64,000 nt of DNA from Thalassomonas sp. RHCl1 (lineage in GTDB: Bacteria > Pseudomonadota > Gammaproteobacteria > Enterobacterales > Alteromonadaceae): contig NZ_CANDNZ010000001.1 of NCBI RefSeq assembly GCF_947387555.1, positions 682,001-746,000 on the forward strand, read 5' to 3'. Positions within the stretch are counted from its first letter, which is position 1, and each line of letters begins with the position of its first letter. The translations under genes were made by a program, and so were the position numbers. The notes below the pieces were generated by a model, which saw only the letters and a program-made list of their open reading frames with translations, was not told where the DNA came from and did not search any database. This document shows positions 1 to 64,000 of the stretch, piece after piece.

Positions 1-1
1 A

Positions 2-814
2 ATCATCGTTGAAACCCTGTTTCAGTATCAGAATGTGATCAAGCAAAAACAGACCGATGCCAGCCTTTTAAAAGCTAACACCCGAAAATTGATGCGTGAA
101 CGGCTAAAACTGCCGCCTGGTCGGGCAATTGCCAAAGGAGAGCATAGCGAGAAGAAAGCCCCGCACCTGGGCATGAAACCGTCAAAATATTCATTTGGCC
201 TGGCAGACATAGGCAGATCAAAACAGTATCTGACAGCGGGTTTTAGAATGACCTATTTTGATGACTTGTCTTCTTCGGTAGCCCGAAACCCGTTTGCCAA
301 CCTGGAAATGCTTGATGTTGAATTTATTACAGATGATAACAAAACCCGTTTGCTTAAGCTGGACTTGCTCGATCTCGATTCCTTGCATACCCCGGGCGTG
401 CCCTGGCGCGATGAAAATCCCTATGCCTGGTCGGTTCGGGCAGGGTATGAAGCATTAAATTATGCCTGCCTTGATTGTGGTATTTACTTTATTGAAGGGG
501 ATATTGGAAAGTCGTATCGTTTTGGCAAAAATACTCTGGGCTATGGCATGCTCGGCGGCAAGGCATTTGCCGGTGATCAGGATGATGTTTTGGTTTCAGC
601 CAAACTCGGGCTGTTAACGTCCTTAGGCAGCAAGGCAAAAATGAAACTTGAACTGCAGCAAGCGGCGCGCCTTAACTTGAGTCAATCATACCGTCACCGC
701 TTTTATACAGAAATTAACTATCAGCTTGCTCCCGACTGGGAACTGAGGTTTTTATTGGAGAGAAGCGCAAGTACCCTGGTCGGATTGAAAATGAATTATT
801 ATTGGGGCTTCTAA
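2..814 (+). CDS. C-terminal part of a DUF4105 (Lnb-type) envelope protein, 5' truncated
   Basis: The reading frame is open from the first bases of the window, so the gene begins upstream; the GTG at 35 is internal. What is visible is about 270 residues rich in short alternating hydrophobic strands (for example GYGMLGGKAF and LVGLKMNYYWGF) and ends in an aromatic residue, as outer-membrane beta-barrel domains do. The style resembles the C-terminal half of DUF4105 proteins, which combine a periplasmic NlpC/P60-like domain with a barrel-like tail. That assignment is from memory of the family. The N-terminal domain is outside the window and the function is unknown. Confidence 0.5.
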   Translation: MIVETLFQYQNVIKQKQTDASLLKANTRKLMRERLKLPPGRAIAKGEHSEKKAPHLGMKPSKYSFGLADIGRSKQYLTAGFRMTYFDDLSSSVARNPFANLEMLDVEFITDDNKTRLLKLDLLDLDSLHTPGVPWRDENPYAWSVRAGYEALNYACLDCGIYFIEGDIGKSYRFGKNTLGYGMLGGKAFAGDQDDVLVSAKLGLLTSLGSKAKMKLELQQAARLNLSQSYRHRFYTEINYQLAPDWELRFLLERSASTLVGLKMNYYWGF

Positions 815-948
815 AGGGGTGATCGGCAACAGCTCCCCGTACGGCTGGAAAAAGCTGTGTGCAGGAAAAGAAACGGGCAATGACAGCATTTGTCATTGCC
901 CGCGAGCTTTGCTGAATTTAGCTATTATCAGACTATTCAAGCAAGATT

Positions 949-1689
949 TTATTTAAACAAATCTGTAATTTTGTCTTTTATCTTATCTGTGATTTTATCT
1001 TTAATTTTTTGTTTTTGCTCTTCTTTTGCTGCCTTGCTGATTTTTTTCAATACCTGCTTGATAATTTCACCGCCTAACTGGCTTGCTGGTAAACCCTGCT
1101 CGCCGCCAACCTTGGTCAGGCTGATTTCCGGTAAGGTGACCTGGTGAGCTTTATTGCCAAGCTGGCTCAGGTCTAAGGTCAGGGCAACCCCGGCAACCGT
1201 GATTTTTTCTACCCTGACTTTTGGCTCCGGCTGTTTTGCTTGTGTCGGCTCTTCGCTGGCAGGTTGCGAAGACTTATCTGATTTAGACAGGTTACGCTCC
1301 AGCGCATCTAAAATTTCGTTAAAGTTGGAAGTGCCGGCTTTTGATATCTCGACAAAGGCCTGGGGGGCAATAATACGGATTTCATCAATGACAATCGGCT
1401 CTTCGGTCAGGCTTTTGACATTAATATCTAAAGTAACATCTTCCATGGAGAAGGCATTTTTTTGCTGGTAGCTCGCAGGGTTGGCTAAGGTCAGCCCCTT
1501 AATGCTGCCGGCCCCCTGGGTCAGCTTAATATCCACCTCACCGACCGTGACTTGTTGCTCGGTATAGGCTTTGCCCTGCTGCTCTATCTGCTCTTTGATA
1601 AAGAGGTTGAGGGAGCCGCTGGCAAAAAACCAGAGGGCGCCGCCACAAAGTAATAATATGATAATTGCTATGCTTGCTAATTTGTTCAC
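949..1689 (-). CDS. AsmA-like single-pass membrane protein
   Basis: An approximately 246-residue protein with one N-terminal membrane anchor (residues about 4-25) followed by a periplasmic region containing VTVGEVDIKLTQGAGSIKGL, typical of AsmA/DUF748-like proteins that bridge the inner and outer membranes. A Ser/Pro/Gln-rich linker lies in the middle. The C-terminal 40 residues are an unusually lysine-rich repeated helix (KIKDKITDKIKDKITDLFK). Two GTG codons (1695 and 1689) could start translation; the second has AGGCGG just upstream, and no ATG fits. The gene stands alone and runs opposite to the RND operon. The exact function is not known. Confidence 0.6.
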   Translation of the reverse strand: MNKLASIAIIILLLCGGALWFFASGSLNLFIKEQIEQQGKAYTEQQVTVGEVDIKLTQGAGSIKGLTLANPASYQQKNAFSMEDVTLDINVKSLTEEPIVIDEIRIIAPQAFVEISKAGTSNFNEILDALERNLSKSDKSSQPASEEPTQAKQPEPKVRVEKITVAGVALTLDLSQLGNKAHQVTLPEISLTKVGGEQGLPASQLGGEIIKQVLKKISKAAKEEQKQKIKDKITDKIKDKITDLFK

Positions 1690-1888
1690 TGTCACCGCCT
1701 GTTTAAATGTATTAATGAAATGATTATATCTTAATTATCACCGGGTTATATTTATTTTGTCTCATTAGCGGCAATTTCTGTGTTTTTTGCCCGTTCCCGT
1801 ATTTTTTGATGTACAAACTCTTGCGTAAATTTCGGTAAATTGCCATTTTTTTGGGTTAACTTGCCTCGAAGCATGGCTTTATCTAAGG

Positions 1889-1918
1889 TATAGTTGTTCA
1901 GTTAACAACCTGACTATA
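1889..1918. promoter_or_regulatory. Imperfect dyad upstream of the RND operon, possible operator
   Basis: Nested inverted repeats sit 9-38 bp before the adaptor start codon: outer arms TATAG/CTATA and inner arms GTTGTT/AACAAC around a short spacer. The location suggests binding by a local efflux regulator (TetR or LysR type), but no regulator gene is adjacent, so this is inferred only from symmetry and position. Confidence 0.3.
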
Positions 1919-1926
1919 AAGAGATT

Positions 1927-2985
1927 ATGTCCAATTCCATTACCAGGCGCCTGCCGTTATTGCTACTTTTATCCCTGTTAATTGCTTTGGTGGCCTACTT
2001 AAGCTGGCCATCGGTAAAAGCAAATAAACAACAAAAACCCCGGGTGATTGCCGTGAAAACCGCCGTTATCGCCCAGTCGGAATTTAAAGATGTGGTAGAG
2101 GCGCTGGGGACTGCCCGGGCCAACGAGCAGGTATTGATCACCTCTAAATATTCTGACTTGGTGGATGAAATCTCTTTTGATGACGGTCAGCAGGTGAAAA
2201 AAGGCGAGGTCCTGGTCAGGTTAAACCGTCAGGAAGAAGTGGCAAAAGTACGGGAGCTGGAAGCCAACCTGGCTGAATCCGTGGCCCAGCTTAACCGCTT
2301 CCAGGATTTGTTAAAGAAAAAAGCCACCTCAAAATCCGAACTGGATCAACAGGACGCCCAAACCAAGGCAATATCGGCGCAGCTGATGAGTGCCCGTACC
2401 AAGCTCAGTGATCTCACCATTAAAGCGCCTTTTGACGGTGTGCTCGGTTTTAGAGAGATCAGTGTCGGCGCCTATATCGACTCGGGTGATGTGATCACCA
2501 GTTTGGATGACTTAAGTGTGATCAAGGTAGATTTTACCGTGCCGGAGCGTTTTTTACCCACAGTAGCCGTAGGGCAGAAGATCACCGCCACTAACGTTGC
2601 CTACCAGGAGCAGGTGTTTACCGGGGAAATTGCCACTATAGACAGCCGCATCGACCCGCAAACCCGTACCTTAAAAATACGTGGAAAAATCCCCAACCCC
2701 GGCCTGAAACTGCGTCCCGGCATGTTGCTCAATATCACCATAGAGCGCCATACCGATATGGTATTGCAGGTGCCGGAAAGTGCGGTTATCCCGATTGAAG
2801 ACAAACATTTTGTTTTTGTGGTCAGCGACAACAAAGCATTAAGAAAAGCTATCCGCATCGGCCGCCGTCAGCCGGGCAAAGTGGAGGTGCTGTCAGGGCT
2901 TGAGGAGCAGGATGCCGTGGTGATAGAAGGGGCGCTGAAACTCAGGGAAGGCACGCAGGTATCCGTGCTGGAGGATAAGGAGTGA
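1927..2985 (+). CDS. RND efflux periplasmic adaptor (HlyD/AcrA family)
   Basis: A 352-residue membrane fusion protein. It has an N-terminal anchor (residues about 10-27), a lipoyl/barrel-sandwich first half (ITSKYSDLVDEISFDDGQQVKKGEVLVRL), a coiled-coil hairpin (about 100-160) and a second lipoyl half (TIKAPFDGVLGFREISVGAYI), followed by beta-barrel and membrane-proximal domains. This order defines adaptors of tripartite pumps, which link the inner-membrane pump to an outer-membrane channel. The stop codon overlaps the GTG start of the pump gene, so the two are translationally coupled. No outer-membrane channel gene is nearby, so a TolC encoded elsewhere is probably used. The substrate cannot be told. 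Confidence 0.95.
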   Translation: MSNSITRRLPLLLLLSLLIALVAYLSWPSVKANKQQKPRVIAVKTAVIAQSEFKDVVEALGTARANEQVLITSKYSDLVDEISFDDGQQVKKGEVLVRLNRQEEVAKVRELEANLAESVAQLNRFQDLLKKKATSKSELDQQDAQTKAISAQLMSARTKLSDLTIKAPFDGVLGFREISVGAYIDSGDVITSLDDLSVIKVDFTVPERFLPTVAVGQKITATNVAYQEQVFTGEIATIDSRIDPQTRTLKIRGKIPNPGLKLRPGMLLNITIERHTDMVLQVPESAVIPIEDKHFVFVVSDNKALRKAIRIGRRQPGKVEVLSGLEEQDAVVIEGALKLREGTQVSVLEDKE

Positions 2986-5900
2986 TCTTATCTGATATCT
3001 CGGTTAAACGTCCGGTTTTTGCTACCGTTATCAACCTACTTTTTGTGACTTTCGGCGTGGTCGCCTTTATGCTGCTGCCGCTGAGAGAATATCCGGATAT
3101 AGACCCGCCTGTGGTCAGTATCAATACCAACTATACCGGCGCTTCGGCGGCGATTGTCGAAACCAAGATCACCCAGGTACTTGAAGACAGGATCTCCGGG
3201 GTGGAAGGGATCAAGAATATCACCTCCAGCAGCCGGGTGGGGCGCTCGAGTATCTCCATCGAATTTGAACTGGACCGGGATATAGACTCTGCCACCAATG
3301 ACGTCAGGGACCGTATTTCCAGGGCGCTGAACAACCTGCCGGAGCAGGCGGATCCGCCGGAAGTGTTTAAAGCCAATGACGATGAAAATGTTATCGCCTG
3401 GTTTGTGCTGCAAAGTGAAACCATGTCTACCCTGCAGCTCACCGATTACGCCGAGCGATATATTGTTGACCGCTTTGCCGTGGTTGACGGTGTCGCCCGG
3501 GTCAGGGTCGGCGGCGGCCGTACCTATGCCATGAAAATCTTTTTAGACCGTATCGAAATGGCGGCGCGCAAGATCACGGTAAGTGATATCGAGTCGACCT
3601 TGCGGGCGGAAAACATTGAATTACCGGCGGGGGAAATTGAATCGATTGAGCGCGACTTTTCTATCCGGGTTGAACGCAGTTACCTGACGGAGCAAGACTT
3701 TGCCGCCATGGTGATCTCCCGCGGAGAAGACAATGCCCTGGTACGCCTGGGGGATGTTGCCCGGGTGGAAATAGCCGCTGAAGACGATGAAAACATGTTC
3801 CGCGGCAACGGCAAAAACATGGTGGGGCTTGGCATTATCAAGCAGTCTACCGCCAATACCCTGGATGTGGTTAAAGCCGGCCGCGAGGAAATGGTTGCGG
3901 TACGCGATACCTTGCCTCAGGGCACGACTATCACCAACAGTTACGACAGCTCGGTCTTTATCCAGGGCTCTATAGATGAAGTGTATAATACCCTGTTTAT
4001 CGCCATGATGCTGGTGATCCTGGTTATTTTCCTGTTCCTGGGTAATATCCGCGTCACCCTGATCCCGGCGGTGACTGTGCCGGTGGCGCTTATCGGCTCT
4101 ATGATGGTGTTATCCTGGTTGGGCTTTTCCATTAACCTGTTAACTTTGCTGGCCCTGGTGCTGGCAATCGGCCTGGTGGTGGACGATGCCATCGTGGTGC
4201 TGGAAAACATCTACCGCCGTATCGAAAACGGCCAGACCCCTTTAATGGCCGCTTATGAAGGCGGCCGCGAAGTTGCCTTTGCCGTTATTGCCACTACTTT
4301 AGTGCTGGTGGCGGTTTTTGTGCCCCTGGTGTTTTTATCCGGCAATATCGGCCGGCTGTTTACCGAGTTTGCCCTGGCCATAGCCGCAGCCGTGGTGTTC
4401 TCCAGTATTACCGCTTTGTCGCTTACCCCTATGATGTGCTCGAAAATGCTTAAGCACAGGGAGCGCAGTTCTTCGTTTGGCCAGATTTTGGATAAAGGTT
4501 TTGCGAAAATAGAAGCCGCTTATGGCCGGGCGTTAAGCCAAAGTATCCACCAGCCGCTGATATTGCTGTCTGTGGTTGGCCTTTCCCTGTTTGCCACTTA
4601 TTTGCTGTTTGGACAATTGCCCCAGGAATATACCCCGAAAGAAGACCGGGGAGATCTCTTTATCCGCATGCAGGGGGTAGAAGGGGCCAGCTACGAAAGC
4701 AATGTGAAAAACATGCAGCAGATTGAAGAAAAGCTGCTGGTCTATAAGCAAAGAGATGAACTGGACCGGGTGATCGTCCGGGTACCGGGCTTTGGCGGCA
4801 CCGGCGGTGTGGCTATAGTCGGTTTGCCGAAATGGGATCAGCGCAGCTTCTCTACCTTTGAATTTGCCGACCGCTTTAATAAAGAGCTTAAAGATATCAC
4901 CGATGTTCGCGCCTTTACCATTATCCGCCGCGGCATAGGCGGTGGCGGCTCCAGCCGTCCGGTAGAGTTTGTGCTGCAGGGCAATACCTATGAAGAGCTG
5001 GCGAAATGGCGCGACATAGTGATCGCCAAAGCCCAGGAAAACCCTAACCTGACCGCCATAGACAGTGATTATAAGGAAACCTATCCTCAGCTTCTGGTGG
5101 AAATTGCCCATGAGCGGGCTTACGACCTCGGTGTGCCGGTTGGGGATATTGCCAAAACCATGGAAACCATGCTTGGTCAGCGCCGGGTGACGACTTTTGT
5201 CGACCGCGGGGAAGAATATGATGTGATTGTCGAAGGGGATGAAACCGACTTTAGCAGCCCCGGTGATATCGACAATATTTATGTACGCTCGCGTACCACC
5301 AACGAACTGGTGCCGTTATCGAACCTGATCACTATTGCTGAAAATGCCACCTCGTCGCGGTTAAACCGTTATAACCGCCTGCGTAGCGTGACCATTACCG
5401 CCAATTTAAGCCAGGGATATGCTTTGGGGGATGCCCTGGATTTTCTCAACCAGATAGTGGATGAACAATTGCCGGATGAAGCCCTGGTGGACTACAAGGG
5501 TCAGTCGCTGCTATTAAAAGACTCGGGCCAGTCTATCCTGTTTATTTTTGTCCTGGCGCTGCTGATCACTTACCTGGTGCTTTCGGCTCAGTTTGAAAGC
5601 TTTATCCATCCCTTTGTCATCCTGCTCACCGTGCCGCTGGCACTGGTTGGAGCCTTGGCGGGCTTACAGCTGATGAGCATGAGTTTAAACATCTACAGCC
5701 AGATAGGTATTGTGATGCTGATTGGCCTGGCGGCGAAAAACGGTATTTTGATTGTCGAGTTCGCCAACCAGTTAAGGGATCGCGGCGAAGCGTTTGAGCA
5801 GGCGCTGATCAAAGGGGCGCAGCAGCGCTTGCGCCCTATTATCATGACCACCTTTACGACAGTCACCAGTGCCATTCCTTTGGTATTGGCTTCGGGTCCC

Positions 5901-6116
5901 GGGGCTGAAAGCCGTATGGTGATAGGTGTGGTGATTTTTGCCGGTGTTTCCCTGGCCAGTATCTTTACCTTGTTTGTGGTGCCCGGCGCCTACTACTGGT
6001 TATGCCGCCATACCGGCTCGCCTCAGGCGATAACACAGCAAATCGAAAAGCTGCAGCTTGAGCAGGCAACTGTATCCGACGTGGAAAGTGCCCGAGTGAA
6101 AGAAAGTGCTTCTTAG
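2982..6116 (+). CDS. RND efflux pump, inner-membrane permease
   Basis: A 1044-residue AcrB/MexF-like transporter with 12 predicted membrane segments and two large periplasmic loops. The proton-relay Asp pair is visible in VVDDAIVVLEN (residues 401-402), and the TM10 region carries GLAAKNGILIVEFANQ. The length is normal for the hydrophobe/amphiphile family. Translation starts at a GTG overlapping the adaptor stop (GTGA). The presence of the Asp pair and absence of heavy-metal-type methionine motifs favour drug or amphiphile export over metal export, but the substrate is unknown. A terminator follows. Confidence 0.95.
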   Translation: MILSDISVKRPVFATVINLLFVTFGVVAFMLLPLREYPDIDPPVVSINTNYTGASAAIVETKITQVLEDRISGVEGIKNITSSSRVGRSSISIEFELDRDIDSATNDVRDRISRALNNLPEQADPPEVFKANDDENVIAWFVLQSETMSTLQLTDYAERYIVDRFAVVDGVARVRVGGGRTYAMKIFLDRIEMAARKITVSDIESTLRAENIELPAGEIESIERDFSIRVERSYLTEQDFAAMVISRGEDNALVRLGDVARVEIAAEDDENMFRGNGKNMVGLGIIKQSTANTLDVVKAGREEMVAVRDTLPQGTTITNSYDSSVFIQGSIDEVYNTLFIAMMLVILVIFLFLGNIRVTLIPAVTVPVALIGSMMVLSWLGFSINLLTLLALVLAIGLVVDDAIVVLENIYRRIENGQTPLMAAYEGGREVAFAVIATTLVLVAVFVPLVFLSGNIGRLFTEFALAIAAAVVFSSITALSLTPMMCSKMLKHRERSSSFGQILDKGFAKIEAAYGRALSQSIHQPLILLSVVGLSLFATYLLFGQLPQEYTPKEDRGDLFIRMQGVEGASYESNVKNMQQIEEKLLVYKQRDELDRVIVRVPGFGGTGGVAIVGLPKWDQRSFSTFEFADRFNKELKDITDVRAFTIIRRGIGGGGSSRPVEFVLQGNTYEELAKWRDIVIAKAQENPNLTAIDSDYKETYPQLLVEIAHERAYDLGVPVGDIAKTMETMLGQRRVTTFVDRGEEYDVIVEGDETDFSSPGDIDNIYVRSRTTNELVPLSNLITIAENATSSRLNRYNRLRSVTITANLSQGYALGDALDFLNQIVDEQLPDEALVDYKGQSLLLKDSGQSILFIFVLALLITYLVLSAQFESFIHPFVILLTVPLALVGALAGLQLMSMSLNIYSQIGIVMLIGLAAKNGILIVEFANQLRDRGEAFEQALIKGAQQRLRPIIMTTFTTVTSAIPLVLASGPGAESRMVIGVVIFAGVSLASIFTLFVVPGAYYWLCRHTGSPQAITQQIEKLQLEQATVSDVESARVKESAS

Positions 6117-6131
6117 TTTTTCAAATGATAA

Positions 6132-6154
6132 GGGAGTCGCCACGGCTCCTTTTA
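6132..6154 (+). terminator. Rho-independent terminator after the RND operon
   Basis: GGAGTCG/CGGCTCC arms around CCA, followed by TTTT. It lies 16 bp past the pump stop codon. Confidence 0.7.
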
Positions 6155-6164
6155 TGTACCGAGA

Positions 6165-6197
6165 AAGCTACTGCATCTGTTGTAGAGGCAGTAGCTT
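6165..6197. repeat. Perfect 10-bp inverted repeat
   Basis: AAGCTACTGC and GCAGTAGCTT are separated by 13 nt. There is no T tract on the + strand. It lies between convergent genes, so it may act as a second terminator or a transcript-stabilising hairpin. Confidence 0.45.
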
Positions 6198-6246
6198 AGT
6201 GCACTAGGCTTCAAAGCTATTAATCAAACATCTTCTGCTTTGAGGG

Positions 6247-6570
6247 CTAGCCTTTCGCTTGTCCCTCTTTGTGTCCTTCACTGTTTGGTGTTGAGTCAGT
6301 TTGTTTAGAGCTAACTTGCTTGGGGGTGATGAATACCTCCCCCGGATTGACCACTAGCTGTACCTTTTGTCCCACATGAAAACCTGCCCCCCGCAGCCAC
6401 TTTCCCCGAAGCACAAGGCAGGGTTCAAGGTTTACAGGTTGGTAGTTAATACCGATGCCGCGCACTTTCACTGCCGTTTCGCAAACAGTTTCCAGTACGG
6501 TAAGTTGCCGATAAATGGGATATTTTACTTTTGCCAGGCAAAACTCTGACGTATGATGATATTCAGCCAT
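6247..6570 (-). CDS. SymE-like toxin (type I toxin-antitoxin family)
   Basis: A 107-residue protein whose core (residues 47-80), with LVLRGKWLRGAGF and VQLVVNPGEVFIT, matches the SymE signature of a GxWLxxAGF segment followed by an AbrB-like beta fold. In E. coli, SymE is an SOS-induced protein that compacts nucleic acid and is repressed by the antisense RNA SymR. The SD sequence GGAG lies 10 nt before the ATG. The hydrophilic tail is not part of the fold. Many SymE homologues are not proven toxins, and I see no clear LexA box. It sits at the edge of an AT-rich accessory island. Confidence 0.75.
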   Translation of the reverse strand: MAEYHHTSEFCLAKVKYPIYRQLTVLETVCETAVKVRGIGINYQPVNLEPCLVLRGKWLRGAGFHVGQKVQLVVNPGEVFITPKQVSSKQTDSTPNSEGHKEGQAKG

Positions 6571-6946
6571 GACGTACTCCGTATAAGTTCGTTGTGGTTA
6601 GCGACCTCTGGGTGTGACAGCACTCAGGGGTTGCGACTTAAATTACAACTGGTTTATAACCGTAAATAGATGAGAAATACTGAGATAGACGACCTCCTTT
6701 TGGGGTGGGTTGCACCTTTAATTAAAGCTTAAAAGGCTGGTTAAATCGACAGTGAAACAGACTTTTTGGGGAATTTATTTGCGGCAGCTGGAAGTTGGTT
6801 TGAAGAACGTTTGCTCTGAGGTTACGGCTGAGTTTCTGGCGCCTTTTAGTCCTAATGTCGGATAGAACCTAACTTACAAAATCAACTTTGGTCATATCTA
6901 AATGCTTTTAACGTTTGTCTCTAGAGGAGTTTGTTAGTAGTCCGTC
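6571..6946. other. Intergenic region without a recognised gene
   Basis: About 375 bp between the SymE-like gene and the REP-like hairpin. The first 60 bp carry the SymE translation signals and are where an antisense RNA would be expected by analogy with symR. I see no ORF with coding character and no tRNA-like structure. Confidence 0.4.
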
Positions 6947-7007
6947 AGGGTCAGGTCTTGAATTGTGCATAAAAGTATTTGCTAATGCAAAAACAAGACC
7001 TGACCCC
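6947..7007. repeat. REP/MITE-like palindromic element
   Basis: AGGGTCAGGTCTTG at the left and its inverted copy CAAGACCTGACCCC at the right enclose about 33 nt that also partly pair (TTGTGCAT with ATGCAAAA). The whole is a roughly 60-nt hairpin with GTCAGG doubled at the left end. AAGACCTGACCC ends are, from memory, common in short elements mobilised by Y1/REP-associated transposases in proteobacteria. No transposase is in the window. Confidence 0.6.
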
Positions 7008-7030
7008 TATGTTTCACTTGTCATGTTTTA

Positions 7031-7960
7031 TCAAATATTTCTAAGGCATTCGGAAATTTGTTCATCAAACTTGTTAAAGCGATTTATATAGCTTGGGTTA
7101 GCGTTTTCTGGTGCTACGTTTTCCTTAACAATTTTTTTGTATCTAAAATCACGAATTAATTGGGTTACTTCTTCACGTTTAAAGTAAACTTGTCCATCGA
7201 CTTCAAAACCTTTAGAGAAAACCTGATCAGAGCAAGTCTTCATTTCTTTAGGCGAACCAATTAACATTCTAGCTATCTGCATACTGTTTTCAGATATAGC
7301 TTCTTGAAAATATGATTTTAAGCTTAACTTAGTTTTTATAGTGTTCTTTTCAAATGGTTGTAGCCAAGGAAATGGACTTTCTTCTTCTTTTTTCAAGATA
7401 AAAGAGTTTGATACTTCTTTTTTGGTTTTCACATCAATTAACTGGAATTTAAGAAAAATAAAAGCTCCGATATCATCCTTAAATACGTGCTTCCTTAGGC
7501 CTATGCCATTTATTTTTACAGGAACTTCATCAAATTGAATAAAGTCTCGGCTTATAACTAAAATGTGAGATAAATCATTGCCTTTTGTTTTTTCAGTCAT
7601 ATTGTTCACAAAGCGCTTTAAATCAAAACCCGATAAGTTTTCGGGATTCCTATATGAACTAGCCAATAATGAACGTTCGACAGGGATGGGGACTATTTCA
7701 ACCTTATTATTAGCCGATGGTAATTCAGTTTTCATTTCATTAATAATATGATTATCAATATCTAATTCTGGAAAATTAAAAAGTTTATTTTCATTATTAA
7801 ATACAGTTACACCAACGTAACTATATGAAATATCACTACCAACAAGAGAAACAATTCCAAGTTTTTTAACGCTTTTTAGTTGTTCATCAGTAATTTGGAC
7901 ATTGTAAGTTGCACAACCTGCTAATCCCCATATTAATATCGCTATAATAACCTTATTCAT
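7031..7960 (-). CDS. Hypothetical lipoprotein in accessory island
   Basis: A 309-residue protein starting at MNKVIIAIL with a clear lipoprotein signal and lipobox (LAGC). A longer start at 7993 would place the signal 11 residues inside and overlap the attC-like site, so it is not preferred. No known domain is recognised; the mature part is mixed alpha/beta, with cysteines near the C-terminus (KTCSDQVF and SECLRNI). It is markedly AT-rich compared with the flanking core genes. It follows an attC-like site in the same orientation, suggesting it arrived as a gene cassette. Confidence 0.65.
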   Translation of the reverse strand: MNKVIIAILIWGLAGCATYNVQITDEQLKSVKKLGIVSLVGSDISYSYVGVTVFNNENKLFNFPELDIDNHIINEMKTELPSANNKVEIVPIPVERSLLASSYRNPENLSGFDLKRFVNNMTEKTKGNDLSHILVISRDFIQFDEVPVKINGIGLRKHVFKDDIGAFIFLKFQLIDVKTKKEVSNSFILKKEEESPFPWLQPFEKNTIKTKLSLKSYFQEAISENSMQIARMLIGSPKEMKTCSDQVFSKGFEVDGQVYFKREEVTQLIRDFRYKKIVKENVAPENANPSYINRFNKFDEQISECLRNI

Positions 7961-7990
7961 TTTATACCTGAGTTGATTTGAAATTAAAAA

Positions 7991-8058
7991 CATAACGCCT
8001 GTGTAATTTGCGTATTGAAGCGCAGCGTAAATGCGTCAAATTGACATTTGTTAGCTGC
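7991..8058 (-). other. Integron attC-like recombination site
   Basis: Read on the minus strand, the site begins GCTAACAAATGTCAATTTG and ends CAAATTACACAGGCGTTATG. The inner arms TGTCAATTTG and CAAATTACACA are complementary with one extra base. The outer arms carry the simple-site cores (CTAAC and GTTATG). The central part is a variable, partly palindromic spacer. This imperfect palindrome with an extrahelical base is the architecture of attC sites. It lies between two same-strand small genes, exactly where a cassette junction should be. No integron integrase is seen in the window. Confidence 0.7.
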
Positions 8059-8062
8059 ATTT

Positions 8063-8548
8063 CTACCAGATTTTCCACCAGGATTTTTTAACCCCCGGGT
8101 GGGAAATTACAAGGTATTGTGGCTCACTTTGCTCCCCTGAAGTTGAAATACCTGTAATTTTCACTTTAATCTTAAAAGCTTCTTGCTCTTCACTGCTGCC
8201 ATCCAACCAGATAAAGGTAAATTCACGCTTATCTTGCACATATTCAGTTGGAGTTACAGGTGTATCAGTGAACAGTTTGTCCTCAAAATTACCTTCCACT
8301 ATTTCGAAGGTATAGCCCTGAAGTTGCTCAGGTAAACTAGTCAATTTAAGAGTTACTATACCGGCATCTGAAGTCGAAGCGTAATTGCCATCATCAGTAC
8401 CTCTTCTGATCGATTGAACTATAAAATCTGGCTTTACAGCACTTAATGATTTTTCGGAGGAAAGTTTGAAGTCTTTCAGCATTGGAGCAAAAGATCCCGC
8501 AAAGGATAAGCAAGGAATTAAGGTGAATAAGATAAATAGTTTTTTCAT
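8063..8548 (-). CDS. Hypothetical secreted protein, probable cassette gene
   Basis: A 161-residue protein with an N-terminal signal peptide (MKKLFILFTLIPCLSFAGS, cleavage near residue 18). The mature domain has a beta-sandwich look (GIVTLKLTSLPEQLQGYTF, EAFKIKVKITGIST), but I do not recognise a family. The ATG at 8548 is chosen because it begins the signal peptide; the longer frame adds 13 residues without a signal. Its stop is about 5 bp from the attC-like site, as expected in a cassette. AT-rich. Confidence 0.6.
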   Translation of the reverse strand: MKKLFILFTLIPCLSFAGSFAPMLKDFKLSSEKSLSAVKPDFIVQSIRRGTDDGNYASTSDAGIVTLKLTSLPEQLQGYTFEIVEGNFEDKLFTDTPVTPTEYVQDKREFTFIWLDGSSEEQEAFKIKVKITGISTSGEQSEPQYLVISHPGVKKSWWKIW

Positions 8549-8621
8549 TCGGTATCTCAAGTTTTGTACGATTAATGCCGCTATCACCGGACAGCTGGCT
8601 GTAGTTGTAATTTATGTAAAG

Positions 8622-9167
8622 TCAACTCTGGAAGACTATATCAGTCCTAAGTAAATATTTACTACCGGACTCTAATTTGGTGCCTTGATGCCAAAGGTGA
8701 TGCTCAAATAAGAGTGCTTGACCCGTTACAGCATGAATCTCTATATCATCCTGCCGGAATTTAGTACTCCCGCCCTCATAGCCTTCATTCAAATAAACCA
8801 AAAAAGTCATCATCGTAATGTTACCCGAAACTTCCTGTCTGCCATCTTTATGCATATTAAATTTCTGGCCGGGTGTATAACGATAAAATCGAAATCGAGG
8901 CGAAAGCCCAATGGCCTTTTTACCATTTATTTCTGGAAGAAGTTCATTAAGAAGTTTATTCCACCAAGTTTTGGCTAGGTCTTCCGAAACCCAGTCTACC
9001 CGATCATTATTTCTAATATGGGTGAGATGAGAGCGCCCTTTACCTGTGTTTACATCTGCCGAACGAAAACCTTCGCTTTCTGCGTGCTCAATAAACTTTT
9101 GGCATTGCTTTTCCGTAAGGAATGAATCAAGAGTAAATATATTTTTGCTGACAGAGTGTAGATTCAT
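8622..9167 (-). CDS. 2OG-Fe(II) oxygenase, prolyl 4-hydroxylase-like
   Basis: A 181-residue protein with the double-stranded beta-helix oxygenase signature: HKDG supplies the His and Asp iron ligands, HHLWHQG the distal His, and KYLLRTDIV the Arg that binds 2-oxoglutarate. The length fits stand-alone bacterial P4Hc-domain enzymes, which hydroxylate proteins or small molecules using O2, Fe(II) and 2-oxoglutarate. The substrate is unknown. It is in the same orientation as the flanking small genes of the AT-rich island and is probably cargo. Confidence 0.85.
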   Translation of the reverse strand: MNLHSVSKNIFTLDSFLTEKQCQKFIEHAESEGFRSADVNTGKGRSHLTHIRNNDRVDWVSEDLAKTWWNKLLNELLPEINGKKAIGLSPRFRFYRYTPGQKFNMHKDGRQEVSGNITMMTFLVYLNEGYEGGSTKFRQDDIEIHAVTGQALLFEHHLWHQGTKLESGSKYLLRTDIVFQS

Positions 9168-9249
9168 GATTAGGAGTTAACGTTTGGTACGCCAGAAAAT
9201 CTGGCGCGCAGTGATTAATTTTTTTGAGTGATGTCGCTTATCAGCAGCT

Positions 9250-9507
9250 TTATTGTTTAGCATTTTTAAAGTTCTTATAAAGACCCGTAGCTCCTTGATA
9301 AAAAGAATAGGCACATAAAGGAAATGAAATAATTAATACAGTGGCAAAGACAACAAAACTGTCCTCTACATAAAGAAAACCATTTCTAGAAGGTATATAT
9401 AGAACCCCATTAAATAGGGCTAATACCAATATGGGGAAAATAATAATTGATCCAATTAATTTCCACCATAACATATATAAAGGTTCAAGCTTTTGATTTG
9501 ATTTCAT
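9250..9507 (-). CDS. Small membrane protein, unknown
   Basis: An 85-residue protein with two predicted membrane segments (residues about 12-34 and 47-66) separated by a short loop. No family is recognised. An imperfect hairpin with GTTAG just before its start resembles a degenerate attC. AT-rich, in the accessory island. Confidence 0.5.
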   Translation of the reverse strand: MKSNQKLEPLYMLWWKLIGSIIIFPILVLALFNGVLYIPSRNGFLYVEDSFVVFATVLIISFPLCAYSFYQGATGLYKNFKNAKQ

Positions 9508-9512
9508 ATTAA

Positions 9513-9555
9513 CTACTAACAGCTTACTGTCAGAAGCCTTCCGACTAAGTTATCA
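9513..9555 (-). other. Degenerate attC-like hairpin (tentative)
   Basis: On the minus strand ATAAC, GTCGGAAG, CTTCTGAC and GTTAGTAG follow in order, giving paired inner arms and simple-site-like ends. The spacing is short and the R boxes imperfect, so this is only a candidate cassette boundary. Confidence 0.3.
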
Positions 9556-9753
9556 TTGAATGTTTCAATTTTACCTTTCTATTATCCTGCCATCAATTAG
9601 TTATAAATTTGTGGTTTTTCAGCTATTGGTTGAAAGACTGTGTTTTCCCGCTTAGCGCACTATTCAGGCTTCGAGGTGATATTGAGACTTAGCTATAACA
9701 CTGTTAGGCTTCGTTCGAAAGGTTTGACTTTAATAATTAAAAAAGGAAAAAGT

Positions 9754-10062
9754 ATGAGTAGTACTGTTGCAAATGATGAGATAGAAAGCACTGCTAAAAC
9801 TGAAAATAAACCGAAGCATAATATTATAAATAGAGCGCTTTTAAAAGTTTTAGGCTGGTTTGGTATTACATCAGGAATCGGCTTTATTTGGATCGGTTTG
9901 CTTTGGTTTTTCAGCTCGTTTATTGAGTATTTGTTCACCAGAGAAAATGATGTTATGCAACAGACCCTGTCAGCTATGTATTTTGCAGAAAGTCAAATGA
10001 GTCTATTAGTTATAGCTTTTGGGGTTTTGATAATGGAAGTGAAAAAATTTCGTTCAAAATAG
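9754..10062 (+). CDS. Small membrane protein, unknown
   Basis: A 102-residue protein; the ATG is chosen because AAAAAGGAAAAAGT precedes it. Two hydrophobic segments (about 37-58 and 78-96) follow a polar N-terminus. It runs opposite to the other island genes. GTTAGGC at 9703 upstream and a hairpin with attC-like ends downstream (10067-10124) are compatible with a cassette of about 0.4 kb. The function is not recognised. Confidence 0.5.
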   Translation: MSSTVANDEIESTAKTENKPKHNIINRALLKVLGWFGITSGIGFIWIGLLWFFSSFIEYLFTRENDVMQQTLSAMYFAESQMSLLVIAFGVLIMEVKKFRSK

Positions 10063-10066
10063 TTAA

Positions 10067-10124
10067 GTTTGACAAGTGCAGCCAGCGGACTCGTTATGCT
10101 TGCCGCTGCTGCAATCATTAGAAG
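10067..10124 (+). other. Possible degenerate attC-like hairpin
   Basis: GTTTGACAAGT, then GCAGCCAGCGG and CCGCTGCTGC as pairing arms with one extra base, then ATCATTAGAAG. The arm layout is attC-like, but the 3' core has ATTAG instead of GTTAG, so it would be inactive or is coincidental. Confidence 0.35.
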
Positions 10125-10303
10125 AAGTTTGCACTAAAACAGATTAATTTTCTAATCCCCATCTTACAATTAATTACATTTTGTAGACATGTCTTGACCC
10201 TTTCGCACCTTGTTATTTGGTAATATACGCACCCTGTCTTGCCGGTATTTTCCCTGTTTTAGACGTTTTTCCTTGTGTTGTTGATTTTATTGCCGAGAAG
10301 TTA

Positions 10304-11737
10304 ATGGTTAAAAATAAAAAGCAGTTGCTGGTGTGTGTGTTTTTGTTTTTCAGCCTCAGTGCCTGTACCAGTGTCAGATTTAAAGACTTTTTTGTCGGTT
10401 ATGCCGAGCAAATGAAGCCGGTGCGCCTGTCCCTGTCGCAGGGAGATGTGATGCAGGCAAATAAAGCCCTGGGGGGGCGAAATGCCGTCGATGATATTTT
10501 ATATCAGTTAGAGCAGGGGCGGTTGAGTTATCTGGCCAATGACTGGCAAAACAGCAAGGCGGCTTTTGATGCCGTTTACCGTCAGGTGGAGTTGGATGCA
10601 GGCAAGGCCAAGTACCGGGCCAGCAGAGGTTTACAGCAGCTGGGGGCAGTTGTCGGTAATGACAATGTTATTGCCTATCAGCTGCCTGCTTATGAACAAA
10701 CCATGATGCACAGCTACCAGGCGATGAATTACCTTTATCAGCATAACCTTGAAGGGGCGCTGGTGGAAATTCGCCGGGCAAACCAGGTGCAGGAAAAAGC
10801 CCTGAAACAGCACAGAAAAGAATTATTGGACGCCGAGCAGGCCTTGGCATCCGGCAGTGACGATGACGAAGTAAACCCTGACTGGCACAGGATCAATCAG
10901 GCTTATGCGGGCATGGATGCGGTTATCGGCGAAGTGAAAAACGGTTTTCAAAATGCCTATACCTTTTATTTGTCCGGCCTCTTATATGAAGCGGCGGGGC
11001 AGGAGAATGATGCCTATATCGATTATAAGCGCGCGCTGGAAATCTCCCCCGACAATGGCTTTCTCCAGCAGGACGTGTTGCGTCTGGCCAGTGCTTTGGG
11101 CATGCAGGACGATTTAGTGAGATTCGAGCAAAAATACGGCGCCTGGCAGCAAAAGCATAAAGCATCAGATGGGCAGGTTGTGGTGATATACGAGCAGGGA
11201 CTGATTAATGAAAAGAAAGAGCTGGCACTGCATTTACCGGTATCGACTTCTGATAATGATCTGCGCTTTTATAACCTGGCCTTGCCGGTATATGAAAAAA
11301 GTCCCGGTATCTCCCATGGGCTGCAACTCAAAGTTGATAACCGCACCCTAAACAGTATGGAGCTGGTGCGTTTGCAGGGGCTTGCGGCGAAACAACTGCA
11401 GGAGCAGTTGCCCGGTTTAATTATCCGGCAACTGTCGCGATTAATCGCCAAGGAAAAATTCCGCTCTACCCTTGAGCGTAAAGGGGATGATGTCGGTAAT
11501 ATCCTGGCAAATCTTTATAATCTGGTATCGGAAAAAGCCGATACCCGCAGCTGGGTGACCCTGCCGAAAAACAGCCAGTTGGTAAAAGCCCAATTGCCGG
11601 CGGGGAAACAACAACTTGAATTGGTGGTTGACGGCAGAAAAACCCAGATAGAGCTTGAGGTCAAAGCCAACCGCACCACCTTAGTGAACCTGACGAAAAT
11701 AGATAATTTTATGAATTATCAAACGGTGAATTTATAA
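10304..11737 (+). CDS. COG3014-type TPR lipoprotein
   Basis: A 477-residue lipoprotein with lipobox LSAC; the ATG at 10304 begins the signal, and the upstream open frame is not used. Helical TPR-like repeats occupy residues about 80-260 (YTFYLSGLLYEAAGQENDAYIDYKRAL is a clear TPR; KALGGRNAVDDILYQLEQGRL is near the start). The C-terminal part is beta-rich. It heads a three-gene set with an LpoB-like lipoprotein and a glycine-zipper protein, an arrangement I recall from Vibrio and Shewanella relatives. This suggests a role in outer-membrane or peptidoglycan upkeep, but the biochemical function is unknown. Confidence 0.8.
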   Translation: MVKNKKQLLVCVFLFFSLSACTSVRFKDFFVGYAEQMKPVRLSLSQGDVMQANKALGGRNAVDDILYQLEQGRLSYLANDWQNSKAAFDAVYRQVELDAGKAKYRASRGLQQLGAVVGNDNVIAYQLPAYEQTMMHSYQAMNYLYQHNLEGALVEIRRANQVQEKALKQHRKELLDAEQALASGSDDDEVNPDWHRINQAYAGMDAVIGEVKNGFQNAYTFYLSGLLYEAAGQENDAYIDYKRALEISPDNGFLQQDVLRLASALGMQDDLVRFEQKYGAWQQKHKASDGQVVVIYEQGLINEKKELALHLPVSTSDNDLRFYNLALPVYEKSPGISHGLQLKVDNRTLNSMELVRLQGLAAKQLQEQLPGLIIRQLSRLIAKEKFRSTLERKGDDVGNILANLYNLVSEKADTRSWVTLPKNSQLVKAQLPAGKQQLELVVDGRKTQIELEVKANRTTLVNLTKIDNFMNYQTVNL

Positions 11738-11810
11738 CGGCCAATTTTTGGCAAAACAGAAATATTCGTATTATTCAATTTATATTATGAGATTAAACAA
11801 GGTTAAACAT

Positions 11811-12413
11811 ATGAAGCATTTATTACCGATAGTATCTTTGTCCCTGGTGGCATTATTGGCCGGCGGCTGTTCTTCGAAAAGTGTTATCAGCTACGGCGAT
11901 GCCCGGGCGGTTGAAACCACAGACATTAATTTTGGTTCTACCGACCTGCAAAAGGTGGCGGATGAAATGACAGATTCGTTGTTATTATCTCCCGTGGTCG
12001 GTACCCTGACCGCCAATAACCGCCCGGTGGTTTTTGTTGAGCGTATTAAAAATAAAACCAGCGAGCATATAGATACCGAGTCCATTACCGACTCTATCTC
12101 TACTAAGCTTTTGAGATCGGGTAAATTCCGTTTTGTCGATATGACCCGGGTGGAAGCGGTGCGTAAGCAAATCAATTTCCAGCAAAATGACGGTCTGGTA
12201 GATCCGGGTAAAGCCATTCAGTTCGGCCAGCACCTGGGAGCGCAATATATGCTTTACGGCAACCTGTCGAGCATAGTGAAAAATACCGAAGATGCGTCCG
12301 ATGTGTATTACAAGTTCACTATCCGTTTGATGGACCTCAAAAGCGGCATAGTAGAATGGGCAGATGAAACCGAAATCCGTAAAACCCGTACTGTGGCGAC
12401 CCTTGGCTGGTAA
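11811..12413 (+). CDS. LpoB-like penicillin-binding protein activator lipoprotein
   Basis: A 200-residue lipoprotein starting MKHLLPIVSL with lipobox LAGGC. The core matches LpoB/COG3417: NRPVVFVERIKNKTSEHIDTE, a strand-helix segment with LLRSGKFRFVD, and AQYMLYGNLSSI. LpoB is an outer-membrane lipoprotein that crosses the periplasm to stimulate PBP1b. The ATG at 11811 is chosen over ATG 11787 because it starts the signal peptide and has AAGG upstream. It is the middle gene of the envelope operon. Whether it activates PBP1b here, or is a family paralogue, is unproven. Confidence 0.8.
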   Translation: MKHLLPIVSLSLVALLAGGCSSKSVISYGDARAVETTDINFGSTDLQKVADEMTDSLLLSPVVGTLTANNRPVVFVERIKNKTSEHIDTESITDSISTKLLRSGKFRFVDMTRVEAVRKQINFQQNDGLVDPGKAIQFGQHLGAQYMLYGNLSSIVKNTEDASDVYYKFTIRLMDLKSGIVEWADETEIRKTRTVATLGW

Positions 12414-12486
12414 CAGGCGGCTAATAACCGAATATCGGGGCTGAGGTGGTTTTATCCCGGCCCCGGCATATCATCAGGAGGTGACT

Positions 12487-12954
12487 ATGAAAAAGTTTTT
12501 ACTGTGTTTTACCTTGTTTTTCACCCTGGTTTCCGGCGCACAGGCGCAATACGAGCGCAATAAAGCGGTGCCGGTAGAGAAGGTATTGTTCGGCCAGGTA
12601 TTGTCGGTCAGGGATATCAGCGAGCAGGAGCTGATAGAAGATAAAAACCACGGCTGGAAAGTGTTTGGCGGCGCCCTTATCGGCGGCGTGCTCGGTAACC
12701 AGTTTGGCAGCGGCAGCGGACGTACCGCCGCCACTATCCTGGGGGCCTTGCTTGGCGGCAGTGTTGCCGGTAACAATAACCCCGAATACCACAGCCGCAC
12801 TTTAGAGCTGGTGGAGCTGATGATCCGTACCGAAGACAACAAGGAATATATGGTGGTGCAGGACTATGACAGCCGCATGGTGTTTTCAACGGGCAATGAA
12901 GTACGTATGGTTTACCTGGCCAATGGCCTGGTGCGCATCGATAAACAAATGTAG
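12487..12954 (+). CDS. Glycine-zipper 2TM outer-membrane protein
   Basis: A 155-residue protein with signal peptide (cleavage after GAQA) and a glycine-zipper block at about 60-100 (GALIGGVLGNQFG, ILGALLGGSVAG), as in Rickettsia 17-kDa antigen/SlyB-like proteins. The strong SD AGGAGGTG fixes the ATG at 12487. It is the last gene of the COG3014-LpoB set. Such proteins sit in or at the outer membrane and influence its stability; the specific role here is not known. Confidence 0.8.
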   Translation: MKKFLLCFTLFFTLVSGAQAQYERNKAVPVEKVLFGQVLSVRDISEQELIEDKNHGWKVFGGALIGGVLGNQFGSGSGRTAATILGALLGGSVAGNNNPEYHSRTLELVELMIRTEDNKEYMVVQDYDSRMVFSTGNEVRMVYLANGLVRIDKQM

Positions 12955-12964
12955 CTTTCCTCAA

Positions 12965-12997
12965 AGGCTGGCTGGGTTGTGTTTTCCCAGCTAGCCT
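12965..12997. terminator. Strong hairpin between convergent genes
   Basis: AGGCTGGCTGGG and CCCAGCTAGCCT pair over 12 bp with one G-U, loop of 9 nt. There is no T run, but the position between two convergent stop codons fits a bidirectional transcription block. Confidence 0.5.
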
Positions 12998-13032
12998 GTC
13001 ACCTTGTAATAACTAGCCGTAATAACCTTTCT

Positions 13033-13551
13033 TCAGGCGCTCAACCACTTTTTATGTACATCGGGGTTTGAGACTTGTTTTAGCCCCGGGTTTCTCATGT
13101 GCGCGGTAAGGATCTCGCTGGCATTGGAGGCCATAGGATCAAAAGGCTGAAACTGGTTGCGGGAGGTATGAATCACCTTGTTGCCAATTTTTTCTTCTAA
13201 AGCCCCGCCTTTACCTGTATTTGCTGCCGTATATAACGGGTGTTTTCCCGGTTTTTCCCTGCCGACATTTTCGGGAATTTTATGCTCCTGGGTAATGTGA
13301 CCAAAGGTGCCGCTGTTGCTGCGGTAATACACGGTAGGTTTTTGCCCTATGGCCGAGGTGGTGCCGATAATATTGTGCGGTTGATATAAGCTGCTTGCCG
13401 CTTCCGCCTTTAAGATCGCGGCTTTGCGCTGTGCGGTCAGGTTGTTGGGATCTTTTGCTGCCTTTTTTCTTCCCCACCAGCCGAGTTCGCGTCCCATAAT
13501 GGTATCGACATCGGCTTTATGAAGATCATAACGGGCTTTCCAGTTGCTCAT
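13033..13551 (-). CDS. Orphan soluble protein, unknown
   Basis: A 172-residue hydrophilic protein from MSNWKARYD; the SD AGGA precedes this ATG, and the longer frame upstream is not convincing. It has no signal peptide or membrane segment. The N-terminal third is helical and basic (GRKKAAKDPNN), and the rest is Gly/Asn/His-rich with GKHPLYTAANTGKGGALEEKI. I do not recognise a family. It lies in the same region as two other orphan proteins. A toxin or effector role is possible but not shown. Confidence 0.6.
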   Translation of the reverse strand: MSNWKARYDLHKADVDTIMGRELGWWGRKKAAKDPNNLTAQRKAAILKAEAASSLYQPHNIIGTTSAIGQKPTVYYRSNSGTFGHITQEHKIPENVGREKPGKHPLYTAANTGKGGALEEKIGNKVIHTSRNQFQPFDPMASNASEILTAHMRNPGLKQVSNPDVHKKWLSA

Positions 13552-13815
13552 GATGTGGTTCCTGATGAAGTGAGTCTCTATCAACAGCAACACCAATGCC
13601 AGGCTATACTTTCTATTCAATGTTATTGAAAAAAAAGATTATTTTCCTTGAATGTTTTTATTGCGGGTAAAAGTCGACCCGGTAGCTTGTCATTTACCGG
13701 TAAACTTTTCCCGGTGCGGGGCCTAAATATCCCGAAGCTTGACCCGGGCTGCCTTTGGTATAAGGCAACAAAGCGGATATACTTTTTTTATCAATAGTCT
13801 TGTGGAGGGAGTCGG

Positions 13816-14058
13816 ATGAGCGGTACCAGCATGGTGGTGTTAATTGTATTGATTTCGGTGGGCTTTGGCGTACTTTACGACATGTATAAAAAACACCTGG
13901 AATTTAAAGAAAAAACCTTGAACCATAACCAGGATAGCGACAAACAGAATCAGTTGCTGAAGCAGCAGGTTTCAGCCCTGGAAGAGCGGGTGCAGGTGCT
14001 TGAAAAAATCGTGACCGATGAAGGTTATAACGTACAAAAAGAGATCAATAAGCTATGA
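13816..14058 (+). CDS. PspB-like small membrane/coiled-coil protein
   Basis: An 80-residue protein with one N-terminal membrane helix (residues about 5-22), a polar stretch and a C-terminal coiled coil ending ALEERVQVLEKIVTDEG. The layout and the ALEERVQVLE segment resemble phage-shock protein B, which together with PspC senses membrane stress. No pspA or pspC is adjacent, so it may be a stand-alone relative. The SD GGAGGGAG precedes the ATG. Confidence 0.6.
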   Translation: MSGTSMVVLIVLISVGFGVLYDMYKKHLEFKEKTLNHNQDSDKQNQLLKQQVSALEERVQVLEKIVTDEGYNVQKEINKL

Positions 14059-14262
14059 TCGCTTAGCATGCCCGGCCCGGATAATCTCTGCTCCTGCTCA
14101 CCATCAATGAGGTGCCGGCAACAGGGGCGTGGTGCCTTTTCAAAAGATTACAAAACAATACAAAAATAGTATGTTCCCGAAAACAGCCAACTCTTATTAT
14201 TATCACCAGATGTAAATAATTTTCGACAGTATTTGGGCTAAGTACAGCCCGGGGTGATAAGC

Positions 14263-14478
14263 GTGCCGAAGAAAGATGATAATTGTTACTGTATCAACCA
14301 TCCGGATGAGGTCATGATCAAAAATGACGGCTTTTCGGCGATCACCTCCCTGAAAAAAGAAGCGGGAGAAGTTATTTTCGACCCGGGTTCAGGTGTGCCG
14401 ATCATCACTTATATGTGTTTGAAATGCGGTTATATTGAAAATTATACCGCCCAGTTTGATGAAAGCTGGAACAGCTGA
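14263..14478 (+). CDS. Small zinc-ribbon-like protein, unknown
   Basis: A 71-residue protein with four cysteines; the C-terminal pair is CLKCGY and the N-terminal pair lies in CYCINHPDE, a layout suited to a zinc ribbon. The start is uncertain: only GTG codons are available (14254 or 14263); the second is spaced correctly from GGGGTGA. A terminator follows. The function is unknown. Confidence 0.5.
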   Translation: MPKKDDNCYCINHPDEVMIKNDGFSAITSLKKEAGEVIFDPGSGVPIITYMCLKCGYIENYTAQFDESWNS

Positions 14479-14574
14479 GTCTGTAAGTACGGCAGCGAAT
14501 ATAGCCGGAGCATCTGGCTAAGGGGCGGCTGATCAAGAAATACCTGTGTGCTTAGCATTTATTGGCCGAGTTTA

Positions 14575-14610
14575 GCAGGACAAGCACCACTTGCCCTGCC
14601 AAGTTTTTTT
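14575..14610 (+). terminator. Rho-independent terminator
   Basis: GCAGG-a-CAAG pairs with CTTG-c-CCTGC around CACCA, followed by AAG and seven T. Confidence 0.75.
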
Positions 14611-14648
14611 CCTGCATTGACAGGAACCATTCTCGGCTTCGCTTACTG

Positions 14649-15488
14649 TTAAGCCGTCTTTTTCTCCGGGCTTTGCTGTGTTAAAAGTAAGTAAAACAAG
14701 ATCAGGTTGGCGATAAACCATAAATCCTTGATCAGGAAATGTCCCGTGCTGGTTAGCACAGTCTCTGCCGATATCGAGGCATCAAAGGAAATTAAAAAAG
14801 TTTGTGTCACCACAAAGACCATGCCGGACATAACAATAGCGGGTAAAAGCAGTTTGTAATAATAAATGGCGGCGATAAGTAAAACCACGGCAACCAGGTC
14901 ATAGATACCTATGATATTGGAAGTGGTTTGCACATCCCACAGCTGATACATCCAGGACATCAAAGGTGAGCTCAGTACCAGGTCTTCTATGCCTTTGGCT
15001 TCGATGGCGGTGAATTTCATGCCGCCTATCCATAATAACACTAACATTACCGGCGCTATGCTGATCCATATTGCCTGTTTATGGGGTAATTGCGGCTTGA
15101 TGAATAATATGGCAATCGAGAGCAGGGCAAAATATTTGATCACCCCCTGGCCCGAGCCTATTACCGGGAAGCCACCCATAGAGGCAATCCATCTGGTTTC
15201 AGCAAACAGGGAAACAAGCGGTACCAGGCTGATCGTTACCAACAGATAACCTAATAGCGGCTTTAAAGAGGGGGTCTGTATCGACAGCAATGCCAGGATA
15301 GCACTGGCAATAAAAGCTAAAGCCGCCATGGCATTGAAAACAGAGGCGGGCAACAGCTCACTGACTGAATAAAAATCGGTTGCCAGCGCAATGTGTTTAT
15401 GGGGCCCCATCAGTAACATACTTAACCCCAGAAGGGCGGCAGAAAGGGCGACTAATATTAAGACTAAGTTGTTATATTTTGCTTGCAC
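14649..15488 (-). CDS. DUF417/RclC-like membrane protein, extended
   Basis: A 279-residue polytopic membrane protein with about eight hydrophobic segments. The second half contains LLWIGGMKFTAIEAKGIEDL followed by SPLMSW, the hallmark of DUF417 (YkgB/RclC), an inner-membrane family linked to reactive chlorine resistance in E. coli. Family members are usually about 190 residues; here roughly 130 residues with four extra membrane segments precede the motif. The start is a GTG with AAGAG upstream. No rclR or rclA is nearby, so a stress role is an inference. Confidence 0.75.
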   Translation of the reverse strand: MQAKYNNLVLILVALSAALLGLSMLLMGPHKHIALATDFYSVSELLPASVFNAMAALAFIASAILALLSIQTPSLKPLLGYLLVTISLVPLVSLFAETRWIASMGGFPVIGSGQGVIKYFALLSIAILFIKPQLPHKQAIWISIAPVMLVLLWIGGMKFTAIEAKGIEDLVLSSPLMSWMYQLWDVQTTSNIIGIYDLVAVVLLIAAIYYYKLLLPAIVMSGMVFVVTQTFLISFDASISAETVLTSTGHFLIKDLWFIANLILFYLLLTQQSPEKKTA

Positions 15489-15602
15489 GGTTAACTCTTG
15501 AACACGGAATTTGTTTTGCTAAAAGACCTTGCAGCTGATTTTTTATTTCATTTTTTGTTATTTTTTTATTTTAGCTAAGCCTCAGGTTGTTTGTCCTGCA
15601 GG

Positions 15603-16292
15603 CTAAAGCCCTTTATTTATCCGGTTGGTGACTTGTGCGACCGGCGTGGTAATTTTTCTTCCCAGGTTCACTTTATTGCTTACCGTTCTGGCCAGTTTAG
15701 CGCCGGTAGCTAAATTGGGGTGGCCGCTAAGGGTTGCGCCGATTTGTAACGCGGTTGAGGCATGCTCGACCCGTTTTAATTGTCTTTCTCCCGTGGTTTC
15801 GTGCGGGTTATCGGGGCGGGTTAATCCCTTGTATAAAGACAGCCCGGCGTGTGCCACCACGGCGGTGGTGCCTAAAGTGCCGCCAATACCGGCAGTCATG
15901 CCTATTTGTCCTAATCCGCCGGCGGTTCTCAGCACCCCTTCACCCAAGCCGCCCCAACTGCCCTCTGGCTGCATATGGGTATGTATGCCTTTTACGCCCT
16001 GATAGACATCGTGTGCGCCTGAGGCCAGTCCGTAGAGGGGCAGGGCATTTTTGGCAAATTGATATCCTCCGCTGACCATGCTGGTTGCGCCGCTGACGGC
16101 GCCGCTGATATTGCCGGAAACCGAAGAGAAGGCGTTATAGGCTCCGCTCCCCGCGGTTGAAAAAGCGCTATAGGCACCACTCCCGGCACTTGAAAATGCG
16201 TTATATGCGCCGCTGCTGACACTGGAGAAGGTGCTGGATAAGCTTGTTGATGCTGCACTTGCCGTCGATGAAAATGCATTGTAAATGTTCAT
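15603..16292 (-). CDS. Serine/glycine-repeat protein with hydrophobic core, unknown
   Basis: A 229-residue protein from MNIYNAFSS. The N-terminal 60 residues consist of imperfect tandem repeats of 11-12 residues (SGAYNAFSSAG, SGAYSAFSTAG, SGAYNAFSSVSG), also visible in the DNA as repeats of 33-36 bp. A Gly/Ala-rich hydrophobic middle (GLGQIGMTAGIGGTLGTTAVVAHAG) could insert into a membrane, and the tail is basic. There is no Sec signal. The layout recalls secreted pore-forming or effector proteins, but no family is recognised. It is divergent from the orphan gene at 16745 across a perfect hairpin. Confidence 0.6.
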   Translation of the reverse strand: MNIYNAFSSTASAASTSLSSTFSSVSSGAYNAFSSAGSGAYSAFSTAGSGAYNAFSSVSGNISGAVSGATSMVSGGYQFAKNALPLYGLASGAHDVYQGVKGIHTHMQPEGSWGGLGEGVLRTAGGLGQIGMTAGIGGTLGTTAVVAHAGLSLYKGLTRPDNPHETTGERQLKRVEHASTALQIGATLSGHPNLATGAKLARTVSNKVNLGRKITTPVAQVTNRINKGL

Positions 16293-16322
16293 ATCTGCTC
16301 GCCTGAAAAGAATAGATTGCAT

Positions 16323-16744
16323 TGCCGGTTGCTAACCGCCGAGCTTGTTTTTTAGTTAGGGCAAACACGATGCCAGTTCAGCACGATAAAAGTTGAAAAT
16401 ATGAAGGAGCCGTTTTATAAGCTGTCAGTTTCAGCCCTGTCAGGCGGACAGGTTTATTTTTGTTTGTTTCATAGAGCATTTATTAACTTTGCTGCTCCCT
16501 TTACCGGCATCTTTTCTTGTTTTTTATTGCTATATCCGGGGAAGTATTTACCCGGTGGCGGGTAAATACTTCCCCGAGTAAGCGGGTTAAAGGTTTGTTG
16601 ATTGATAGAGGATAATAAGGCTGCTACCGGCCTGTCCCTGAAGTTCATTTTGAGCCTTATATCAGTAACTATGCTTTTGGCATTAAATATGCCTGAACAA
16701 ATTCGCAACTTAGCGCATAACCTGGGCTTATTTAGGGATATTTT
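16323..16744. other. Intergenic region between divergent orphan genes
   Basis: About 420 bp holding the perfect 18-bp-arm hairpin at 16537-16576 and the SD AGGGA of the 16745 gene. I see no other ORF or RNA gene with support. Confidence 0.4.
16537..16576. repeat. Perfect 18-bp-arm hairpin
   Basis: CGGGGAAGTATTTACCCG and CGGGTAAATACTTCCCCG are exact inverted copies separated by GTGG. No T run follows on either strand. It is too perfect to be ordinary intergenic sequence. Confidence 0.85.
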
Positions 16745-18040
16745 ATGTTGGGAAAACGAACGGCGCAGCAAGCCGGGTTATCAGATTTTACCTCAGTCAA
16801 AAAGATGCGCGGCCAGCACGGTCAGGCGATTATTACCCGGCCGATGTTTGAGCTGAAACCCACTTCATTTGCCGGTAGCGGATTTGTCACAGCATCGCCT
16901 GAGGTACTGGCCAAACGCCGGATTGTTAAAGCGCGGCGTACACAAAAGATGTCCCCGAGTCCCTTTACTCATGTAAGTCAGGGAGGCTCGCAGTCGTTCC
17001 CGCTTTTTCAAACACCTCAGCTTTCATTGCCGCAACAAACTCCGCCCGTCGACTACAGCGCTTTTAATTTACGGGACAGTGTGAATGAAACCGGGTTATG
17101 GCAAATGAATCAGTCCCGTAAAGAGCAATTGTCGAAACAATTACCGACCTTTCTTGGCACCAGCAGCCCGAAATCTTCAAATATCAGGATCACTGCGGAA
17201 ACCGGCGACAGTGAAAACTGGGGGGTAAGTGCCGATGAGAATGTGCGCACACAAATTCAGCGGGATAAAAAGTCAAAAATGACGCCGATGGAGGCGGAAA
17301 TGGCGTACAACCAGCGTAGCCATCAGGGCACGCTTATCTGGAAAACCGGCTCAAGTACCCTGTCCCAATACGGTGACAAAACCGATACCTCTGAAGCTTT
17401 GTCCGGCCATACCCCGGGTTATAAATCAAAAAATGTCAAAGGCACCACGGGGGCCAAGACCAAGGAGCATGGTACCCGGGATAAAAGGCGGGAACAAATT
17501 GTGACCACTACCTTGAGCGATCCCAAACGTGGCGAGGGAGATATCGCCATGATGGGAAAACTGGCCACGATACAGCTGTTTCAGTCACCCAAGGAAGAGC
17601 TTGAAACCGTCAAACCTGAACTGCAAAAGCTGAAGGAGCCGAGGTTTTCGGTGTTTTCTGATATCGGCGATGTTTCCGGCGCCAACAGTGCGAACTTTGA
17701 CAAGTTGAGTCAGCGCCAGCAGGTGGTGCGGGAAACCGACAAAATGTATAGCGCAAAAAACCTGATGATTGCCGGTTATGGCAACCTGGTACCTGACTCC
17801 CATAAACGGCTGCTAAACCAGTCTCAGGGCAAGGTTGATAAGGCGATGGAGTTGCTGCACAAAGAAAGCAGCTTGGATAAAAGCGATATCTTTAACACTG
17901 CCACCAGTTCACAAACCACACTGCTTAACCAGGCAAGCCTTAGAGAGATGTCGGAGCAAAACCAGAAAACCCCTAAGCTGCACCGGCCCTTGAGCCCGGT
18001 GAGGAAGGTGAATGCGCCGAGTTTTACTTTTGGCGATTAA
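16745..18040 (+). CDS. Large hydrophilic orphan protein, probably disordered
   Basis: A 431-residue protein without a Sec signal or membrane segment. It is rich in Ser, Thr, Gln, Lys and Pro, with many low-complexity stretches (PQQTPPVDYS, KGTTGAKTKEHGTRDKRRE), so most of it is likely disordered apart from helical segments near 285-310 and 355-385. The SD AGGGA precedes the ATG. No family is recognised. With the repeat protein at 15603 and the orphan at 13033 it forms a set of unrecognised genes; a secreted effector or structural role is conceivable but unsupported by motifs. Confidence 0.65.
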   Translation: MLGKRTAQQAGLSDFTSVKKMRGQHGQAIITRPMFELKPTSFAGSGFVTASPEVLAKRRIVKARRTQKMSPSPFTHVSQGGSQSFPLFQTPQLSLPQQTPPVDYSAFNLRDSVNETGLWQMNQSRKEQLSKQLPTFLGTSSPKSSNIRITAETGDSENWGVSADENVRTQIQRDKKSKMTPMEAEMAYNQRSHQGTLIWKTGSSTLSQYGDKTDTSEALSGHTPGYKSKNVKGTTGAKTKEHGTRDKRREQIVTTTLSDPKRGEGDIAMMGKLATIQLFQSPKEELETVKPELQKLKEPRFSVFSDIGDVSGANSANFDKLSQRQQVVRETDKMYSAKNLMIAGYGNLVPDSHKRLLNQSQGKVDKAMELLHKESSLDKSDIFNTATSSQTTLLNQASLREMSEQNQKTPKLHRPLSPVRKVNAPSFTFGD

Positions 18041-18130
18041 TAACAGGGAGTTTGTCTTTCGGGATTAAATGGCGGCGTTTTACCATGAAACGACCTTAAC
18101 CATTAGCAGTTATTTCAAGTGATGGACATG

Positions 18131-18156
18131 AAAAACAGGGGGAGTAGACCCCCCTT
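18131..18156 (-). terminator. Rho-independent terminator of pheA
   Basis: On the minus strand AGGGGG and CCCCCT arms, then GTTTTT. It lies just past the pheA stop codon. Confidence 0.65.
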
Positions 18157-18167
18157 GATGCCTGGTT

Positions 18168-19352
18168 TTAGGCGTCTGAAAGGGCACTGCTTGGCACTTT
18201 AGTCGGGCTGATATGTTCAATGGGATAGCAGCCGAGCACCTTGATAAAGTTGGTGATCACGGTTAACTGACTGATGGTATCCTGCAATGCCAGGCTCTTT
18301 AAGTTGGCTTCTACATCCAGGTAAAACATTTCCTCCCACGGGCGTCCCTGGATTGGCCGGGATTCGAGCTTGCACATGTTAATGCCGTTATTTTTCAGTA
18401 CCAGCAAACATTCTACCAGGGCGCCGGGATTTTGCCCCGTGGCTAAGATCAAAGTGGTTTTTGCCGGGATTTGCTCGGCGACATCCACCGGCTTTCGCGA
18501 TACTAAAATAAAGCGGGTGTGGTTTTCAGCCTGGTTGGCAATGGCTCTTTCCAGGGCATGTAATTTATAGAGCTGGCCGCCTTCTTCGCTGCCGATCACG
18601 GCAACGGTTTCATCCTGCAACTCATAAACCCTGGCCATGGCATCAGCGGTGCTTTCACAGTATTCGATGCGGATCCCTTGCTGCTTATCCAGGAAATTGC
18701 TGCACTGGCTAAACGGCTGACCGTGGGCATAGATGGTTTTGATCTTATCCAAACTGGTATTGACCGAGGTTAGCAGGCAATGCTCAATCGGGCGGGTAAT
18801 TTCCCCCACTATGGATAAATTGGTGTGCTGGAGGATATCGTAAACTTCATTGATACTGCCGGAGCTGGTATTTTCTATCGGCAGCATGCCGTAATCGACA
18901 TGACCGGCTTCAACCAGCTGCATGATCTCACCAAAGCTCTGGCAGCCGGTTTCGATAATTTTCTCTGCCCGGCGGGAGAAATACTTGTGGCTGGCAAGGT
19001 AGCTGTATGAACCTTTGTCGCCGAGGAAGGCAACACTGACCGTCGGCACCTGGATATTGGGATTGGCCAGCTGCTGCAGGTAGGCCTGCTGGTTTAATAC
19101 CGAGTCTTCGATGATGGTCTGGAAAATACTGGTGACATAATGGGCATCGAGGCCGAGGGCTTTGCCTTGGGTGATCAGGCGAACCAGCAACTCCTGCTCC
19201 CTTTGCTGATCCCTGACCGGGCGGATTTGCTGGGCTTTGCTCTTGGCAACGCTCAGGGTTAAGGCGCGGCGCTGGGCAAACAATTCGAGCAGCTTTTGAT
19301 CCAGTACCGTTATTTTTTCTCTTATCTTGTTTAAGTCTAACTCTTCGCTCAC
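18168..19352 (-). CDS. pheA: Bifunctional chorismate mutase/prephenate dehydratase
   Basis: A 394-residue P-protein. The AroQ chorismate mutase domain occupies residues about 1-90 (LFAQRRALTLSVAKSK, RPVRDQQREQELL). The prephenate dehydratase domain follows (VAFLGDKGSYSYLASHKYF, MLPIENTSSGSINEVYD), and an ACT regulatory domain at about 300-380 carries the ESRP motif (KLESRPIQGRPWEEMFYLD) that binds phenylalanine. It converts chorismate to phenylpyruvate for phenylalanine synthesis. It is preceded by a leader peptide and attenuator, so transcription is controlled by Phe-tRNA supply, and activity by Phe feedback. Confidence 0.97.
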   Translation of the reverse strand: MSEELDLNKIREKITVLDQKLLELFAQRRALTLSVAKSKAQQIRPVRDQQREQELLVRLITQGKALGLDAHYVTSIFQTIIEDSVLNQQAYLQQLANPNIQVPTVSVAFLGDKGSYSYLASHKYFSRRAEKIIETGCQSFGEIMQLVEAGHVDYGMLPIENTSSGSINEVYDILQHTNLSIVGEITRPIEHCLLTSVNTSLDKIKTIYAHGQPFSQCSNFLDKQQGIRIEYCESTADAMARVYELQDETVAVIGSEEGGQLYKLHALERAIANQAENHTRFILVSRKPVDVAEQIPAKTTLILATGQNPGALVECLLVLKNNGINMCKLESRPIQGRPWEEMFYLDVEANLKSLALQDTISQLTVITNFIKVLGCYPIEHISPTKVPSSALSDA

Positions 19353-19397
19353 ACCCGTATCCTCTTTATCCAGTCAGTAAAATATTTTGGCAAAAAA

Positions 19398-19419
19398 AAA
19401 CCTCCCGTAGAGGAGGTTT
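19398..19419 (-). promoter_or_regulatory. Transcription attenuator of pheA
   Basis: On the minus strand AAACCTCC pairs with GGGAGGTTT and runs into a T tract of nine, 46 nt before the pheA start. It lies 29 bp past the leader peptide stop, the standard position of an amino-acid attenuator. Confidence 0.85.
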
Positions 19420-19447
19420 TCATCGTCTTTAGTTCTTCTTCGCGACG

Positions 19448-19513
19448 TTAACCCCTCCGACCAGGCAGAGTAAAAAAGAAGCTAAAGAGGATGTTGCTGT
19501 TGATAGTATTCAT
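19448..19513 (-). CDS. pheL: pheA leader peptide
   Basis: A 21-residue ORF, too short for routine gene calling, with four Phe in five codons (FSFFF, residues 10-14) followed by TLPGRRG. The SD-like TAAGGGT lies directly before the ATG. E. coli PheL has the same run of Phe residues. Ribosome stalling at these codons when Phe-tRNA is low would favour an antiterminator and let pheA be transcribed. Confidence 0.85.
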   Translation of the reverse strand: MNTINSNILFSFFFTLPGRRG

Positions 19514-19615
19514 ACCCTTACTCTATCGGGGCGAGGGCAAGAGTGTCAACAGTTTCCTTAGATCTATTTTTATTCATTTTTGGCCCCGGGCTGCTAACAG
19601 CCCCTTATGGTTCGG

Positions 19616-22009
19616 TTAATAGTTGGATAAGGTTAAAGTGTACTCGGTTTCACCGGGTAAAAACGGCGAGACCTTGCCTTTGACCCAGTCGTCGTGGCCT
19701 TTGCCATAATAAGGGCTCCAGGGATGTCCCGACTGGCTGGTGGGCATATGTAGAATCCCCTGATGTTCAAATCCCGGGGCGACCACCATGCGCTCGGAAG
19801 CGCCAAAGGTATTGTTTTGCACATGGGGCATGTATTTATCGCCCGCCAGTTCGGTGGCCGGCATATCAAGCAAGTAGCCGATAAAAGGCACGGCCCGGCT
19901 CAGGGGATGGCGTATTTGCGCAGTATTTTGTTGGCCCCAGGTGGCATCTTCCAATGCCTGATCTGCTGTCATGTCCTCGACGGTTTTCGCCAGGGCTTGT
20001 TCAAACAGGTCTTGCCAGCTTGATGTTGACGGCGGTAAATAGGCTAAAGGTTGCTTGGTGATCAACTGCCATAAAGGTATTTCCAGCTGGTGGCGGATAA
20101 CATAAGTATCATAAGTGTTGCCGTTATCAACCGTAGCCAGCTGGTTATTAACCCCTTTAAACAGCTGGTTTTTGACATTGAGGCGGAAATTGCGCACCAG
20201 GCGGTAGGCGACTGAGTCTGTTGTCGCCTTTAATTCCTTATTATCCAGCAGGGTTTTCACTTGCTGCCATTGATCGTGTTTTGCCAGGGCCGTGGGGGTG
20301 AGTACCTTAGTGAGTAAAAAATCTTGCCAGCGCTCAAGGAATTTTGCCCGGTGATCTAAGGCGATATCCAGCAGGTCCTGTTCGTTAAAGCGGCTTTTTT
20401 CCCGTAAATTATCCCGTATCTGGCTGGCGCGGGCGCCGAGGGCATAACCGCCGTTGCCAATTTTATCCAGCATCTCTCCGCCGACGACGCGGGAGTTGGC
20501 GGTCCACAGGCGGTTGCTTTCAGGGTTTTTTATCTTAGGGTATAAATCCGGCGAGAGATAACCGGACCAGGAGTTTTCTCCTGTGGCCCAGCTGGCGGGT
20601 ACATCGCCGATATCGCCGAGTTTGACCGGGATCGGCCCCATGATGGTCCAGCCGATATTGCCCGCTTTGTCTGCCACTACCATGTTTTGCGCCGGTATCC
20701 CGGAAGTTGCTGCGATGGCAAAGGCCTGGTCGGTATTTTTCGCCTGTTCCAGCTCGGTCAAGTTGAGGTTGACGGCATTGAGATCGTGGGCGACCCAGCG
20801 GTAGGCGATCATTTGACCCTGGTAGTTTTCACCGATCACCGGTCCCCAGATGGTATCCCTGACCGAGATTTCCACCGATTGTTGATCTTTTACCGCGATC
20901 ACCTGCTTATAGGTGGTAAAAGGCAGATAACCGTCCGGCGTCAGGTACTGGCTGTTGTCTTCATTGGTTTCTAACAGAATAACGTCGCTCCAGTCGCCGT
21001 AGCTGTTGGTGAACCCCCAGGCAATATCGCCATTGCTGCCGGCGATAATGCTCGGCGCGCCGGGCAGGCTGACCCCGGTTACCTTGACCGCCTGGTTTTC
21101 GTGGTTGCGGTATTCGAGGGAGGCGCGATACCAGGTATTGGGCACCCTAAGGTTGAGGTGCATATCATTGGCAAGTATCGCGCTGCCGTTTTCACTGAGT
21201 TTGCCCGAAACCGCCCAGTTATTGGAGCCGGGCAGGGCCAGGTCCTGGTAATGTGACGGGCTTGCCTGAGTTTTGCCGCTGTGGCTTGCTGCGCTGTTTG
21301 CCTGCCAGCCTTGAACCGGTATTGGCGACTGTGGGTAACGGCTGTTATCTATGGCGGCATCCCAGCGGCTGCCTTTGGGGTTTAAAAACTGATACATGTC
21401 ATCCCCGAGGGTGTTTTTTATCATGCCCAGGGTCAGCTCGCGCTCGCCGTATTCAAACTGCAAATCGATATACATGCTGAAGATGGTCAGTACTGTGTCT
21501 TCTTCCTGCCAAAAGACCGGCTCTTGCTGTAATAGCAGGTATTCGAACGGGGCAGCTTTGAGCAGTTCCAGACCCTGGTTGACACCCCGGGTGTATGCCT
21601 TTAGCAAGGCCAGCTGCTGCGGCGGCAGGTGCTTGATGATTTCCCTCGCCCTTTCCCTGAACCTGTGGCGGCGGATCTTTTTATCGTGTTTCAGGGCCGC
21701 GGGGCCGAATAAACTGGACAATTCACCGGCGGAATTACGCCGTAATAAATCCATCTGGAAAAAACGCTCCTGGGCATGGACAAAACCTAAGGCGACGGCA
21801 ACATCATTGCGCTGTTCGCCTTTGATGGTGGCAATACCGTTCCCGTCCCGCTCTATCACTGTGGTACCGGATAAACCGAAGATATCGGCCTTGCCGTCGA
21901 GCATCGGCAGGGCACTGTTTATCTGGCTGTATAACCAGGTAAAGGTGGTGGCAAAAACAAAGAAGAGTACCAGGGTGCAGCCCAGCAGGATATTTTTATA
22001 TTTTTTCAT
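19616..22009 (-). CDS. Penicillin acylase family hydrolase (N-terminal nucleophile)
   Basis: A 797-residue precursor starting MKKYKNILLG with a signal or anchor segment (about 5-25). The alpha-chain region includes TVIERDGNGIATIKG and GFVHAQERFFQMDLLRR, and the catalytic Ser lies in GSNNWAVSGK (Ser262 from this start), which becomes the N-terminus of the beta chain after self-cleavage. Members deacylate penicillins, acyl-homoserine lactones and related amides in the periplasm. The substrate cannot be told from sequence. The ATG at 22009 is preferred to the upstream TTG. The gene is transcribed alone, divergent from the GGDEF-EAL gene. Confidence 0.93.
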   Translation of the reverse strand: MKKYKNILLGCTLVLFFVFATTFTWLYSQINSALPMLDGKADIFGLSGTTVIERDGNGIATIKGEQRNDVAVALGFVHAQERFFQMDLLRRNSAGELSSLFGPAALKHDKKIRRHRFRERAREIIKHLPPQQLALLKAYTRGVNQGLELLKAAPFEYLLLQQEPVFWQEEDTVLTIFSMYIDLQFEYGERELTLGMIKNTLGDDMYQFLNPKGSRWDAAIDNSRYPQSPIPVQGWQANSAASHSGKTQASPSHYQDLALPGSNNWAVSGKLSENGSAILANDMHLNLRVPNTWYRASLEYRNHENQAVKVTGVSLPGAPSIIAGSNGDIAWGFTNSYGDWSDVILLETNEDNSQYLTPDGYLPFTTYKQVIAVKDQQSVEISVRDTIWGPVIGENYQGQMIAYRWVAHDLNAVNLNLTELEQAKNTDQAFAIAATSGIPAQNMVVADKAGNIGWTIMGPIPVKLGDIGDVPASWATGENSWSGYLSPDLYPKIKNPESNRLWTANSRVVGGEMLDKIGNGGYALGARASQIRDNLREKSRFNEQDLLDIALDHRAKFLERWQDFLLTKVLTPTALAKHDQWQQVKTLLDNKELKATTDSVAYRLVRNFRLNVKNQLFKGVNNQLATVDNGNTYDTYVIRHQLEIPLWQLITKQPLAYLPPSTSSWQDLFEQALAKTVEDMTADQALEDATWGQQNTAQIRHPLSRAVPFIGYLLDMPATELAGDKYMPHVQNNTFGASERMVVAPGFEHQGILHMPTSQSGHPWSPYYGKGHDDWVKGKVSPFLPGETEYTLTLSNY

Positions 22010-22210
22010 GTCTGGTATCGGCAAATACTTGATTTAGTGATTAAAGCCAGATTACCTTAAAACTTGCCACAGCTACAGGAAATTTTGCTGCGATACCCGG
22101 CAGTCAAACCTGGTTTTGGCATAAGATATGCGAGATATAAAATGGATTTACTGGCTGGTAACTGGCAAATCTGTTATCATCTTTCGCTTATTTTTTAGCC
22201 TTAGTATTTA

Positions 22211-24274
22211 ATGATAATGTTGCTGTTTATCATCAAAAGTAAGTATTCTTTACTATTCAAATTATTAGCTGCGGTTTTTTTCGCCGGCGCTTTGATTTTT
22301 GCCTGGGTAACCTATGGCGAGATCTGGCCCTTGCTGATCCCCTTTTTATTAGTGGGCGGTTTGCTGTTTTCTGCACGCCGGGCAATCAATGTCGAAACCG
22401 ACAGGTTAATAACAGCTCTGATTGAAAAACTATCATTAAAACCGGCAAAAGAAACGGCTTTTCACTTTTTCCCCCTGCAGCGTATTTATCTTGCCGTTAA
22501 CAAGATTATTGCCGCCTTGTTGCTGAAAGTAGAGACCCATAACAATACCCTGAATGCCATCAGCGACATAGTGATCCGTACCGATAAAAATGGTTATATC
22601 TCAGATGCCAACCAGGCAGGGTTGAAGTTTTTTTCCTGTGATTTTGATGAGCTTAAAAAACATTGTTTTGCCGAGCTGATGTCCAAGAAAGCCGGGGAAG
22701 ATACCCGGGACGGTTTTAAAGATATTCTGGAAAATATCAGCTCAGACAAGTCGCCGGATCGGGTCTATAAAAATACTTATACGGTGAAACCGGGCAAACA
22801 AAGCTTGAGCATAGAGCAGGATGTCAGCGGCATTTTTGACGATAACGGCGAATTAACCGGGACTGTTATCGTGTTAAGGGATGTGACCCGCGCCGAACAG
22901 CTGCGCGCCCGGTTACGTTATCAGGCCAATTATGACAGCGTCACTAAGCTGTTTAACCGCTATAAGTTCGAACAAAAACTGATGGATGCCTGGCATGATG
23001 CCCAGGAAAACAAACAGCAACATGCCTTGCTGCAGCTTGATATGGACAGGTTTAAGCTGATCAACGACAATGCCGGTCATGCCGCCGGTGATCAGTTACT
23101 GCGGGAAGTCGGCCAGTTGCTGAAATCCGCGGTACGCCAAAGTGATATTTGCGCCCGTATCGGCGGCGATGAATTCTCTATCCTGTTACTTGGCACCACT
23201 AAAGAAAGTACTTTGACGGTGATGGAAAAACTTAACGCTGCTTTTAAGCAGTTGCCTTTCAGTTACCATGGCCAGGTATTTGAAGTGGGGGCCAGTATCG
23301 GCGGCACCCTGATTAACCATACTTCGCCGCCTTTGGTGGAAATCAAACGCCAGGCGGATGCCGCCTGTTTTATGGCTAAAAACAAGGGGATTAACAGGTG
23401 CCAGCTCTTTGATGATAACGATGAAAGCCTGGTGATCCATCAGCAGGAGCCGCGCTGGGCGGCGCGCATCCATCAGGCGCTGGAAAATGACGAGTTTGAA
23501 CTTTTCTTTCAGCCTATCAAGGCGTTAAATTCCCGGGCCAATAATAAGCAGCATCTGGAAATATTATTGCGCCTTAAAAGTGACAACCAATACTTGAGCC
23601 CGAGTGTGTTTTTACCTGCGGTAGAGCGTTTTCGCCTGACCGACAAGGTCGATGCCTGGGTGGTCAATAAAGCGTTTTCCTGGTTAAGCCAGCACCCTGA
23701 GTTATGGGGGGAAATCGTGATTTCCATTAACCTTTCCGGCGAGTCCGTTACCAATACCGCCTTGATCGATCATATTTTAACCCTGCATCAGGACTTGCCT
23801 TTTCCTTCCGGTGCGGTATGTTTTGAAATTACCGAAACCGCCGCCATTGCCAATATGTCCAAGGCGACCACTATGGTGGAGAAGTTACGTTTTGCCGGTT
23901 TTGCCATTGCCCTGGATGATTTTGGCAAAGGGTTTTCCACTTTCAGTTATTTAAAAAACCTGCCGGCAAAATATATCAAGATCGACGGCAGTTATGTCCA
24001 GGATGTCCTCAATAATCAGTCGGATTTGGCGATAGTCAAGGCGATCAACTCTTTGGCAAAAACCTTGGATATGTATACCATAGCCGAGTTTGTCCAGTGT
24101 GAGCAGGCAATGTCCCTGCTTGATGATATCGGGGTCGATTTTGTCCAGGGTTATGGCATCGCCAGGCCCAGGCCTTTGGCACAATATCACACCCTGTCAA
24201 ACGTTTATGAAGCCGGTGACGGTTTGATCGGCGACAGTTTTAGTGGTGATGGCGCCTCTGCCACTTGCCGCTAA
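22211..24274 (+). CDS. PAS-GGDEF-EAL membrane protein (c-di-GMP turnover)
   Basis: A 687-residue protein with two N-terminal membrane segments (about 12-62), a PAS domain (about 108-230), a GGDEF domain with intact GGDEF motif at 318-322, and an EAL domain. The EAL signature is EIL (Glu450), keeping the metal-binding Glu; NLSG, EITET, DDFGKGFSTFSYL and KIDGSYV are also present. It may therefore make or break c-di-GMP. The AEGVE-type motif reads AEFVQ, so phosphodiesterase activity may be reduced or regulatory. The sensed signal is unknown. Confidence 0.93.
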   Translation: MIMLLFIIKSKYSLLFKLLAAVFFAGALIFAWVTYGEIWPLLIPFLLVGGLLFSARRAINVETDRLITALIEKLSLKPAKETAFHFFPLQRIYLAVNKIIAALLLKVETHNNTLNAISDIVIRTDKNGYISDANQAGLKFFSCDFDELKKHCFAELMSKKAGEDTRDGFKDILENISSDKSPDRVYKNTYTVKPGKQSLSIEQDVSGIFDDNGELTGTVIVLRDVTRAEQLRARLRYQANYDSVTKLFNRYKFEQKLMDAWHDAQENKQQHALLQLDMDRFKLINDNAGHAAGDQLLREVGQLLKSAVRQSDICARIGGDEFSILLLGTTKESTLTVMEKLNAAFKQLPFSYHGQVFEVGASIGGTLINHTSPPLVEIKRQADAACFMAKNKGINRCQLFDDNDESLVIHQQEPRWAARIHQALENDEFELFFQPIKALNSRANNKQHLEILLRLKSDNQYLSPSVFLPAVERFRLTDKVDAWVVNKAFSWLSQHPELWGEIVISINLSGESVTNTALIDHILTLHQDLPFPSGAVCFEITETAAIANMSKATTMVEKLRFAGFAIALDDFGKGFSTFSYLKNLPAKYIKIDGSYVQDVLNNQSDLAIVKAINSLAKTLDMYTIAEFVQCEQAMSLLDDIGVDFVQGYGIARPRPLAQYHTLSNVYEAGDGLIGDSFSGDGASATCR

Positions 24275-24279
24275 GTATC

Positions 24280-24307
24280 TTTGTCCGGGTTCGCGGGCCT
24301 TTTTTGT
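24280..24307 (+). terminator. Rho-independent terminator
   Basis: GTCCG pairs with CGGGC (one G-U) around GGTTCG, then CTTTTTT. Confidence 0.6.
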
Positions 24308-24389
24308 TGAGAATAGTTACAATTGTTCCTTTGCTAATGCCGTAATCGGCTGTTAGCGTAAGGTATTCTCTTGCTAAATTACGATATTG

Positions 24390-25607
24390 ATGTACGACCA
24401 AAGCCCCTATAAATCTGACTTTGCTGTTTTTTCACACCCGGATAACGCCGAGCTTTGTTATCTGGACAGCGCCGCGACCTGTTTAACCCCCAAAGTGGTG
24501 GTCGAGGCCATGTATCAATATCAAAGCTTTTCCCATGCCAACAGTCATAAAGGCCTGTACCGGTTAAGTGCCAGTGCCACCGAACTGGTGGAACAGGCCA
24601 GGGCCTCAGTGGCTGAATTTATCGGTGCAGGCGTTGATGAGCTGGTTTTTACTCCCGGCACCACAGAGGCGATTAACCTGGTGGCAAACAGTTTTGTCCG
24701 CCCCAGGCTGTCAACGGATAAGAATATCGTTATCAGCTGCGCCGAGCATCACGCCAATTTATTGCCCTGGCAGCGTTTATGCCAGCAAAGCGGCGCAGAG
24801 TTGAGGGTGGTTTCACTGACCCCGCAAGGTCTGCTCGATGTTGCTGAGCTTAGCGATTTACTTGATGACAATACCTGTTTTCTCGCGATTTCCCATATCT
24901 CCAATGTGCTTGGCGGCCTTAACCCGGTAGAAGAGGTATGCCGCCTGGCCAGGCAAAAATCCATACCTGTGCTGATCGACGGTGCCCAGGCGGTAAGCCA
25001 TGGTCCGGTGGATGTTAAAGACATAGATTGTGATTTTTACGCCTTTTCCGGCCATAAACTTTATGGTCCTGTCGGCTGTGGTGTCTTGTTTGCCCGGGCG
25101 GATTGTATTGAGGTGATGGAGCCGGATACTCTTGGCGGCGGCATAGTCGAGCAGGTCTCTTTGACCGGGACTAGGTTTATCAGCGGGCCGATGAAGTTTG
25201 AGCCCGGCTCCCATAATGTTGCCGCCATTTGCGGCCTGGTCGCGGCCATAGATTATATCCGGGGCATAGGCTGGTCAGATCTGGTCGCCTATATGAATGA
25301 GCTGAGTACTTACTTACATCGGCAGTTAGGGGACTTGCCCTTTATCAAGCCATTGACACCGGGGACTTCCGGGGCCTGGTTGTGCAGTTTTCAATGCCAG
25401 GGGGTACACAGCCATGATGTTGCCGGTATGTTAGACGGTGACGATATTGCCGTGCGCGCCGGTCATCATTGCGCCCAGCCCCTACATCATTATCTGGGGC
25501 TTAAGTCCAGCGTCCGGGTCTCACTCGGGCTTTATAACGGACGTGAAGATATAGACCGTTTGGTGGCAAGTTTAAAAAATACTTATCAGCTGCTGGCTGC
25601 CGATTAG
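24390..25607 (+). CDS. csdA: Cysteine desulfurase, CsdA/SufS type
   Basis: A 405-residue PLP enzyme. The PLP lysine lies in FSGHKLYGP, the substrate-binding segment is AISHISNVLGG, and the catalytic cysteine is in RAGHHCAQP; the class II (short loop) form matches CsdA/SufS. It releases sulfur from cysteine as a persulfide. The ATG at 24390 is preferred to the TTG just before it. It heads a group with a SufU-like scaffold, XdhC and a MocA-like nucleotidyltransferase, so its sulfur may go to molybdenum cofactor as well as to Fe-S clusters. The assignment to csdA rather than sufS is by similarity. Confidence 0.9.
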   Translation: MYDQSPYKSDFAVFSHPDNAELCYLDSAATCLTPKVVVEAMYQYQSFSHANSHKGLYRLSASATELVEQARASVAEFIGAGVDELVFTPGTTEAINLVANSFVRPRLSTDKNIVISCAEHHANLLPWQRLCQQSGAELRVVSLTPQGLLDVAELSDLLDDNTCFLAISHISNVLGGLNPVEEVCRLARQKSIPVLIDGAQAVSHGPVDVKDIDCDFYAFSGHKLYGPVGCGVLFARADCIEVMEPDTLGGGIVEQVSLTGTRFISGPMKFEPGSHNVAAICGLVAAIDYIRGIGWSDLVAYMNELSTYLHRQLGDLPFIKPLTPGTSGAWLCSFQCQGVHSHDVAGMLDGDDIAVRAGHHCAQPLHHYLGLKSSVRVSLGLYNGREDIDRLVASLKNTYQLLAAD

Positions 25608-25690
25608 TGTCGGGCGACAGAGAAACATGATTTTCACCAGTGAAATGTACTTAACAAGGCTATTTAATAAGACTTTTAATAAGGTAAAAC

Positions 25691-26176
25691 GTGGTAACGG
25701 ATAAAAAAAAGGCCATGCTCTATCAGCAGGCGTTATTACAACATCATAAAAATCCGGTGGGTTTTAATGAGGCCATCAGTTTCAGCCATCAGGCCCGGGG
25801 CAGCAATGCCGCCTGTGGCGATGAAATTACGCTGCAGCTTGCCTACGCCGATCATACCATTAAGGCGGTTGCCTTTAACGGCGAGAGCTGCGCCATTTGC
25901 CGGGCATCGGCTTCTATTTTATGCCAGCAGTTGCCCGGGGCTACCGCCAAGCAGGCAGGTGAGCACATTAGTGATATCCTGGCAGGGCTGGATGGACAGC
26001 AGGCTTTTCCCCAAGAAGCCGAGGCGTTAATGGCCGTCAGCCAGTACCCGGTGCGTAAACAATGCGCCTTATTGCCCTGGACGGCCTTAAAAGAAATCAT
26101 CCCTCAGCTATTGGCAGATGCTAATGTCGAAAGTCATGCCGAAGAGAATAGCGAAAACCCCCAGGAGAAAAACTGA
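25691..26176 (+). CDS. SufU/IscU-like Fe-S scaffold protein
   Basis: A 161-residue protein with the three scaffold cysteines: AACGDE, ESCAICRAS and RKQCALLPW. The NPVGFNEA start and the GxxCAIxxAS motif follow the SufU pattern rather than classical IscU. SufU binds zinc and accepts sulfur from its partner SufS in Gram-positive bacteria, so finding it next to a class II desulfurase is consistent. The last 25 residues are a polar tail. The start is GTG, with AAGG upstream. The stop overlaps the xdhC start (TGATG), so they are coupled. Confidence 0.8.
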   Translation: MVTDKKKAMLYQQALLQHHKNPVGFNEAISFSHQARGSNAACGDEITLQLAYADHTIKAVAFNGESCAICRASASILCQQLPGATAKQAGEHISDILAGLDGQQAFPQEAEALMAVSQYPVRKQCALLPWTALKEIIPQLLADANVESHAEENSENPQEKN

Positions 26177-27219
26177 TGCAGGAAAACTGGTTACAACTTG
26201 CCGAAACCTTTGATGCGCACAAGCAATATGTCTTAGCCACCATAGTTGCCACCCGGGGCTCTACCTACCGGAAAATGGGCACTATGATGCTGATAGACGG
26301 GGACGGGGTGTGTACTGGGCTGCTTAGCGGCGGTTGCCTGGAAGCCGATATCAGTTTACATGCCGGGGAAGTGCTGGCGGAGAAAAAGTCCCGTCTGCTT
26401 AATTATGATCTGTTGGCGGATGCCGAGTTATTGTGGGGCTTAGGCCTGGGTTGTGACGGTGAAATCGATATTTTACTCCAGCCGCTGCTGCAGGAAAATG
26501 ATCACTTGGGTTTTGCCGACTTGCTTGATGATATCAGGCAGCAAAAAACCGGGCATTACTGGATCCGGGTGAATGATAACCTGGCGGCGCAGGGACAGTA
26601 TATTTCCGGGGACTTGCAGCAGGAGCCGTCACAGGTGCCGGCATTTGTTAACCGGGCGGGCGACGATGAGGCAAAAACCATAGTGATCCCTGTACTTGCC
26701 CCGGTTTCGCTGCTGGTGTGCGGCGCCGGGCCCGATGCCGCCCCCGTGGTCAACATGGCGCTGGAGCTGGGCTGGCAGGTCACGGTATGGGATCACCGGG
26801 AAAACTACCTTAATCAGGACGCTTTTACCCGGGCGACTGCGACACGCCTGACCCGGCCGGTGAAAACGGCGACAGAAGATTACCTGGCATTTGACGCCGC
26901 GGTAGTGATGACCCATAACCTGACATCCGACGGTGAATACCTGGCCCATTTACTGGCGGCCAATACCCCTTATATTGGTTTGCTCGGTCCCGGCGGCAGA
27001 CGGGATAAATTGCTAAAGCCGCTGGAGCTGACGCCGTCGGATGTCAAAGGTCAGGTCTTTGGTCCCGTGGGCTTAGATCTTGGCGGGCGAAGTCCCCAGG
27101 CCATTGCCTTGTCGATCACCGCGCAAATTCAGCAGCAAATGAGTTTACGTTATGCCGGTAAGCACTACCGGGCTTGGACTTATCTTCATAAAGAGCTTGA
27201 TAAAGAGCAAGGTAAATAA
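26176..27219 (+). CDS. XdhC/CoxI family molybdenum-hydroxylase maturation protein
   Basis: A 347-residue protein with the XdhC N-terminal motif (ATIVATRGSTYRKMG, LLSGGCLEADI) and a Rossmann-like C-terminal domain (LLVCGAGPDAAPVVNMALELGWQVTVWDH; GPVGLDLGGRSPQAIALSI). XdhC binds molybdenum cofactor, helps replace an oxo ligand by sulfur and delivers it to xanthine-dehydrogenase-type enzymes. The start overlaps the scaffold stop codon. No molybdenum hydroxylase subunit lies in the window, so the client must be elsewhere. Confidence 0.9.
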   Translation: MQENWLQLAETFDAHKQYVLATIVATRGSTYRKMGTMMLIDGDGVCTGLLSGGCLEADISLHAGEVLAEKKSRLLNYDLLADAELLWGLGLGCDGEIDILLQPLLQENDHLGFADLLDDIRQQKTGHYWIRVNDNLAAQGQYISGDLQQEPSQVPAFVNRAGDDEAKTIVIPVLAPVSLLVCGAGPDAAPVVNMALELGWQVTVWDHRENYLNQDAFTRATATRLTRPVKTATEDYLAFDAAVVMTHNLTSDGEYLAHLLAANTPYIGLLGPGGRRDKLLKPLELTPSDVKGQVFGPVGLDLGGRSPQAIALSITAQIQQQMSLRYAGKHYRAWTYLHKELDKEQGK

Positions 27220-27225
27220 GCAGGT

Positions 27226-27888
27226 ATGGCTCAGGCGAATCATCAAACTGCTGAGAAGACTGGCAAACTGGCGGTTATCGTCTTGGCAGCCGGTGGCTCT
27301 ACCCGTTTGGGCCAGCCTAAACAGCTGGTGGAGCTGGCGGGAGAATCCCTGATTGTCAGGCAGTGCCGCCGTGCGCTGGCACTGACCGAACAGGTCTTTT
27401 GCGTGCTTGGCTGTCAGGCCCCCTTGATGGCGAAACAGCTTAGTGGCTTGCCGGTTTGTCAGGTGAACAATGAAAACTGGCAGCAGGGCATGTCGTCCTC
27501 TATTGCCGCCGGGGTAGCGGCTTTGCCCGATGATATTGATGCGGTCATGATACTGCTGGTGGATCAATGGCAGCTGGCACCAATCGAGCTGCAACGGCTA
27601 CAGCAAAGCTGGCAAAAACACCCTGAAACCATAGTCCTGGCGGGGGCAAGTGCCGGGTCTGATGCAAAAGACTGTGAAGTGAAAGGAAAAAAAGGGCCGC
27701 CGGTTATTTTTCCTAAGTGTTACTTTCCGGAATTATTGGCATTAACCGGGGAGCAGGGAGCCAAGCCGCTACTGCAGAAATATCACCAACAGCTTAATGT
27801 GTTGGAATTACCCCGGGCCTTTATCGACCTGGATACGCCGCAGCAACTGCAACAGCTGATGGCAAGCCAGGAAAATAACCAGCGTTAA
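27226..27888 (+). CDS. MocA/MobA-like molybdenum cofactor nucleotidyltransferase
   Basis: A 220-residue NTP transferase with the N-terminal nucleotide-binding motif (VIVLAAGGSTRLGQPKQLVEL) and downstream metal site region (AVMILLVDQW). MocA adds CMP to molybdopterin for hydroxylase enzymes, while MobA adds GMP; position after xdhC favours MocA. The gene begins 6 bp after xdhC ends, so it is in the same operon. Family members also include other small-molecule nucleotidyltransferases. Confidence 0.85.
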   Translation: MAQANHQTAEKTGKLAVIVLAAGGSTRLGQPKQLVELAGESLIVRQCRRALALTEQVFCVLGCQAPLMAKQLSGLPVCQVNNENWQQGMSSSIAAGVAALPDDIDAVMILLVDQWQLAPIELQRLQQSWQKHPETIVLAGASAGSDAKDCEVKGKKGPPVIFPKCYFPELLALTGEQGAKPLLQKYHQQLNVLELPRAFIDLDTPQQLQQLMASQENNQR

Positions 27889-28019
27889 AGGGTTAACCCG
27901 GCTGATTGTGGTTTGCTTTATTTCCTGAAAATCCCTTTAAGCAGGTGCTTGAGCCGGTTTACTCCGGCAGTTTTAAACTGCTAAAATATGGCATAATTTA
28001 TTTATGGACGGGCAGGATT

Positions 28020-28571
28020 ATGGCGTCATTACAAGATCAATTACTCAAAGCAGGACTGACGACTAAGCAGAAAGCGCGTCAGGCAAATACAGACAAACGT
28101 AAGAAAAATAAACAAAAACGCAGCGGCGTAAATCATGATGCGAGCTTGCAGGAGCAAGTGCGTCAGGATTTGGAAAAAAGCAAAGCAGAAAAGCTTGCCA
28201 AAGATAATGCTTTAAACGAGCAAAAGAAACAGGCGTTGGCGGAAAAAGAGCAGCAGCAACGCATTCTACAGGTATTGGAGCATCACCAGCTTAAAGGTAT
28301 CGACGGTGAGCATGTTTATAACTATACCTTCGGTACAAAAATCAAAAAACTACCTCTTGATGAAACGACCTATAACGCCCTGGTAAATGGCCGTTTGGCC
28401 TTGTGCGGTTTAAATGAAGTCACCTATCTGGTGACCAGTGAAACAGCTGATAAAGTGGCGGCTTTAGATGCTACTGTGGTATTGGTGAAAAATGATCAGG
28501 TCGAAGAGGATACCCCACAAGAAGATGATCCTTATGCCGATTACCAGATCCCCGATGATCTTATGTGGTAA
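28020..28571 (+). CDS. DUF2058 (YaiL-type) nucleoid/polynucleotide-associated protein
   Basis: A 183-residue protein beginning MASLQDQLLKAGLTTKQKA; the ATG at 28020 has AGGATT just upstream, and the longer frame is not coding. The highly charged N-terminal half is a helical, basic coiled coil (KKNKQKRSGVNH, ALAEKEQQQRIL), followed by the conserved DUF2058 domain (YNYTFGTKIKKLPL). E. coli YaiL, of the same family, is described as nucleoid or polynucleotide associated. The exact role is not known. It stands alone. Confidence 0.85.
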   Translation: MASLQDQLLKAGLTTKQKARQANTDKRKKNKQKRSGVNHDASLQEQVRQDLEKSKAEKLAKDNALNEQKKQALAEKEQQQRILQVLEHHQLKGIDGEHVYNYTFGTKIKKLPLDETTYNALVNGRLALCGLNEVTYLVTSETADKVAALDATVVLVKNDQVEEDTPQEDDPYADYQIPDDLMW

Positions 28572-28761
28572 TTTGGCTAAACTCATCGGCTGTTGCTATT
28601 TGCCGGCGCAGCCGAATACAGCTAATACCTGCCGGTGATAACCGTACTTTTAGCGAGCTAAGCTGCTGAAATTGTTGGTTAAGTCATTATTCATTCATTC
28701 CTTTGGGGTAATCTTTTCCGGATAAAATTTAAGCAGTAACATCCTTGATTATGCTAGAGGC

Positions 28762-30837
28762 ATGTTATATCTTGATTTAATGAGCGTTGATATTGATGGA
28801 AAGCAACAACAGCTGGAAGCTAAACGCCTTCATTGGTTTAGTGGCCTGTTTGTGGTGTTGTCGATTACAGGCTTTGTCAATTGGCTATTTTTCCCCTTAC
28901 CTCCCTTTCTTGAACAGCTGCTTTCCCTAATCCATACCCTGGCGGGTTTTCTTTTTTCTTTGCTCTTTTGCTTTTATATCCTGAGTCATTTTCGCCGGAC
29001 AGTAGGTTATCGCCGCCCGGTGATCCTGGCGATAGGACTGCTCTTATCCCTGGTCATATTTTATCTAGTGGTAAGCGGTTACCTACTTGTTTTTTTCGGC
29101 GTATTGGAGCGCCTTATCTGGCTGAAAGATTCCCATTTGTGGTTGTCGCTGGTAACGGTATTTTTGCTGTTTGCTCATGTATTGTCTCATTACGTCACTT
29201 TCCCCGAGCGAAGAAAGCTGGTGGTGCCGTCGAGGTTTGTCACCCTTAGCCCGGCCATTAACAGTACTATTTTTAAAACTCTTACCCTGACAACGGTAAC
29301 GGCCCTATTGGTGTTGATGTTGGATAATATTGCTAAACCGCCGGTAGAAGGTGTCTATATCGAAGACTATCAATATAATTACGGCGCCAGCCCTTTTGCC
29401 CCCAGCCTGGCGCAAACGAAAAATAATGAATTTATTCGCAAACGGGATATTGCCGGATCTATGGCATGTATCAGCTGTCACCAGGCTTCGGGTGAGCAGT
29501 GGCTGGCATCCGCGCACCGCCATGCTGCCGATGATCCTGCCTATGTCAGAAACATTAATCTGCTGCAAAAATCCAGGGGCACCAGCGCCACCCGTTATTG
29601 TGAAGGGTGTCATGCCCCGGTGGCGTTATTAACAGGCCAGCTCACCGCAGGTGGCCAGCATGCCGGCATGCCGGGTACCGCCGCCAATTTTGAAGGGGTG
29701 GGGTGTATGTCCTGTCATGGCATTCGCTCAATCACCGGCGCCGAAGGGGTTGGCAGCTATTATTTCAGCCCGCGCAGCGATTATTTGTTTGAGCATAGCA
29801 GCAATCCTGTGTTGTCCTTTGTTAACGAGCAGTTGATCAAACTCAGGCCGGCGCTGCATAAACAAGAGCTGTTGCCGGGTGTGCAAAAAACCTCCCAATA
29901 TTGCGGCTCCTGCCATAGCCAGTTTATGGATAAATCCATGAATAATTGGGGCTGGGTCAAAATGCAGGATGAATATCAGGCCTGGGCCGCCAGTAAGTTT
30001 AATCGGGGCAAAGAGGCGCGCCTTACCCATCCGGAAAATAAGCAATGCCAGGACTGCCATATGCCGAAGGTTACCGGGCAGGATATGGCCGCTGACAGTG
30101 AAGGTAAAATTAATTCCCATTATTTTGTCGGCGCCAATGTTATGCTGGCGCGCCAGTTTGGTAATGAAGAGCTTTATCAGCTGACGGTAGATTTTCTCCA
30201 GCAGGATAAGGTTAACCTGACGATAGCGCCGCCTAAAGACAAGCTTTCCCGGCAAAGTTTTTTTTATGCCGGCTCGGAGCAAAGCACAGGAGCAAATTAT
30301 CCCGTGGCTTTCTACCGGGGGGAGCAGGCTCAAATTACCCTCTTGGTGAGCAACCATGGGGTCGGGCATAATTTCCCCGGCGGAGCGATTGCTTTAAAGG
30401 AGGCCTGGATAGACCTTGATATTTATGATGGCGCAGGGCTGCTGGTTTACAGCCGGGGAGATTTGCTCGCCAACGGTGAAATTGAACCTTTGGCCACTGT
30501 CTATAAGGAAGTAGCCATAGACAGGTTTGGCAAAGAGGTATGGCGACACGATTTATTTGATATAGTCGGGCGCAGTTACCTCAATGTGATCCCGTCCGGC
30601 AGTACCGATATCGTTAAGTTTGAATTTGATATACCGGACTGGGCAACCTCGCCGCTGAGCATTTCGGCAACGTTAAAATTAAGGAAACTCAATCAGAAAT
30701 ATCATGACTGGGTCAATGAGCAGGAAGAAGTTAAAGGCAACCCCATTGTTGATATCGCCCGGGATGCCATCAAGGTGCCGCTGTCTCAGGCGCCAGTGGT
30801 GATAGCAAAAGAGAAGCGGCATTTACCAATGCAATAA
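28762..30837 (+). CDS. Membrane-anchored pentaheme cytochrome c
   Basis: A 691-residue protein with about five hydrophobic segments in the first 190 residues, including several His (residues 57 and 138-147 region), followed by a periplasmic domain with five CxxCH heme-binding motifs: CISCH (236), CEGCH (280), CMSCH (315), CGSCH (381) and CQDCH (429). The remaining 260 residues (for example VSNHGVGHNFPGGAI) have no heme motif and look beta-rich. The arrangement suggests a quinol-linked membrane part passing electrons to a multiheme head. I do not recognise a named family. An ATG at 28780 is an alternative start. It lies near a membrane glutaredoxin and msrPQ. Confidence 0.7.
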   Translation: MLYLDLMSVDIDGKQQQLEAKRLHWFSGLFVVLSITGFVNWLFFPLPPFLEQLLSLIHTLAGFLFSLLFCFYILSHFRRTVGYRRPVILAIGLLLSLVIFYLVVSGYLLVFFGVLERLIWLKDSHLWLSLVTVFLLFAHVLSHYVTFPERRKLVVPSRFVTLSPAINSTIFKTLTLTTVTALLVLMLDNIAKPPVEGVYIEDYQYNYGASPFAPSLAQTKNNEFIRKRDIAGSMACISCHQASGEQWLASAHRHAADDPAYVRNINLLQKSRGTSATRYCEGCHAPVALLTGQLTAGGQHAGMPGTAANFEGVGCMSCHGIRSITGAEGVGSYYFSPRSDYLFEHSSNPVLSFVNEQLIKLRPALHKQELLPGVQKTSQYCGSCHSQFMDKSMNNWGWVKMQDEYQAWAASKFNRGKEARLTHPENKQCQDCHMPKVTGQDMAADSEGKINSHYFVGANVMLARQFGNEELYQLTVDFLQQDKVNLTIAPPKDKLSRQSFFYAGSEQSTGANYPVAFYRGEQAQITLLVSNHGVGHNFPGGAIALKEAWIDLDIYDGAGLLVYSRGDLLANGEIEPLATVYKEVAIDRFGKEVWRHDLFDIVGRSYLNVIPSGSTDIVKFEFDIPDWATSPLSISATLKLRKLNQKYHDWVNEQEEVKGNPIVDIARDAIKVPLSQAPVVIAKEKRHLPMQ

Positions 30838-30998
30838 AAGTGAATGCACCCGGCTTTTTTCTTAGCGCTGTAAATTTGACCTGCCATGTTTGTCATATGG
30901 CGTATCAAAATTTCCCAGGTTAACATTTAAACGTTTTTTGCCGCCGTGGAAAAATATGTTAAACTCGCGCCGTTTTTAAGTCGTTAAAAGTGAGTGCT

Positions 30999-31361
30999 AT
31001 GTTTATTATTCGTTGGCTTCTGGGCCGGATAATCCTGTTTTTTGATTTTATTTTTACACCCCGCGGTCCGAAAAGAGCTGCCGCCGAGCAGCAGGAAATC
31101 AATCAGCGTATTGCCAACATGAGTTTGTACCAATTGCCGGCATGTCCGTTTTGCGTCAAAGTTCGCCGCGCCATGAAGCGTAACGGCCTGCCGGTTGAGC
31201 TGCGTAATATTAACCGCAATGAAGACTATAAGCAGGAATTGATCGCCGAAGGCGGTAAGCGTACTGTGCCTTGTCTGCGTATCGTCAATAAGGATGACTC
31301 CGTAGATTGGTTATATGAGTCCAAAGAAATTGTCACTTACCTGGAAAAAATTGCCAGCTAG
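30999..31361 (+). CDS. Membrane-anchored glutaredoxin
   Basis: A 120-residue protein with an N-terminal hydrophobic segment (about 2-19) and a glutaredoxin domain carrying the CPFC active site (LPACPFCVKVRRAM), the cis-Pro motif TVPCLRI, and the ESKEIVTYL helix. Two-cysteine glutaredoxins reduce disulfides with glutathione. The membrane anchor would keep it at the inner membrane. GTG at 30990 is a possible alternative start; ATG with AAAGTGAG upstream is preferred. A strong terminator follows. Confidence 0.85.
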   Translation: MFIIRWLLGRIILFFDFIFTPRGPKRAAAEQQEINQRIANMSLYQLPACPFCVKVRRAMKRNGLPVELRNINRNEDYKQELIAEGGKRTVPCLRIVNKDDSVDWLYESKEIVTYLEKIAS

Positions 31362-31380
31362 CACCCCAAGTATTGCGAAA

Positions 31381-31417
31381 AGCTAACAGCGACTTTCACT
31401 GGCCTGTTAGCTTTTTC
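31381..31417 (+). terminator. Rho-independent terminator
   Basis: AGCTAACAG and CTGTTAGCT pair perfectly, followed by a T-rich run. Confidence 0.85.
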
Positions 31418-31654
31418 TTTATTTCCCCGTTAGGTTTCCTCTTTTTTAGATTTATCTTTGTTTTCTCCTGTTTTTGTCAGTCAAGGCTATCTTTTGCCCG
31501 GGTAATGACGCTATTTGCGGTCATTTGTGATTAATGACGAGTAAAGTTAACAAAAGTATCACAGATGAAATATTATCAATATCAGGCCTATCTATAGCTT
31601 TATCAGGACAAGATAAGCAGCGTTAGTGCAGAATTATTTTAGCGGGACGAGAAT

Positions 31655-32680
31655 ATGTTGATAAAAATACCGAAAAAGTCAGAGTTATCAGAGAACCAGG
31701 TAACACAGGAAAGTGTTTATCTGCAAAGAAGGCAGTTGCTTAAAGGCATGGGCTTTATCGGCGCCGGTACTCTGCTTTCTTCTGCATTGTCATCAAAAGC
31801 CCATGGCGGGGTGTTTGATCTTTTTAAGGAAAAAGAAAAGCCGGTATTTACCCGCAAAGACTTAAGTTATTCGGGCCAGGCGGGCGCTGAAAACTTTCCC
31901 GAGAAGTTGACTCCCGAAGGCAAGGTGATCAGCCATAATAATTTTTATGAATTTGGCGCACAAAAACATCAGCCGGCAGAGCTTGCCCAGGGCTTTAAGG
32001 TTAACCCCTGGCAGTTAAAGATATCGGGGGAAGTTGATAAACCCATCACCCTGGATTATGACCAGTTATTTTCCACTTTTTCCCTGGAAGAGCGTATCTA
32101 CAGGTTACGCTGTGTAGAAGCCTGGTCCATGGTGATCCCCTGGGTCGGCTTTCCCTTAGCGAAATTGCTGAAAATGGCGCAGCCTAATTCCCGGGCCAAA
32201 TATGTTGCCTTTGAAACCCTGCATGATCCGGAGCAGATGCCGGGGCAAAGCAGCCGACGTTTGGGGGGCGGCATAGCCTATCCATATGTGGAAGGTTTAC
32301 GTATAGATGAGGCGATGAATCCGCTTACCCTGATGAGTGTCGGTCTTTACGGCAAAACCCTGCCGCCGCAAAACGGTGCGCCGATTCGTTTGGTGGTGCC
32401 CTGGAAATATGGTTTTAAAAGTATTAAATCTATCGTTGGCATCAAATTGCTGGAAAAAGAGCCGCCGACCACCTGGAATTTGCTGGCGCCGCATGAATAT
32501 GGCTTTTACGCCAATGTGAATCCCGGGGTTGCCCACCCCAGGTGGAGCCAGGCCAGTGAAAGGCGCATCACCACAGGAGGCCTGCTGGCCAGAAATCGTA
32601 TCGAAACCCTGATGTTTAACGGTTATGGTGAGGAAGTGGCCGACTTGTATAAGGGCATGGACTTGAGGAAGTTTTATTAA
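31655..32680 (+). CDS. msrP: Protein-methionine-sulfoxide reductase catalytic subunit
   Basis: A 341-residue Mo-containing periplasmic enzyme. The signal has a twin-arginine-type motif ([10 protein letters not shown], near residue 26), so it is exported folded with cofactor. The Mo-binding Cys is Cys153 in LRCVEAWSM, followed by [10 protein letters not shown] typical of MsrP (YedY). It reduces methionine sulfoxides in periplasmic proteins, using electrons from MsrQ. Its stop overlaps the msrQ start (TAATGG). The molybdopterin cofactor links it to the maturation genes upstream only loosely, because MsrP uses the non-dinucleotide form. Confidence 0.96.
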
Positions 32681-33342
32681 TGGTAAGCAAGGTAAAAGCC
32701 GGGACGGCATTTGATAGCCCTTTTAAGTTAAGGTTAAATAAGGTGTTAACAACAAAAGTCTTTTGGCTCAAGGTGCTGATCCATCTGGGGGCGCTGCTGC
32801 CATTGGTGAACCTGTATTATCTGGCGCTGAGCGATCAATTGACGGCGGATCCGGTAGAAGCCGTGATCCACTTTACCGGCATCGGGGCATTAAATTTATT
32901 TTTGCTCACCTTGCTGGTTTCCCCGTTGTCGAAATACAGCCGCCAGGCATTTTTAATGAAAACCAGGCGCTTATTGGGCTTGTATACCTTTGCCTATGCC
33001 TTGCTGCACCTGCTTAATTTTCTGTTTTTCGAGGTACAGTTTGATCTCGCCCTGTTTGTCGGTGAAATCGTTAAACGTCCCTATATGACCGTAGGTATGG
33101 CTGCTTTTGTTATTTTGCTGTTACTGGCATTGACCTCTTTTGACAAGGTTAAACGCCGTATGGGCAAAAGCTGGCAGAAGCTGCACAACTATAGCTATCT
33201 TGCGGTTGTGCTGGCGGGGGTACATTTTTACTGGTCGGTGAAATCTGAAATTATTGAACCCGGGGTTTATCTGGCTTTAATACTGGCGCTGTTATTTTTA
33301 CGTCGTGATAAATTTCGCCGCTGGTTTAAGGGCAAACGCTAG
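32680..33342 (+). CDS. msrQ: Heme-binding membrane subunit of MsrPQ
   Basis: A 220-residue integral membrane protein with about six helices and the ferric-reductase-like pattern (LGLYTFAYALLHLLNFLFF; WQKLHNYSYLAVVLAGVHFYWSVKS) whose His residues bind heme b. MsrQ takes electrons from quinol to MsrP. It is translationally coupled to msrP by the overlapping stop and start. Confidence 0.95.
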   Translation: MVSKVKAGTAFDSPFKLRLNKVLTTKVFWLKVLIHLGALLPLVNLYYLALSDQLTADPVEAVIHFTGIGALNLFLLTLLVSPLSKYSRQAFLMKTRRLLGLYTFAYALLHLLNFLFFEVQFDLALFVGEIVKRPYMTVGMAAFVILLLLALTSFDKVKRRMGKSWQKLHNYSYLAVVLAGVHFYWSVKSEIIEPGVYLALILALLFLRRDKFRRWFKGKR

Positions 33343-33537
33343 TTCCCTGCTTGAGCGGGAAGTCGCCGGCCTGGTTATTAATCGTGTTTATCTGTGTGCT
33401 GAACGCATTCCCGGTGAAGTTTTGTCCTATAGGCTTGTTGTTAATGCTTATTCATAATAATGTATCAGCAGCGCCGCTTTGTCTGGCCTTTTTTAGCAAA
33501 ACTTTTTAATACTTAAAATAAAGCAAAATAAATTAAA

Positions 33538-34932
33538 ATGGGAAATAACATGCGCAAAATAACCCTGCCTTTGCTGGCGGCTGGTGTGTCTGTGACCTTA
33601 ACCGCTTGTCTGGATACCCAGCAGCAGGATGCCAGGGTCACCATTAACAAAAATCCATACCCAAGCTCTTACCAACCTTTGGCACAACAGCAAATCTTAA
33701 TTAAAAATGCCACGGTTTTAACCGGTACCGGTGAGAAACTCGATAATACCGATGTTTTACTGCAAGACGGTAAAATTGCCCAGCTGGGCAAAAGCATCAG
33801 TGCATCGGGTGCGATGGAAATTGACGGCGCCGGCAAGTGGCTGACGCCGGGCATTATCGATGTGCATTCACATCTGGGGGTTTATCCCAGTCCTTCGGTA
33901 GGTTCGCACCAGGACGGCAATGAAATGACCTCGCCAAATACCTCCGAGGTATGGGCCGAACACAGTGTCTGGCCACAGGATCCGGGTTTTGAAGCGGCGC
34001 GTGCCGGCGGTGTGACTACCTTGCAAATTTTGCCCGGCTCCGCCAATTTATTCGGCGGCCGGGGCGTGACCCTGCGCAATGTGCCGAGCGTGACCATGCA
34101 GGGCATGAAATTTCCCGATGCCCCTTATGGTTTGAAAATGGCCTGTGGTGAAAATCCGAAACGGGTTTATGGCGAACGTAAAGAGTTGCCTTCTACCCGT
34201 ATGGGGAACATGGCGGGCTATAGGGCTGCCTGGGCAAAAGCCACCGAATATAAGCGCGCCTGGGATAAATATGAGCGCGACTATGCCGCGGGCAAAAATC
34301 CTGTGGCGCCGGAGCGTGATTTAACCCTGGATACCCTGAAAGGGGTGCTTGATGGTGAAATTCTTATTCACAACCATTGTTATAAAGCCGAAGAAATGGC
34401 GATGATGATAGACTTGGGTAAAGAATTTAATTACCACTCAGGTACTTTCCACCACGCTATTGAAGCCTATAAAATTGCCCAGCCGCTGGCTGAAAACGGC
34501 AACTGTGCCGCCATGTGGCCGGACTGGTGGGGCTTTAAAATGGAAGCCTATGATATGGTTCAGGAAAATGTTGCCATTGTTGATGCAGCCAAAAATTCCT
34601 GTGCGATAGTGCATTCCGACTCCGACAGTACCATCCAAAGATTAAACCAGGAAGCCGGTAAAATCTTATACCGGGCCAAAGAAAGCGGTTTTGCCTTAAC
34701 CGAAGCGGATGCCGTTGGCTGGATCACCTTAAATCCGGCGAAATCTCTGGGCATTAGCGATAAAACAGGCTCGGTAGAAATTGGCAAAAATGCCGATGTG
34801 GTGTTGTGGAACGGCAATCCTTTCAGTGTTTATGCCCAGGCAGAGCAGGTTTTTGTTGATGGCGCAAAAGTTTATGATCGTGTTGATGAAAAATATCAGG
34901 CGAAAAGCGACTTTTTACTGGGACAGAAATAA
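33538..34932 (+). CDS. Amidohydrolase lipoprotein
   Basis: A 464-residue protein with a lipoprotein signal (LTAC at residues 21-24). The metal-dependent hydrolase fold is shown by DGAGKWLTPGIIDVHSHLG (HxH metal pair), IHNHC, GTFHHA and IVHSDSDS (Asp), and the C-terminal GSVEIGKNADVVLWNGNPF typical of imidazolonepropionase-like members. It is probably a periplasmic or surface enzyme acting on peptide or cyclic amide substrates; the substrate is unknown. The next gene encodes a related protein 12 bp downstream, so both are in one operon. Confidence 0.88.
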   Translation: MGNNMRKITLPLLAAGVSVTLTACLDTQQQDARVTINKNPYPSSYQPLAQQQILIKNATVLTGTGEKLDNTDVLLQDGKIAQLGKSISASGAMEIDGAGKWLTPGIIDVHSHLGVYPSPSVGSHQDGNEMTSPNTSEVWAEHSVWPQDPGFEAARAGGVTTLQILPGSANLFGGRGVTLRNVPSVTMQGMKFPDAPYGLKMACGENPKRVYGERKELPSTRMGNMAGYRAAWAKATEYKRAWDKYERDYAAGKNPVAPERDLTLDTLKGVLDGEILIHNHCYKAEEMAMMIDLGKEFNYHSGTFHHAIEAYKIAQPLAENGNCAAMWPDWWGFKMEAYDMVQENVAIVDAAKNSCAIVHSDSDSTIQRLNQEAGKILYRAKESGFALTEADAVGWITLNPAKSLGISDKTGSVEIGKNADVVLWNGNPFSVYAQAEQVFVDGAKVYDRVDEKYQAKSDFLLGQK

Positions 34933-34943
34933 GGAAAGCAAAC

Positions 34944-36242
34944 ATGAGATTATTAAAAACACCATTAAGCCGTGTCGCCTTATTTCTTAGTGCCGGTATC
35001 GGCGCCGCGACTTTGGCGATCGGCTCAGTATCGGCCGCGCCACTGGCGATCACCCATGCCAAGGTACATACCGTGACCGGGCAGGGAGTATTAACAGATG
35101 CCACCGTGATCATCGAAGACGGAAAAATTCTTGCTATCAATCCGCAGGCACTGCCGGCAGACCTTGCTGCCGACAGCATCATAGATGCCCGGGGGAAAAC
35201 ACTGACTCCTGGCTTTATCAACAGTTTTAACCAACTGGGCTTGGTAGAAGTTTCTGCCGTCGGGGAAAGCCAGGATAGCCGGGAGAAAAAAGCCGATATC
35301 ATCTTTGATCCCAGCCTGGCCTTTAATCCCAGATCCAGCCTGATCCCTTATAGCCGTAAAGGCGGCATTACCCGCAACCTGGTGGCTCCTGGCGGCGGTG
35401 AGAGTATTTTTAAAGGGCAGGCATTTGCCGTTGATTTGTCGGGGGAATTTGACAGCGTGCTCAAAAGCGGCCTCGGGGTTTATGTTGTCTTAGGGGGGAA
35501 ATCCAAGGGCTCAAGAGCATTTGATTTGCAAACCTTATGGCACAAGCTTGAAGACAGGCAAAAAGCCCTTGCAAAGCAAGAAGCTAAGAAAGATGATAAA
35601 TCGAAAAAAGATGATAATGGCGATAAAGAGCCAAAACGTGATGAACTCATCCTTGACGCCTTATTATCTGGTGAGCAACCCCTGTTCGTTAAGGCTGACC
35701 GCGCCAGTGATCTGCTGCAGTTAATCAAGTTAAAGCAGGCCTTTAAGCTTGATCTGGTACTGGTCGGCGCCGCCGATGCGGCGCTGGTGGCCAAGCAGTT
35801 GGCGGATGCTAAAGTGCCCGTGGTGATTAATGCCTTGCGTAATTTGCCGGAAAGTTTTGATGCCATGCATACTTCCCTGACCAGCCCGGCAAGGTTAGTG
35901 GCGGCAGGCGTTAAAGTGGTGTTAAATACTGGCGGCGATACCCATAACCTTTACCAGCTAAGGTTTACCGCCGGTAATGCCGTGGCGAATGGTTTATCAC
36001 CGGAGCAGGCACTGGCCAGTATTACTGCCAATGCTGCCGATGTTTTCCACCTTGATGCCGGGCGTATTGCCGTAGGGCAGGCGGCAGATCTCGTGCTTTG
36101 GAGCGGAGACCCGTTAGAGCTTAGCACCCGGGTAGAAAAAATGTGGATAGCGGGTGAGGAAGTTGACACCAACAGCCGTCAGGATGCGCTAAGAGAGCGT
36201 TATCTGAGTAAAAGTACAGCGCCAAAGGCTTATGTGAAATAA
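34944..36242 (+). CDS. Amidohydrolase-like periplasmic protein lacking HxH
   Basis: A 432-residue protein with a Sec signal (cleavage after SVSAAP) and the amidohydrolase frame (DARGKTLTPGFINSFNQLG; GRIAVGQAADLVLWSGDPLE). Where the first metal-ligand pair HxH should be it reads NSFNQ, so the metal site is incomplete. A charged Lys/Asp-rich insertion lies at about 200-230. It may be a non-catalytic partner of the upstream amidohydrolase, or use another metal arrangement. Such tandem pairs occur in relatives, by my recollection. Confidence 0.8.
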   Translation: MRLLKTPLSRVALFLSAGIGAATLAIGSVSAAPLAITHAKVHTVTGQGVLTDATVIIEDGKILAINPQALPADLAADSIIDARGKTLTPGFINSFNQLGLVEVSAVGESQDSREKKADIIFDPSLAFNPRSSLIPYSRKGGITRNLVAPGGGESIFKGQAFAVDLSGEFDSVLKSGLGVYVVLGGKSKGSRAFDLQTLWHKLEDRQKALAKQEAKKDDKSKKDDNGDKEPKRDELILDALLSGEQPLFVKADRASDLLQLIKLKQAFKLDLVLVGAADAALVAKQLADAKVPVVINALRNLPESFDAMHTSLTSPARLVAAGVKVVLNTGGDTHNLYQLRFTAGNAVANGLSPEQALASITANAADVFHLDAGRIAVGQAADLVLWSGDPLELSTRVEKMWIAGEEVDTNSRQDALRERYLSKSTAPKAYVK

Positions 36243-36350
36243 GTTTTTGTTCAAGGAGGATTGCGGCGGGTAAAGGCATTTTCCGCCTCAGCTCCTCTTT
36301 AGCCTTTTCGTTAGTTCTTTGTTAGCTCTTTGTTGGTAAGGGCAATAATA

Positions 36351-36377
36351 AGCCACGGATAAACGTGGCTTTTTTTT
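36351..36377 (+). terminator. Rho-independent terminator
   Basis: AGCCACG and CGTGGCT pair around GATAAA, with an eight-T run. The approximately 310-bp gap that contains it shows only this and the promoter region of the next gene. Confidence 0.9.
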
Positions 36378-36552
36378 ACTAATTAAGTGCATAATGCCAG
36401 AACAGGAATATAATTTGATGTTGTTAGGCATAGCCGTCACGTTAATGCCTGACAACCCCGCTTGCATATTAATGTAGAACTTAGAAAATCATCTTATTTA
36501 TACTAGCTGTATTGCTTGTTGTAATAGCATTATTTGAAATACGGAGTACAAA

Positions 36553-37422
36553 ATGTCCAGCTCTATCCTGTTTGCCAACCAATTTGGCCAGGTTGATAAA
36601 ACCACTTTCGGTGAGGCGATACGTGGTTTGTTGATAAAACATCAGTATTGTCATGCCCGGATCAGCCTGTATGGCGGACAGGTATTGACCTGGAAACCCG
36701 AGGAGCATCAGGCGGTTTTATGGTTAAGCGAAGAGAGTGCGTTTTCTCCCGGCAAGGCGATCCGCGGCGGCATTCCTTTGTGCTGGCCCTGGTTTGGCCC
36801 TTATAAAGATGGCGGTAATCATGGCTTTGCCAGGCAGCAGATATGGCAGCTGGACAGTATCGATGTCAATAAAGATGCGGTGACGGTTGTTCTCAGCTGG
36901 CATGGTGAAAAGGTACATCCCCTATGGCCGGCGGCATGTGAACTTCGCCAGGAGCTGGTATTAGGCAAAGAGTTTAAGCAAACCTTATATATGAAAAATG
37001 CCGGGGATGCCGAGCTTGAATATAGCGGCGCCCTGCATAGCTACTTTTGTGTCAGCGCTCCGGAAAATGTCGATATCAAAGCATTAAACTCGGCTAAGTT
37101 CGATGATAAGTTAACCGGGGAAAAGGGACAAACGGCAATACTGGCGCATTGTCGGGGACCGCTGGACAGGGTGTATCATTATGACAAAGCGGTGCAGCTT
37201 GTTGATCATCACTGGCAACGCACCATAGAGATCTTGCCGGAAAATACCCGGCAATGGGTCGTCTGGAATCCGGGCACCGCCACGGCGGAAAAAATGCCGG
37301 ATGTTCATCAAGGCGGTGAACATGAGTTTGTTTGCCTTGAAGCGGCCAACAGCCAATGGCAAAAGCTGCCGCCGGGACGTTGGGTGACTATGGGGCAAAC
37401 CATCAGGGTTACCGGGCACTAA
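36553..37422 (+). CDS. D-hexose-6-phosphate mutarotase (YeaD family)
   Basis: A 289-residue aldose-1-epimerase-fold protein with GGIPLCWPWFGP, GFARQQIW and HSYFCVSAPENV, characteristic of YeaD-type glucose-6-phosphate 1-epimerases. These interconvert alpha and beta anomers of hexose 6-phosphates in the cytoplasm. The stop overlaps the stop of the convergent diguanylate cyclase by 4 bp. Confidence 0.9.
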   Translation: MSSSILFANQFGQVDKTTFGEAIRGLLIKHQYCHARISLYGGQVLTWKPEEHQAVLWLSEESAFSPGKAIRGGIPLCWPWFGPYKDGGNHGFARQQIWQLDSIDVNKDAVTVVLSWHGEKVHPLWPAACELRQELVLGKEFKQTLYMKNAGDAELEYSGALHSYFCVSAPENVDIKALNSAKFDDKLTGEKGQTAILAHCRGPLDRVYHYDKAVQLVDHHWQRTIEILPENTRQWVVWNPGTATAEKMPDVHQGGEHEFVCLEAANSQWQKLPPGRWVTMGQTIRVTGH

Positions 37423-38864
37423 GCCTGATTGGGCTCAGTGTATACCTGTACCTGGTTTCTGCCATTGAGTTTAGCCTGGTACAGGGCTTTATCGGCTTTG
37501 TCTATTTGCGCCTGTAAATTACTTTTTGTTAACGGGCCTTGAACCAGGCCAAAACTGACACTGGTAAAAAAGCCGCTTGTTTCTCCCGGCGGATGAAATT
37601 CGTGCTTGGCGATATCCTCCCGGATGCGCTCGATGATCCTTTTGGCCAGGTCGGCGTCGGCCTCCGGCAGGATAATAATAAATTCTTCACCGCCCCAGCG
37701 ACCGCTTAAATCGATTTTACGCAGGCTGGAGGTCAATTTTTTGCCGATAATCTTCAATACCTCGTCACCGGCATTGTGGCCGTATTTATCGTTAACTTCT
37801 TTGAAAAGGTCAACATCTGCGATTATGATGCTGGCATTATCGTGTGCCCTGGCAAGTTGCTGGTACTGCCTGTGGATATAGCTGCGGTTGGGGAGCTGGG
37901 TTAAAAAATCGATTTGTGAGTCTTTCACTAAACTGGATTTGAAATAACTGATGGCGGCAGTAAAGGCAAAATAGAGCACACCGGATACCAGCACAAAGAC
38001 GATCAACTTGCTGAAAAAGAGTTGCCAGTATTCCGTTTGTTTCGATGCCGGCGGTGCGACAATAAACAAACGCCAGTTAAGCTCCCTGATCGGCATTTGT
38101 GAAACGATCAGTTCATTGTTGCCCGTGGTCACAACCGGCGTGTTTTTTCCTTGTGCCCTGTTGTCGATAAAGCTTTGGTACCAGGGGAAAGCATTGATAT
38201 TAACCAGTTCATTTTTTCTGTGGTGGCTTTCTGTTTTCATGATGCGGTTAGAGGACAGGGTAATAATATCCTGGGCATCGACAAAAAATAATTCAAAACC
38301 AAACCTTTGCTGAAATTGACGAAACTTTTTGGCAAAGTAATTCAGATCGATGGCCACGCCGATAAAGCCGAGAAATTCTTGTTTATTATTGAATATTTTA
38401 ACGTCGAAGTATAAATGGGGATCGGCGGCATTGCCGATATCGGTATATTGATCCTGATCGAGTTTTTTCAGGCGATGGAACCATTCGGCTTTCTCGCTGT
38501 TAAGCTCGGTACGTTTATTGTTAGAGTCTATCATCAGGTTGTGTTTTTCGATGGCAATAAAACTGACCATTTGATATTGCTTAGCCACTTCCTGCAAATA
38601 TGTGAGTATGGTTTGCGGGTTGATCTTTTCCTGTTCAATGTAATTGATGACAAAGGGGTCTTTGGCCATATATTGCGAGATAGACAGCGGGCTGATCACT
38701 TCACTGGTGATCAGGGAAAACAAGGGGATAATGGCTTCTTGCTGGCGTTTATTGTGGATGGCAAAGAATTCTTTGAAGGTAAAATATGAGGTGGCCACGA
38801 CCGTGATGATGATAAAAAAGAACAGTGCGGTAATAACATGATCAAACTTATGGATTAGATTCAT
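37419..38864 (-). CDS. dCACHE-like diguanylate cyclase
   Basis: A 481-residue membrane protein: first membrane helix (about 10-32), a periplasmic double-Cache-like domain (about 40-275; FIGVAIDLNYFAKKFRQFQ), second helix (about 283-303), then a GGDEF domain with the active motif GGEEF at 391-395 (SGRWGGEEFIIILPE). An RxxD inhibitory site is not evident. It makes c-di-GMP in response to a periplasmic ligand that is unknown. The start is ATG with no alternatives nearby. Confidence 0.92.
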   Translation of the reverse strand: MNLIHKFDHVITALFFFIIITVVATSYFTFKEFFAIHNKRQQEAIIPLFSLITSEVISPLSISQYMAKDPFVINYIEQEKINPQTILTYLQEVAKQYQMVSFIAIEKHNLMIDSNNKRTELNSEKAEWFHRLKKLDQDQYTDIGNAADPHLYFDVKIFNNKQEFLGFIGVAIDLNYFAKKFRQFQQRFGFELFFVDAQDIITLSSNRIMKTESHHRKNELVNINAFPWYQSFIDNRAQGKNTPVVTTGNNELIVSQMPIRELNWRLFIVAPPASKQTEYWQLFFSKLIVFVLVSGVLYFAFTAAISYFKSSLVKDSQIDFLTQLPNRSYIHRQYQQLARAHDNASIIIADVDLFKEVNDKYGHNAGDEVLKIIGKKLTSSLRKIDLSGRWGGEEFIIILPEADADLAKRIIERIREDIAKHEFHPPGETSGFFTSVSFGLVQGPLTKSNLQAQIDKADKALYQAKLNGRNQVQVYTEPNQA

Positions 38865-38994
38865 CGCAGTAATATACTTCTTACAACATCTTAACTTTAA
38901 TCTGCTTTATGAGCGTCCTTTTTCAATAGCGGCCAATAACTCTCTGTTCGTTCAGTGTACAACATTTTTGCCGTTAACATTAAAAGTCATCAGG

Positions 38995-39017
38995 AAAAGC
39001 CCTGTTGCAGGCTTTTT
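38995..39017. terminator. Bidirectional terminator overlapping the mutH stop
   Basis: AAAAGC-c-CTG and CAG-GCTTTTT pair around TTG. On the minus strand it follows mutH, and on the plus strand it also has T's. Confidence 0.55.
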
Positions 39018-39684
39018 AACCGACACGCAAATGTTTGTGTAATAACATTTGGGTAAAGGCAATTTTCAGGTAGAAACCCCGGGGCAAGGTTTTAAAAGGT
39101 TTGCCATTTTTGTCAAATGCCTGGGTTCTGGCCCTGCTGTTGGCGGCTTTGGGCCTAAGCTGTAATACCTGCCCGTGTTTGCCGCTGATTTGCTCGACCC
39201 GGCCCAGCACTATCATGTCGGTCAGCTCCTGCCAGTCCATGGCCATTAAGTTTTCTTCTTCAGGAGAAGGGGACCAGATAAAGGGAGTGCCGACGATGCG
39301 ATCGACAATGGCGATGCTTCTTTCGGAGACCACAGGCACCCATAATACCCGGGACATTTTTTTTCTGACATGGCTGTTTTCCCAGGTCGCCCCCACCAGG
39401 CCGGTTAACGGTGCGACACAAACAAAGGTGGTTTCCAGCGGTTTGCCGTTTCTGTCAATCGGCAGGGATTTTAATTCTATGCCCAGCCCGGGAAAGTCTG
39501 GCTCAGGGCGGGAGCCGGCACTGGCGCCTAAGACATGTTCGAGCAACAGACCTATCCAGCCTTTTTCTTTATTAAGACTCGTGGGTACGGCAATATTGGC
39601 CTGGCGGGCGATTTCGGCTAAACTAAGACCTGCCAACATTTGTGCCCGTTGCAGTAATTCAGTTTCTGATGAGGGAATGTTAAT
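39016..39684 (-). CDS. mutH: Mismatch repair endonuclease MutH, start probably ATT
   Basis: The first ATG (39639) gives 207 residues, but similarity to E. coli MutH clearly continues upstream: codons 39676-39640 read [13 protein letters not shown] just before [10 protein letters not shown], matching PPETEEQLLAQAQ of E. coli. No ATG, GTG or TTG is available between there and a stop, so an ATT at 39684 is proposed. Conserved elements: DKGWIG-like segment, [10 protein letters not shown] (Glu and Lys catalytic), [12 protein letters not shown] and LPRGFYLK. MutH nicks the unmethylated GATC strand for repair. It is divergent from rppH. Confidence 0.9.
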
Positions 39685-39698
39685 ATTGATAATGAAAA

Positions 39699-39704
39699 AT
39701 TATA
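39699..39704 (-). promoter_or_regulatory. Predicted -10 box of mutH
   Basis: TATAAT on the minus strand, 15 bp before the proposed ATT start. Transcription would begin only a few bases before the start, so the message may be nearly leaderless. Confidence 0.45.
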
Positions 39705-39834
39705 TCGGAATTTTGTAATATTATTGCCATCAGAGAGTTAACAGGCAAGAGAAATAATAAAAGTATTTATTTGCTAGCTAAGCAAGATTATGGAAGAATC
39801 AGTTCATCTAAATAAAAAGTTGTCAGGAGTTCCT

Positions 39835-40341
39835 GTGATAGATGCCGAAGGCTATCGCGCCAATGTCGGCATAGTAATAATAAATGACAGGGGACAGGTA
39901 TTTTGGGCAAGACGTTTTGGACAACATTCATGGCAATTTCCGCAGGGCGGGGTTGATGAAGGTGAAACCGCAGAACAAACACTTTTTCGTGAGTTACATG
40001 AAGAAGTCGGGTTAAAACCGGAACATGTCAAGATAGTTGCATCAAGCAAGCATTGGCTAAGATATAAATTACCGAAACGTTTCATCAGACATGATAGTAA
40101 ACCTGTTTGTATCGGACAAAAGCAGAAGTGGTTTTTACTCAAGCTAACCAGTGAAGAATCCGCTGTTGATCTGTTGCACTCGGCCCATCCCGAATTTGAC
40201 GACTGGCGATGGGTGAGTTACTGGTATCCGGTACGCCAGGTGGTGTCATTTAAGCGAGATGTTTACCGGAAAGTGATGAAAGAGTTTGCACCCGTAGGTC
40301 TACCGTTTAACCGCCAGGAGCGGCGCAAACGCAGGGCCTGA
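39835..40341 (+). CDS. rppH: RNA pyrophosphohydrolase
   Basis: A 168-residue Nudix enzyme. The Nudix box is [23 protein letters not shown] in outline (G, then E, then RELHEEVG). RppH removes the 5' pyrophosphate of mRNA to start RNase E decay. The GTG at 39835 is chosen because AGGAG is correctly spaced and the protein then begins VIDAEGYR like the E. coli enzyme (MIDDDGYR). The ATG at 39790 would add 15 residues without homology. The last 15 codons are part of a tandem duplication that continues downstream. Confidence 0.95.
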
Positions 40342-40570
40342 TTGTTACTATGCAGTTTATGTTAATGAATTAATAAGATAAGCATTAGCAGCTCTGCCAT
40401 AGAGGTCTACCGTTTAGCCGCCAGGAGCGGCGCAAACGCAGGGCCTGATTGTTACTATGCAGTTTATGCTAATGAGCTAATAAGATAAGCATTAGCAGCT
40501 CTGCCATAGAGGTCTGCCGTTTAACCGCCTGAAGAGGCGAAAGCGTAGGGCCTGATTATTACTATGCTTC
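40296..40570. repeat. 107-bp tandem repeat including the rppH 3' end
   Basis: Two full units (40296-40402 and 40403-40509) and a partial third (40510 to about 40570) repeat with a period of exactly 107 bp. Unit 1 begins in rppH (AGGTCTACCGTTTAACC) and includes its stop codon. Units 1 and 2 differ at only a few positions; unit 3 has more changes. The copied coding ends beyond unit 1 have no start codon and are not genes. Confidence 0.9.
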
Positions 40571-40735
40571 TTTAGTTGATTTATCCGTATTATGGCTTGC
40601 TTTCGGGCAAGCTGTTTATTAAGGCATCAGGGAGAGATGTTACTCGAATTTTAGCTTTGACTATTAAAATAATTCATCTTTGATAGTTCCTGTTTATCAA
40701 TATTTTTTATAGTTAGTTTTGTAATAGGAAATTGC
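40342..40735. other. Intergenic region between rppH and ptsP
   Basis: Besides the tandem repeat, about 165 bp precede ptsP. There is no ORF of merit. A promoter for ptsP is likely near 40660-40720, which is AT-rich, but no clear box stands out. Confidence 0.4.
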
Positions 40736-43009
40736 ATGTTAACAACACTACGTCGTATTGTGCTGGAATTTAGTCAGGATCCTAAGCTGCAAAGTGCGCT
40801 CTTGCGTATGGTAAGCCAGGTTAAAAAAGCCATGAACACGGATTGTTGTTCGGTTTATCTGGCCGACTATGAAAAACAAAACTTTATTCTGATGGCGTCT
40901 GACGGTCTGGCCGAAGACTCTTTAGGCCACACCACCATAGGGTTTTCCGAAGGCCTGGTCGGCCTGGTCGGTCAGCGGGAAGAGCCGCTTAATATCGCCA
41001 ACGCCAAATATCACCCCCACTTTAAACATATCCCGGAAGTGCGCGAAGAGGAATTAAATGCCTTTCTCGGTACGCCGATCATTCACCGCCGCAAGGTGCT
41101 GGGGATTTTGATCATCCAGCAAAAAGAGTCGCGTAACTTTACCGAGAATGAAGAAGCCTTTTTAGTGACGCTATCCGCCCAGCTTGCCATGGTGCTGGTG
41201 AATGCCGAAGCCCGGGGTATCCTGGGCCAGAATCAGGATAACGGCAAATGGCTCAAGCAGCTCACCGGGGTACCGGGAGCGCCCGGGGTTGCCATGGGCA
41301 ATATTATCGTCAGTCAGCCTAAGGCGGATCTCGATTCGGTGTCGCTGCAGAAAGTTTATGCCAGCGCCGAGCAGTTAAAACGTTATAACGAGGCGGTTGC
41401 CAGAACCCGTATTGATTTTGCCGATATGAGTGTCAAACTCGGTGATGTGATCACCGATGCCAGTTTAGATATTTTTGAGGTTTATAAGCAATTACTCGAT
41501 ACCGCCAACTTAGGTAAAGATGTTACCTCTAAAATCAACAGTGGCTGGAGTGCTGAAAGTGCCCTCAAGTTGGTGATTGACAGCTACATCGTCAAATTTG
41601 AAAGTATTGAAGATGCCTATCTGAGGGAGCGGGCCAGCGATATCCGTGATTTAGGCAACCGGGTGTTGTTTAATTTACAACAGCAGACCGGGGTGGATGA
41701 ATCTCTGCCGGATGAGTTTATCCTGGCCGCCCAGGATGTCACCGCTTCTATGCTGGCGGAATACCAGCACCTGGGTCTTAAGGGCATTATTTCCCTGTCC
41801 GGCTCCAATAACTCTCATGCCGCGATACTTTCCCGGGCGCTGGGACTGCCGGCGATTATGGGGGTTGAGTCGGTCCCGTTAGCGCAATTGCATCAGCAAC
41901 TGGCAATTGTTGATGGCTACAGCGGTGATTTATTTATCGCCCCGGATGAGACCTTAAAGCGGGAATACCAGCACCTGATCGCCGAAGAAGATGCGTTAAC
42001 GGTGAAGGTGCAGCAAGTGGTCGATTTGCCGGCCATCACCCAAGACGGCAAGGCGATTGAATTATTGCTTAATGCCGGGCTGAGCACGGGATTTGAGCAC
42101 TCCCTGCATTCGGGGGCGGTGGGCATAGGGTTATACCGCACCGAAATTCCTTTTATGAACCGCAGTTGTTTTCCTTCGGAGCAGGAACAAACCTTGTGGT
42201 ACAAGCATGTGTTGTCGGCTTTTCCCAAGCAAACCGTGACCATGAGAACGTTGGATGTCGGCGGCGATAAATCTTTACCTTATTTCCCGATTGTTGAAGA
42301 AAACCCGTTTTTAGGCTGGCGCGGCATACGTATCACCCTGGATCACCCGGAAATCTTTTTGCTGCAGGTGCGGGCGATGATTAAGGCGAATCACGGGCAA
42401 AATAACCTGGAAATTATGCTGCCGATGATTTCCAGCGTTTCTGAGGTTGATGATGCCATTCGTTTGATTAACCAGGCCTATTATGAGTTATCGTCTGAAC
42501 TGCCTGAGCATGAGGGCAAATTGCCGCGTCCGAGGATCGGCATTATGCTGGAAGTTCCCGGGGTGCTTTTCCAGCTCAAAGAGCTGGCCCGCAGGGTGGA
42601 CTTCTTTTCCGTCGGCAGTAATGATCTGACCCAGTATTTACTGGCGGTAGACAGGAACAATGCCCGAGTGGCCAGTTTATATGACGGCTATCATCCTGCG
42701 GTGCTGCGGGCATTAAAAACCATTGCCGATGAATCCGGCAAATACATGGTTCCCCTGAGTTTATGTGGTGAATTAGCCAGTGATCCGGCGGGGGCTATCT
42801 TGTTGCTGGCCATGGGTTATGACAAGTTAAGTATGAACCCCCATAATGTTGCCCGCATTAAATGGGTGATCCGCCATATCGATTTTCAGCGGGCCAAGGT
42901 GATACTGGCCCATGCCCTGTCTTTAGAGACGGCGAAACAAGTCCACGGCTATTTAAATGAACAGCTGGAGCAAGTCGGGCTTGGCGGCTTTGTCCGGGCC
43001 GGTATGTGA
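40736..43009 (+). CDS. ptsP: Phosphoenolpyruvate-protein phosphotransferase PtsP (EI-Ntr)
   Basis: A 757-residue protein: N-terminal GAF domain (about 1-160; DCCSVYLADYEKQNFILMASDGLA), then the EI N-terminal region with phospho-His361 in SNNSHAAILSRALGLPA, and the PEP-binding C-terminal domain (TMRTLDVGGDKSLPYF, GIMLEVPG, SVGSNDLTQYLLAVDRNN). It is the first enzyme of the nitrogen phosphotransferase system, passing phosphate to NPr and EIIA-Ntr. The rppH-ptsP order is conserved in relatives. The start has TAGGAA upstream. Confidence 0.97.
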   Translation: MLTTLRRIVLEFSQDPKLQSALLRMVSQVKKAMNTDCCSVYLADYEKQNFILMASDGLAEDSLGHTTIGFSEGLVGLVGQREEPLNIANAKYHPHFKHIPEVREEELNAFLGTPIIHRRKVLGILIIQQKESRNFTENEEAFLVTLSAQLAMVLVNAEARGILGQNQDNGKWLKQLTGVPGAPGVAMGNIIVSQPKADLDSVSLQKVYASAEQLKRYNEAVARTRIDFADMSVKLGDVITDASLDIFEVYKQLLDTANLGKDVTSKINSGWSAESALKLVIDSYIVKFESIEDAYLRERASDIRDLGNRVLFNLQQQTGVDESLPDEFILAAQDVTASMLAEYQHLGLKGIISLSGSNNSHAAILSRALGLPAIMGVESVPLAQLHQQLAIVDGYSGDLFIAPDETLKREYQHLIAEEDALTVKVQQVVDLPAITQDGKAIELLLNAGLSTGFEHSLHSGAVGIGLYRTEIPFMNRSCFPSEQEQTLWYKHVLSAFPKQTVTMRTLDVGGDKSLPYFPIVEENPFLGWRGIRITLDHPEIFLLQVRAMIKANHGQNNLEIMLPMISSVSEVDDAIRLINQAYYELSSELPEHEGKLPRPRIGIMLEVPGVLFQLKELARRVDFFSVGSNDLTQYLLAVDRNNARVASLYDGYHPAVLRALKTIADESGKYMVPLSLCGELASDPAGAILLLAMGYDKLSMNPHNVARIKWVIRHIDFQRAKVILAHALSLETAKQVHGYLNEQLEQVGLGGFVRAGM

Positions 43010-43066
43010 TTGCTGGTTTTACCTGTTTTTATTTTCTTTTTTCCTAATTAAGTTAAGTGCTTACTG

Positions 43067-43861
43067 ATGTTTGTGACGGTTTTTTTAAGCTGCTTGTGTA
43101 TCGGCGCCTTTGTCGGCTTTTTATCCGGTTTATTGGGCATAGGCGGCGGCCTGATCATAGTGCCTGCCCTGGTGTATTTGTTGCCTCAATTGGGGATTTC
43201 ACCGGCTGTGGTGATGCCGGTAGCCCTGGCGACGTCACTGGCATCGATAGTTGTGACTTCCTCCATGGCGATGCTGGTCCATCATAAAAATCACAATATT
43301 CCCTGGCCCCTGACCCGGCCCTTAATGGTGATGATGGCGCTGGGGGCGTTATCCGGGGCTTTTATTGCCGATATTTTGTCGGCGAAAACTTTGACGCAAA
43401 TATTCGCCCTGGCGGTGATTTCTCTGGCCTGTTATATGCTGTTTTCCCTCAAGTCCCCTAAAGTGACTTCAATGCCGGATATTAAGCTGGTGCAGTTGAT
43501 AGGTTTAGCTACCGGTATACTGTCCAGTTTAATGGGCATTGCCGGTGGGGCTATTTTAGTGCCGGTACTCAGCTATTTTGGCGTACACTTGCGCCATAGT
43601 ATCGGCATAGCGACTGCTTGCGGTGTTATGGTGGCGGTATTTGGCTCATTCGGTTATGTGGTTACCGGGCTGGACCGGCTTGATTTGCCCCCCTGGAGTT
43701 TAGGTTATATTTACCTGCCTGCACTGTTAGGCTTAGTGGCCACCTCATCTGTTTTTGCCCCTATGGGAGTCAAATATGCCGCTGGCTTGCCGCTGGCGAC
43801 CCTGAAAAAATCTTTTGCCTTGTTTCTTATGTTGGTGGCGGTAAAAATGCTCTGGCCCTAG
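43067..43861 (+). CDS. TauE/SafE-family membrane transporter
   Basis: A 264-residue protein with about eight membrane segments. The family signature is present twice: FLSGLLGIGGGLIIVPALV and LSSLMGIAGGAILVPVLSY. Members are proposed exporters of sulfite, sulfoacetate or similar organosulfur anions, but the substrate is not known. It follows ptsP by 57 bp and may be cotranscribed. Confidence 0.9.
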   Translation: MFVTVFLSCLCIGAFVGFLSGLLGIGGGLIIVPALVYLLPQLGISPAVVMPVALATSLASIVVTSSMAMLVHHKNHNIPWPLTRPLMVMMALGALSGAFIADILSAKTLTQIFALAVISLACYMLFSLKSPKVTSMPDIKLVQLIGLATGILSSLMGIAGGAILVPVLSYFGVHLRHSIGIATACGVMVAVFGSFGYVVTGLDRLDLPPWSLGYIYLPALLGLVATSSVFAPMGVKYAAGLPLATLKKSFALFLMLVAVKMLWP

Positions 43862-44041
43862 CTTAGTGTTGGCTTGATATTACCCCGGCATGAGCCCTTG
43901 ATATTCAATTAGTAATTTAACTGGAAATTAGGCATAATTTGCCGGCAATTATGTTTTGCTGTTTGCACCTGAATGAAGGTTAGGTTGACAGGCAAAATAA
44001 TTTTAAAAAGGCCTGATGGCTAACACCTCTATGGAAAAGAC

Positions 44042-44863
44042 ATGACCGAGAACTTTCTACAATTTCCCCAGATAGATCCCATTATTTTCAGTATCGGGCC
44101 CATAGCGCTACGCTGGTACGGAATGATGTATCTGATCGGCTTTCTTGCCGCTATTTTTATTGCCAATAAAGCCGCTGACAAGAGCAACGGTTTATGGACC
44201 CGGGAGCAGGTCAGCGATTTGCTGTTTTACGGCTTTCTGGGGGTGATTTTAGGAGGGCGCTTAGGTTATGTACTCTTTTACCAGTTCGACTATTTCCTGG
44301 CAGACCCTTTATACCTGGTAAAAATATGGCAGGGGGGCATGTCATTCCACGGCGGCTTGCTTGGGGTGATCGCAGCCATTTATCTTTTTGCCCGTAAAAC
44401 CAATAAATCCTTTTTATCCGTCGGCGATTTTGTCGCTCCCCTGGTGCCGATTGGCTTAGGTATGGGGCGCATAGGCAACTTTATCAATGCTGAGTTATGG
44501 GGACGGCAAACGGATGTTCCCTGGGCCATGGTATTTCCCACCGATGATTTGAAATTACCCCGTCATCCTTCCCAGCTTTATGAGTTTGCCCTTGAAGGGG
44601 TTGTGCTGTTCATTATTTTATATGTTATCACCCGCAAGCCCAGAACTGCGGGCCTTGCCTCGGGCGCTTTCCTGATAGGGTACGGGGTGTTTAGAATGAT
44701 AGTGGAATTATTCCGTGAGCCGGATGCCCATTTAGGTTTTTACTTCTCGTTTATTTCCATGGGACAAATATTAAGTTTACCTATGGTGATCGCCGGTATT
44801 GCCCTGATTTACTGGGGCTGGGTTCAACAGGCGAAATTAGCCATTAAGGGGCAAAAATCATGA
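44042..44863 (+). CDS. lgt: Prolipoprotein diacylglyceryl transferase
   Basis: A 273-residue inner-membrane enzyme with seven predicted helices. The hallmark motifs are FHGGLLGV and [16 protein letters not shown]. It attaches diacylglycerol to the lipobox Cys of prolipoproteins. Its stop overlaps the thyA start (ATGA), so they are translationally coupled. Confidence 0.97.
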
Positions 44864-45711
44864 AAGCTTATTTAGACTTATGCCAGCGTCTTGTTGATCA
44901 AGGTACCTGGGTTGAGAATGAAAGAACGGGCAAGCGTTGTTTAACCGTTATTAACGCCGATTTGGAATACGATGTCGGCGGCAATGCTTTTCCCTTGATC
45001 ACCACCAGAAAAAGTTACTGGAAAGCGGCGATTGCCGAGTTGTTGGGATATTTGCGCGGTTACAGCAGTGCCGCCGAGTTCCGCGCTATCGGCTGCAACA
45101 CCTGGAACGCCAATGCCAATGACAATCAGGCCTGGCTGGCTAATCCCGCCCGTAAAGGGGAAGATGATATGGGACGTGTTTACGGGGTACAAGGCCGTGC
45201 ATGGCAAAGTCCCGACGGCACCAGTTTGGACCAGCTGCGTAAGATTGTTGATAACCTCAGCCGGGGGCTTGATGACCGCGGTGAGATCATGACTTTTTAT
45301 AATCCGGGTGAATTTCATCTGGGCTGCCTGCGCCCCTGTATGCACACCCATACTTTTTCCCTGTTGGGGGATAGCTTGCACCTGACTTCATATCAGCGCT
45401 CGTGCGATGTGCCTTTGGGGTTGAACTTTAATCAAATCCAGGTATTTACCCTGTTGGCGTTAGTTGCCCAGGTGACAGGGCACAAAGCCGGTAAAGCTTA
45501 TCATAAGATAGTAAATGCTCACATCTATGAGGATCAGCTGGAGTTGATGAAGGAAGTGCAACTTAAACGCGAGCCTTATCCGTCACCTAAGCTGATCATT
45601 AATCCGGATATTAAAAGCCTGGAAGATCTGGAAACCTGGGTGACTCTGGATGACTTTAAAGTAGAGGGCTATCGTCACCACGAAGCCATTGCCTATCCTT
45701 TCTCTGTGTAA
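44860..45711 (+). CDS. thyA: Thymidylate synthase
   Basis: A 283-residue enzyme with catalytic Cys160 in [10 protein letters not shown] and the [13 protein letters not shown] folate/nucleotide site, then HIYEDQ and EGYRHHEAI. It matches the Vibrio/Shewanella form of ThyA more than the E. coli type. It methylates dUMP using methylene-tetrahydrofolate. It is coupled to lgt as in related genomes. Confidence 0.96.
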
Positions 45712-45740
45712 TAGTTAGGGCTGATTAAAAGCCTTTCATT

Positions 45741-45770
45741 AAAAAAGGAGCCGTCAGCGGCTCCTTTTTT
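45741..45770. terminator. Bidirectional terminator after thyA
   Basis: AAAAAAGGAGCCG and CGGCTCCTTTTTT arms around TCAG, 30 bp after the thyA stop. The symmetrical A and T tracts serve both thyA and the convergent ferredoxin gene. Confidence 0.9.
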
Positions 45771-45792
45771 AATGGCTAAGTTCAAATAACAC

Positions 45793-46044
45793 TCAGCTCA
45801 GCTGGTATATGCGGTTGAACTTCTCCTGTAGCGTCTGCTTATCTTCGACCAACTCGGGATCCGGCTCTATGCAGTCAATCGGGCAAACCAGAGTGCATTG
45901 CGGCTCGTCATAATGGCCGACACATTCGGTACATTTATCCGATGCGATTTCATAGATTTCAGCACCGAAAGTGATGGCTTCATTCGGGCATTCCGGCTCA
46001 CACATATCGCAATTGATACAGGTTTCATCGATTTTCAGCGCCAT
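45793..46044 (-). CDS. YfhL-family 2[4Fe-4S] ferredoxin
   Basis: An 83-residue ferredoxin with two cluster motifs: CINCDMCEPECP and CTECVGHYDEPQCTLVCP, the second with the longer YfhL-type spacing. YfhL-type ferredoxins are small electron donors. It lies directly downstream of trhP, and this pairing suggests it may serve tRNA hydroxylation or a general redox role. Confidence 0.93.
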   Translation of the reverse strand: MALKIDETCINCDMCEPECPNEAITFGAEIYEIASDKCTECVGHYDEPQCTLVCPIDCIEPDPELVEDKQTLQEKFNRIYQLS

Positions 46045-46051
46045 AATAGTA

Positions 46052-46160
46052 CTAAGCTCCCTGATTTTGGCTAAATGAGTTAGTGCCGAAAGTGGCGGTT
46101 TTAGCGATTTTGAGCGGCATGATCATATAATTATCAAGCTCCCTGGTTTTGGCTAAACGG
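46052..46160. repeat. Duplicated 3' end of trhP
   Basis: AGCTCCCTGGTTTTGGCTAA at 46137 and the same with one difference at 46055 lie 82 bp apart, each next to a stop codon on the minus strand. Both copies encode FSQNQGA then stop. The second copy is in another frame relative to trhP and is outside any gene. Confidence 0.7.
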
Positions 46161-47513
46161 CTGACGCGTGGTTTCATCCTGCTCCAGGATACGCATGATG
46201 ATGCCAAAAGATAAATCAAGTTCGGTTTCCAGGGAAATAGCGACTTTATGGCCTGATCCTTTGGCATCGAGGATCACCTCACCGTTGAGGCTTTCCATAT
46301 GCATCAGGGTAAATTTCTGGTTACCCGACGGCGTCATCAGTTCAAAATCATCCCCCACCAGGAATTTATTTTTCACGTCAATTTCAATCAGGCCGTTGGT
46401 GTCGTTGCGGCCGATCACTTCACCGACAAACTGCTGGGTATCGCTTTTCGAATAGCCGTAATCGTAATTCTGGGTATCCCCGGGTTTATGGCGCTGCAGG
46501 AAGCCTGAGGTATAACCCCTGTGGGCCAGATGCTCAAGATCTGTGTTCAGCTTAGGGTTAAAGGGCTGATGATTGACCGCATCCAGGATCGCCTGATGAT
46601 AGATCTGCGCGGTGCGGGCACAATAATAATAGGACTTGGTACGTCCTTCTATTTTTAACGAATGTACGCCCATTTTTACCAGGCGCTCGATATGCTCAAC
46701 CGCGCGCAAATCTTTGGAGTTCATGATATAGGTACCATGTTCATCCTCAAAAGCCGGCATGTATTCGCCGGGACGCCCCTGCTCCTGCAACAAGAAGATC
46801 TCGTCGGTGGGTTTTTGCTCCGGTGTGATAATATTGACCGGATTGCTGGCGATAACATCACCGCTTTCGGTTTCCTCTGCCGGATGGGCGTCATATTTCC
46901 AGCGGCAGGAGTTGGTGCAGGTGCCCTGGTTCGGGTCCCTTTTATTGATATAACCGGATAACAGGCAGCGACCGGAATAGGCCATGCACAGTGCCCCGTG
47001 AACAAAAACTTCCAGTTCGATATCCGGACAATGGAAGCGGATGTCTTCGATCTCATCCAGGGACAGTTCCCGCGATAAAATGACCCGGGAAATCCCCTGT
47101 TTTTGCCAGAACTGGACACTGGCCCAGTTGACGGCATTGGCCTGTACCGAGAGGTGGATGGGCATATCGGGGAAGTTTTCCCTGACCATCATGATCAGTC
47201 CGGGATCGGACATGATCAGGGCATCCGGTTTCATGGCGATCACCGGGGCAATATCCCTGAGGAAAGTTTTTAATTTACCGTTATGGGGGGCAATATTATT
47301 GACCAGATAGAATTTCTTCCCCAGGTGATGAGCTTCCGTGATGCCTTGTTGTATGGTCTCGAGAGAGAATTCGTTATTGCGTACCCTTAAGGAATATCTG
47401 GGTTGTCCCGCATAAACGGCATCGGCGCCGTAGGCAAAGGCATAACGCATATTTTTTAGGCTACCTGCCGGAGATAGCAGCTCAGGTTTAAACATTTTAG
47501 GGGGAGTACTCAT
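46134..47513 (-). CDS. trhP: tRNA hydroxylation protein TrhP (YegQ, peptidase U32 family)
   Basis: A 459-residue U32-family protein. Conserved features are ELLSPAGSLKNMRYAFAYGADAVYAG at the start, RVILSRELSLDEI, EVFVHGALCMAYSGRCLLS, the Cys-rich GTCTNSCRWKY and LKIEGRTKS. TrhP helps make 5-hydroxyuridine at the wobble position of tRNA, using prephenate in one pathway. The C-terminus FSQNQGA is odd and is repeated downstream. Confidence 0.93.
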   Translation of the reverse strand: MSTPPKMFKPELLSPAGSLKNMRYAFAYGADAVYAGQPRYSLRVRNNEFSLETIQQGITEAHHLGKKFYLVNNIAPHNGKLKTFLRDIAPVIAMKPDALIMSDPGLIMMVRENFPDMPIHLSVQANAVNWASVQFWQKQGISRVILSRELSLDEIEDIRFHCPDIELEVFVHGALCMAYSGRCLLSGYINKRDPNQGTCTNSCRWKYDAHPAEETESGDVIASNPVNIITPEQKPTDEIFLLQEQGRPGEYMPAFEDEHGTYIMNSKDLRAVEHIERLVKMGVHSLKIEGRTKSYYYCARTAQIYHQAILDAVNHQPFNPKLNTDLEHLAHRGYTSGFLQRHKPGDTQNYDYGYSKSDTQQFVGEVIGRNDTNGLIEIDVKNKFLVGDDFELMTPSGNQKFTLMHMESLNGEVILDAKGSGHKVAISLETELDLSFGIIMRILEQDETTRQPFSQNQGA

Positions 47514-47731
47514 TTTGAAAAATTACTACTATTGTAAAAACGCCCGTAGGGGCAGGCAATATATACAGTTTCAGGGGGCGGCTTTTCTCCGGTTTTGTTG
47601 ATGTACGTCAATAAACTTGAGTGGTTATCGGGAGGGAAGCAGCTTTTTTGCGCTATAGAGGGAATTGTTCCTTTAAAAGTAAAATAATGTGCTAATTTTT
47701 AAAGAGAGTTTAATAATATTTAAGGGTTCAA

Positions 47732-48574
47732 ATGGCAACAGAAAATGCGTTATACACCATTTTGTTGGAAAAAATAAAGCATGAGGAGTTGGTATTACCG
47801 ACTTTGCCGGAAATTGCTTTAAGGGTACGCAAGGCTGCGGATGATCCGGATGTTAATTTAGCACAAATGAGTGAAATCATCAGCCATGACCCTGCCTTGG
47901 CCTTAGGTATTGTAAAAGTGGCCAACAGCGCCATACTCGGGCGTAAAGTCAAGGTGGAAACCGTTTCCCAGGCGGTAACGCGTATCGGCTTAAGGCAAAT
48001 AAAAAGCATAGCCACGGCGATGGCAATAGAGCAGATTTTTATTTCAGATAACGATATTGTTGCCATGTATATGAAAAAATCCTGGCAATCTACCGTCGGG
48101 GTCGCATCCGTTGCCATCTCCTTGATGACGTTTTATATCCAGCAGCATAAACATAGCCCGCTAACCTTAGACACTATTACCCTGGCGGCCCTGGTTCATA
48201 ATTTGGGGGTATTGCCGATATTAACGGAAGCCGAGCATCATCCGGATATCTTCGCTAATCCGACCTTTTTACAGCAGGCCATCAGCAAGCTTTCCAGCCG
48301 TATCGGCGCTGAGATCACCCGGGCCTGGGGCTTGTCTGAGGAATTTACTTTACTGGTTGAACGTTGGAGTGATTTAACCCTGTTGCCGGATGATCCCCAT
48401 TATCTTGATTTTATCCGGGCGGGGGCGGTATACCATAACCTTTTTAAAGTGGAGTCAACCAAGGAAGCTTTGTTGAGCAGCTATGTCCGTAAAGGAGTGC
48501 TTCCGGATATTGATTTTATGATAACGGAGGAGTTTAAGGAAATGTACGACAACGTTAAGGCCATGTTTAGCTAA
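47732..48574 (+). CDS. HDOD domain protein
   Basis: A 280-residue protein that is nearly all HDOD domain (about 20-210): LPTLPEIALRVRKA, ISHDPALALGIVKVANSA and AALVHNLGVLPIL. HDOD proteins lack full HD catalytic residues and act as signalling scaffolds, often in c-di-GMP or motility control. The partner is unknown. It is divergent from trhP. Confidence 0.9.
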   Translation: MATENALYTILLEKIKHEELVLPTLPEIALRVRKAADDPDVNLAQMSEIISHDPALALGIVKVANSAILGRKVKVETVSQAVTRIGLRQIKSIATAMAIEQIFISDNDIVAMYMKKSWQSTVGVASVAISLMTFYIQQHKHSPLTLDTITLAALVHNLGVLPILTEAEHHPDIFANPTFLQQAISKLSSRIGAEITRAWGLSEEFTLLVERWSDLTLLPDDPHYLDFIRAGAVYHNLFKVESTKEALLSSYVRKGVLPDIDFMITEEFKEMYDNVKAMFS

Positions 48575-48639
48575 TCGTGCCGGCTAATTGCAGGAGCCTG
48601 CCAGGAGCACATTGAGGTCTCCCGGGGCTCCCGGCTGGA

Positions 48640-48674
48640 TTAGCTAAAGCATATACTGAATAAGCTTTAGCTTA
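48640..48674. terminator. Hairpin between convergent genes
   Basis: TAGCTAAAGC and GCTTTAGCTT pair over 9-10 bp around ATATACTGAATAA, between the HDOD stop and the rdgC stop. There is no strong T run. Confidence 0.45.
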
Positions 48675-49607
48675 ATCCTGATTCTCTTCTAACGGATCTG
48701 TGGTTTTCATTGAAAACTCGGCTAATAAGTCGCTGATAAAGCGGTTGATTTCTCCTGCCATCAGGGCGAAATCGGCATCCAGCCGGGCAATAACATCATC
48801 ACTGTCAATATCGTCATTTTGCTCCTGCAGCACATCAAAGAACTTCAGGCGTTTGATCGCCAGGTCATCACATAAGATAAATGACAGCGATTCATCCCAT
48901 TCCAGGGCGATTTTAACGGCATATTTTTCCGCATCGAGGTGCATTTTAATTTCTTCGCTGGTCAGATCCTGGTTTTTTACCCGAACCACAGCTCCGTCGT
49001 CACCCAGGGCGTGCAACTCAGCTTCCATGCCGAGGTTAAACTGGCTGCCAAGATTATGTTCGGTGAGCCAGTCAGTCATGATCTCATCCGGGGCGGTTTC
49101 CGGCGAGAAACCGGTCACAGGCAAGGTACCCAGGACTTTACGCAGCAGGGCGAGGAAGTCTTCTGCTTTGCCGCGGCTGCTGGTATTGATCACTATCAGG
49201 TTGCTGGCCGGGCTGATATAGGCATGGGTATCCGTGACCCGGGAAAATGCCCTGGGCAATAATTCAAAAATGATATCTTCTTTAAATTGCTCTTTTTCTT
49301 TTTTGGTTGCCTTGCGGCTTTGCTCGTTTTCCAGTTGGGCGATTTTTTCTTCGAGCATGTCTTTAACTACAGGCGCCGGCAATATCTTTTCTTCTTTACG
49401 GGCGCATAGCAAATGGTTGCCGTTAGCCGTGTGTACTACGGAGTTGCCATGTTTGCCAAGGGCATTTACCCAGCCAAAATGCGAGACTTCTGTGGAGGCA
49501 CAGGGAGTAAATAAATGTTCCGATAAGTGTTTTTCCAGATCCTCTTCTGACCATTGAAAAGGGCGGGTGAAGGCAAAAAAGTAAAGGTTTTTAAACCACA
49601 TTGGCAT
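48672..49607 (-). CDS. rdgC: Recombination-associated protein RdgC
   Basis: A 311-residue DNA-binding ring protein with MWFKNLYFFAFTRPF, VHTANGNHLLCARKEEKILP, ELLPRAFSRV and the C-terminal LKRLKFFDVLQEQNDDID typical of RdgC. It binds double-stranded DNA and limits RecA. The ATG at 49607 has AGGA upstream; the second ATG, two codons on, is the E. coli-like start. Confidence 0.96.
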   Translation of the reverse strand: MPMWFKNLYFFAFTRPFQWSEEDLEKHLSEHLFTPCASTEVSHFGWVNALGKHGNSVVHTANGNHLLCARKEEKILPAPVVKDMLEEKIAQLENEQSRKATKKEKEQFKEDIIFELLPRAFSRVTDTHAYISPASNLIVINTSSRGKAEDFLALLRKVLGTLPVTGFSPETAPDEIMTDWLTEHNLGSQFNLGMEAELHALGDDGAVVRVKNQDLTSEEIKMHLDAEKYAVKIALEWDESLSFILCDDLAIKRLKFFDVLQEQNDDIDSDDVIARLDADFALMAGEINRFISDLLAEFSMKTTDPLEENQD

Positions 49608-49744
49608 GATTCCTGGGCCCGAATAGTAAGGGGCGGTTTACTGAAAATACGAATAGCGCATGATAGCGCAAATCAGCGGACTAAGCATCTGCTTCTTGTA
49701 ATTGCTTTGCCGGAGGCTTATTAGCGCTCTTGTTGTTAAACAGG

Positions 49745-51490
49745 CTAGCGCATGTCGGCAAATTCGATATCAAAGTGTAAGCCCCGGCTTTGCCCGTTAT
49801 GGGCATTGATGGTGCCGTTTAAGGTATCTGTGACCAGGTTGTAGATAATATGGGTGCCCAGGCCGGATCCTCCCTGGGTAGCTTTGGTGGTATAAAACAT
49901 GTTAAAGAGTTTCGGCAGGTCTTCTTCTTCTATGCCTTTACCGTTATCGGCGTAATGTATACGCAGTACCTGCTCATGCTTGCTGATATCTATAATGATG
50001 TTTCCCTGCTGGATATCTTCAAAGCCATGGACGATGGAATTCATGATCAAATTGGTAAATATTTGGGCGATAGCACCGGCATGGCTGTAAATATTAATGT
50101 CTTCGGAACAATTAATTTCGATATTGTGACGGGTTTTTTTCAGTTTGGGATCCAGGGACTGAATGATCTCGTGCAGATATTTGGCCATATTGATGGAGCG
50201 GATTTTATCGCTGATCTGATCGACTGCTACCTGCTTATAACTGGTATTGAGTTCAGAAGCCCGGGTCAGGTTATTCATCAGCAATTCAATGCTTTGTTTG
50301 GCATTGCGGATAAAGTCATCCAGGGTGCGCTTGGTCAGTTTTTGATTTTGGATATCTTCGTCTATCTGGGCGATCAAATCCGATAAATAACTGGTGGAGG
50401 TAATACTCACCCCTATCGGGGTATTGATTTCATGAGAGACTTCTGCCGAGAGGTTGCCCAGCGTCGCCATTTTTTCCGCTTCAAGCAAGCGCTCCTGGGC
50501 TTTTTTTAATTCAATGATTGAACTTTTCAAATCATTGTTGGTGTTGGTGAGGGTCAGTTCGGTTTTTCTGCGGCGGTTATTTTCTTCCTGCAATTGTGTT
50601 TGTTGCTGTAACATTTCCCTTTGCTGAATTTCCATTTTCAGCATAGTGGTACTTAAAGAAGAAGTTTTACGCGCCACTTCCTGCTCCAGCTGCAGGTTTT
50701 GTTCGTCGAGCTTGTGGTTGGCGGAGATCAGTTCGTTTTGCACTTCTGCCAGGCGCTCCTTAAAGAGTACCAGTTCATCAATCAGGTTGTTATAGGCGTC
50801 TTCGAGGATATTGAGTTCATTATGCTCATAACTCATGGAATGCAGTTTTGATGCTTCGGGGTCGTCCAAATCCAGTTGTTTGATCTGCTCGGTTAGCTCA
50901 TTGAGGGGGTTGGTCAGTAACTGGGAGAAAGCCAGGGAAAACAGAAACACCAGGGCGGCGGTTTTGACTATGGCGTTGCCGATCAAAAAATAAATGCCGA
51001 CCTCTATGCGGTTGAAAATGACTTCGTTGCTTGATAACAGGGTGACGGTACCGACCCGGGTGGTGCGCCCGGAAAATTCAAAGATTAACGGGAAGGTATG
51101 GCCAAACAGACCCTCCGACAAGGAATTGAGGTTGCGGTATTCGCTTTGTCCGTCTTCTGCTGAGTCGAAATTAAAACTGGCATTATGGGCGGTTTCCCCG
51201 AGCTGGGCAATGATCTGGTTATTTTCATCGGTGACTGTGATCCCCTTGATCATGGGAATGGCCACCAGGCCGTCGGAAATATCTATCGCTTGCTGGGTAT
51301 TAAGCTCCCATACCGCCCTGGTCAAACTGCCGCTGAAGGTTTTTTCCAGGGTCAGCAGTTCGCTGTTGATATGGCTTTTGGTATTGAAATATTCTGCGAC
51401 GATTTGACCACAGGTAACAATAAAGGTTAATACAAAATAAAATGATAAAACCCGTGCAAGCAACTTGCGTGAAATACTGGTTACTTTCAT
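49745..51490 (-). CDS. Membrane sensor histidine kinase
   Basis: A 581-residue kinase: helix (about 10-30), periplasmic sensor (about 35-165), second helix (about 165-190), HAMP-like segment and long coiled coil (about 240-330), then HisKA with phospho-His353 in LSAEVSHEINTP, and HATPase_c (NLIMNSIVHGF, DNGKGIEEEDLPKLFNMFYTTK, GSGLGTHI). No response regulator lies next to it, so the partner is unknown. It runs divergent from the porin gene but has no clear link to it. Confidence 0.92.
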   Translation of the reverse strand: MKVTSISRKLLARVLSFYFVLTFIVTCGQIVAEYFNTKSHINSELLTLEKTFSGSLTRAVWELNTQQAIDISDGLVAIPMIKGITVTDENNQIIAQLGETAHNASFNFDSAEDGQSEYRNLNSLSEGLFGHTFPLIFEFSGRTTRVGTVTLLSSNEVIFNRIEVGIYFLIGNAIVKTAALVFLFSLAFSQLLTNPLNELTEQIKQLDLDDPEASKLHSMSYEHNELNILEDAYNNLIDELVLFKERLAEVQNELISANHKLDEQNLQLEQEVARKTSSLSTTMLKMEIQQREMLQQQTQLQEENNRRRKTELTLTNTNNDLKSSIIELKKAQERLLEAEKMATLGNLSAEVSHEINTPIGVSITSTSYLSDLIAQIDEDIQNQKLTKRTLDDFIRNAKQSIELLMNNLTRASELNTSYKQVAVDQISDKIRSINMAKYLHEIIQSLDPKLKKTRHNIEINCSEDINIYSHAGAIAQIFTNLIMNSIVHGFEDIQQGNIIIDISKHEQVLRIHYADNGKGIEEEDLPKLFNMFYTTKATQGGSGLGTHIIYNLVTDTLNGTINAHNGQSRGLHFDIEFADMR

Positions 51491-51673
51491 CTACTCACTC
51501 TATTGTTATCTTAATAGTAAATTCTAGCTATTTTACTCACCGATAACAGTTTTTAATTCGCTAATGTTTAGTGTTTTAACATAATCTTGGACTATTGTTA
51601 ATTTTACTCAGTTGTTTTTTTTAATTTGGCAGTTTTATGACGCAAGTCACAAATATTTAAAATAAAAGTCATA

Positions 51674-51691
51674 TTGTCACAAAAGTGTCAT
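51674..51691 (+). promoter_or_regulatory. Pho-box-like site upstream of the porin
   Basis: TTGTCAC and GTGTCAT are 7-mers separated by AAAA, giving the 11-bp period of PhoB sites (consensus CTGTCAT repeats). Further GTCA copies lie at 51646 and 51668. A -10-like CACTAT follows about 11 bp later at 51702. This predicts induction of the porin by phosphate starvation. Confidence 0.6.
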
Positions 51692-51748
51692 AACTTGGTG
51701 GCACTATGTGCGCAATTTAATTTAGCTACTAACTGATTAAGGGTTACC

Positions 51749-52669
51749 ATGAAACTTTCAAACCGTGTTCTCACTCTGGCTATTTGTTCTGCATTCACTT
51801 TACCGGCTGTGGCAGCCAATGTAGATATTTATGGTAAGGCGAACCTGTCTTTACAATCTTCTGATGAAGGTGATGGTCAGTTTACTGAAATTAAAAGTAA
51901 TGCTTCGCGTATCGGTTTAAAAGGTACTCATGCCTTAAGCGATGGCCTATCCGTAGTATATAAAGCTGAATTTCAGGTGGATATGGATGGCGACAGCGAT
52001 GATAACATCACGGATCGTAACCAGTATGTCGGCTTAAAAGGCAACTTTGGTGAAGTATTGCTGGGTAAAAACGATACTATCTTGAAGCAATCCCAGGGTA
52101 AAATCGATCAGTTCAATGATTTAAACGCCGATATTAAAAACTTATTCAAAGGGGAGAACCGTATGAGTGATACCCTTACCTATAAATCACCGAAAGTAAA
52201 CGGCTTTCAGTTTGCCGCTACCTATATTGCCGAAGATGAAGCCGATGCCGAGGACGGCTATTCTGTCGGGCTTTTCTATGGTGATAAAGGCCTGAAAAAA
52301 TCTAAAGTTTTTGCCTCTATTGCTGTAGACACAGATGTCAAAGGGTATGACATTACCCGGGCCACGGTACAGGGTAAGGTTGCCGGTTTTGTCTTAGGCG
52401 CCATGTACCAGAATCAGGAAAGCGATGACGGCAGTGCCGAAATGGACGGTTTTGTACTGTCGGCTAAATACGCCCTTGATAAAGTTGTCCTTAAAGCTCA
52501 ATACCAGGATGCGGATCACGACGGCAATGACGATAAAACCGCTGCCAGTGTAGGATTGGATTACCGTTTGGCGAAGAGCACTAAATTATATGCTTTTTAC
52601 AGCGCATTCGACATCGACAAAGGTGAAGACGAAGATTATTTAGGCGTAGGTATCGAGTACAAGTTCTAA
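51749..52669 (+). CDS. Gram-negative general porin
   Basis: A 306-residue porin: signal peptide (cleavage after PAVA), then NVDIYGKANLSLQSSDEGDGQ, SRIGLKGTHALSDGLSVVYKAEFQ, QYVGLKGNFGEVLLGKNDT and the terminal strand VGIEYKF ending in Phe. This is the trimeric 16-strand porin family. The upstream Pho-box-like site suggests it acts as a phosphate or polyphosphate porin, like PhoE. Confidence 0.9.
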   Translation: MKLSNRVLTLAICSAFTLPAVAANVDIYGKANLSLQSSDEGDGQFTEIKSNASRIGLKGTHALSDGLSVVYKAEFQVDMDGDSDDNITDRNQYVGLKGNFGEVLLGKNDTILKQSQGKIDQFNDLNADIKNLFKGENRMSDTLTYKSPKVNGFQFAATYIAEDEADAEDGYSVGLFYGDKGLKKSKVFASIAVDTDVKGYDITRATVQGKVAGFVLGAMYQNQESDDGSAEMDGFVLSAKYALDKVVLKAQYQDADHDGNDDKTAASVGLDYRLAKSTKLYAFYSAFDIDKGEDEDYLGVGIEYKF

Positions 52670-52712
52670 GCCATATATAAGCAAAAACAGAACTTTCACT
52701 GATATCTGCTTC

Positions 52713-52742
52713 ATAGGGGCATGTTGTCTGAATAGCATGCCC
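52713..52742 (+). terminator. Hairpin after the porin gene
   Basis: AGGGGCATG and CATGCCCT pair around an 11-nt loop; a T-rich stretch follows soon after. Moderate support. Confidence 0.5.
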
Positions 52743-52875
52743 TGTAAATCTTTTCACTGTGATATTTTTCCGTTTTAGTATTCCTTCCCCTAAGCGGGAA
52801 ATTATTATTTAGTAGTTTCTTTGATTATTTTTTGATAGCGTATTAGCAGGATTACCGCTTTTTTTAACTTAAAAA

Positions 52876-52889
52876 TGTAACCGGTAACC
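52876..52889. promoter_or_regulatory. LacI-family-like operator upstream of the GH5 gene
   Basis: TGTAACCGGTAACC is an imperfect palindrome with a central CG, the pattern of LacI-family operators. It lies 46 bp before the GH5 start codon. A better copy, TGTAACCGGTTACC, occurs inside the gene at 53591-53604. Confidence 0.4.
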
Positions 52890-52934
52890 TTTTTGATGGA
52901 TCTTAAGCTTAATTAAAACTACAAGAGGCTAAAA

Positions 52935-55900
52935 ATGTTTTCATCTGATACAAAAAACAAAAAAAAGGACAGGCCGGTACTGCCGGCAGCGTTAAATAGA
53001 CTATCTGCCCGGTTAGGGCGCTTTGCCCGGGTTATGGGGATAATGTTCGCCGGGTTCAGTCTGACTGCCTGTGATCTCGATAATCTGCTCGACATTACCG
53101 CCATCAGTGACGATTCGGGGGTTGAAGGCGACTTCATCACCAATGATACCCGTTTAATCATTGAAGGTACCTGGTTGGGCATGGGATATCTTAGTGTTGA
53201 ATTCCAGGGTAAAATTTATGATATCGACAATTCGCCGCAACTAACTACCCAGGGCTACCGCTGGCAGCTGGATTTGCGGGATTCGGTGCAGCAGGACGGG
53301 CGGTACCTGGTCACGGCTAAGCTGGCGGTTAAGAAAGGCAGCAAGCGCTTTATCACCTCAGCGCAGGGGATTGAAATCAATACCCGTATGCCGGATTCGG
53401 GCCTCAGTATCGATAGTATATCTGAGGATACTGATATTAACGGTGATTTCACCACAAGCGATAATACCTTATTGATCCAGGGCAGCTGGAAGGCGGGCAG
53501 TGGTGACCTGTCGGTGACTTTCAATGGCCGGGAATACCTTGGCGGGCAGTCAGATGCTCTAAGCACGGGAGAAAATTTTTGGACTTTAGATGTAACCGGT
53601 TACCCTCTGGTTTTTGGGGAATACCTGGTCGAGGCGAGTGTTGCTAATCTTGCCGGTAATATTGAAACTACCAGTCAACTGATCAAGGTGGCGCCGGCGC
53701 CTGTGAAGGTTGATTTTGTCGATGAACTTATCGACTTCGGACAAACCTTTCAGGCTTCCTATGGCATGGCCAGGGAAAGCGGCGATAGCTACGGGCGCTT
53801 TAACGGCGACATTAACCGCTTAAAACGGGTGGAAAACACCCGGGAATATGTGGAATATTTATTTGCCGGGGATGTCAAATCCATCAGTGTCAATACATTT
53901 TACTGGACCGGGGAAGCTGCTACCGCCCCGTTTGAGGTGCTGGTTTCAACCACGGGCAATGATTATAAACCCCTGACACTGACGGCTGAAAACCTGGCAA
54001 CATCAGATGGCTGGGAGCAGGTAACTTATTCGGTGACGGGGCTGGAAGACGGCTATGACTTTGTTACCGTGGTTTTTCCGAAAAATACCAGCGATGCCAA
54101 CCCCTGGCACCCCCAGCTGGGAAGGGTAGCTGTCAGCTACCATGAAAACCCTGGGGCCAATGACAATAACGAAAGGGGGCAAAGCCAGCCCCACAGCCCG
54201 GTAGCCGGCGGACAGGCGCCGTTAGCGGTACCGGAAGCTATTAAGGAAAGAACCTATGGCCGCTTTGACTATTATATCACCCGGGGAGAAGGGGATAAGG
54301 GCAATAAACTCTATAACGGTGAGCAGGAATTCCGCTTTATTTCTTATAACGTGCCCGAGTTGCATATGCAGGAAAGCCCCTATTGGGATGCTATCGATGC
54401 CTTTGAAAGTGAGGATGCGCTAAAAACCATAGCGGCGATGGGAGGCCAGGTGACCCGAAGTTATGTGTTATCTGTGTATAACTGGAAAATTCCTTCACGC
54501 AAGCTGGTGCATATTGATATCGAAAAAGATGCCGGCGGCGAGCCGGTCAGGGACGGTGCCCTGGTGTTCAATGAGGATCTCCTGGTGAGCCTGGATAAGG
54601 TACTCGATTATGCCAATAAGCACGGGGTGAGGATTATTTTCCCTTTTATCGACCGCAATTCCTGGTGGGGGGGCATAGAAAGCCTGGCAGCGTTACGTGA
54701 TTTATCCGCCGATGATTATTATACCCATGCCACTTTAATCAATGATTATAAAACCATAGTGAAAACCATTCTTGAGCGCACCAATACCATTTCCGGTGTC
54801 CGCTACCTGGAGGATCCGGCTATTTTTGCCTGGGAAACCGGTAATGAATTAAGGCGGGCGCCGGATGAGTGGACCGCAGAAATGGCGGCTTATATCAAGA
54901 GCCTGGATCCTAACCACCTGGTTATCGACGGCAAGGAAGTGGATCTCTCGGAAGCAGCCATGGACAACCCGGATGTGGATATCATAAGCAACCATTATTA
55001 TGGCGGCGACTACAAACTCAGGTTCTTACGCGACTGGCAAAGGGTGGATAACCGCAAGCCGTTTATTGTCGGGGAAACCGGGGTCGAAAGTTTCAGTGAA
55101 ATTCACGATATTGTCACTGCGGTGGCGGATGAAACCCAGGCTTCCGGGTTATTGCTCTGGAGCCTGCGCAGCCAGGATGCCAATGGCGGCTTTATGGATC
55201 ACAAAGAAGACGGCACCGGGATTCATGCCTACCACTGGCCGGGCTTTAGTGAAAATGAAGGCCGCTACCAGGAGCAAAGTGTGATCGATCTGTTGTGGGA
55301 GAAAGCCTATAGCATCCGGGGGCTGCAAAAGCCTGCGTTGCCGGCTCCCGATGGCGTACCTGTGATGTTACCGATAGAAGACGCATTAGATATTCGCTGG
55401 CAGGGGGTGACCAATGCCCAATATTATGATGTCGAGCGCAGCCAGACCCCGGAAGATGAAAACAGCTGGCAGGTCATCGGCAATAATCTTGTTGTCGGAG
55501 GCACTTCTGCCGGGCAATATCAGACCCGTTATCTGCAAAACTCTCTGGGGCAAGTGCAGGCGGCCAAGGTCCAGCATTTGTTCAGTGATACCACAGCACA
55601 AACCAAGCAGCGTTATTATTACCGGGTAAAAGCGTTTAACAGCAGCGGTGAAAGTGCTTATTCGAATGTGGTCCGTTATGATGCCCTCTTTAATGATCCC
55701 CTGGAAAGCTTACCTTCAGGACTTTCTGATGCCGGAAAATTCAAGCTTGATAGCAGTAATAGCACTAACTTTGCCTCTGACAGCAGTCGTTTGATGCGCA
55801 CCGTTAATGAAGCGCAATATGTTAAATATAGCTTTGGCGAAACGATCAGTGCTTTTGAGCTGGAAAGCTATTTATGGCGCGGAGGGCTTGAAGGCGATAC

Positions 55901-56627
55901 CGACAGCTTTAAGGTGCAGTTAAGCAGCGACGGCAGCAACTGGTTTGATTATCAGGTGATTGCGCAAGATAAAGGTACCATAAATGACTGGCAGCACCTG
56001 AAACTTTCCGGACTCAATATTTCCGGGGGCTACTATCACCTGCGTATTGTTTTCCCGCTGGCCAGGGAGCAGGATAAGGTCTGGGCAAGCCAGTTGGGGG
56101 CGGTTAAAATTGCCACCGGTGATCAGACATTGGCAGCCACAGGCAACTGGTTACAGGATGAGCTGGTCGATCTGTCACTGGCAAGTAGTTATTCTGCCGG
56201 CATGGTGATAGACAGTGGCAATGCCGCAAGTTTTGGCTGGGACAGCAACCGGGTAAAACGCAGCAGTAATGCCTATGATGCCATTATTTATTCCTTTGAC
56301 AGCGATATTCGCGGCTATTATATCGATAGCTTTTTGTGGCAGGGTCTGAGTACGCACTGGGGAAATTTTAAAGTCCAGTTATCCAAGGATGGCCAGATCT
56401 GGCAAGATGCTGTCAGAGCCGGTGCTCATACAGGTGAAAGTGGGGAAGCCGCCGCGACCTATAAACGGGGAGACTGGCAGCAATACAGTTTGGCAGACTT
56501 TGATGTGGCAACAGGTTACCGGCATTTAAAAGTGCTTTATCCTAATGCCAAAGATGCTAATAACAGCTGGGCAGCCCAGGTGGCCCAGGTCAGCATCGCG
56601 GTCGCGGGGACCGCCATCAGCCAATAA
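52935..56627 (+). CDS. Multidomain GH5-like glycoside hydrolase lipoprotein
   Basis: A 1230-residue surface lipoprotein (LTAC lipobox near residue 46 after a long basic N-terminus). Order: two Ig-like repeats (about 52-160 and 155-255), a discoidin-like module (about 257-400), a catalytic domain (about 435-800), an FN3-like domain (about 825-915) and two more modules of the same discoidin-like type (about 920-1060 and 1075-1225). The acid/base Glu638 is in WETGNELRRA and the nucleophile Glu714 in IVGETGVES, the GH5 pattern of mannanases and related enzymes. It likely binds and cuts a plant or algal polysaccharide outside the cell. The substrate is not determined. Confidence 0.88.
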   Translation: MFSSDTKNKKKDRPVLPAALNRLSARLGRFARVMGIMFAGFSLTACDLDNLLDITAISDDSGVEGDFITNDTRLIIEGTWLGMGYLSVEFQGKIYDIDNSPQLTTQGYRWQLDLRDSVQQDGRYLVTAKLAVKKGSKRFITSAQGIEINTRMPDSGLSIDSISEDTDINGDFTTSDNTLLIQGSWKAGSGDLSVTFNGREYLGGQSDALSTGENFWTLDVTGYPLVFGEYLVEASVANLAGNIETTSQLIKVAPAPVKVDFVDELIDFGQTFQASYGMARESGDSYGRFNGDINRLKRVENTREYVEYLFAGDVKSISVNTFYWTGEAATAPFEVLVSTTGNDYKPLTLTAENLATSDGWEQVTYSVTGLEDGYDFVTVVFPKNTSDANPWHPQLGRVAVSYHENPGANDNNERGQSQPHSPVAGGQAPLAVPEAIKERTYGRFDYYITRGEGDKGNKLYNGEQEFRFISYNVPELHMQESPYWDAIDAFESEDALKTIAAMGGQVTRSYVLSVYNWKIPSRKLVHIDIEKDAGGEPVRDGALVFNEDLLVSLDKVLDYANKHGVRIIFPFIDRNSWWGGIESLAALRDLSADDYYTHATLINDYKTIVKTILERTNTISGVRYLEDPAIFAWETGNELRRAPDEWTAEMAAYIKSLDPNHLVIDGKEVDLSEAAMDNPDVDIISNHYYGGDYKLRFLRDWQRVDNRKPFIVGETGVESFSEIHDIVTAVADETQASGLLLWSLRSQDANGGFMDHKEDGTGIHAYHWPGFSENEGRYQEQSVIDLLWEKAYSIRGLQKPALPAPDGVPVMLPIEDALDIRWQGVTNAQYYDVERSQTPEDENSWQVIGNNLVVGGTSAGQYQTRYLQNSLGQVQAAKVQHLFSDTTAQTKQRYYYRVKAFNSSGESAYSNVVRYDALFNDPLESLPSGLSDAGKFKLDSSNSTNFASDSSRLMRTVNEAQYVKYSFGETISAFELESYLWRGGLEGDTDSFKVQLSSDGSNWFDYQVIAQDKGTINDWQHLKLSGLNISGGYYHLRIVFPLAREQDKVWASQLGAVKIATGDQTLAATGNWLQDELVDLSLASSYSAGMVIDSGNAASFGWDSNRVKRSSNAYDAIIYSFDSDIRGYYIDSFLWQGLSTHWGNFKVQLSKDGQIWQDAVRAGAHTGESGEAAATYKRGDWQQYSLADFDVATGYRHLKVLYPNAKDANNSWAAQVAQVSIAVAGTAISQ

Positions 56628-56664
56628 TTGGGGGAAGCAGTAAAAGCTGGCGATGCCTGAAGTA

Positions 56665-56699
56665 ACCGCCAACAGTTGGACTATCCAATTGTTGGCGGT
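56665..56699 (+). terminator. Strong terminator after the GH5 gene
   Basis: ACCGCCAAC and GTTGGCGGT arms, with an inner TTGG/CCAA pairing, followed by CTTGTT. The arms extend to about 14 bp. Confidence 0.75.
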
Positions 56700-56805
56700 C
56701 TTGTTATGTATCGGAGATCGGGGATAACGGAGTTATGGATGAAGATGAGCGTCGGTATAGCTTAGTGCTTAGGAGTAAGGGGAAAGTGCTATTTAATAAC
56801 GGCTA

Positions 56806-57018
56806 TTAAGCGGCCATTAAATAGGACTCTCGTCCTTTATGTTTTTCTCTGCGCTGGTAGGCCCCTTTGCCTTTTTTAGCTTTTACTACCTGCTGGCGAT
56901 AAACTTTGGAAGTTACCAGGGCGGCAAGAAAATTATCCCGGATCACGCCTCTGCCGGTCTCAACGGCCACTGCTTGCACCTTGTTGGGCTGTTTTATCGT
57001 TTTTTGCTTTGTTTTCAT
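56806..57018 (-). CDS. arfA: Alternative ribosome-rescue factor A
   Basis: A 70-residue basic protein. The ArfA core is GRGVIRDNFLAALVTSKVYRQ followed by KAKKGKGAYQRREKHKG, matching IKDNAIEALLHDPLFRQ and KNKKGKGSYMRKGKHG of E. coli. ArfA brings RF2 to ribosomes stalled without a stop codon. Its mRNA in E. coli is itself cut near the end so that tmRNA destroys the product; here a GNRA-loop hairpin lies at the same place. Confidence 0.9.
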   Translation of the reverse strand: MKTKQKTIKQPNKVQAVAVETGRGVIRDNFLAALVTSKVYRQQVVKAKKGKGAYQRREKHKGRESYLMAA

Positions 57019-57140
57019 TCGTTAGCTCTTTTTTAAATGACAGGATTAAAATCATCAGCCAAAGCCAAGATTATGCTTTGGCTGATTGGATAACGGTGGC
57101 AGTGTAATCCTCCTTAAGCCGTCAATCAAGGGGGGCAGGG

Positions 57141-58667
57141 TTAGCGGTTTTTTTCCTGTACCCGCACCATCCCCATAAAGGTCGCTGTGACGATATCGCT
57201 GTCTTCCCCTACCTGGGTTGCGGCATAGGTGCTGTTAAATCGGGTGCCTTGCCCCAGTAGCTGATGAAATACCGGTTTCCCCGTGTGCCAATCCATGGCT
57301 TCGAGTGTCCAGGTATTGTCCCGGGAGCCGATACAGTAGGCCAGGTTGCTGGCACTGCTCATGGTGGGAATGCCGTTGGGACAGCTGATGTCGTTAGACC
57401 AGGTGCTTTTGAGCGACCTGCTTGTACTGTCCCACTGGAATTTTTCGACGCCAAACGGCTGGTTGTAGTGTTGCCCCGATAATAATATGGTCCAGAAATC
57501 CCCGAGCAGCGGCCATTTTTGTGTGTTCAGCTTATAATCGTTGTTGACCACCATAGCGTCATAACCGCGCACTAACACCGACTGCTCGGAAATACTGCGG
57601 CTGGCATTGGTATTGCCGAAAGTTACCGGGAGCTCGGCGGCGATGCGGATGTCCTTTCCCGGGGCGAGGGGCGTCCAGTTGGCGGGAATTTCATCCCGCC
57701 ACATCAATACTAAATGAGTCAGCTCCTGGCCGTCGGTAAAGACCACAAACTTGTCTTTATCTTTGCCCGTGCCCATCAGGGTCGGGGTGGAACCTGAGCC
57801 TGTGCCTAACCGTCCGGGCCAGGGTGTTTCCGGGCCGTGCTGATAGTCGGCGCGCCATACCGAAGCAATATTGTTGCCGTCAAAGGCCAATCTGTGCATG
57901 TATTTACTGGTAACAATATAGATACCGCCTTCTTCGTCAACGGCGAGTGAGTTTGATATGGTTTCCTCTTCACCCAGGCGGTAGGAATACAGGCGGGTAA
58001 AATCCCGGGAAAGCAGGGTGACAAGTCCTAAGTTGGTTGCCATGACCAGATAGCCATCATAGGTGAGGTTAATGCCTATGATGTATTCGTCCGGGCTTTT
58101 CAGGATATTTTCCGGCAGGGTAAATTCACCGGCTTTTTCCAGGGCACCGTGTTGTGGCGCTGCGCCAGCTGTGTCTTTATCCCGGTATTTCTCCAAGGTG
58201 CGGCCTTTAGGCACATAAAGATAATTATCAAGATCGGCAACCACATAAGCGCCGGTTTCACCATTGGCGGTGACATCTGATTTTCTTAGTTGGTGCACGC
58301 TTTTTATACCGGGTTCATTCAGGTCCAGTTTATACATAGTGGTCGCGGTTGAGCCGTATACCGCGCGTTGGCCATTGGCATAGCTGTTACCGTAGGCCAG
58401 GGTGATGGAAGGAAACTCTTGCTCCTGAAAAGCAACCTCAAGTGTTTGACCCGGCTCAGGCCCCGGCAGCGGGGAGGAGGCCTGGTTGTAGGAGTTGCGG
58501 TGAGACATGGGCCAGGGAGAGTCGGCGAGATAAGGATTTATCGGTGGTTCAAATCCGTCTGCTTCCGTTTCTGTGGCCAAAGTAGCGGTTGTTAATAGCA
58601 ATAGAGTGAGCACAGAGCAGGTTAGCATGCTTATACGCCATACAGATGTTATCGGGGTTGTGTTCAT
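57141..58667 (-). CDS. Secreted beta-propeller-like protein, unknown
   Basis: A 508-residue exported protein (signal to about residue 32, ATLA). Repeating short strand patterns (AVYGSTATTMYKLDL, GAYVVADLDNYLYVPKG, GYLVMATNLGLVTLLSRDF, GGIYIVTSKYMHRL) resemble PQQ-type beta-propellers. No PQQ-dehydrogenase catalytic motifs are obvious. The ATG at 58667 is preferred because AAGGA is 8 nt upstream; the ATG 7 codons earlier lacks it. The function is unknown. Confidence 0.65.
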   Translation of the reverse strand: MNTTPITSVWRISMLTCSVLTLLLLTTATLATETEADGFEPPINPYLADSPWPMSHRNSYNQASSPLPGPEPGQTLEVAFQEQEFPSITLAYGNSYANGQRAVYGSTATTMYKLDLNEPGIKSVHQLRKSDVTANGETGAYVVADLDNYLYVPKGRTLEKYRDKDTAGAAPQHGALEKAGEFTLPENILKSPDEYIIGINLTYDGYLVMATNLGLVTLLSRDFTRLYSYRLGEEETISNSLAVDEEGGIYIVTSKYMHRLAFDGNNIASVWRADYQHGPETPWPGRLGTGSGSTPTLMGTGKDKDKFVVFTDGQELTHLVLMWRDEIPANWTPLAPGKDIRIAAELPVTFGNTNASRSISEQSVLVRGYDAMVVNNDYKLNTQKWPLLGDFWTILLSGQHYNQPFGVEKFQWDSTSRSLKSTWSNDISCPNGIPTMSSASNLAYCIGSRDNTWTLEAMDWHTGKPVFHQLLGQGTRFNSTYAATQVGEDSDIVTATFMGMVRVQEKNR

Positions 58668-58688
58668 AGTTACATTCCTTGTATTCAT

Positions 58689-59016
58689 TTATTGAAGTAC
58701 AGTGCCATATTCAGACGCTGTACAGGGGGCGATACACAGGAAAAGCCAGGTTAATTCATAAATCAAGTCATCAGTGGCGGGGTTTTCAATAGATTACATT
58801 TTTCTTTAGTTCTGGTCACCCGGATTACAAATCATTACGGTTTGGCGGGTAAAGAGGAAAATTTTCTAGGGCGGCTTTTGCTTATCGGCAAGAGCTTGCC
58901 GGTAAGCTTCACCAGGGAGGTGGCAACGGCTAATATGTAACTTGCAGGTGATATCCTAGTGTGTTTGTGGTTAACTGAGCATATAGTGTTAGGATGATGC
59001 GAATTCTTAAAGGTCT
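58689..59016. other. Divergent intergenic region with palindrome
   Basis: About 330 bp between two divergent genes. It holds the perfect 13-bp-arm palindrome at 58880-58907 but no ORF. Confidence 0.4.
58880..58907. repeat. 13-bp-arm palindrome
   Basis: GCTTATCGGCAAG and CTTGCCGGTAAGC are inverted copies (one G-U or mismatch) separated by AG. It sits between divergent genes and could be an operator or a hairpin. Confidence 0.6.
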
Positions 59017-59907
59017 ATGATATTGCCATTTAGGTTGTTGTTGCTTTTTTGCTGTTTGTTTAATACCCGCTTACCGGCTGCCGAACTTTTGGTGCTGCGT
59101 CATATTGCCCCCGAAAGCCGGCAAGATACCCGCAATTATTATTTTATCGATTTACTTAACCTGGCATTAAAGAAAACTGAAGCAAGCGCAGGCCCCTTTG
59201 AGCTGCTCAGTTATGCTGCCCCCATGAATCAAAGCCGTGCCTTGAGTTCGTTAAATCAAGACTATGGGGTGGACATTGTCTGGACCATGACTTCAAATGA
59301 ACGGGAGTTAAATTATTTACCGATACGCGTTCCTTTGTTAAAGGGTCTGCTGGGACACAGGGTTTTTTTGATCCATAAAAAAAATCGGCAAAAGTTTGCC
59401 AATATTTCCACTCTGGAACAATTGCAGGCATTATCTGCCGGGCAGGAGAACGGCTGGCCGGATACTGAGATTTTAAAAAGCAACGGCTTTAACGTGGTTA
59501 CCGGTTACCAATATGCCGGCTTGTTTAAAATGTTGGCGGATCACAGGTTTGATTATTTTCCCCGGGGTATGAATGAGATCTGGCAGGAAGCGCCGATTTA
59601 TACCGGTTTAGATCTGATGGTGGAGCCCGGTATTGTGGTGTATTACCCGGCGCCTATCTACTTCTTTGTGGCGAAAAATAATCCGGCGCTGGCCAAACGC
59701 ATCGAAACCGGGTTAATGCTGGCTATCCGTGACGGCTCTTTTGAGCAGTTATTTCTTAGTCATCCATCGAACCAGGAAATGTTTACTAAAACCCGGCTGG
59801 AGCAAAGAAAGATTTTTCGTCTGGAAAACCCCTTGTTACCTGAAAAGACCCCGCTGGAAAATCCCGAGCTCTGGTATCAGATCCCCCGGGAGCCAAGTAA
59901 AGATTGA
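59017..59907 (+). CDS. Periplasmic solute-binding-like protein (SBP_bac_3 type)
   Basis: A 296-residue protein with a signal peptide (cleavage after LPAA). The fold is that of amino-acid-type solute-binding proteins: AELLVLRHIAPESRQDTRNYYFIDLLNLAL, then MNQSRALSSLNQDYGVDIVWTMTSN, and GIVVYYPAPIYFFVAKNNPALAKRIE. No ABC permease or ATPase is next to it, so it may feed a receptor rather than a transporter. AAGG lies just before the ATG. Confidence 0.75.
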   Translation: MILPFRLLLLFCCLFNTRLPAAELLVLRHIAPESRQDTRNYYFIDLLNLALKKTEASAGPFELLSYAAPMNQSRALSSLNQDYGVDIVWTMTSNERELNYLPIRVPLLKGLLGHRVFLIHKKNRQKFANISTLEQLQALSAGQENGWPDTEILKSNGFNVVTGYQYAGLFKMLADHRFDYFPRGMNEIWQEAPIYTGLDLMVEPGIVVYYPAPIYFFVAKNNPALAKRIETGLMLAIRDGSFEQLFLSHPSNQEMFTKTRLEQRKIFRLENPLLPEKTPLENPELWYQIPREPSKD

Positions 59908-60011
59908 GCTGGTGAATCCTCTTTGTGGTGGTTCTTCCTGGAGCCATTTATCGCTTAGTCCAGGGCATAGTGCTCCCGTAAATCGCCTGGTATCAACGAG
60001 CTTAGCTTGCC

Positions 60012-60569
60012 TTATTTAAGGCTACTGTGGCTAAAGTGGGTGCCGAGTAAGGATAACAGGCAATAACCGGTAAAATAATAAAAGCCCAGACCGGCGGCGG
60101 AGAGAGTTTCGCTGCTGATCAATAAATCGACTTTAAAGCCCAGGATGGAAAATTGCTGGTTATTGGCGGTTTCTGCATGGTTAGTGGATAAAATCGCTAA
60201 AAACACCGCGACAACAAAGACATCTGCCATCGACCATTTTCCGATACTGGCAACAAAATTTAAAATTTTTGCCTCTATATCGGTATTTTTTTTGAAGTAG
60301 GCCAGGCTGACCAGGGCGGTTTTTAACAGCGGGATACAAATGGAAAACAAAAAGATCAACGCCGCGACCAGTAAACGCTGGTCTTGCCATAACTCTTCTA
60401 TGGTCGCCAGTAAAGACAGTTCTTTGTTCAATAAATCTGAGGACAGGGTTGAGGCGCTTACCTGGGCGGTCATCTCCATCGACATGGAAAACATCGGCAA
60501 AATGATACCGGGAATAAAGAGGGCAAGGGCAGCAATATTAAGGACAAAACCTAAGTGTTTTTTTATCAT
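60012..60569 (-). CDS. PqiA-like paraquat-inducible membrane protein
   Basis: A 185-residue protein with four membrane helices and the PqiA-family stretch GKWSMADVFVVAVFLAIL, plus IPLLKTALVSLAYF. It corresponds to one half of the duplicated PqiA. PqiA proteins work with MCE proteins in lipid transport across the envelope. No MCE gene is adjacent. Confidence 0.85.
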   Translation of the reverse strand: MIKKHLGFVLNIAALALFIPGIILPMFSMSMEMTAQVSASTLSSDLLNKELSLLATIEELWQDQRLLVAALIFLFSICIPLLKTALVSLAYFKKNTDIEAKILNFVASIGKWSMADVFVVAVFLAILSTNHAETANNQQFSILGFKVDLLISSETLSAAGLGFYYFTGYCLLSLLGTHFSHSSLK

Positions 60570-60775
60570 GGGGGACGATTTAGCATCAGCGGTTCAGAAT
60601 GTGGGCAATTATGTTACATCTTCCGGCGTGAGTTCAAGTTTAAGCGCTAGCTGCGCCGGGTTTTATTGTTACCGTTTTTTTCTGTTTGCCCGGCGGGGAA
60701 ACAGAAAATTTATTGGCGTATTGTTTCAGAATAAGAGATCATAAAGAAAACCCCTTATAAAACGAAAGCTTGACC

Positions 60776-61423
60776 ATGAAAGAACTCAAGAATTATTTTG
60801 CCTTACTGATTTTATTTGCCTTTTTATCCGGTTGCTCCAGCGCCTACTATTCGGCGATGGAAAAAGTCGGTATCCATAAGCGGGATATTATGGTGGATCG
60901 GGTGGAAGAAGCGAAAGATTCGCAGCAGGAGGCCCAACAGCAGTTTGCCAGCGCCCTGGAGCAGCTGTCGGCGTTGATCGCCTTTGATGGTGGTGACCTG
61001 CAAACCCAGTATGAATTGACCAGCGAGCAATATGAAAACAGCAAAAGTGCTGCCGAGGAAGTGGGGGCGCGTATTGCCGCGGTGGAAAATGTCGCCGATG
61101 CCTTGTTTGACGAATGGCATGAAGAGTTAAGCCTGTACTCCAGCGTTAAATTAAGACAGCAAAGCGAGCAAAAATACAAGGAAACCCAAAGACGTTATAA
61201 CAGCCTGATCAAGGCGATGCATAAGGCTGAAGACCGCATGCAGCCGGTTTTGGTGGCCTTGAAAGATAATACCTTGTATTTAAAACATAACCTTAATGCC
61301 AAAGCCATCGGCGCACTGCAGGGGGAATATCAGAGTATTAAGGAAGATGTTGAAGTGCTGATCAAGGAAATGAACCAGGCGATACAGCAGTCGCAACAGT
61401 TTATTGATTTACTCAAGAGTTAA
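60776..61423 (+). CDS. DUF2959 lipoprotein
   Basis: A 215-residue lipoprotein (LSGC lipobox) dominated by long alpha-helical coiled coils (about 35-210): VEEAKDSQQEAQQQFASAL, KAMHKAEDRMQPVL and KDNTLYLKHNLNAKAIGAL. The latter two fit DUF2959. The ATG at 60776 is preferred to the TTG two codons before. The role is unknown; it is probably an envelope structural or stress protein. Confidence 0.85.
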   Translation: MKELKNYFALLILFAFLSGCSSAYYSAMEKVGIHKRDIMVDRVEEAKDSQQEAQQQFASALEQLSALIAFDGGDLQTQYELTSEQYENSKSAAEEVGARIAAVENVADALFDEWHEELSLYSSVKLRQQSEQKYKETQRRYNSLIKAMHKAEDRMQPVLVALKDNTLYLKHNLNAKAIGALQGEYQSIKEDVEVLIKEMNQAIQQSQQFIDLLKS

Positions 61424-61496
61424 GATCCATTTATCCTGTTTTTTATCTTAAATTGGCTATACCAATAAGGAGCTTTAGCCCGATGTAGAGATAAGC

Positions 61497-61828
61497 ATGA
61501 ATAAATTAAGTTCACTCTTGCGGTCTTTCGTTGCGCCGGTTACTGCTATTTCACTGTTGACCGGCTCTGTATGCTCACAAACTAGTGACGGGAGCAAACC
61601 AAAATTTTCTACTAAAATGGCTGCTTATCCACCGCGGACTTGGCCGGTGGCGGCAAGCAGCAAACTACAGTGATCACCTTGCAACACGGCAGCGGCTGGG
61701 CATATGGCGACAATTTTTTCTTTATCGGCCATTTGAATGGTATTGATGAAGACAGTTTTAACTATAATGCGCTTTATGGTGAGCTTTATTTAAATTTCAG
61801 CTTGGAGAAAATGGGGCTTCATGTTTAA
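61497..61828 (+). pseudogene. Frameshifted, truncated Tsx-like outer-membrane protein gene
   Basis: Frame 1 starts MNKLSSLLRSFVAPV with a signal peptide and stops at 61673. From about 61625 the frame shifts, and the second frame continues ADLAGGGKQQTTVITLQHGSGWAYGDNFFF, a segment like the start of nucleoside-channel (Tsx-type) barrels, then stops after about 62 residues, where family members have 200 or more. A single-base indel near 61620-61640 plus 3' loss explains both. It is probably not functional. Confidence 0.65.
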
Positions 61829-62207
61829 AGTAAAGCCAAACAGGGAGCAAAGCCTGAATTTAGTAAAGTGTGCAATCGCTAAAAGGTGGCGAGTTTACCC
61901 GGAAATAAATCTCAGGAAAAAGTTAATTTTTTATTTATTCCCGGTTACAAATTGTTTATCATTTTGCGCGGCTGAAAATTGACTTGGTTTTGTTTAGTTA
62001 ATCAGCAGTGTTAGTAGGCAAGGAGGCTTAAACCATGTGGAATGTTTGCACTTGCCTTTGAACCGTTAAGTTAAGCCGTTTATTTAATTTTATTGCGCTT
62101 TTTTTATTTTAGTTTCTCTCGTCATCTTATTTTGACCTGGCACTTTTCTCCTAATGTAAACCTTTCATTGAAATTATTTTTAAATTAATTAAATGGGTGA
62201 AGTTTAA
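61829..62207. other. Intergenic region before the tandem secreted family
   Basis: About 380 bp, AT-rich, with no supported ORF or RNA structure. It probably holds remains of the Tsx-like gene 3' part and the promoter of the 62208 gene. Confidence 0.4.
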
Positions 62208-62924
62208 GTGAAATTTTTTACCGCCGGGCTGTTCTTGTTAGCCCTTAGCCAAAGTTTTAATGCCGCTGCTGCCGCTAAGGTTAATTATCTTAATGTTGAC
62301 GGCGATAGTGTCCATTTTTCCACAGCTGAAGCCAAAAGCGCTGTCAGTCCTTCATGCGTGGTTGCTGATACCGATGACCGTTTTGCGGTATCCCTTAGAA
62401 CCGAAGCTGGCCGGGCCATGTATTCGCTGTTAATTACTGCTATGAGCAGCGATGTGCCCGTTACTGTCACCAGTGCTGCGGATTGCGGTGATGTTTTTGG
62501 TTTGGAGCGAGCGCAAAGCGTGAGTATTGCTCCTCCACAGACGGGACAGTGTAATGCTTTTTTAACCAGGAAGTCCGAGCCGAAAACAGTTACTTTTAAT
62601 GCGTTAAGCGAAAATAATGTTTGGTATACCGTGGTAGATGTCCAATCTGAACTATTAGCTTACGAAATAAATTTTGTTGCAGGTCAATTTTCTAAGGGAG
62701 GTAAACAATTACGGGTGACGGTTGATGGCGAAGTTTTACCTGTAATGTCAAAAAATTATTCTACTAGTACTGTTTATATGCGCTATGCCAGTGAAGTCAA
62801 TGGTATCCCTGCTATTCATGCAAAAAAATCGTTAAAGGTTGAAATCCTGCGTTCGGATGTTTCCGATGGTAACAGGGTCACGACCACGGTTGGTTATGCC
62901 TTGGTGGACTCTGGGTGTAGTTAA
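62208..62924 (+). CDS. Secreted protein, tandem family member 1
   Basis: A 238-residue exported protein starting with GTG (an in-frame ATG upstream is followed by a stop); GGGTGA lies upstream. The signal peptide ends near NAAAAA. An N-terminal module of about 90 residues (YLNVDGDSVHFST, SPSCVV, RFAVSLRTEAGRAMYSLLITAMSSD, ADCGDVFGLERAQSVSI) has two cysteines that could form a disulfide. The C-terminal 130 residues are unrelated to the next gene and have two cysteines (QCNA, SGCS). The pattern is like small cysteine-containing beta modules seen in secreted proteins of gammaproteobacteria. The function is unknown. Confidence 0.75.
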   Translation: MKFFTAGLFLLALSQSFNAAAAAKVNYLNVDGDSVHFSTAEAKSAVSPSCVVADTDDRFAVSLRTEAGRAMYSLLITAMSSDVPVTVTSAADCGDVFGLERAQSVSIAPPQTGQCNAFLTRKSEPKTVTFNALSENNVWYTVVDVQSELLAYEINFVAGQFSKGGKQLRVTVDGEVLPVMSKNYSTSTVYMRYASEVNGIPAIHAKKSLKVEILRSDVSDGNRVTTTVGYALVDSGCS

Positions 62925-63023
62925 TTGATTTTATAAAACCAATAAAAGTTAAATAAGGTGCTCTTGTGTCATTACTTGTTAAGAGAACCCCGTTAAAATC
63001 TATCAATTGAAGTAAATAATTTT

Positions 63024-63797
63024 ATGAAGATACAAAGCATAATTATCTCATTTCTAGCGTTAATCAGTCAGTTATTTTCTGCTAATGCCATGGCTGCCGC
63101 TAAGGTCAGCTATCTTAATGTTGACGGCGATAATGTCCATTTTTCCACAGCTGAGGCAAAAAGCGCTGCCAGCCCTGCCTGTGTTGTGGCTGAGACCAAT
63201 GAGCGTTTTGCGGTATCGCTTAGGACCGAAGCGGGACGGGCCATGTATTCGCTGCTTATTACCGCCATGTCCAGCGATCAACCCGTAACCGTTGTCAGCG
63301 GCTCAGACTGCGGTGATGTGTTCGGGCTGGAGCGGGCGCAAAGTGTTAGTATTTCGCCGGATGTTACCAACGAAGCAGGTGGTGCTAAATCTCTGTACTT
63401 ATATAAAGGGGATGGTGTGACTAAATTAGGGCGCATTATCAATATGGGAACAACTGAAAATAAGTTTTATTATCAACCGGTCGACAGTGAGGTTGAAGTA
63501 AGGCAATACACTAATTCACAACTGATTTCCAATATCGGTAGTATTTATTATCAAACCAATGACTGTACCGGTACTGCCTATATCGCCGACAACAAATATA
63601 TAGGTTCACATGGTACCTATAATGATGGCAAGTTATTGACGAGAATCGGTGGCAGATTATCAGTTATTACTTCATCATATTTAACGAATAGCGGTCAATG
63701 CGGGACTATTACCCCAAAATATATGAATTTATATGGAGTTAGTCCATATATAGATTCATTATGTGGTGACGCTGCCTGTATTATCAGGGAAGAGTAA
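63024..63797 (+). CDS. Secreted protein, tandem family member 2
   Basis: A 257-residue protein with a signal peptide (cleavage near AMAAA) and the same N-terminal module as its neighbour (YLNVDGDNVHFST through RAQSVSI, about 85% identical by eye, also at DNA level). After RAQSVSI the sequence differs completely: a Tyr/Gly/Asn-rich C-terminal half with four to six cysteines (NDCTGTAY, GQCGTI, LCGDAACIIREE). It lies 100 bp after member 1 on the same strand. The function is unknown. Confidence 0.75.
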   Translation: MKIQSIIISFLALISQLFSANAMAAAKVSYLNVDGDNVHFSTAEAKSAASPACVVAETNERFAVSLRTEAGRAMYSLLITAMSSDQPVTVVSGSDCGDVFGLERAQSVSISPDVTNEAGGAKSLYLYKGDGVTKLGRIINMGTTENKFYYQPVDSEVEVRQYTNSQLISNIGSIYYQTNDCTGTAYIADNKYIGSHGTYNDGKLLTRIGGRLSVITSSYLTNSGQCGTITPKYMNLYGVSPYIDSLCGDAACIIREE

Positions 63798-63800
63798 CTT

Positions 63801-64000
63801 ATGAATAAATATCTGTTATTTGTTTCAAGCTTTCTTGTAACGCTTATTTCTATCAGTCCTGCACGGGCAGCTGCTCAGGTCAGTTATCTCAATGTTGATG
63901 GCACAACTTTAGTCTTCTCCACCGATGAAATTAAAACCTTTGTCAGTCCAGGCTGCGTTTTAAGTGATTATGCCGAAAATTGGGCTCTGGATTTAACCAC
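63801..64000 (+). CDS. Secreted protein, tandem family member 3 (3' truncated by window)
   Basis: Starts 4 bp after member 2 ends. The visible 66 residues show a signal peptide (cleavage after ARAAA) and a more diverged copy of the module (QVSYLNVDGTTLVFST, SPGCVLSDYAENWALDL). It continues beyond the window. Confidence 0.75.
   Translation, partial: MNKYLLFVSSFLVTLISISPARAAAQVSYLNVDGTTLVFSTDEIKTFVSPGCVLSDYAENWALDLT

Follow-up and report, generated by a model that had tools for sequence, protein, structure and literature searches.

Three consecutive genes for secreted proteins at the right-hand end of the window (the whole stretch of 64,000 nucleotides analyzed, which spans 682001-746000 on contig 1 of a genome of 7.56 Mb) were found to belong to a wider family, in which a constant N-terminal module either is followed by a C-terminal part that has been exchanged or has changed fast, or stands alone, often just upstream of a large carrier gene. 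The module-only proteins group apart from the two-part proteins, the family is linked to SpvB/Rhs exoproteins, and the module itself occurs within some of those giant proteins. The reading to which we give about an even chance is that of an exported accessory system tied to, and partly built from, SpvB/Rhs exoproteins, in which the module would dock reshuffled recognition heads onto a stalk of Rhs origin.

The features of the locus are collected in Table 1; signal peptides were assigned by eye. As a preliminary description of this DNA had held, the three plus-strand open reading frames have a module in common: a W2 query of the same genome returned both W1 (E 1.6e-48) and W3 (E 1.9e-20), well outside what chance would give. 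The module, described as about 90 residues long, is 86% identical between W1 and W2 over 87 amino acids and 46% identical between W3 and each of them. Its two cysteines do not vary in alignment A2, whose 77 rows come from 84 module segments; of the seven left out as divergent or cut, one has a single cysteine and six have two to four. The C-halves of W1 and W2 are unrelated, as had been stated (17% identity over 127 aligned residues, global score -4). The account of the third member was borne out in that the gene crosses the window edge, but there is no third fusion: extension to the right of 64000 showed that W3 extends 136 bases beyond the window and is 111 residues long, so that the third member is the module alone, and that the 927-residue carrier comes next. 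The intergenic gaps W1/W2, W2/W3 and W3/carrier are 99, 3 and 113 bp. The gene upstream of the block is presumably DUF2959-like, and between it and W1 lies a short frame (61640-61828) that looks by eye like a fragment of an outer-membrane channel gene. Immediately downstream of the carrier, a TonB-dependent-receptor-like gene is seemingly in pieces, again by eye (L004:8332-10300, equivalent to window 67331-69299, outside the window).

Table 1. Features of the window locus, numbered from the first base of the window
Feature	Position	Strand	Description
Flanking gene, outside the system	60770-61423	+	Syntenic anchor in the four genomes searched within the genus
Block absent from congener G061	61632 to ~66966	.	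Takes in most of the carrier gene
W1	62208-62924	+	GTG start, 238 aa; signal peptide, module and C-half of its own kind
W1 module	62271-62531
W1 C-half	62532-62921
W2	63024-63797	+	ATG start, 257 aa; signal peptide, module and type-B C-half
W2 module	63096-63356
W2 C-half	63357-63794		Type B, four conserved cysteines
W3	63801-64136 (window edge 64000)	+	Module only, 111 aa; L004:4802-5137
Carrier	64250-67033, beyond the window		Fibronectin-like, 927 aa; ends ...TELLGFPVV...

The observation proved to be larger than first noted. Searching the genome of origin with W2 gave 12 module genes in six loci at E below 1e-5 (two more matches, at E 0.03 and 0.17, were left uncounted): three in the window locus, two in C10, four in C15 and one each in C8, R1 and R2, with a carrier gene adjoining them in all six. 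The three two-part proteins of C15 have three different ends. In both R1 and R2 the carrier is followed by a module protein whose end is YD-like, then by a Fic protein and a Rhs protein of ~1430 aa. Identity between the two Rhs proteins is 56-57% in the first 500 residues, 80-84% over 500-1310 and 24% beyond, a pattern known from polymorphic toxins. The intervening Fic gene (L022:10116-11192, paired with L023:10197-11267) has no evident signal peptide; the L022 copy matches PF02661 and PADLOC SoFic.

In the family sample, 12 of 196 genomes matched at E 1e-4, from 10 of 52 genera, and the distribution within genera was patchy (1/9, 2/5 and 2/4 genomes); one family genome, G017, was unmatched at first and was matched by the wider A2 profile. 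That profile matched 14 of 394 order-sampled and 11 of 369 class-sampled genomes, the window's own being counted in both. Matches outside the family were open frames of 75-179 aa, with the sole exception of a 787-aa protein (L113:7855-10218) that carries the module at its C terminus (702-787) and also matches 3-keto-disaccharide-hydrolase and laminin-G-like/lectin-superfamily domains; this placement fits an attachment or glycan-binding role, which the module may have there. When 27 loci around A2 matches were taken, all but L104 from outside the family, a Rhs/SpvB-like giant frame was found by motif among the neighbors in seven, six of these outside the family, and Pfam confirmed it in the one scanned (L101). 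No such frame was present among the neighboring genes listed for the other loci, and in two of the 27 (L120 and L123) the module was not recovered by the frame scan. Because the giant frame occurs in only seven of the 27 loci, the Rhs link is regarded as frequent and not general.

An HMM search of the module left W1-W3 without a Pfam or NCBIfam match above cut-off. The closest candidate is DUF5992 (PF19454), which is of similar length and which was matched below threshold by three of ten stand-alone relatives in an agreeing register (E 0.03-0.08; best 14.7 bits against a gathering cut-off of 23.8) and by two of the 77 A2 rows at E up to 0.1. It is unlike the module in that these scores lie under the curated cut-off and that W1-W3 have no match to it in Pfam. 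The term DUF5992 was absent from the open-access papers searched, and among the open-access titles and abstract openings listed no account of this gene arrangement was found. Other weak Pfam matches scattered over the 77 rows (best PKD_6, E 0.0029 in four rows) were set aside, and the best hit of a PDB profile search with the module (E 0.54, unrelated name) was taken as chance. No relative was found in pattern scans of genome contigs and viral contigs, nor by tblastn of plasmids and phages. Structure models of W1 and W2, built from alignments of the three window sequences, reached pLDDT 43 and 37, too low for fold assignment. In one protein (L071:8388-9620), two modules stand in tandem ahead of the C-part.

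Altogether, 83 module proteins were collected from 33 loci in 12 genomes, 30 of them module-only and 53 with a C-part. The 53 C-parts fell into 11 blastp clusters (25, 7, 7, 4, 3 and 2 members and five singletons). The C-half of W1 is one of the singletons, and that of W2 belongs to type B (25/53), in which one Asp, three Gly and four Cys are invariant and mean column identity is 29%. Cluster c2, with seven members, is the Rhs-linked form and includes L069 and L070. Six profile comparisons were made among the C-parts, and one of them joined two clusters, the L078 C-part resembling cluster 3 with a probability of 58.6%, so that the 11 clusters stand for fewer real families, at least seven. The other five gave probabilities of 0.1-1.4%: type B did not join with W1, cluster 1 or cluster 4, nor did cluster 1 with W1 or L064:13888. 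At most a short stretch around a VDGE-like motif is common to W1, L064:13888 and cluster 1. A single diverged C-terminal fold, tried as an explanation, receives no support from these five pairs, although the folds could still be alike.

The two L062 members, 2 of the 53 C-parts, have a fibrinogen/intelectin-like C-half that is found in neither W1 nor W2. They match the fibrinogen-like YCDxxxxGGGW domain family NF040941 at 75.6 and 74.7 bits against a cut-off of 30 (E 2e-21), the one scanned in Pfam matches PF00147 (E 3.8e-7, 30.6 against a cut-off of 22), and a PDB search returned intelectin-family (X-type) lectins at E 1.6e-7 and 3.8e-7; W1 and W2 are unlike both groups. For the C-halves of W1 and W2 and for most others, database profile searches identified no relative. 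The best PDB hits of type B (E 2.3), cluster 1 (E 0.17) and the W1 C-half (E 0.41) were taken as chance, and cluster 4 had no match. An L021 member scored 14.6 bits against DUF1554, under the Pfam cut-off of 27.5, and L064:13888 matched a toxin B-subunit model with 13 bits where the cut-off is 203 (E 0.066), which was treated as noise.

Gene pairs, the module tree and a syntenic locus indicate that the ends are exchanged or change fast beside a constant module. Fifteen gene pairs were compared for 5′/3′ identity, and in two of them the DNA is nearly identical through signal peptide and module and then diverges abruptly. In L055:4867/9345, nucleotide identity in 15-codon blocks is 96-100% to residue 105, then 67-69%, falling to 33-51%; in L059:8778/12251 it is 87-100% to residue 120, then 67% and 31-69%. 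W1/W2 and three C15 pairs have modules 86-93% identical with unlike signal peptides and unlike ends. Two other pairs show no clear break (L062:8355/9527, module 68% and C-half 64%; C15a/C8a, 70% and 52%).

A module tree of 83 rows and 88 columns was built by a quick method that left many forks unresolved. On the 46 two-part rows outside cluster c2, genome of origin required 16 changes, against 26-33 in 200 shuffles, while C-class required 17 against 17-21 (mean 20.1). With c2 included (53 rows), C-class required 18 against 24-28, that is, it followed the tree. Modules thus track the genome, and ends hardly track the tree once c2 is left out. The distinction between module-only and two-part proteins required seven changes against 11-17 on the core 70 rows and eight against 16-28 on all 82, and module-only rows form several groups apart from two-part rows with a few exceptions, such as L065:9990.

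In congener G095 the syntenic locus comprises a carrier of 927 aa, a two-part gene and a frame of 123 aa that matches the module; relative to the window, two neighboring genes are 91 and 95% identical, the module 89%, the carrier 62% and the C-half 38%. In congener G061 the block is gone and a decayed stretch matching the 3′ end of the carrier remains, which is best read as the scar of a loss by deletion. The block is also absent from congener G013.

Some of the carriers resemble SpvB/Rhs exoproteins in motifs at their ends. A same-strand frame of at least 450 aa follows 16 of the 30 module-only genes at -7 to 125 bp, overlapping in five of the 16; seven others are followed by other frames, six by another module gene, and one has none in the stretch. 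The tail TxL[LM]GxP ends all six carriers of the genome of origin, as judged by eye. A motif near the N terminus, W[LIVY]xx[VMLH]xx[YF], was present in 15 of 113 frames of at least 450 aa in the first locus set; the 15 count one piece of DNA twice, and one of them, in L077, continues into SpvB. In L073, a 2889-aa fn3-SpvB-Rhs frame occupies the same place downstream of module genes and has, by eye, a similar N-terminal stretch. The carrier tails are graded from clear Rhs-core starts (L078, L104 and L055) through short ones in the window genus to faint ones (G043), carriers of several genera, G043 among them, having no clear Rhs tail; PF03527 was matched in three of ten carriers scanned, always under cut-off. 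The carriers would be Rhs exoproteins reduced to their N-terminal stalks, more conjecturally so where the tail is faint. A 174-aa mini-carrier (L104:3080-3604) resembles the start of its neighboring frame of 2301+ aa and ends in a Rhs-core start.

Rhs repeats or core were found in linked or fused loci L022, L069, L070 and L073, and by eye in L023. The L069 and L070 frames, both from congeners and each of ~2.5 kaa, run from the module into SpvB, FG-GAP and RHS repeats. That of congener G095 (L070:9104-16636, 2510 aa) ends in an Ntox43 domain (E 2.2e-16), and a 150-aa frame 9 bp after it could be an immunity gene. In PMC3482391, SpvB/β-propeller/Rhs exoproteins are treated as the TcdB/TcaC-type export class of polymorphic toxins. 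The present system shares with them the signal peptide, SpvB, FG-GAP and Rhs, the module forming the N-terminal part of L069 and L070 or adjoining such genes. It differs in that the window proteins have no SpvB, Rhs or toxin match, Pfam finding no Rhs/YD repeats or core in W1-W3 or the window carrier, and in that carriers keep Ig/FN3-like repeats and, in some cases, an N-terminal motif, while no more than a trace of Rhs core is left.

Docking, display and recognition are what we infer from this arrangement. The module would be a docking domain, the module-only protein a fixed subunit sitting on the carrier, and the two-part proteins would plug in through the same module, each presenting an interchangeable head at the cell surface or on the stalk derived from Rhs, where the heads might recognize a range of partners, for example glycans, prey, hosts or phages. 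Diversity would come about when the 5′ part is duplicated or converted while the 3′ half is replaced or diverges fast. Recognition heads are favored by the breaks within pairs, the tree statistics, the G095 locus, the position of 16/30 module-only genes just ahead of a large frame, the carrier tails (6/6), the L069/L070 fusions, the lectin-like L062 head and the C-terminal module of L113. Counted against them are the pairs without a break, the C-classes that follow the tree when c2 is included, the exceptions among module-only rows, the carriers without a Rhs tail, the low-pLDDT models, the Ntox43 end of L070 and the C-halves that matched no relative. More tentatively, and rather doubtfully, the module may be a general socket, the module-only subunit on a decapitated Rhs exoprotein stalk taking several two-part proteins as a reshuffled panel of heads; the module might then be a ring-forming OB-fold like AB5 B subunits, an idea on which the models (pLDDT 43 and 37) and the PDB search (best E 0.54, unrelated name) described above bear.

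The preliminary description had likened the layout to a constant module with varying payloads. The secreted module, the 11 C-part clusters and the Rhs linkage uphold the layout, but toxic payloads in the small proteins are unsupported. A polymorphic toxin set, with the module as the vehicle that brings toxic C-halves to competing cells, would account for the constant N-part with exchanged C-parts, the patchy distribution (12/196) and the break at the end of the R1/R2 Rhs proteins. The Ntox43 end of the module-bearing SpvB-Rhs protein makes the link to polymorphic toxins real; it places the module in the polymorphic-toxin world, though the small C-halves are not thereby toxins. W1-W3 have no toxin match in Pfam, NCBIfam, PHROGs or PADLOC, none of the small module proteins scanned matches a toxin family above cut-off, one head is lectin-like, 30/83 members are module-only, and the short gaps leave no room for immunity genes at the window locus. 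We consider this explanation improbable, and the arrangement looks more like interchangeable recognition heads than a toxin set.

That the small proteins are secreted to serve the Rhs exoprotein and its stalk as chaperones or assembly partners, their C-halves merely matching different carriers, is also unlikely, if a little less so. This would explain why a large carrier or SpvB-Rhs gene comes directly after module-only genes, which even overlap it (5/16), why stand-alone relatives in other families adjoin SpvB/Rhs-like frames, and why the module is fused N-terminally in L069/L070; it leaves unexplained the fast change of the C-half relative to the module at the G095 locus, the lectin-like head and the presence in L020 of three two-part genes, each with a different end, ahead of a single carrier. 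Variable surface antigens or decoys against phages or predators, with no specific ligand and diversity itself selected, agree with the 5′/3′ breaks and with the low identity of type B around its invariant Cys/Gly/Asp frame, but neither the lectin-like family in one class nor the separate grouping of module-only proteins suits them, and they are the least probable of the readings considered.

Constant N-parts with interchangeable recognition C-parts are known from shufflon PilV-type tips and exchangeable phage tail-fiber heads. The recognition-head reading resembles them in this layout and differs in that every variant here is its own complete gene. If it is true, small secreted partners accompany Rhs/SpvB exoproteins as a cohort, part of which would have become a recognition system that diversifies and uses headless carriers as its stalks. 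Testable objects are the one module, the carrier tails, the head set, the congener without the block, and adjacent pairs with nearly identical modules and different heads. In L055, between two two-part genes with near-identical 5′ parts, lies a stretch (L055:5622-9156) that by eye holds a truncated-looking module-only gene followed by an ATPase-like gene and transposase-like frames.
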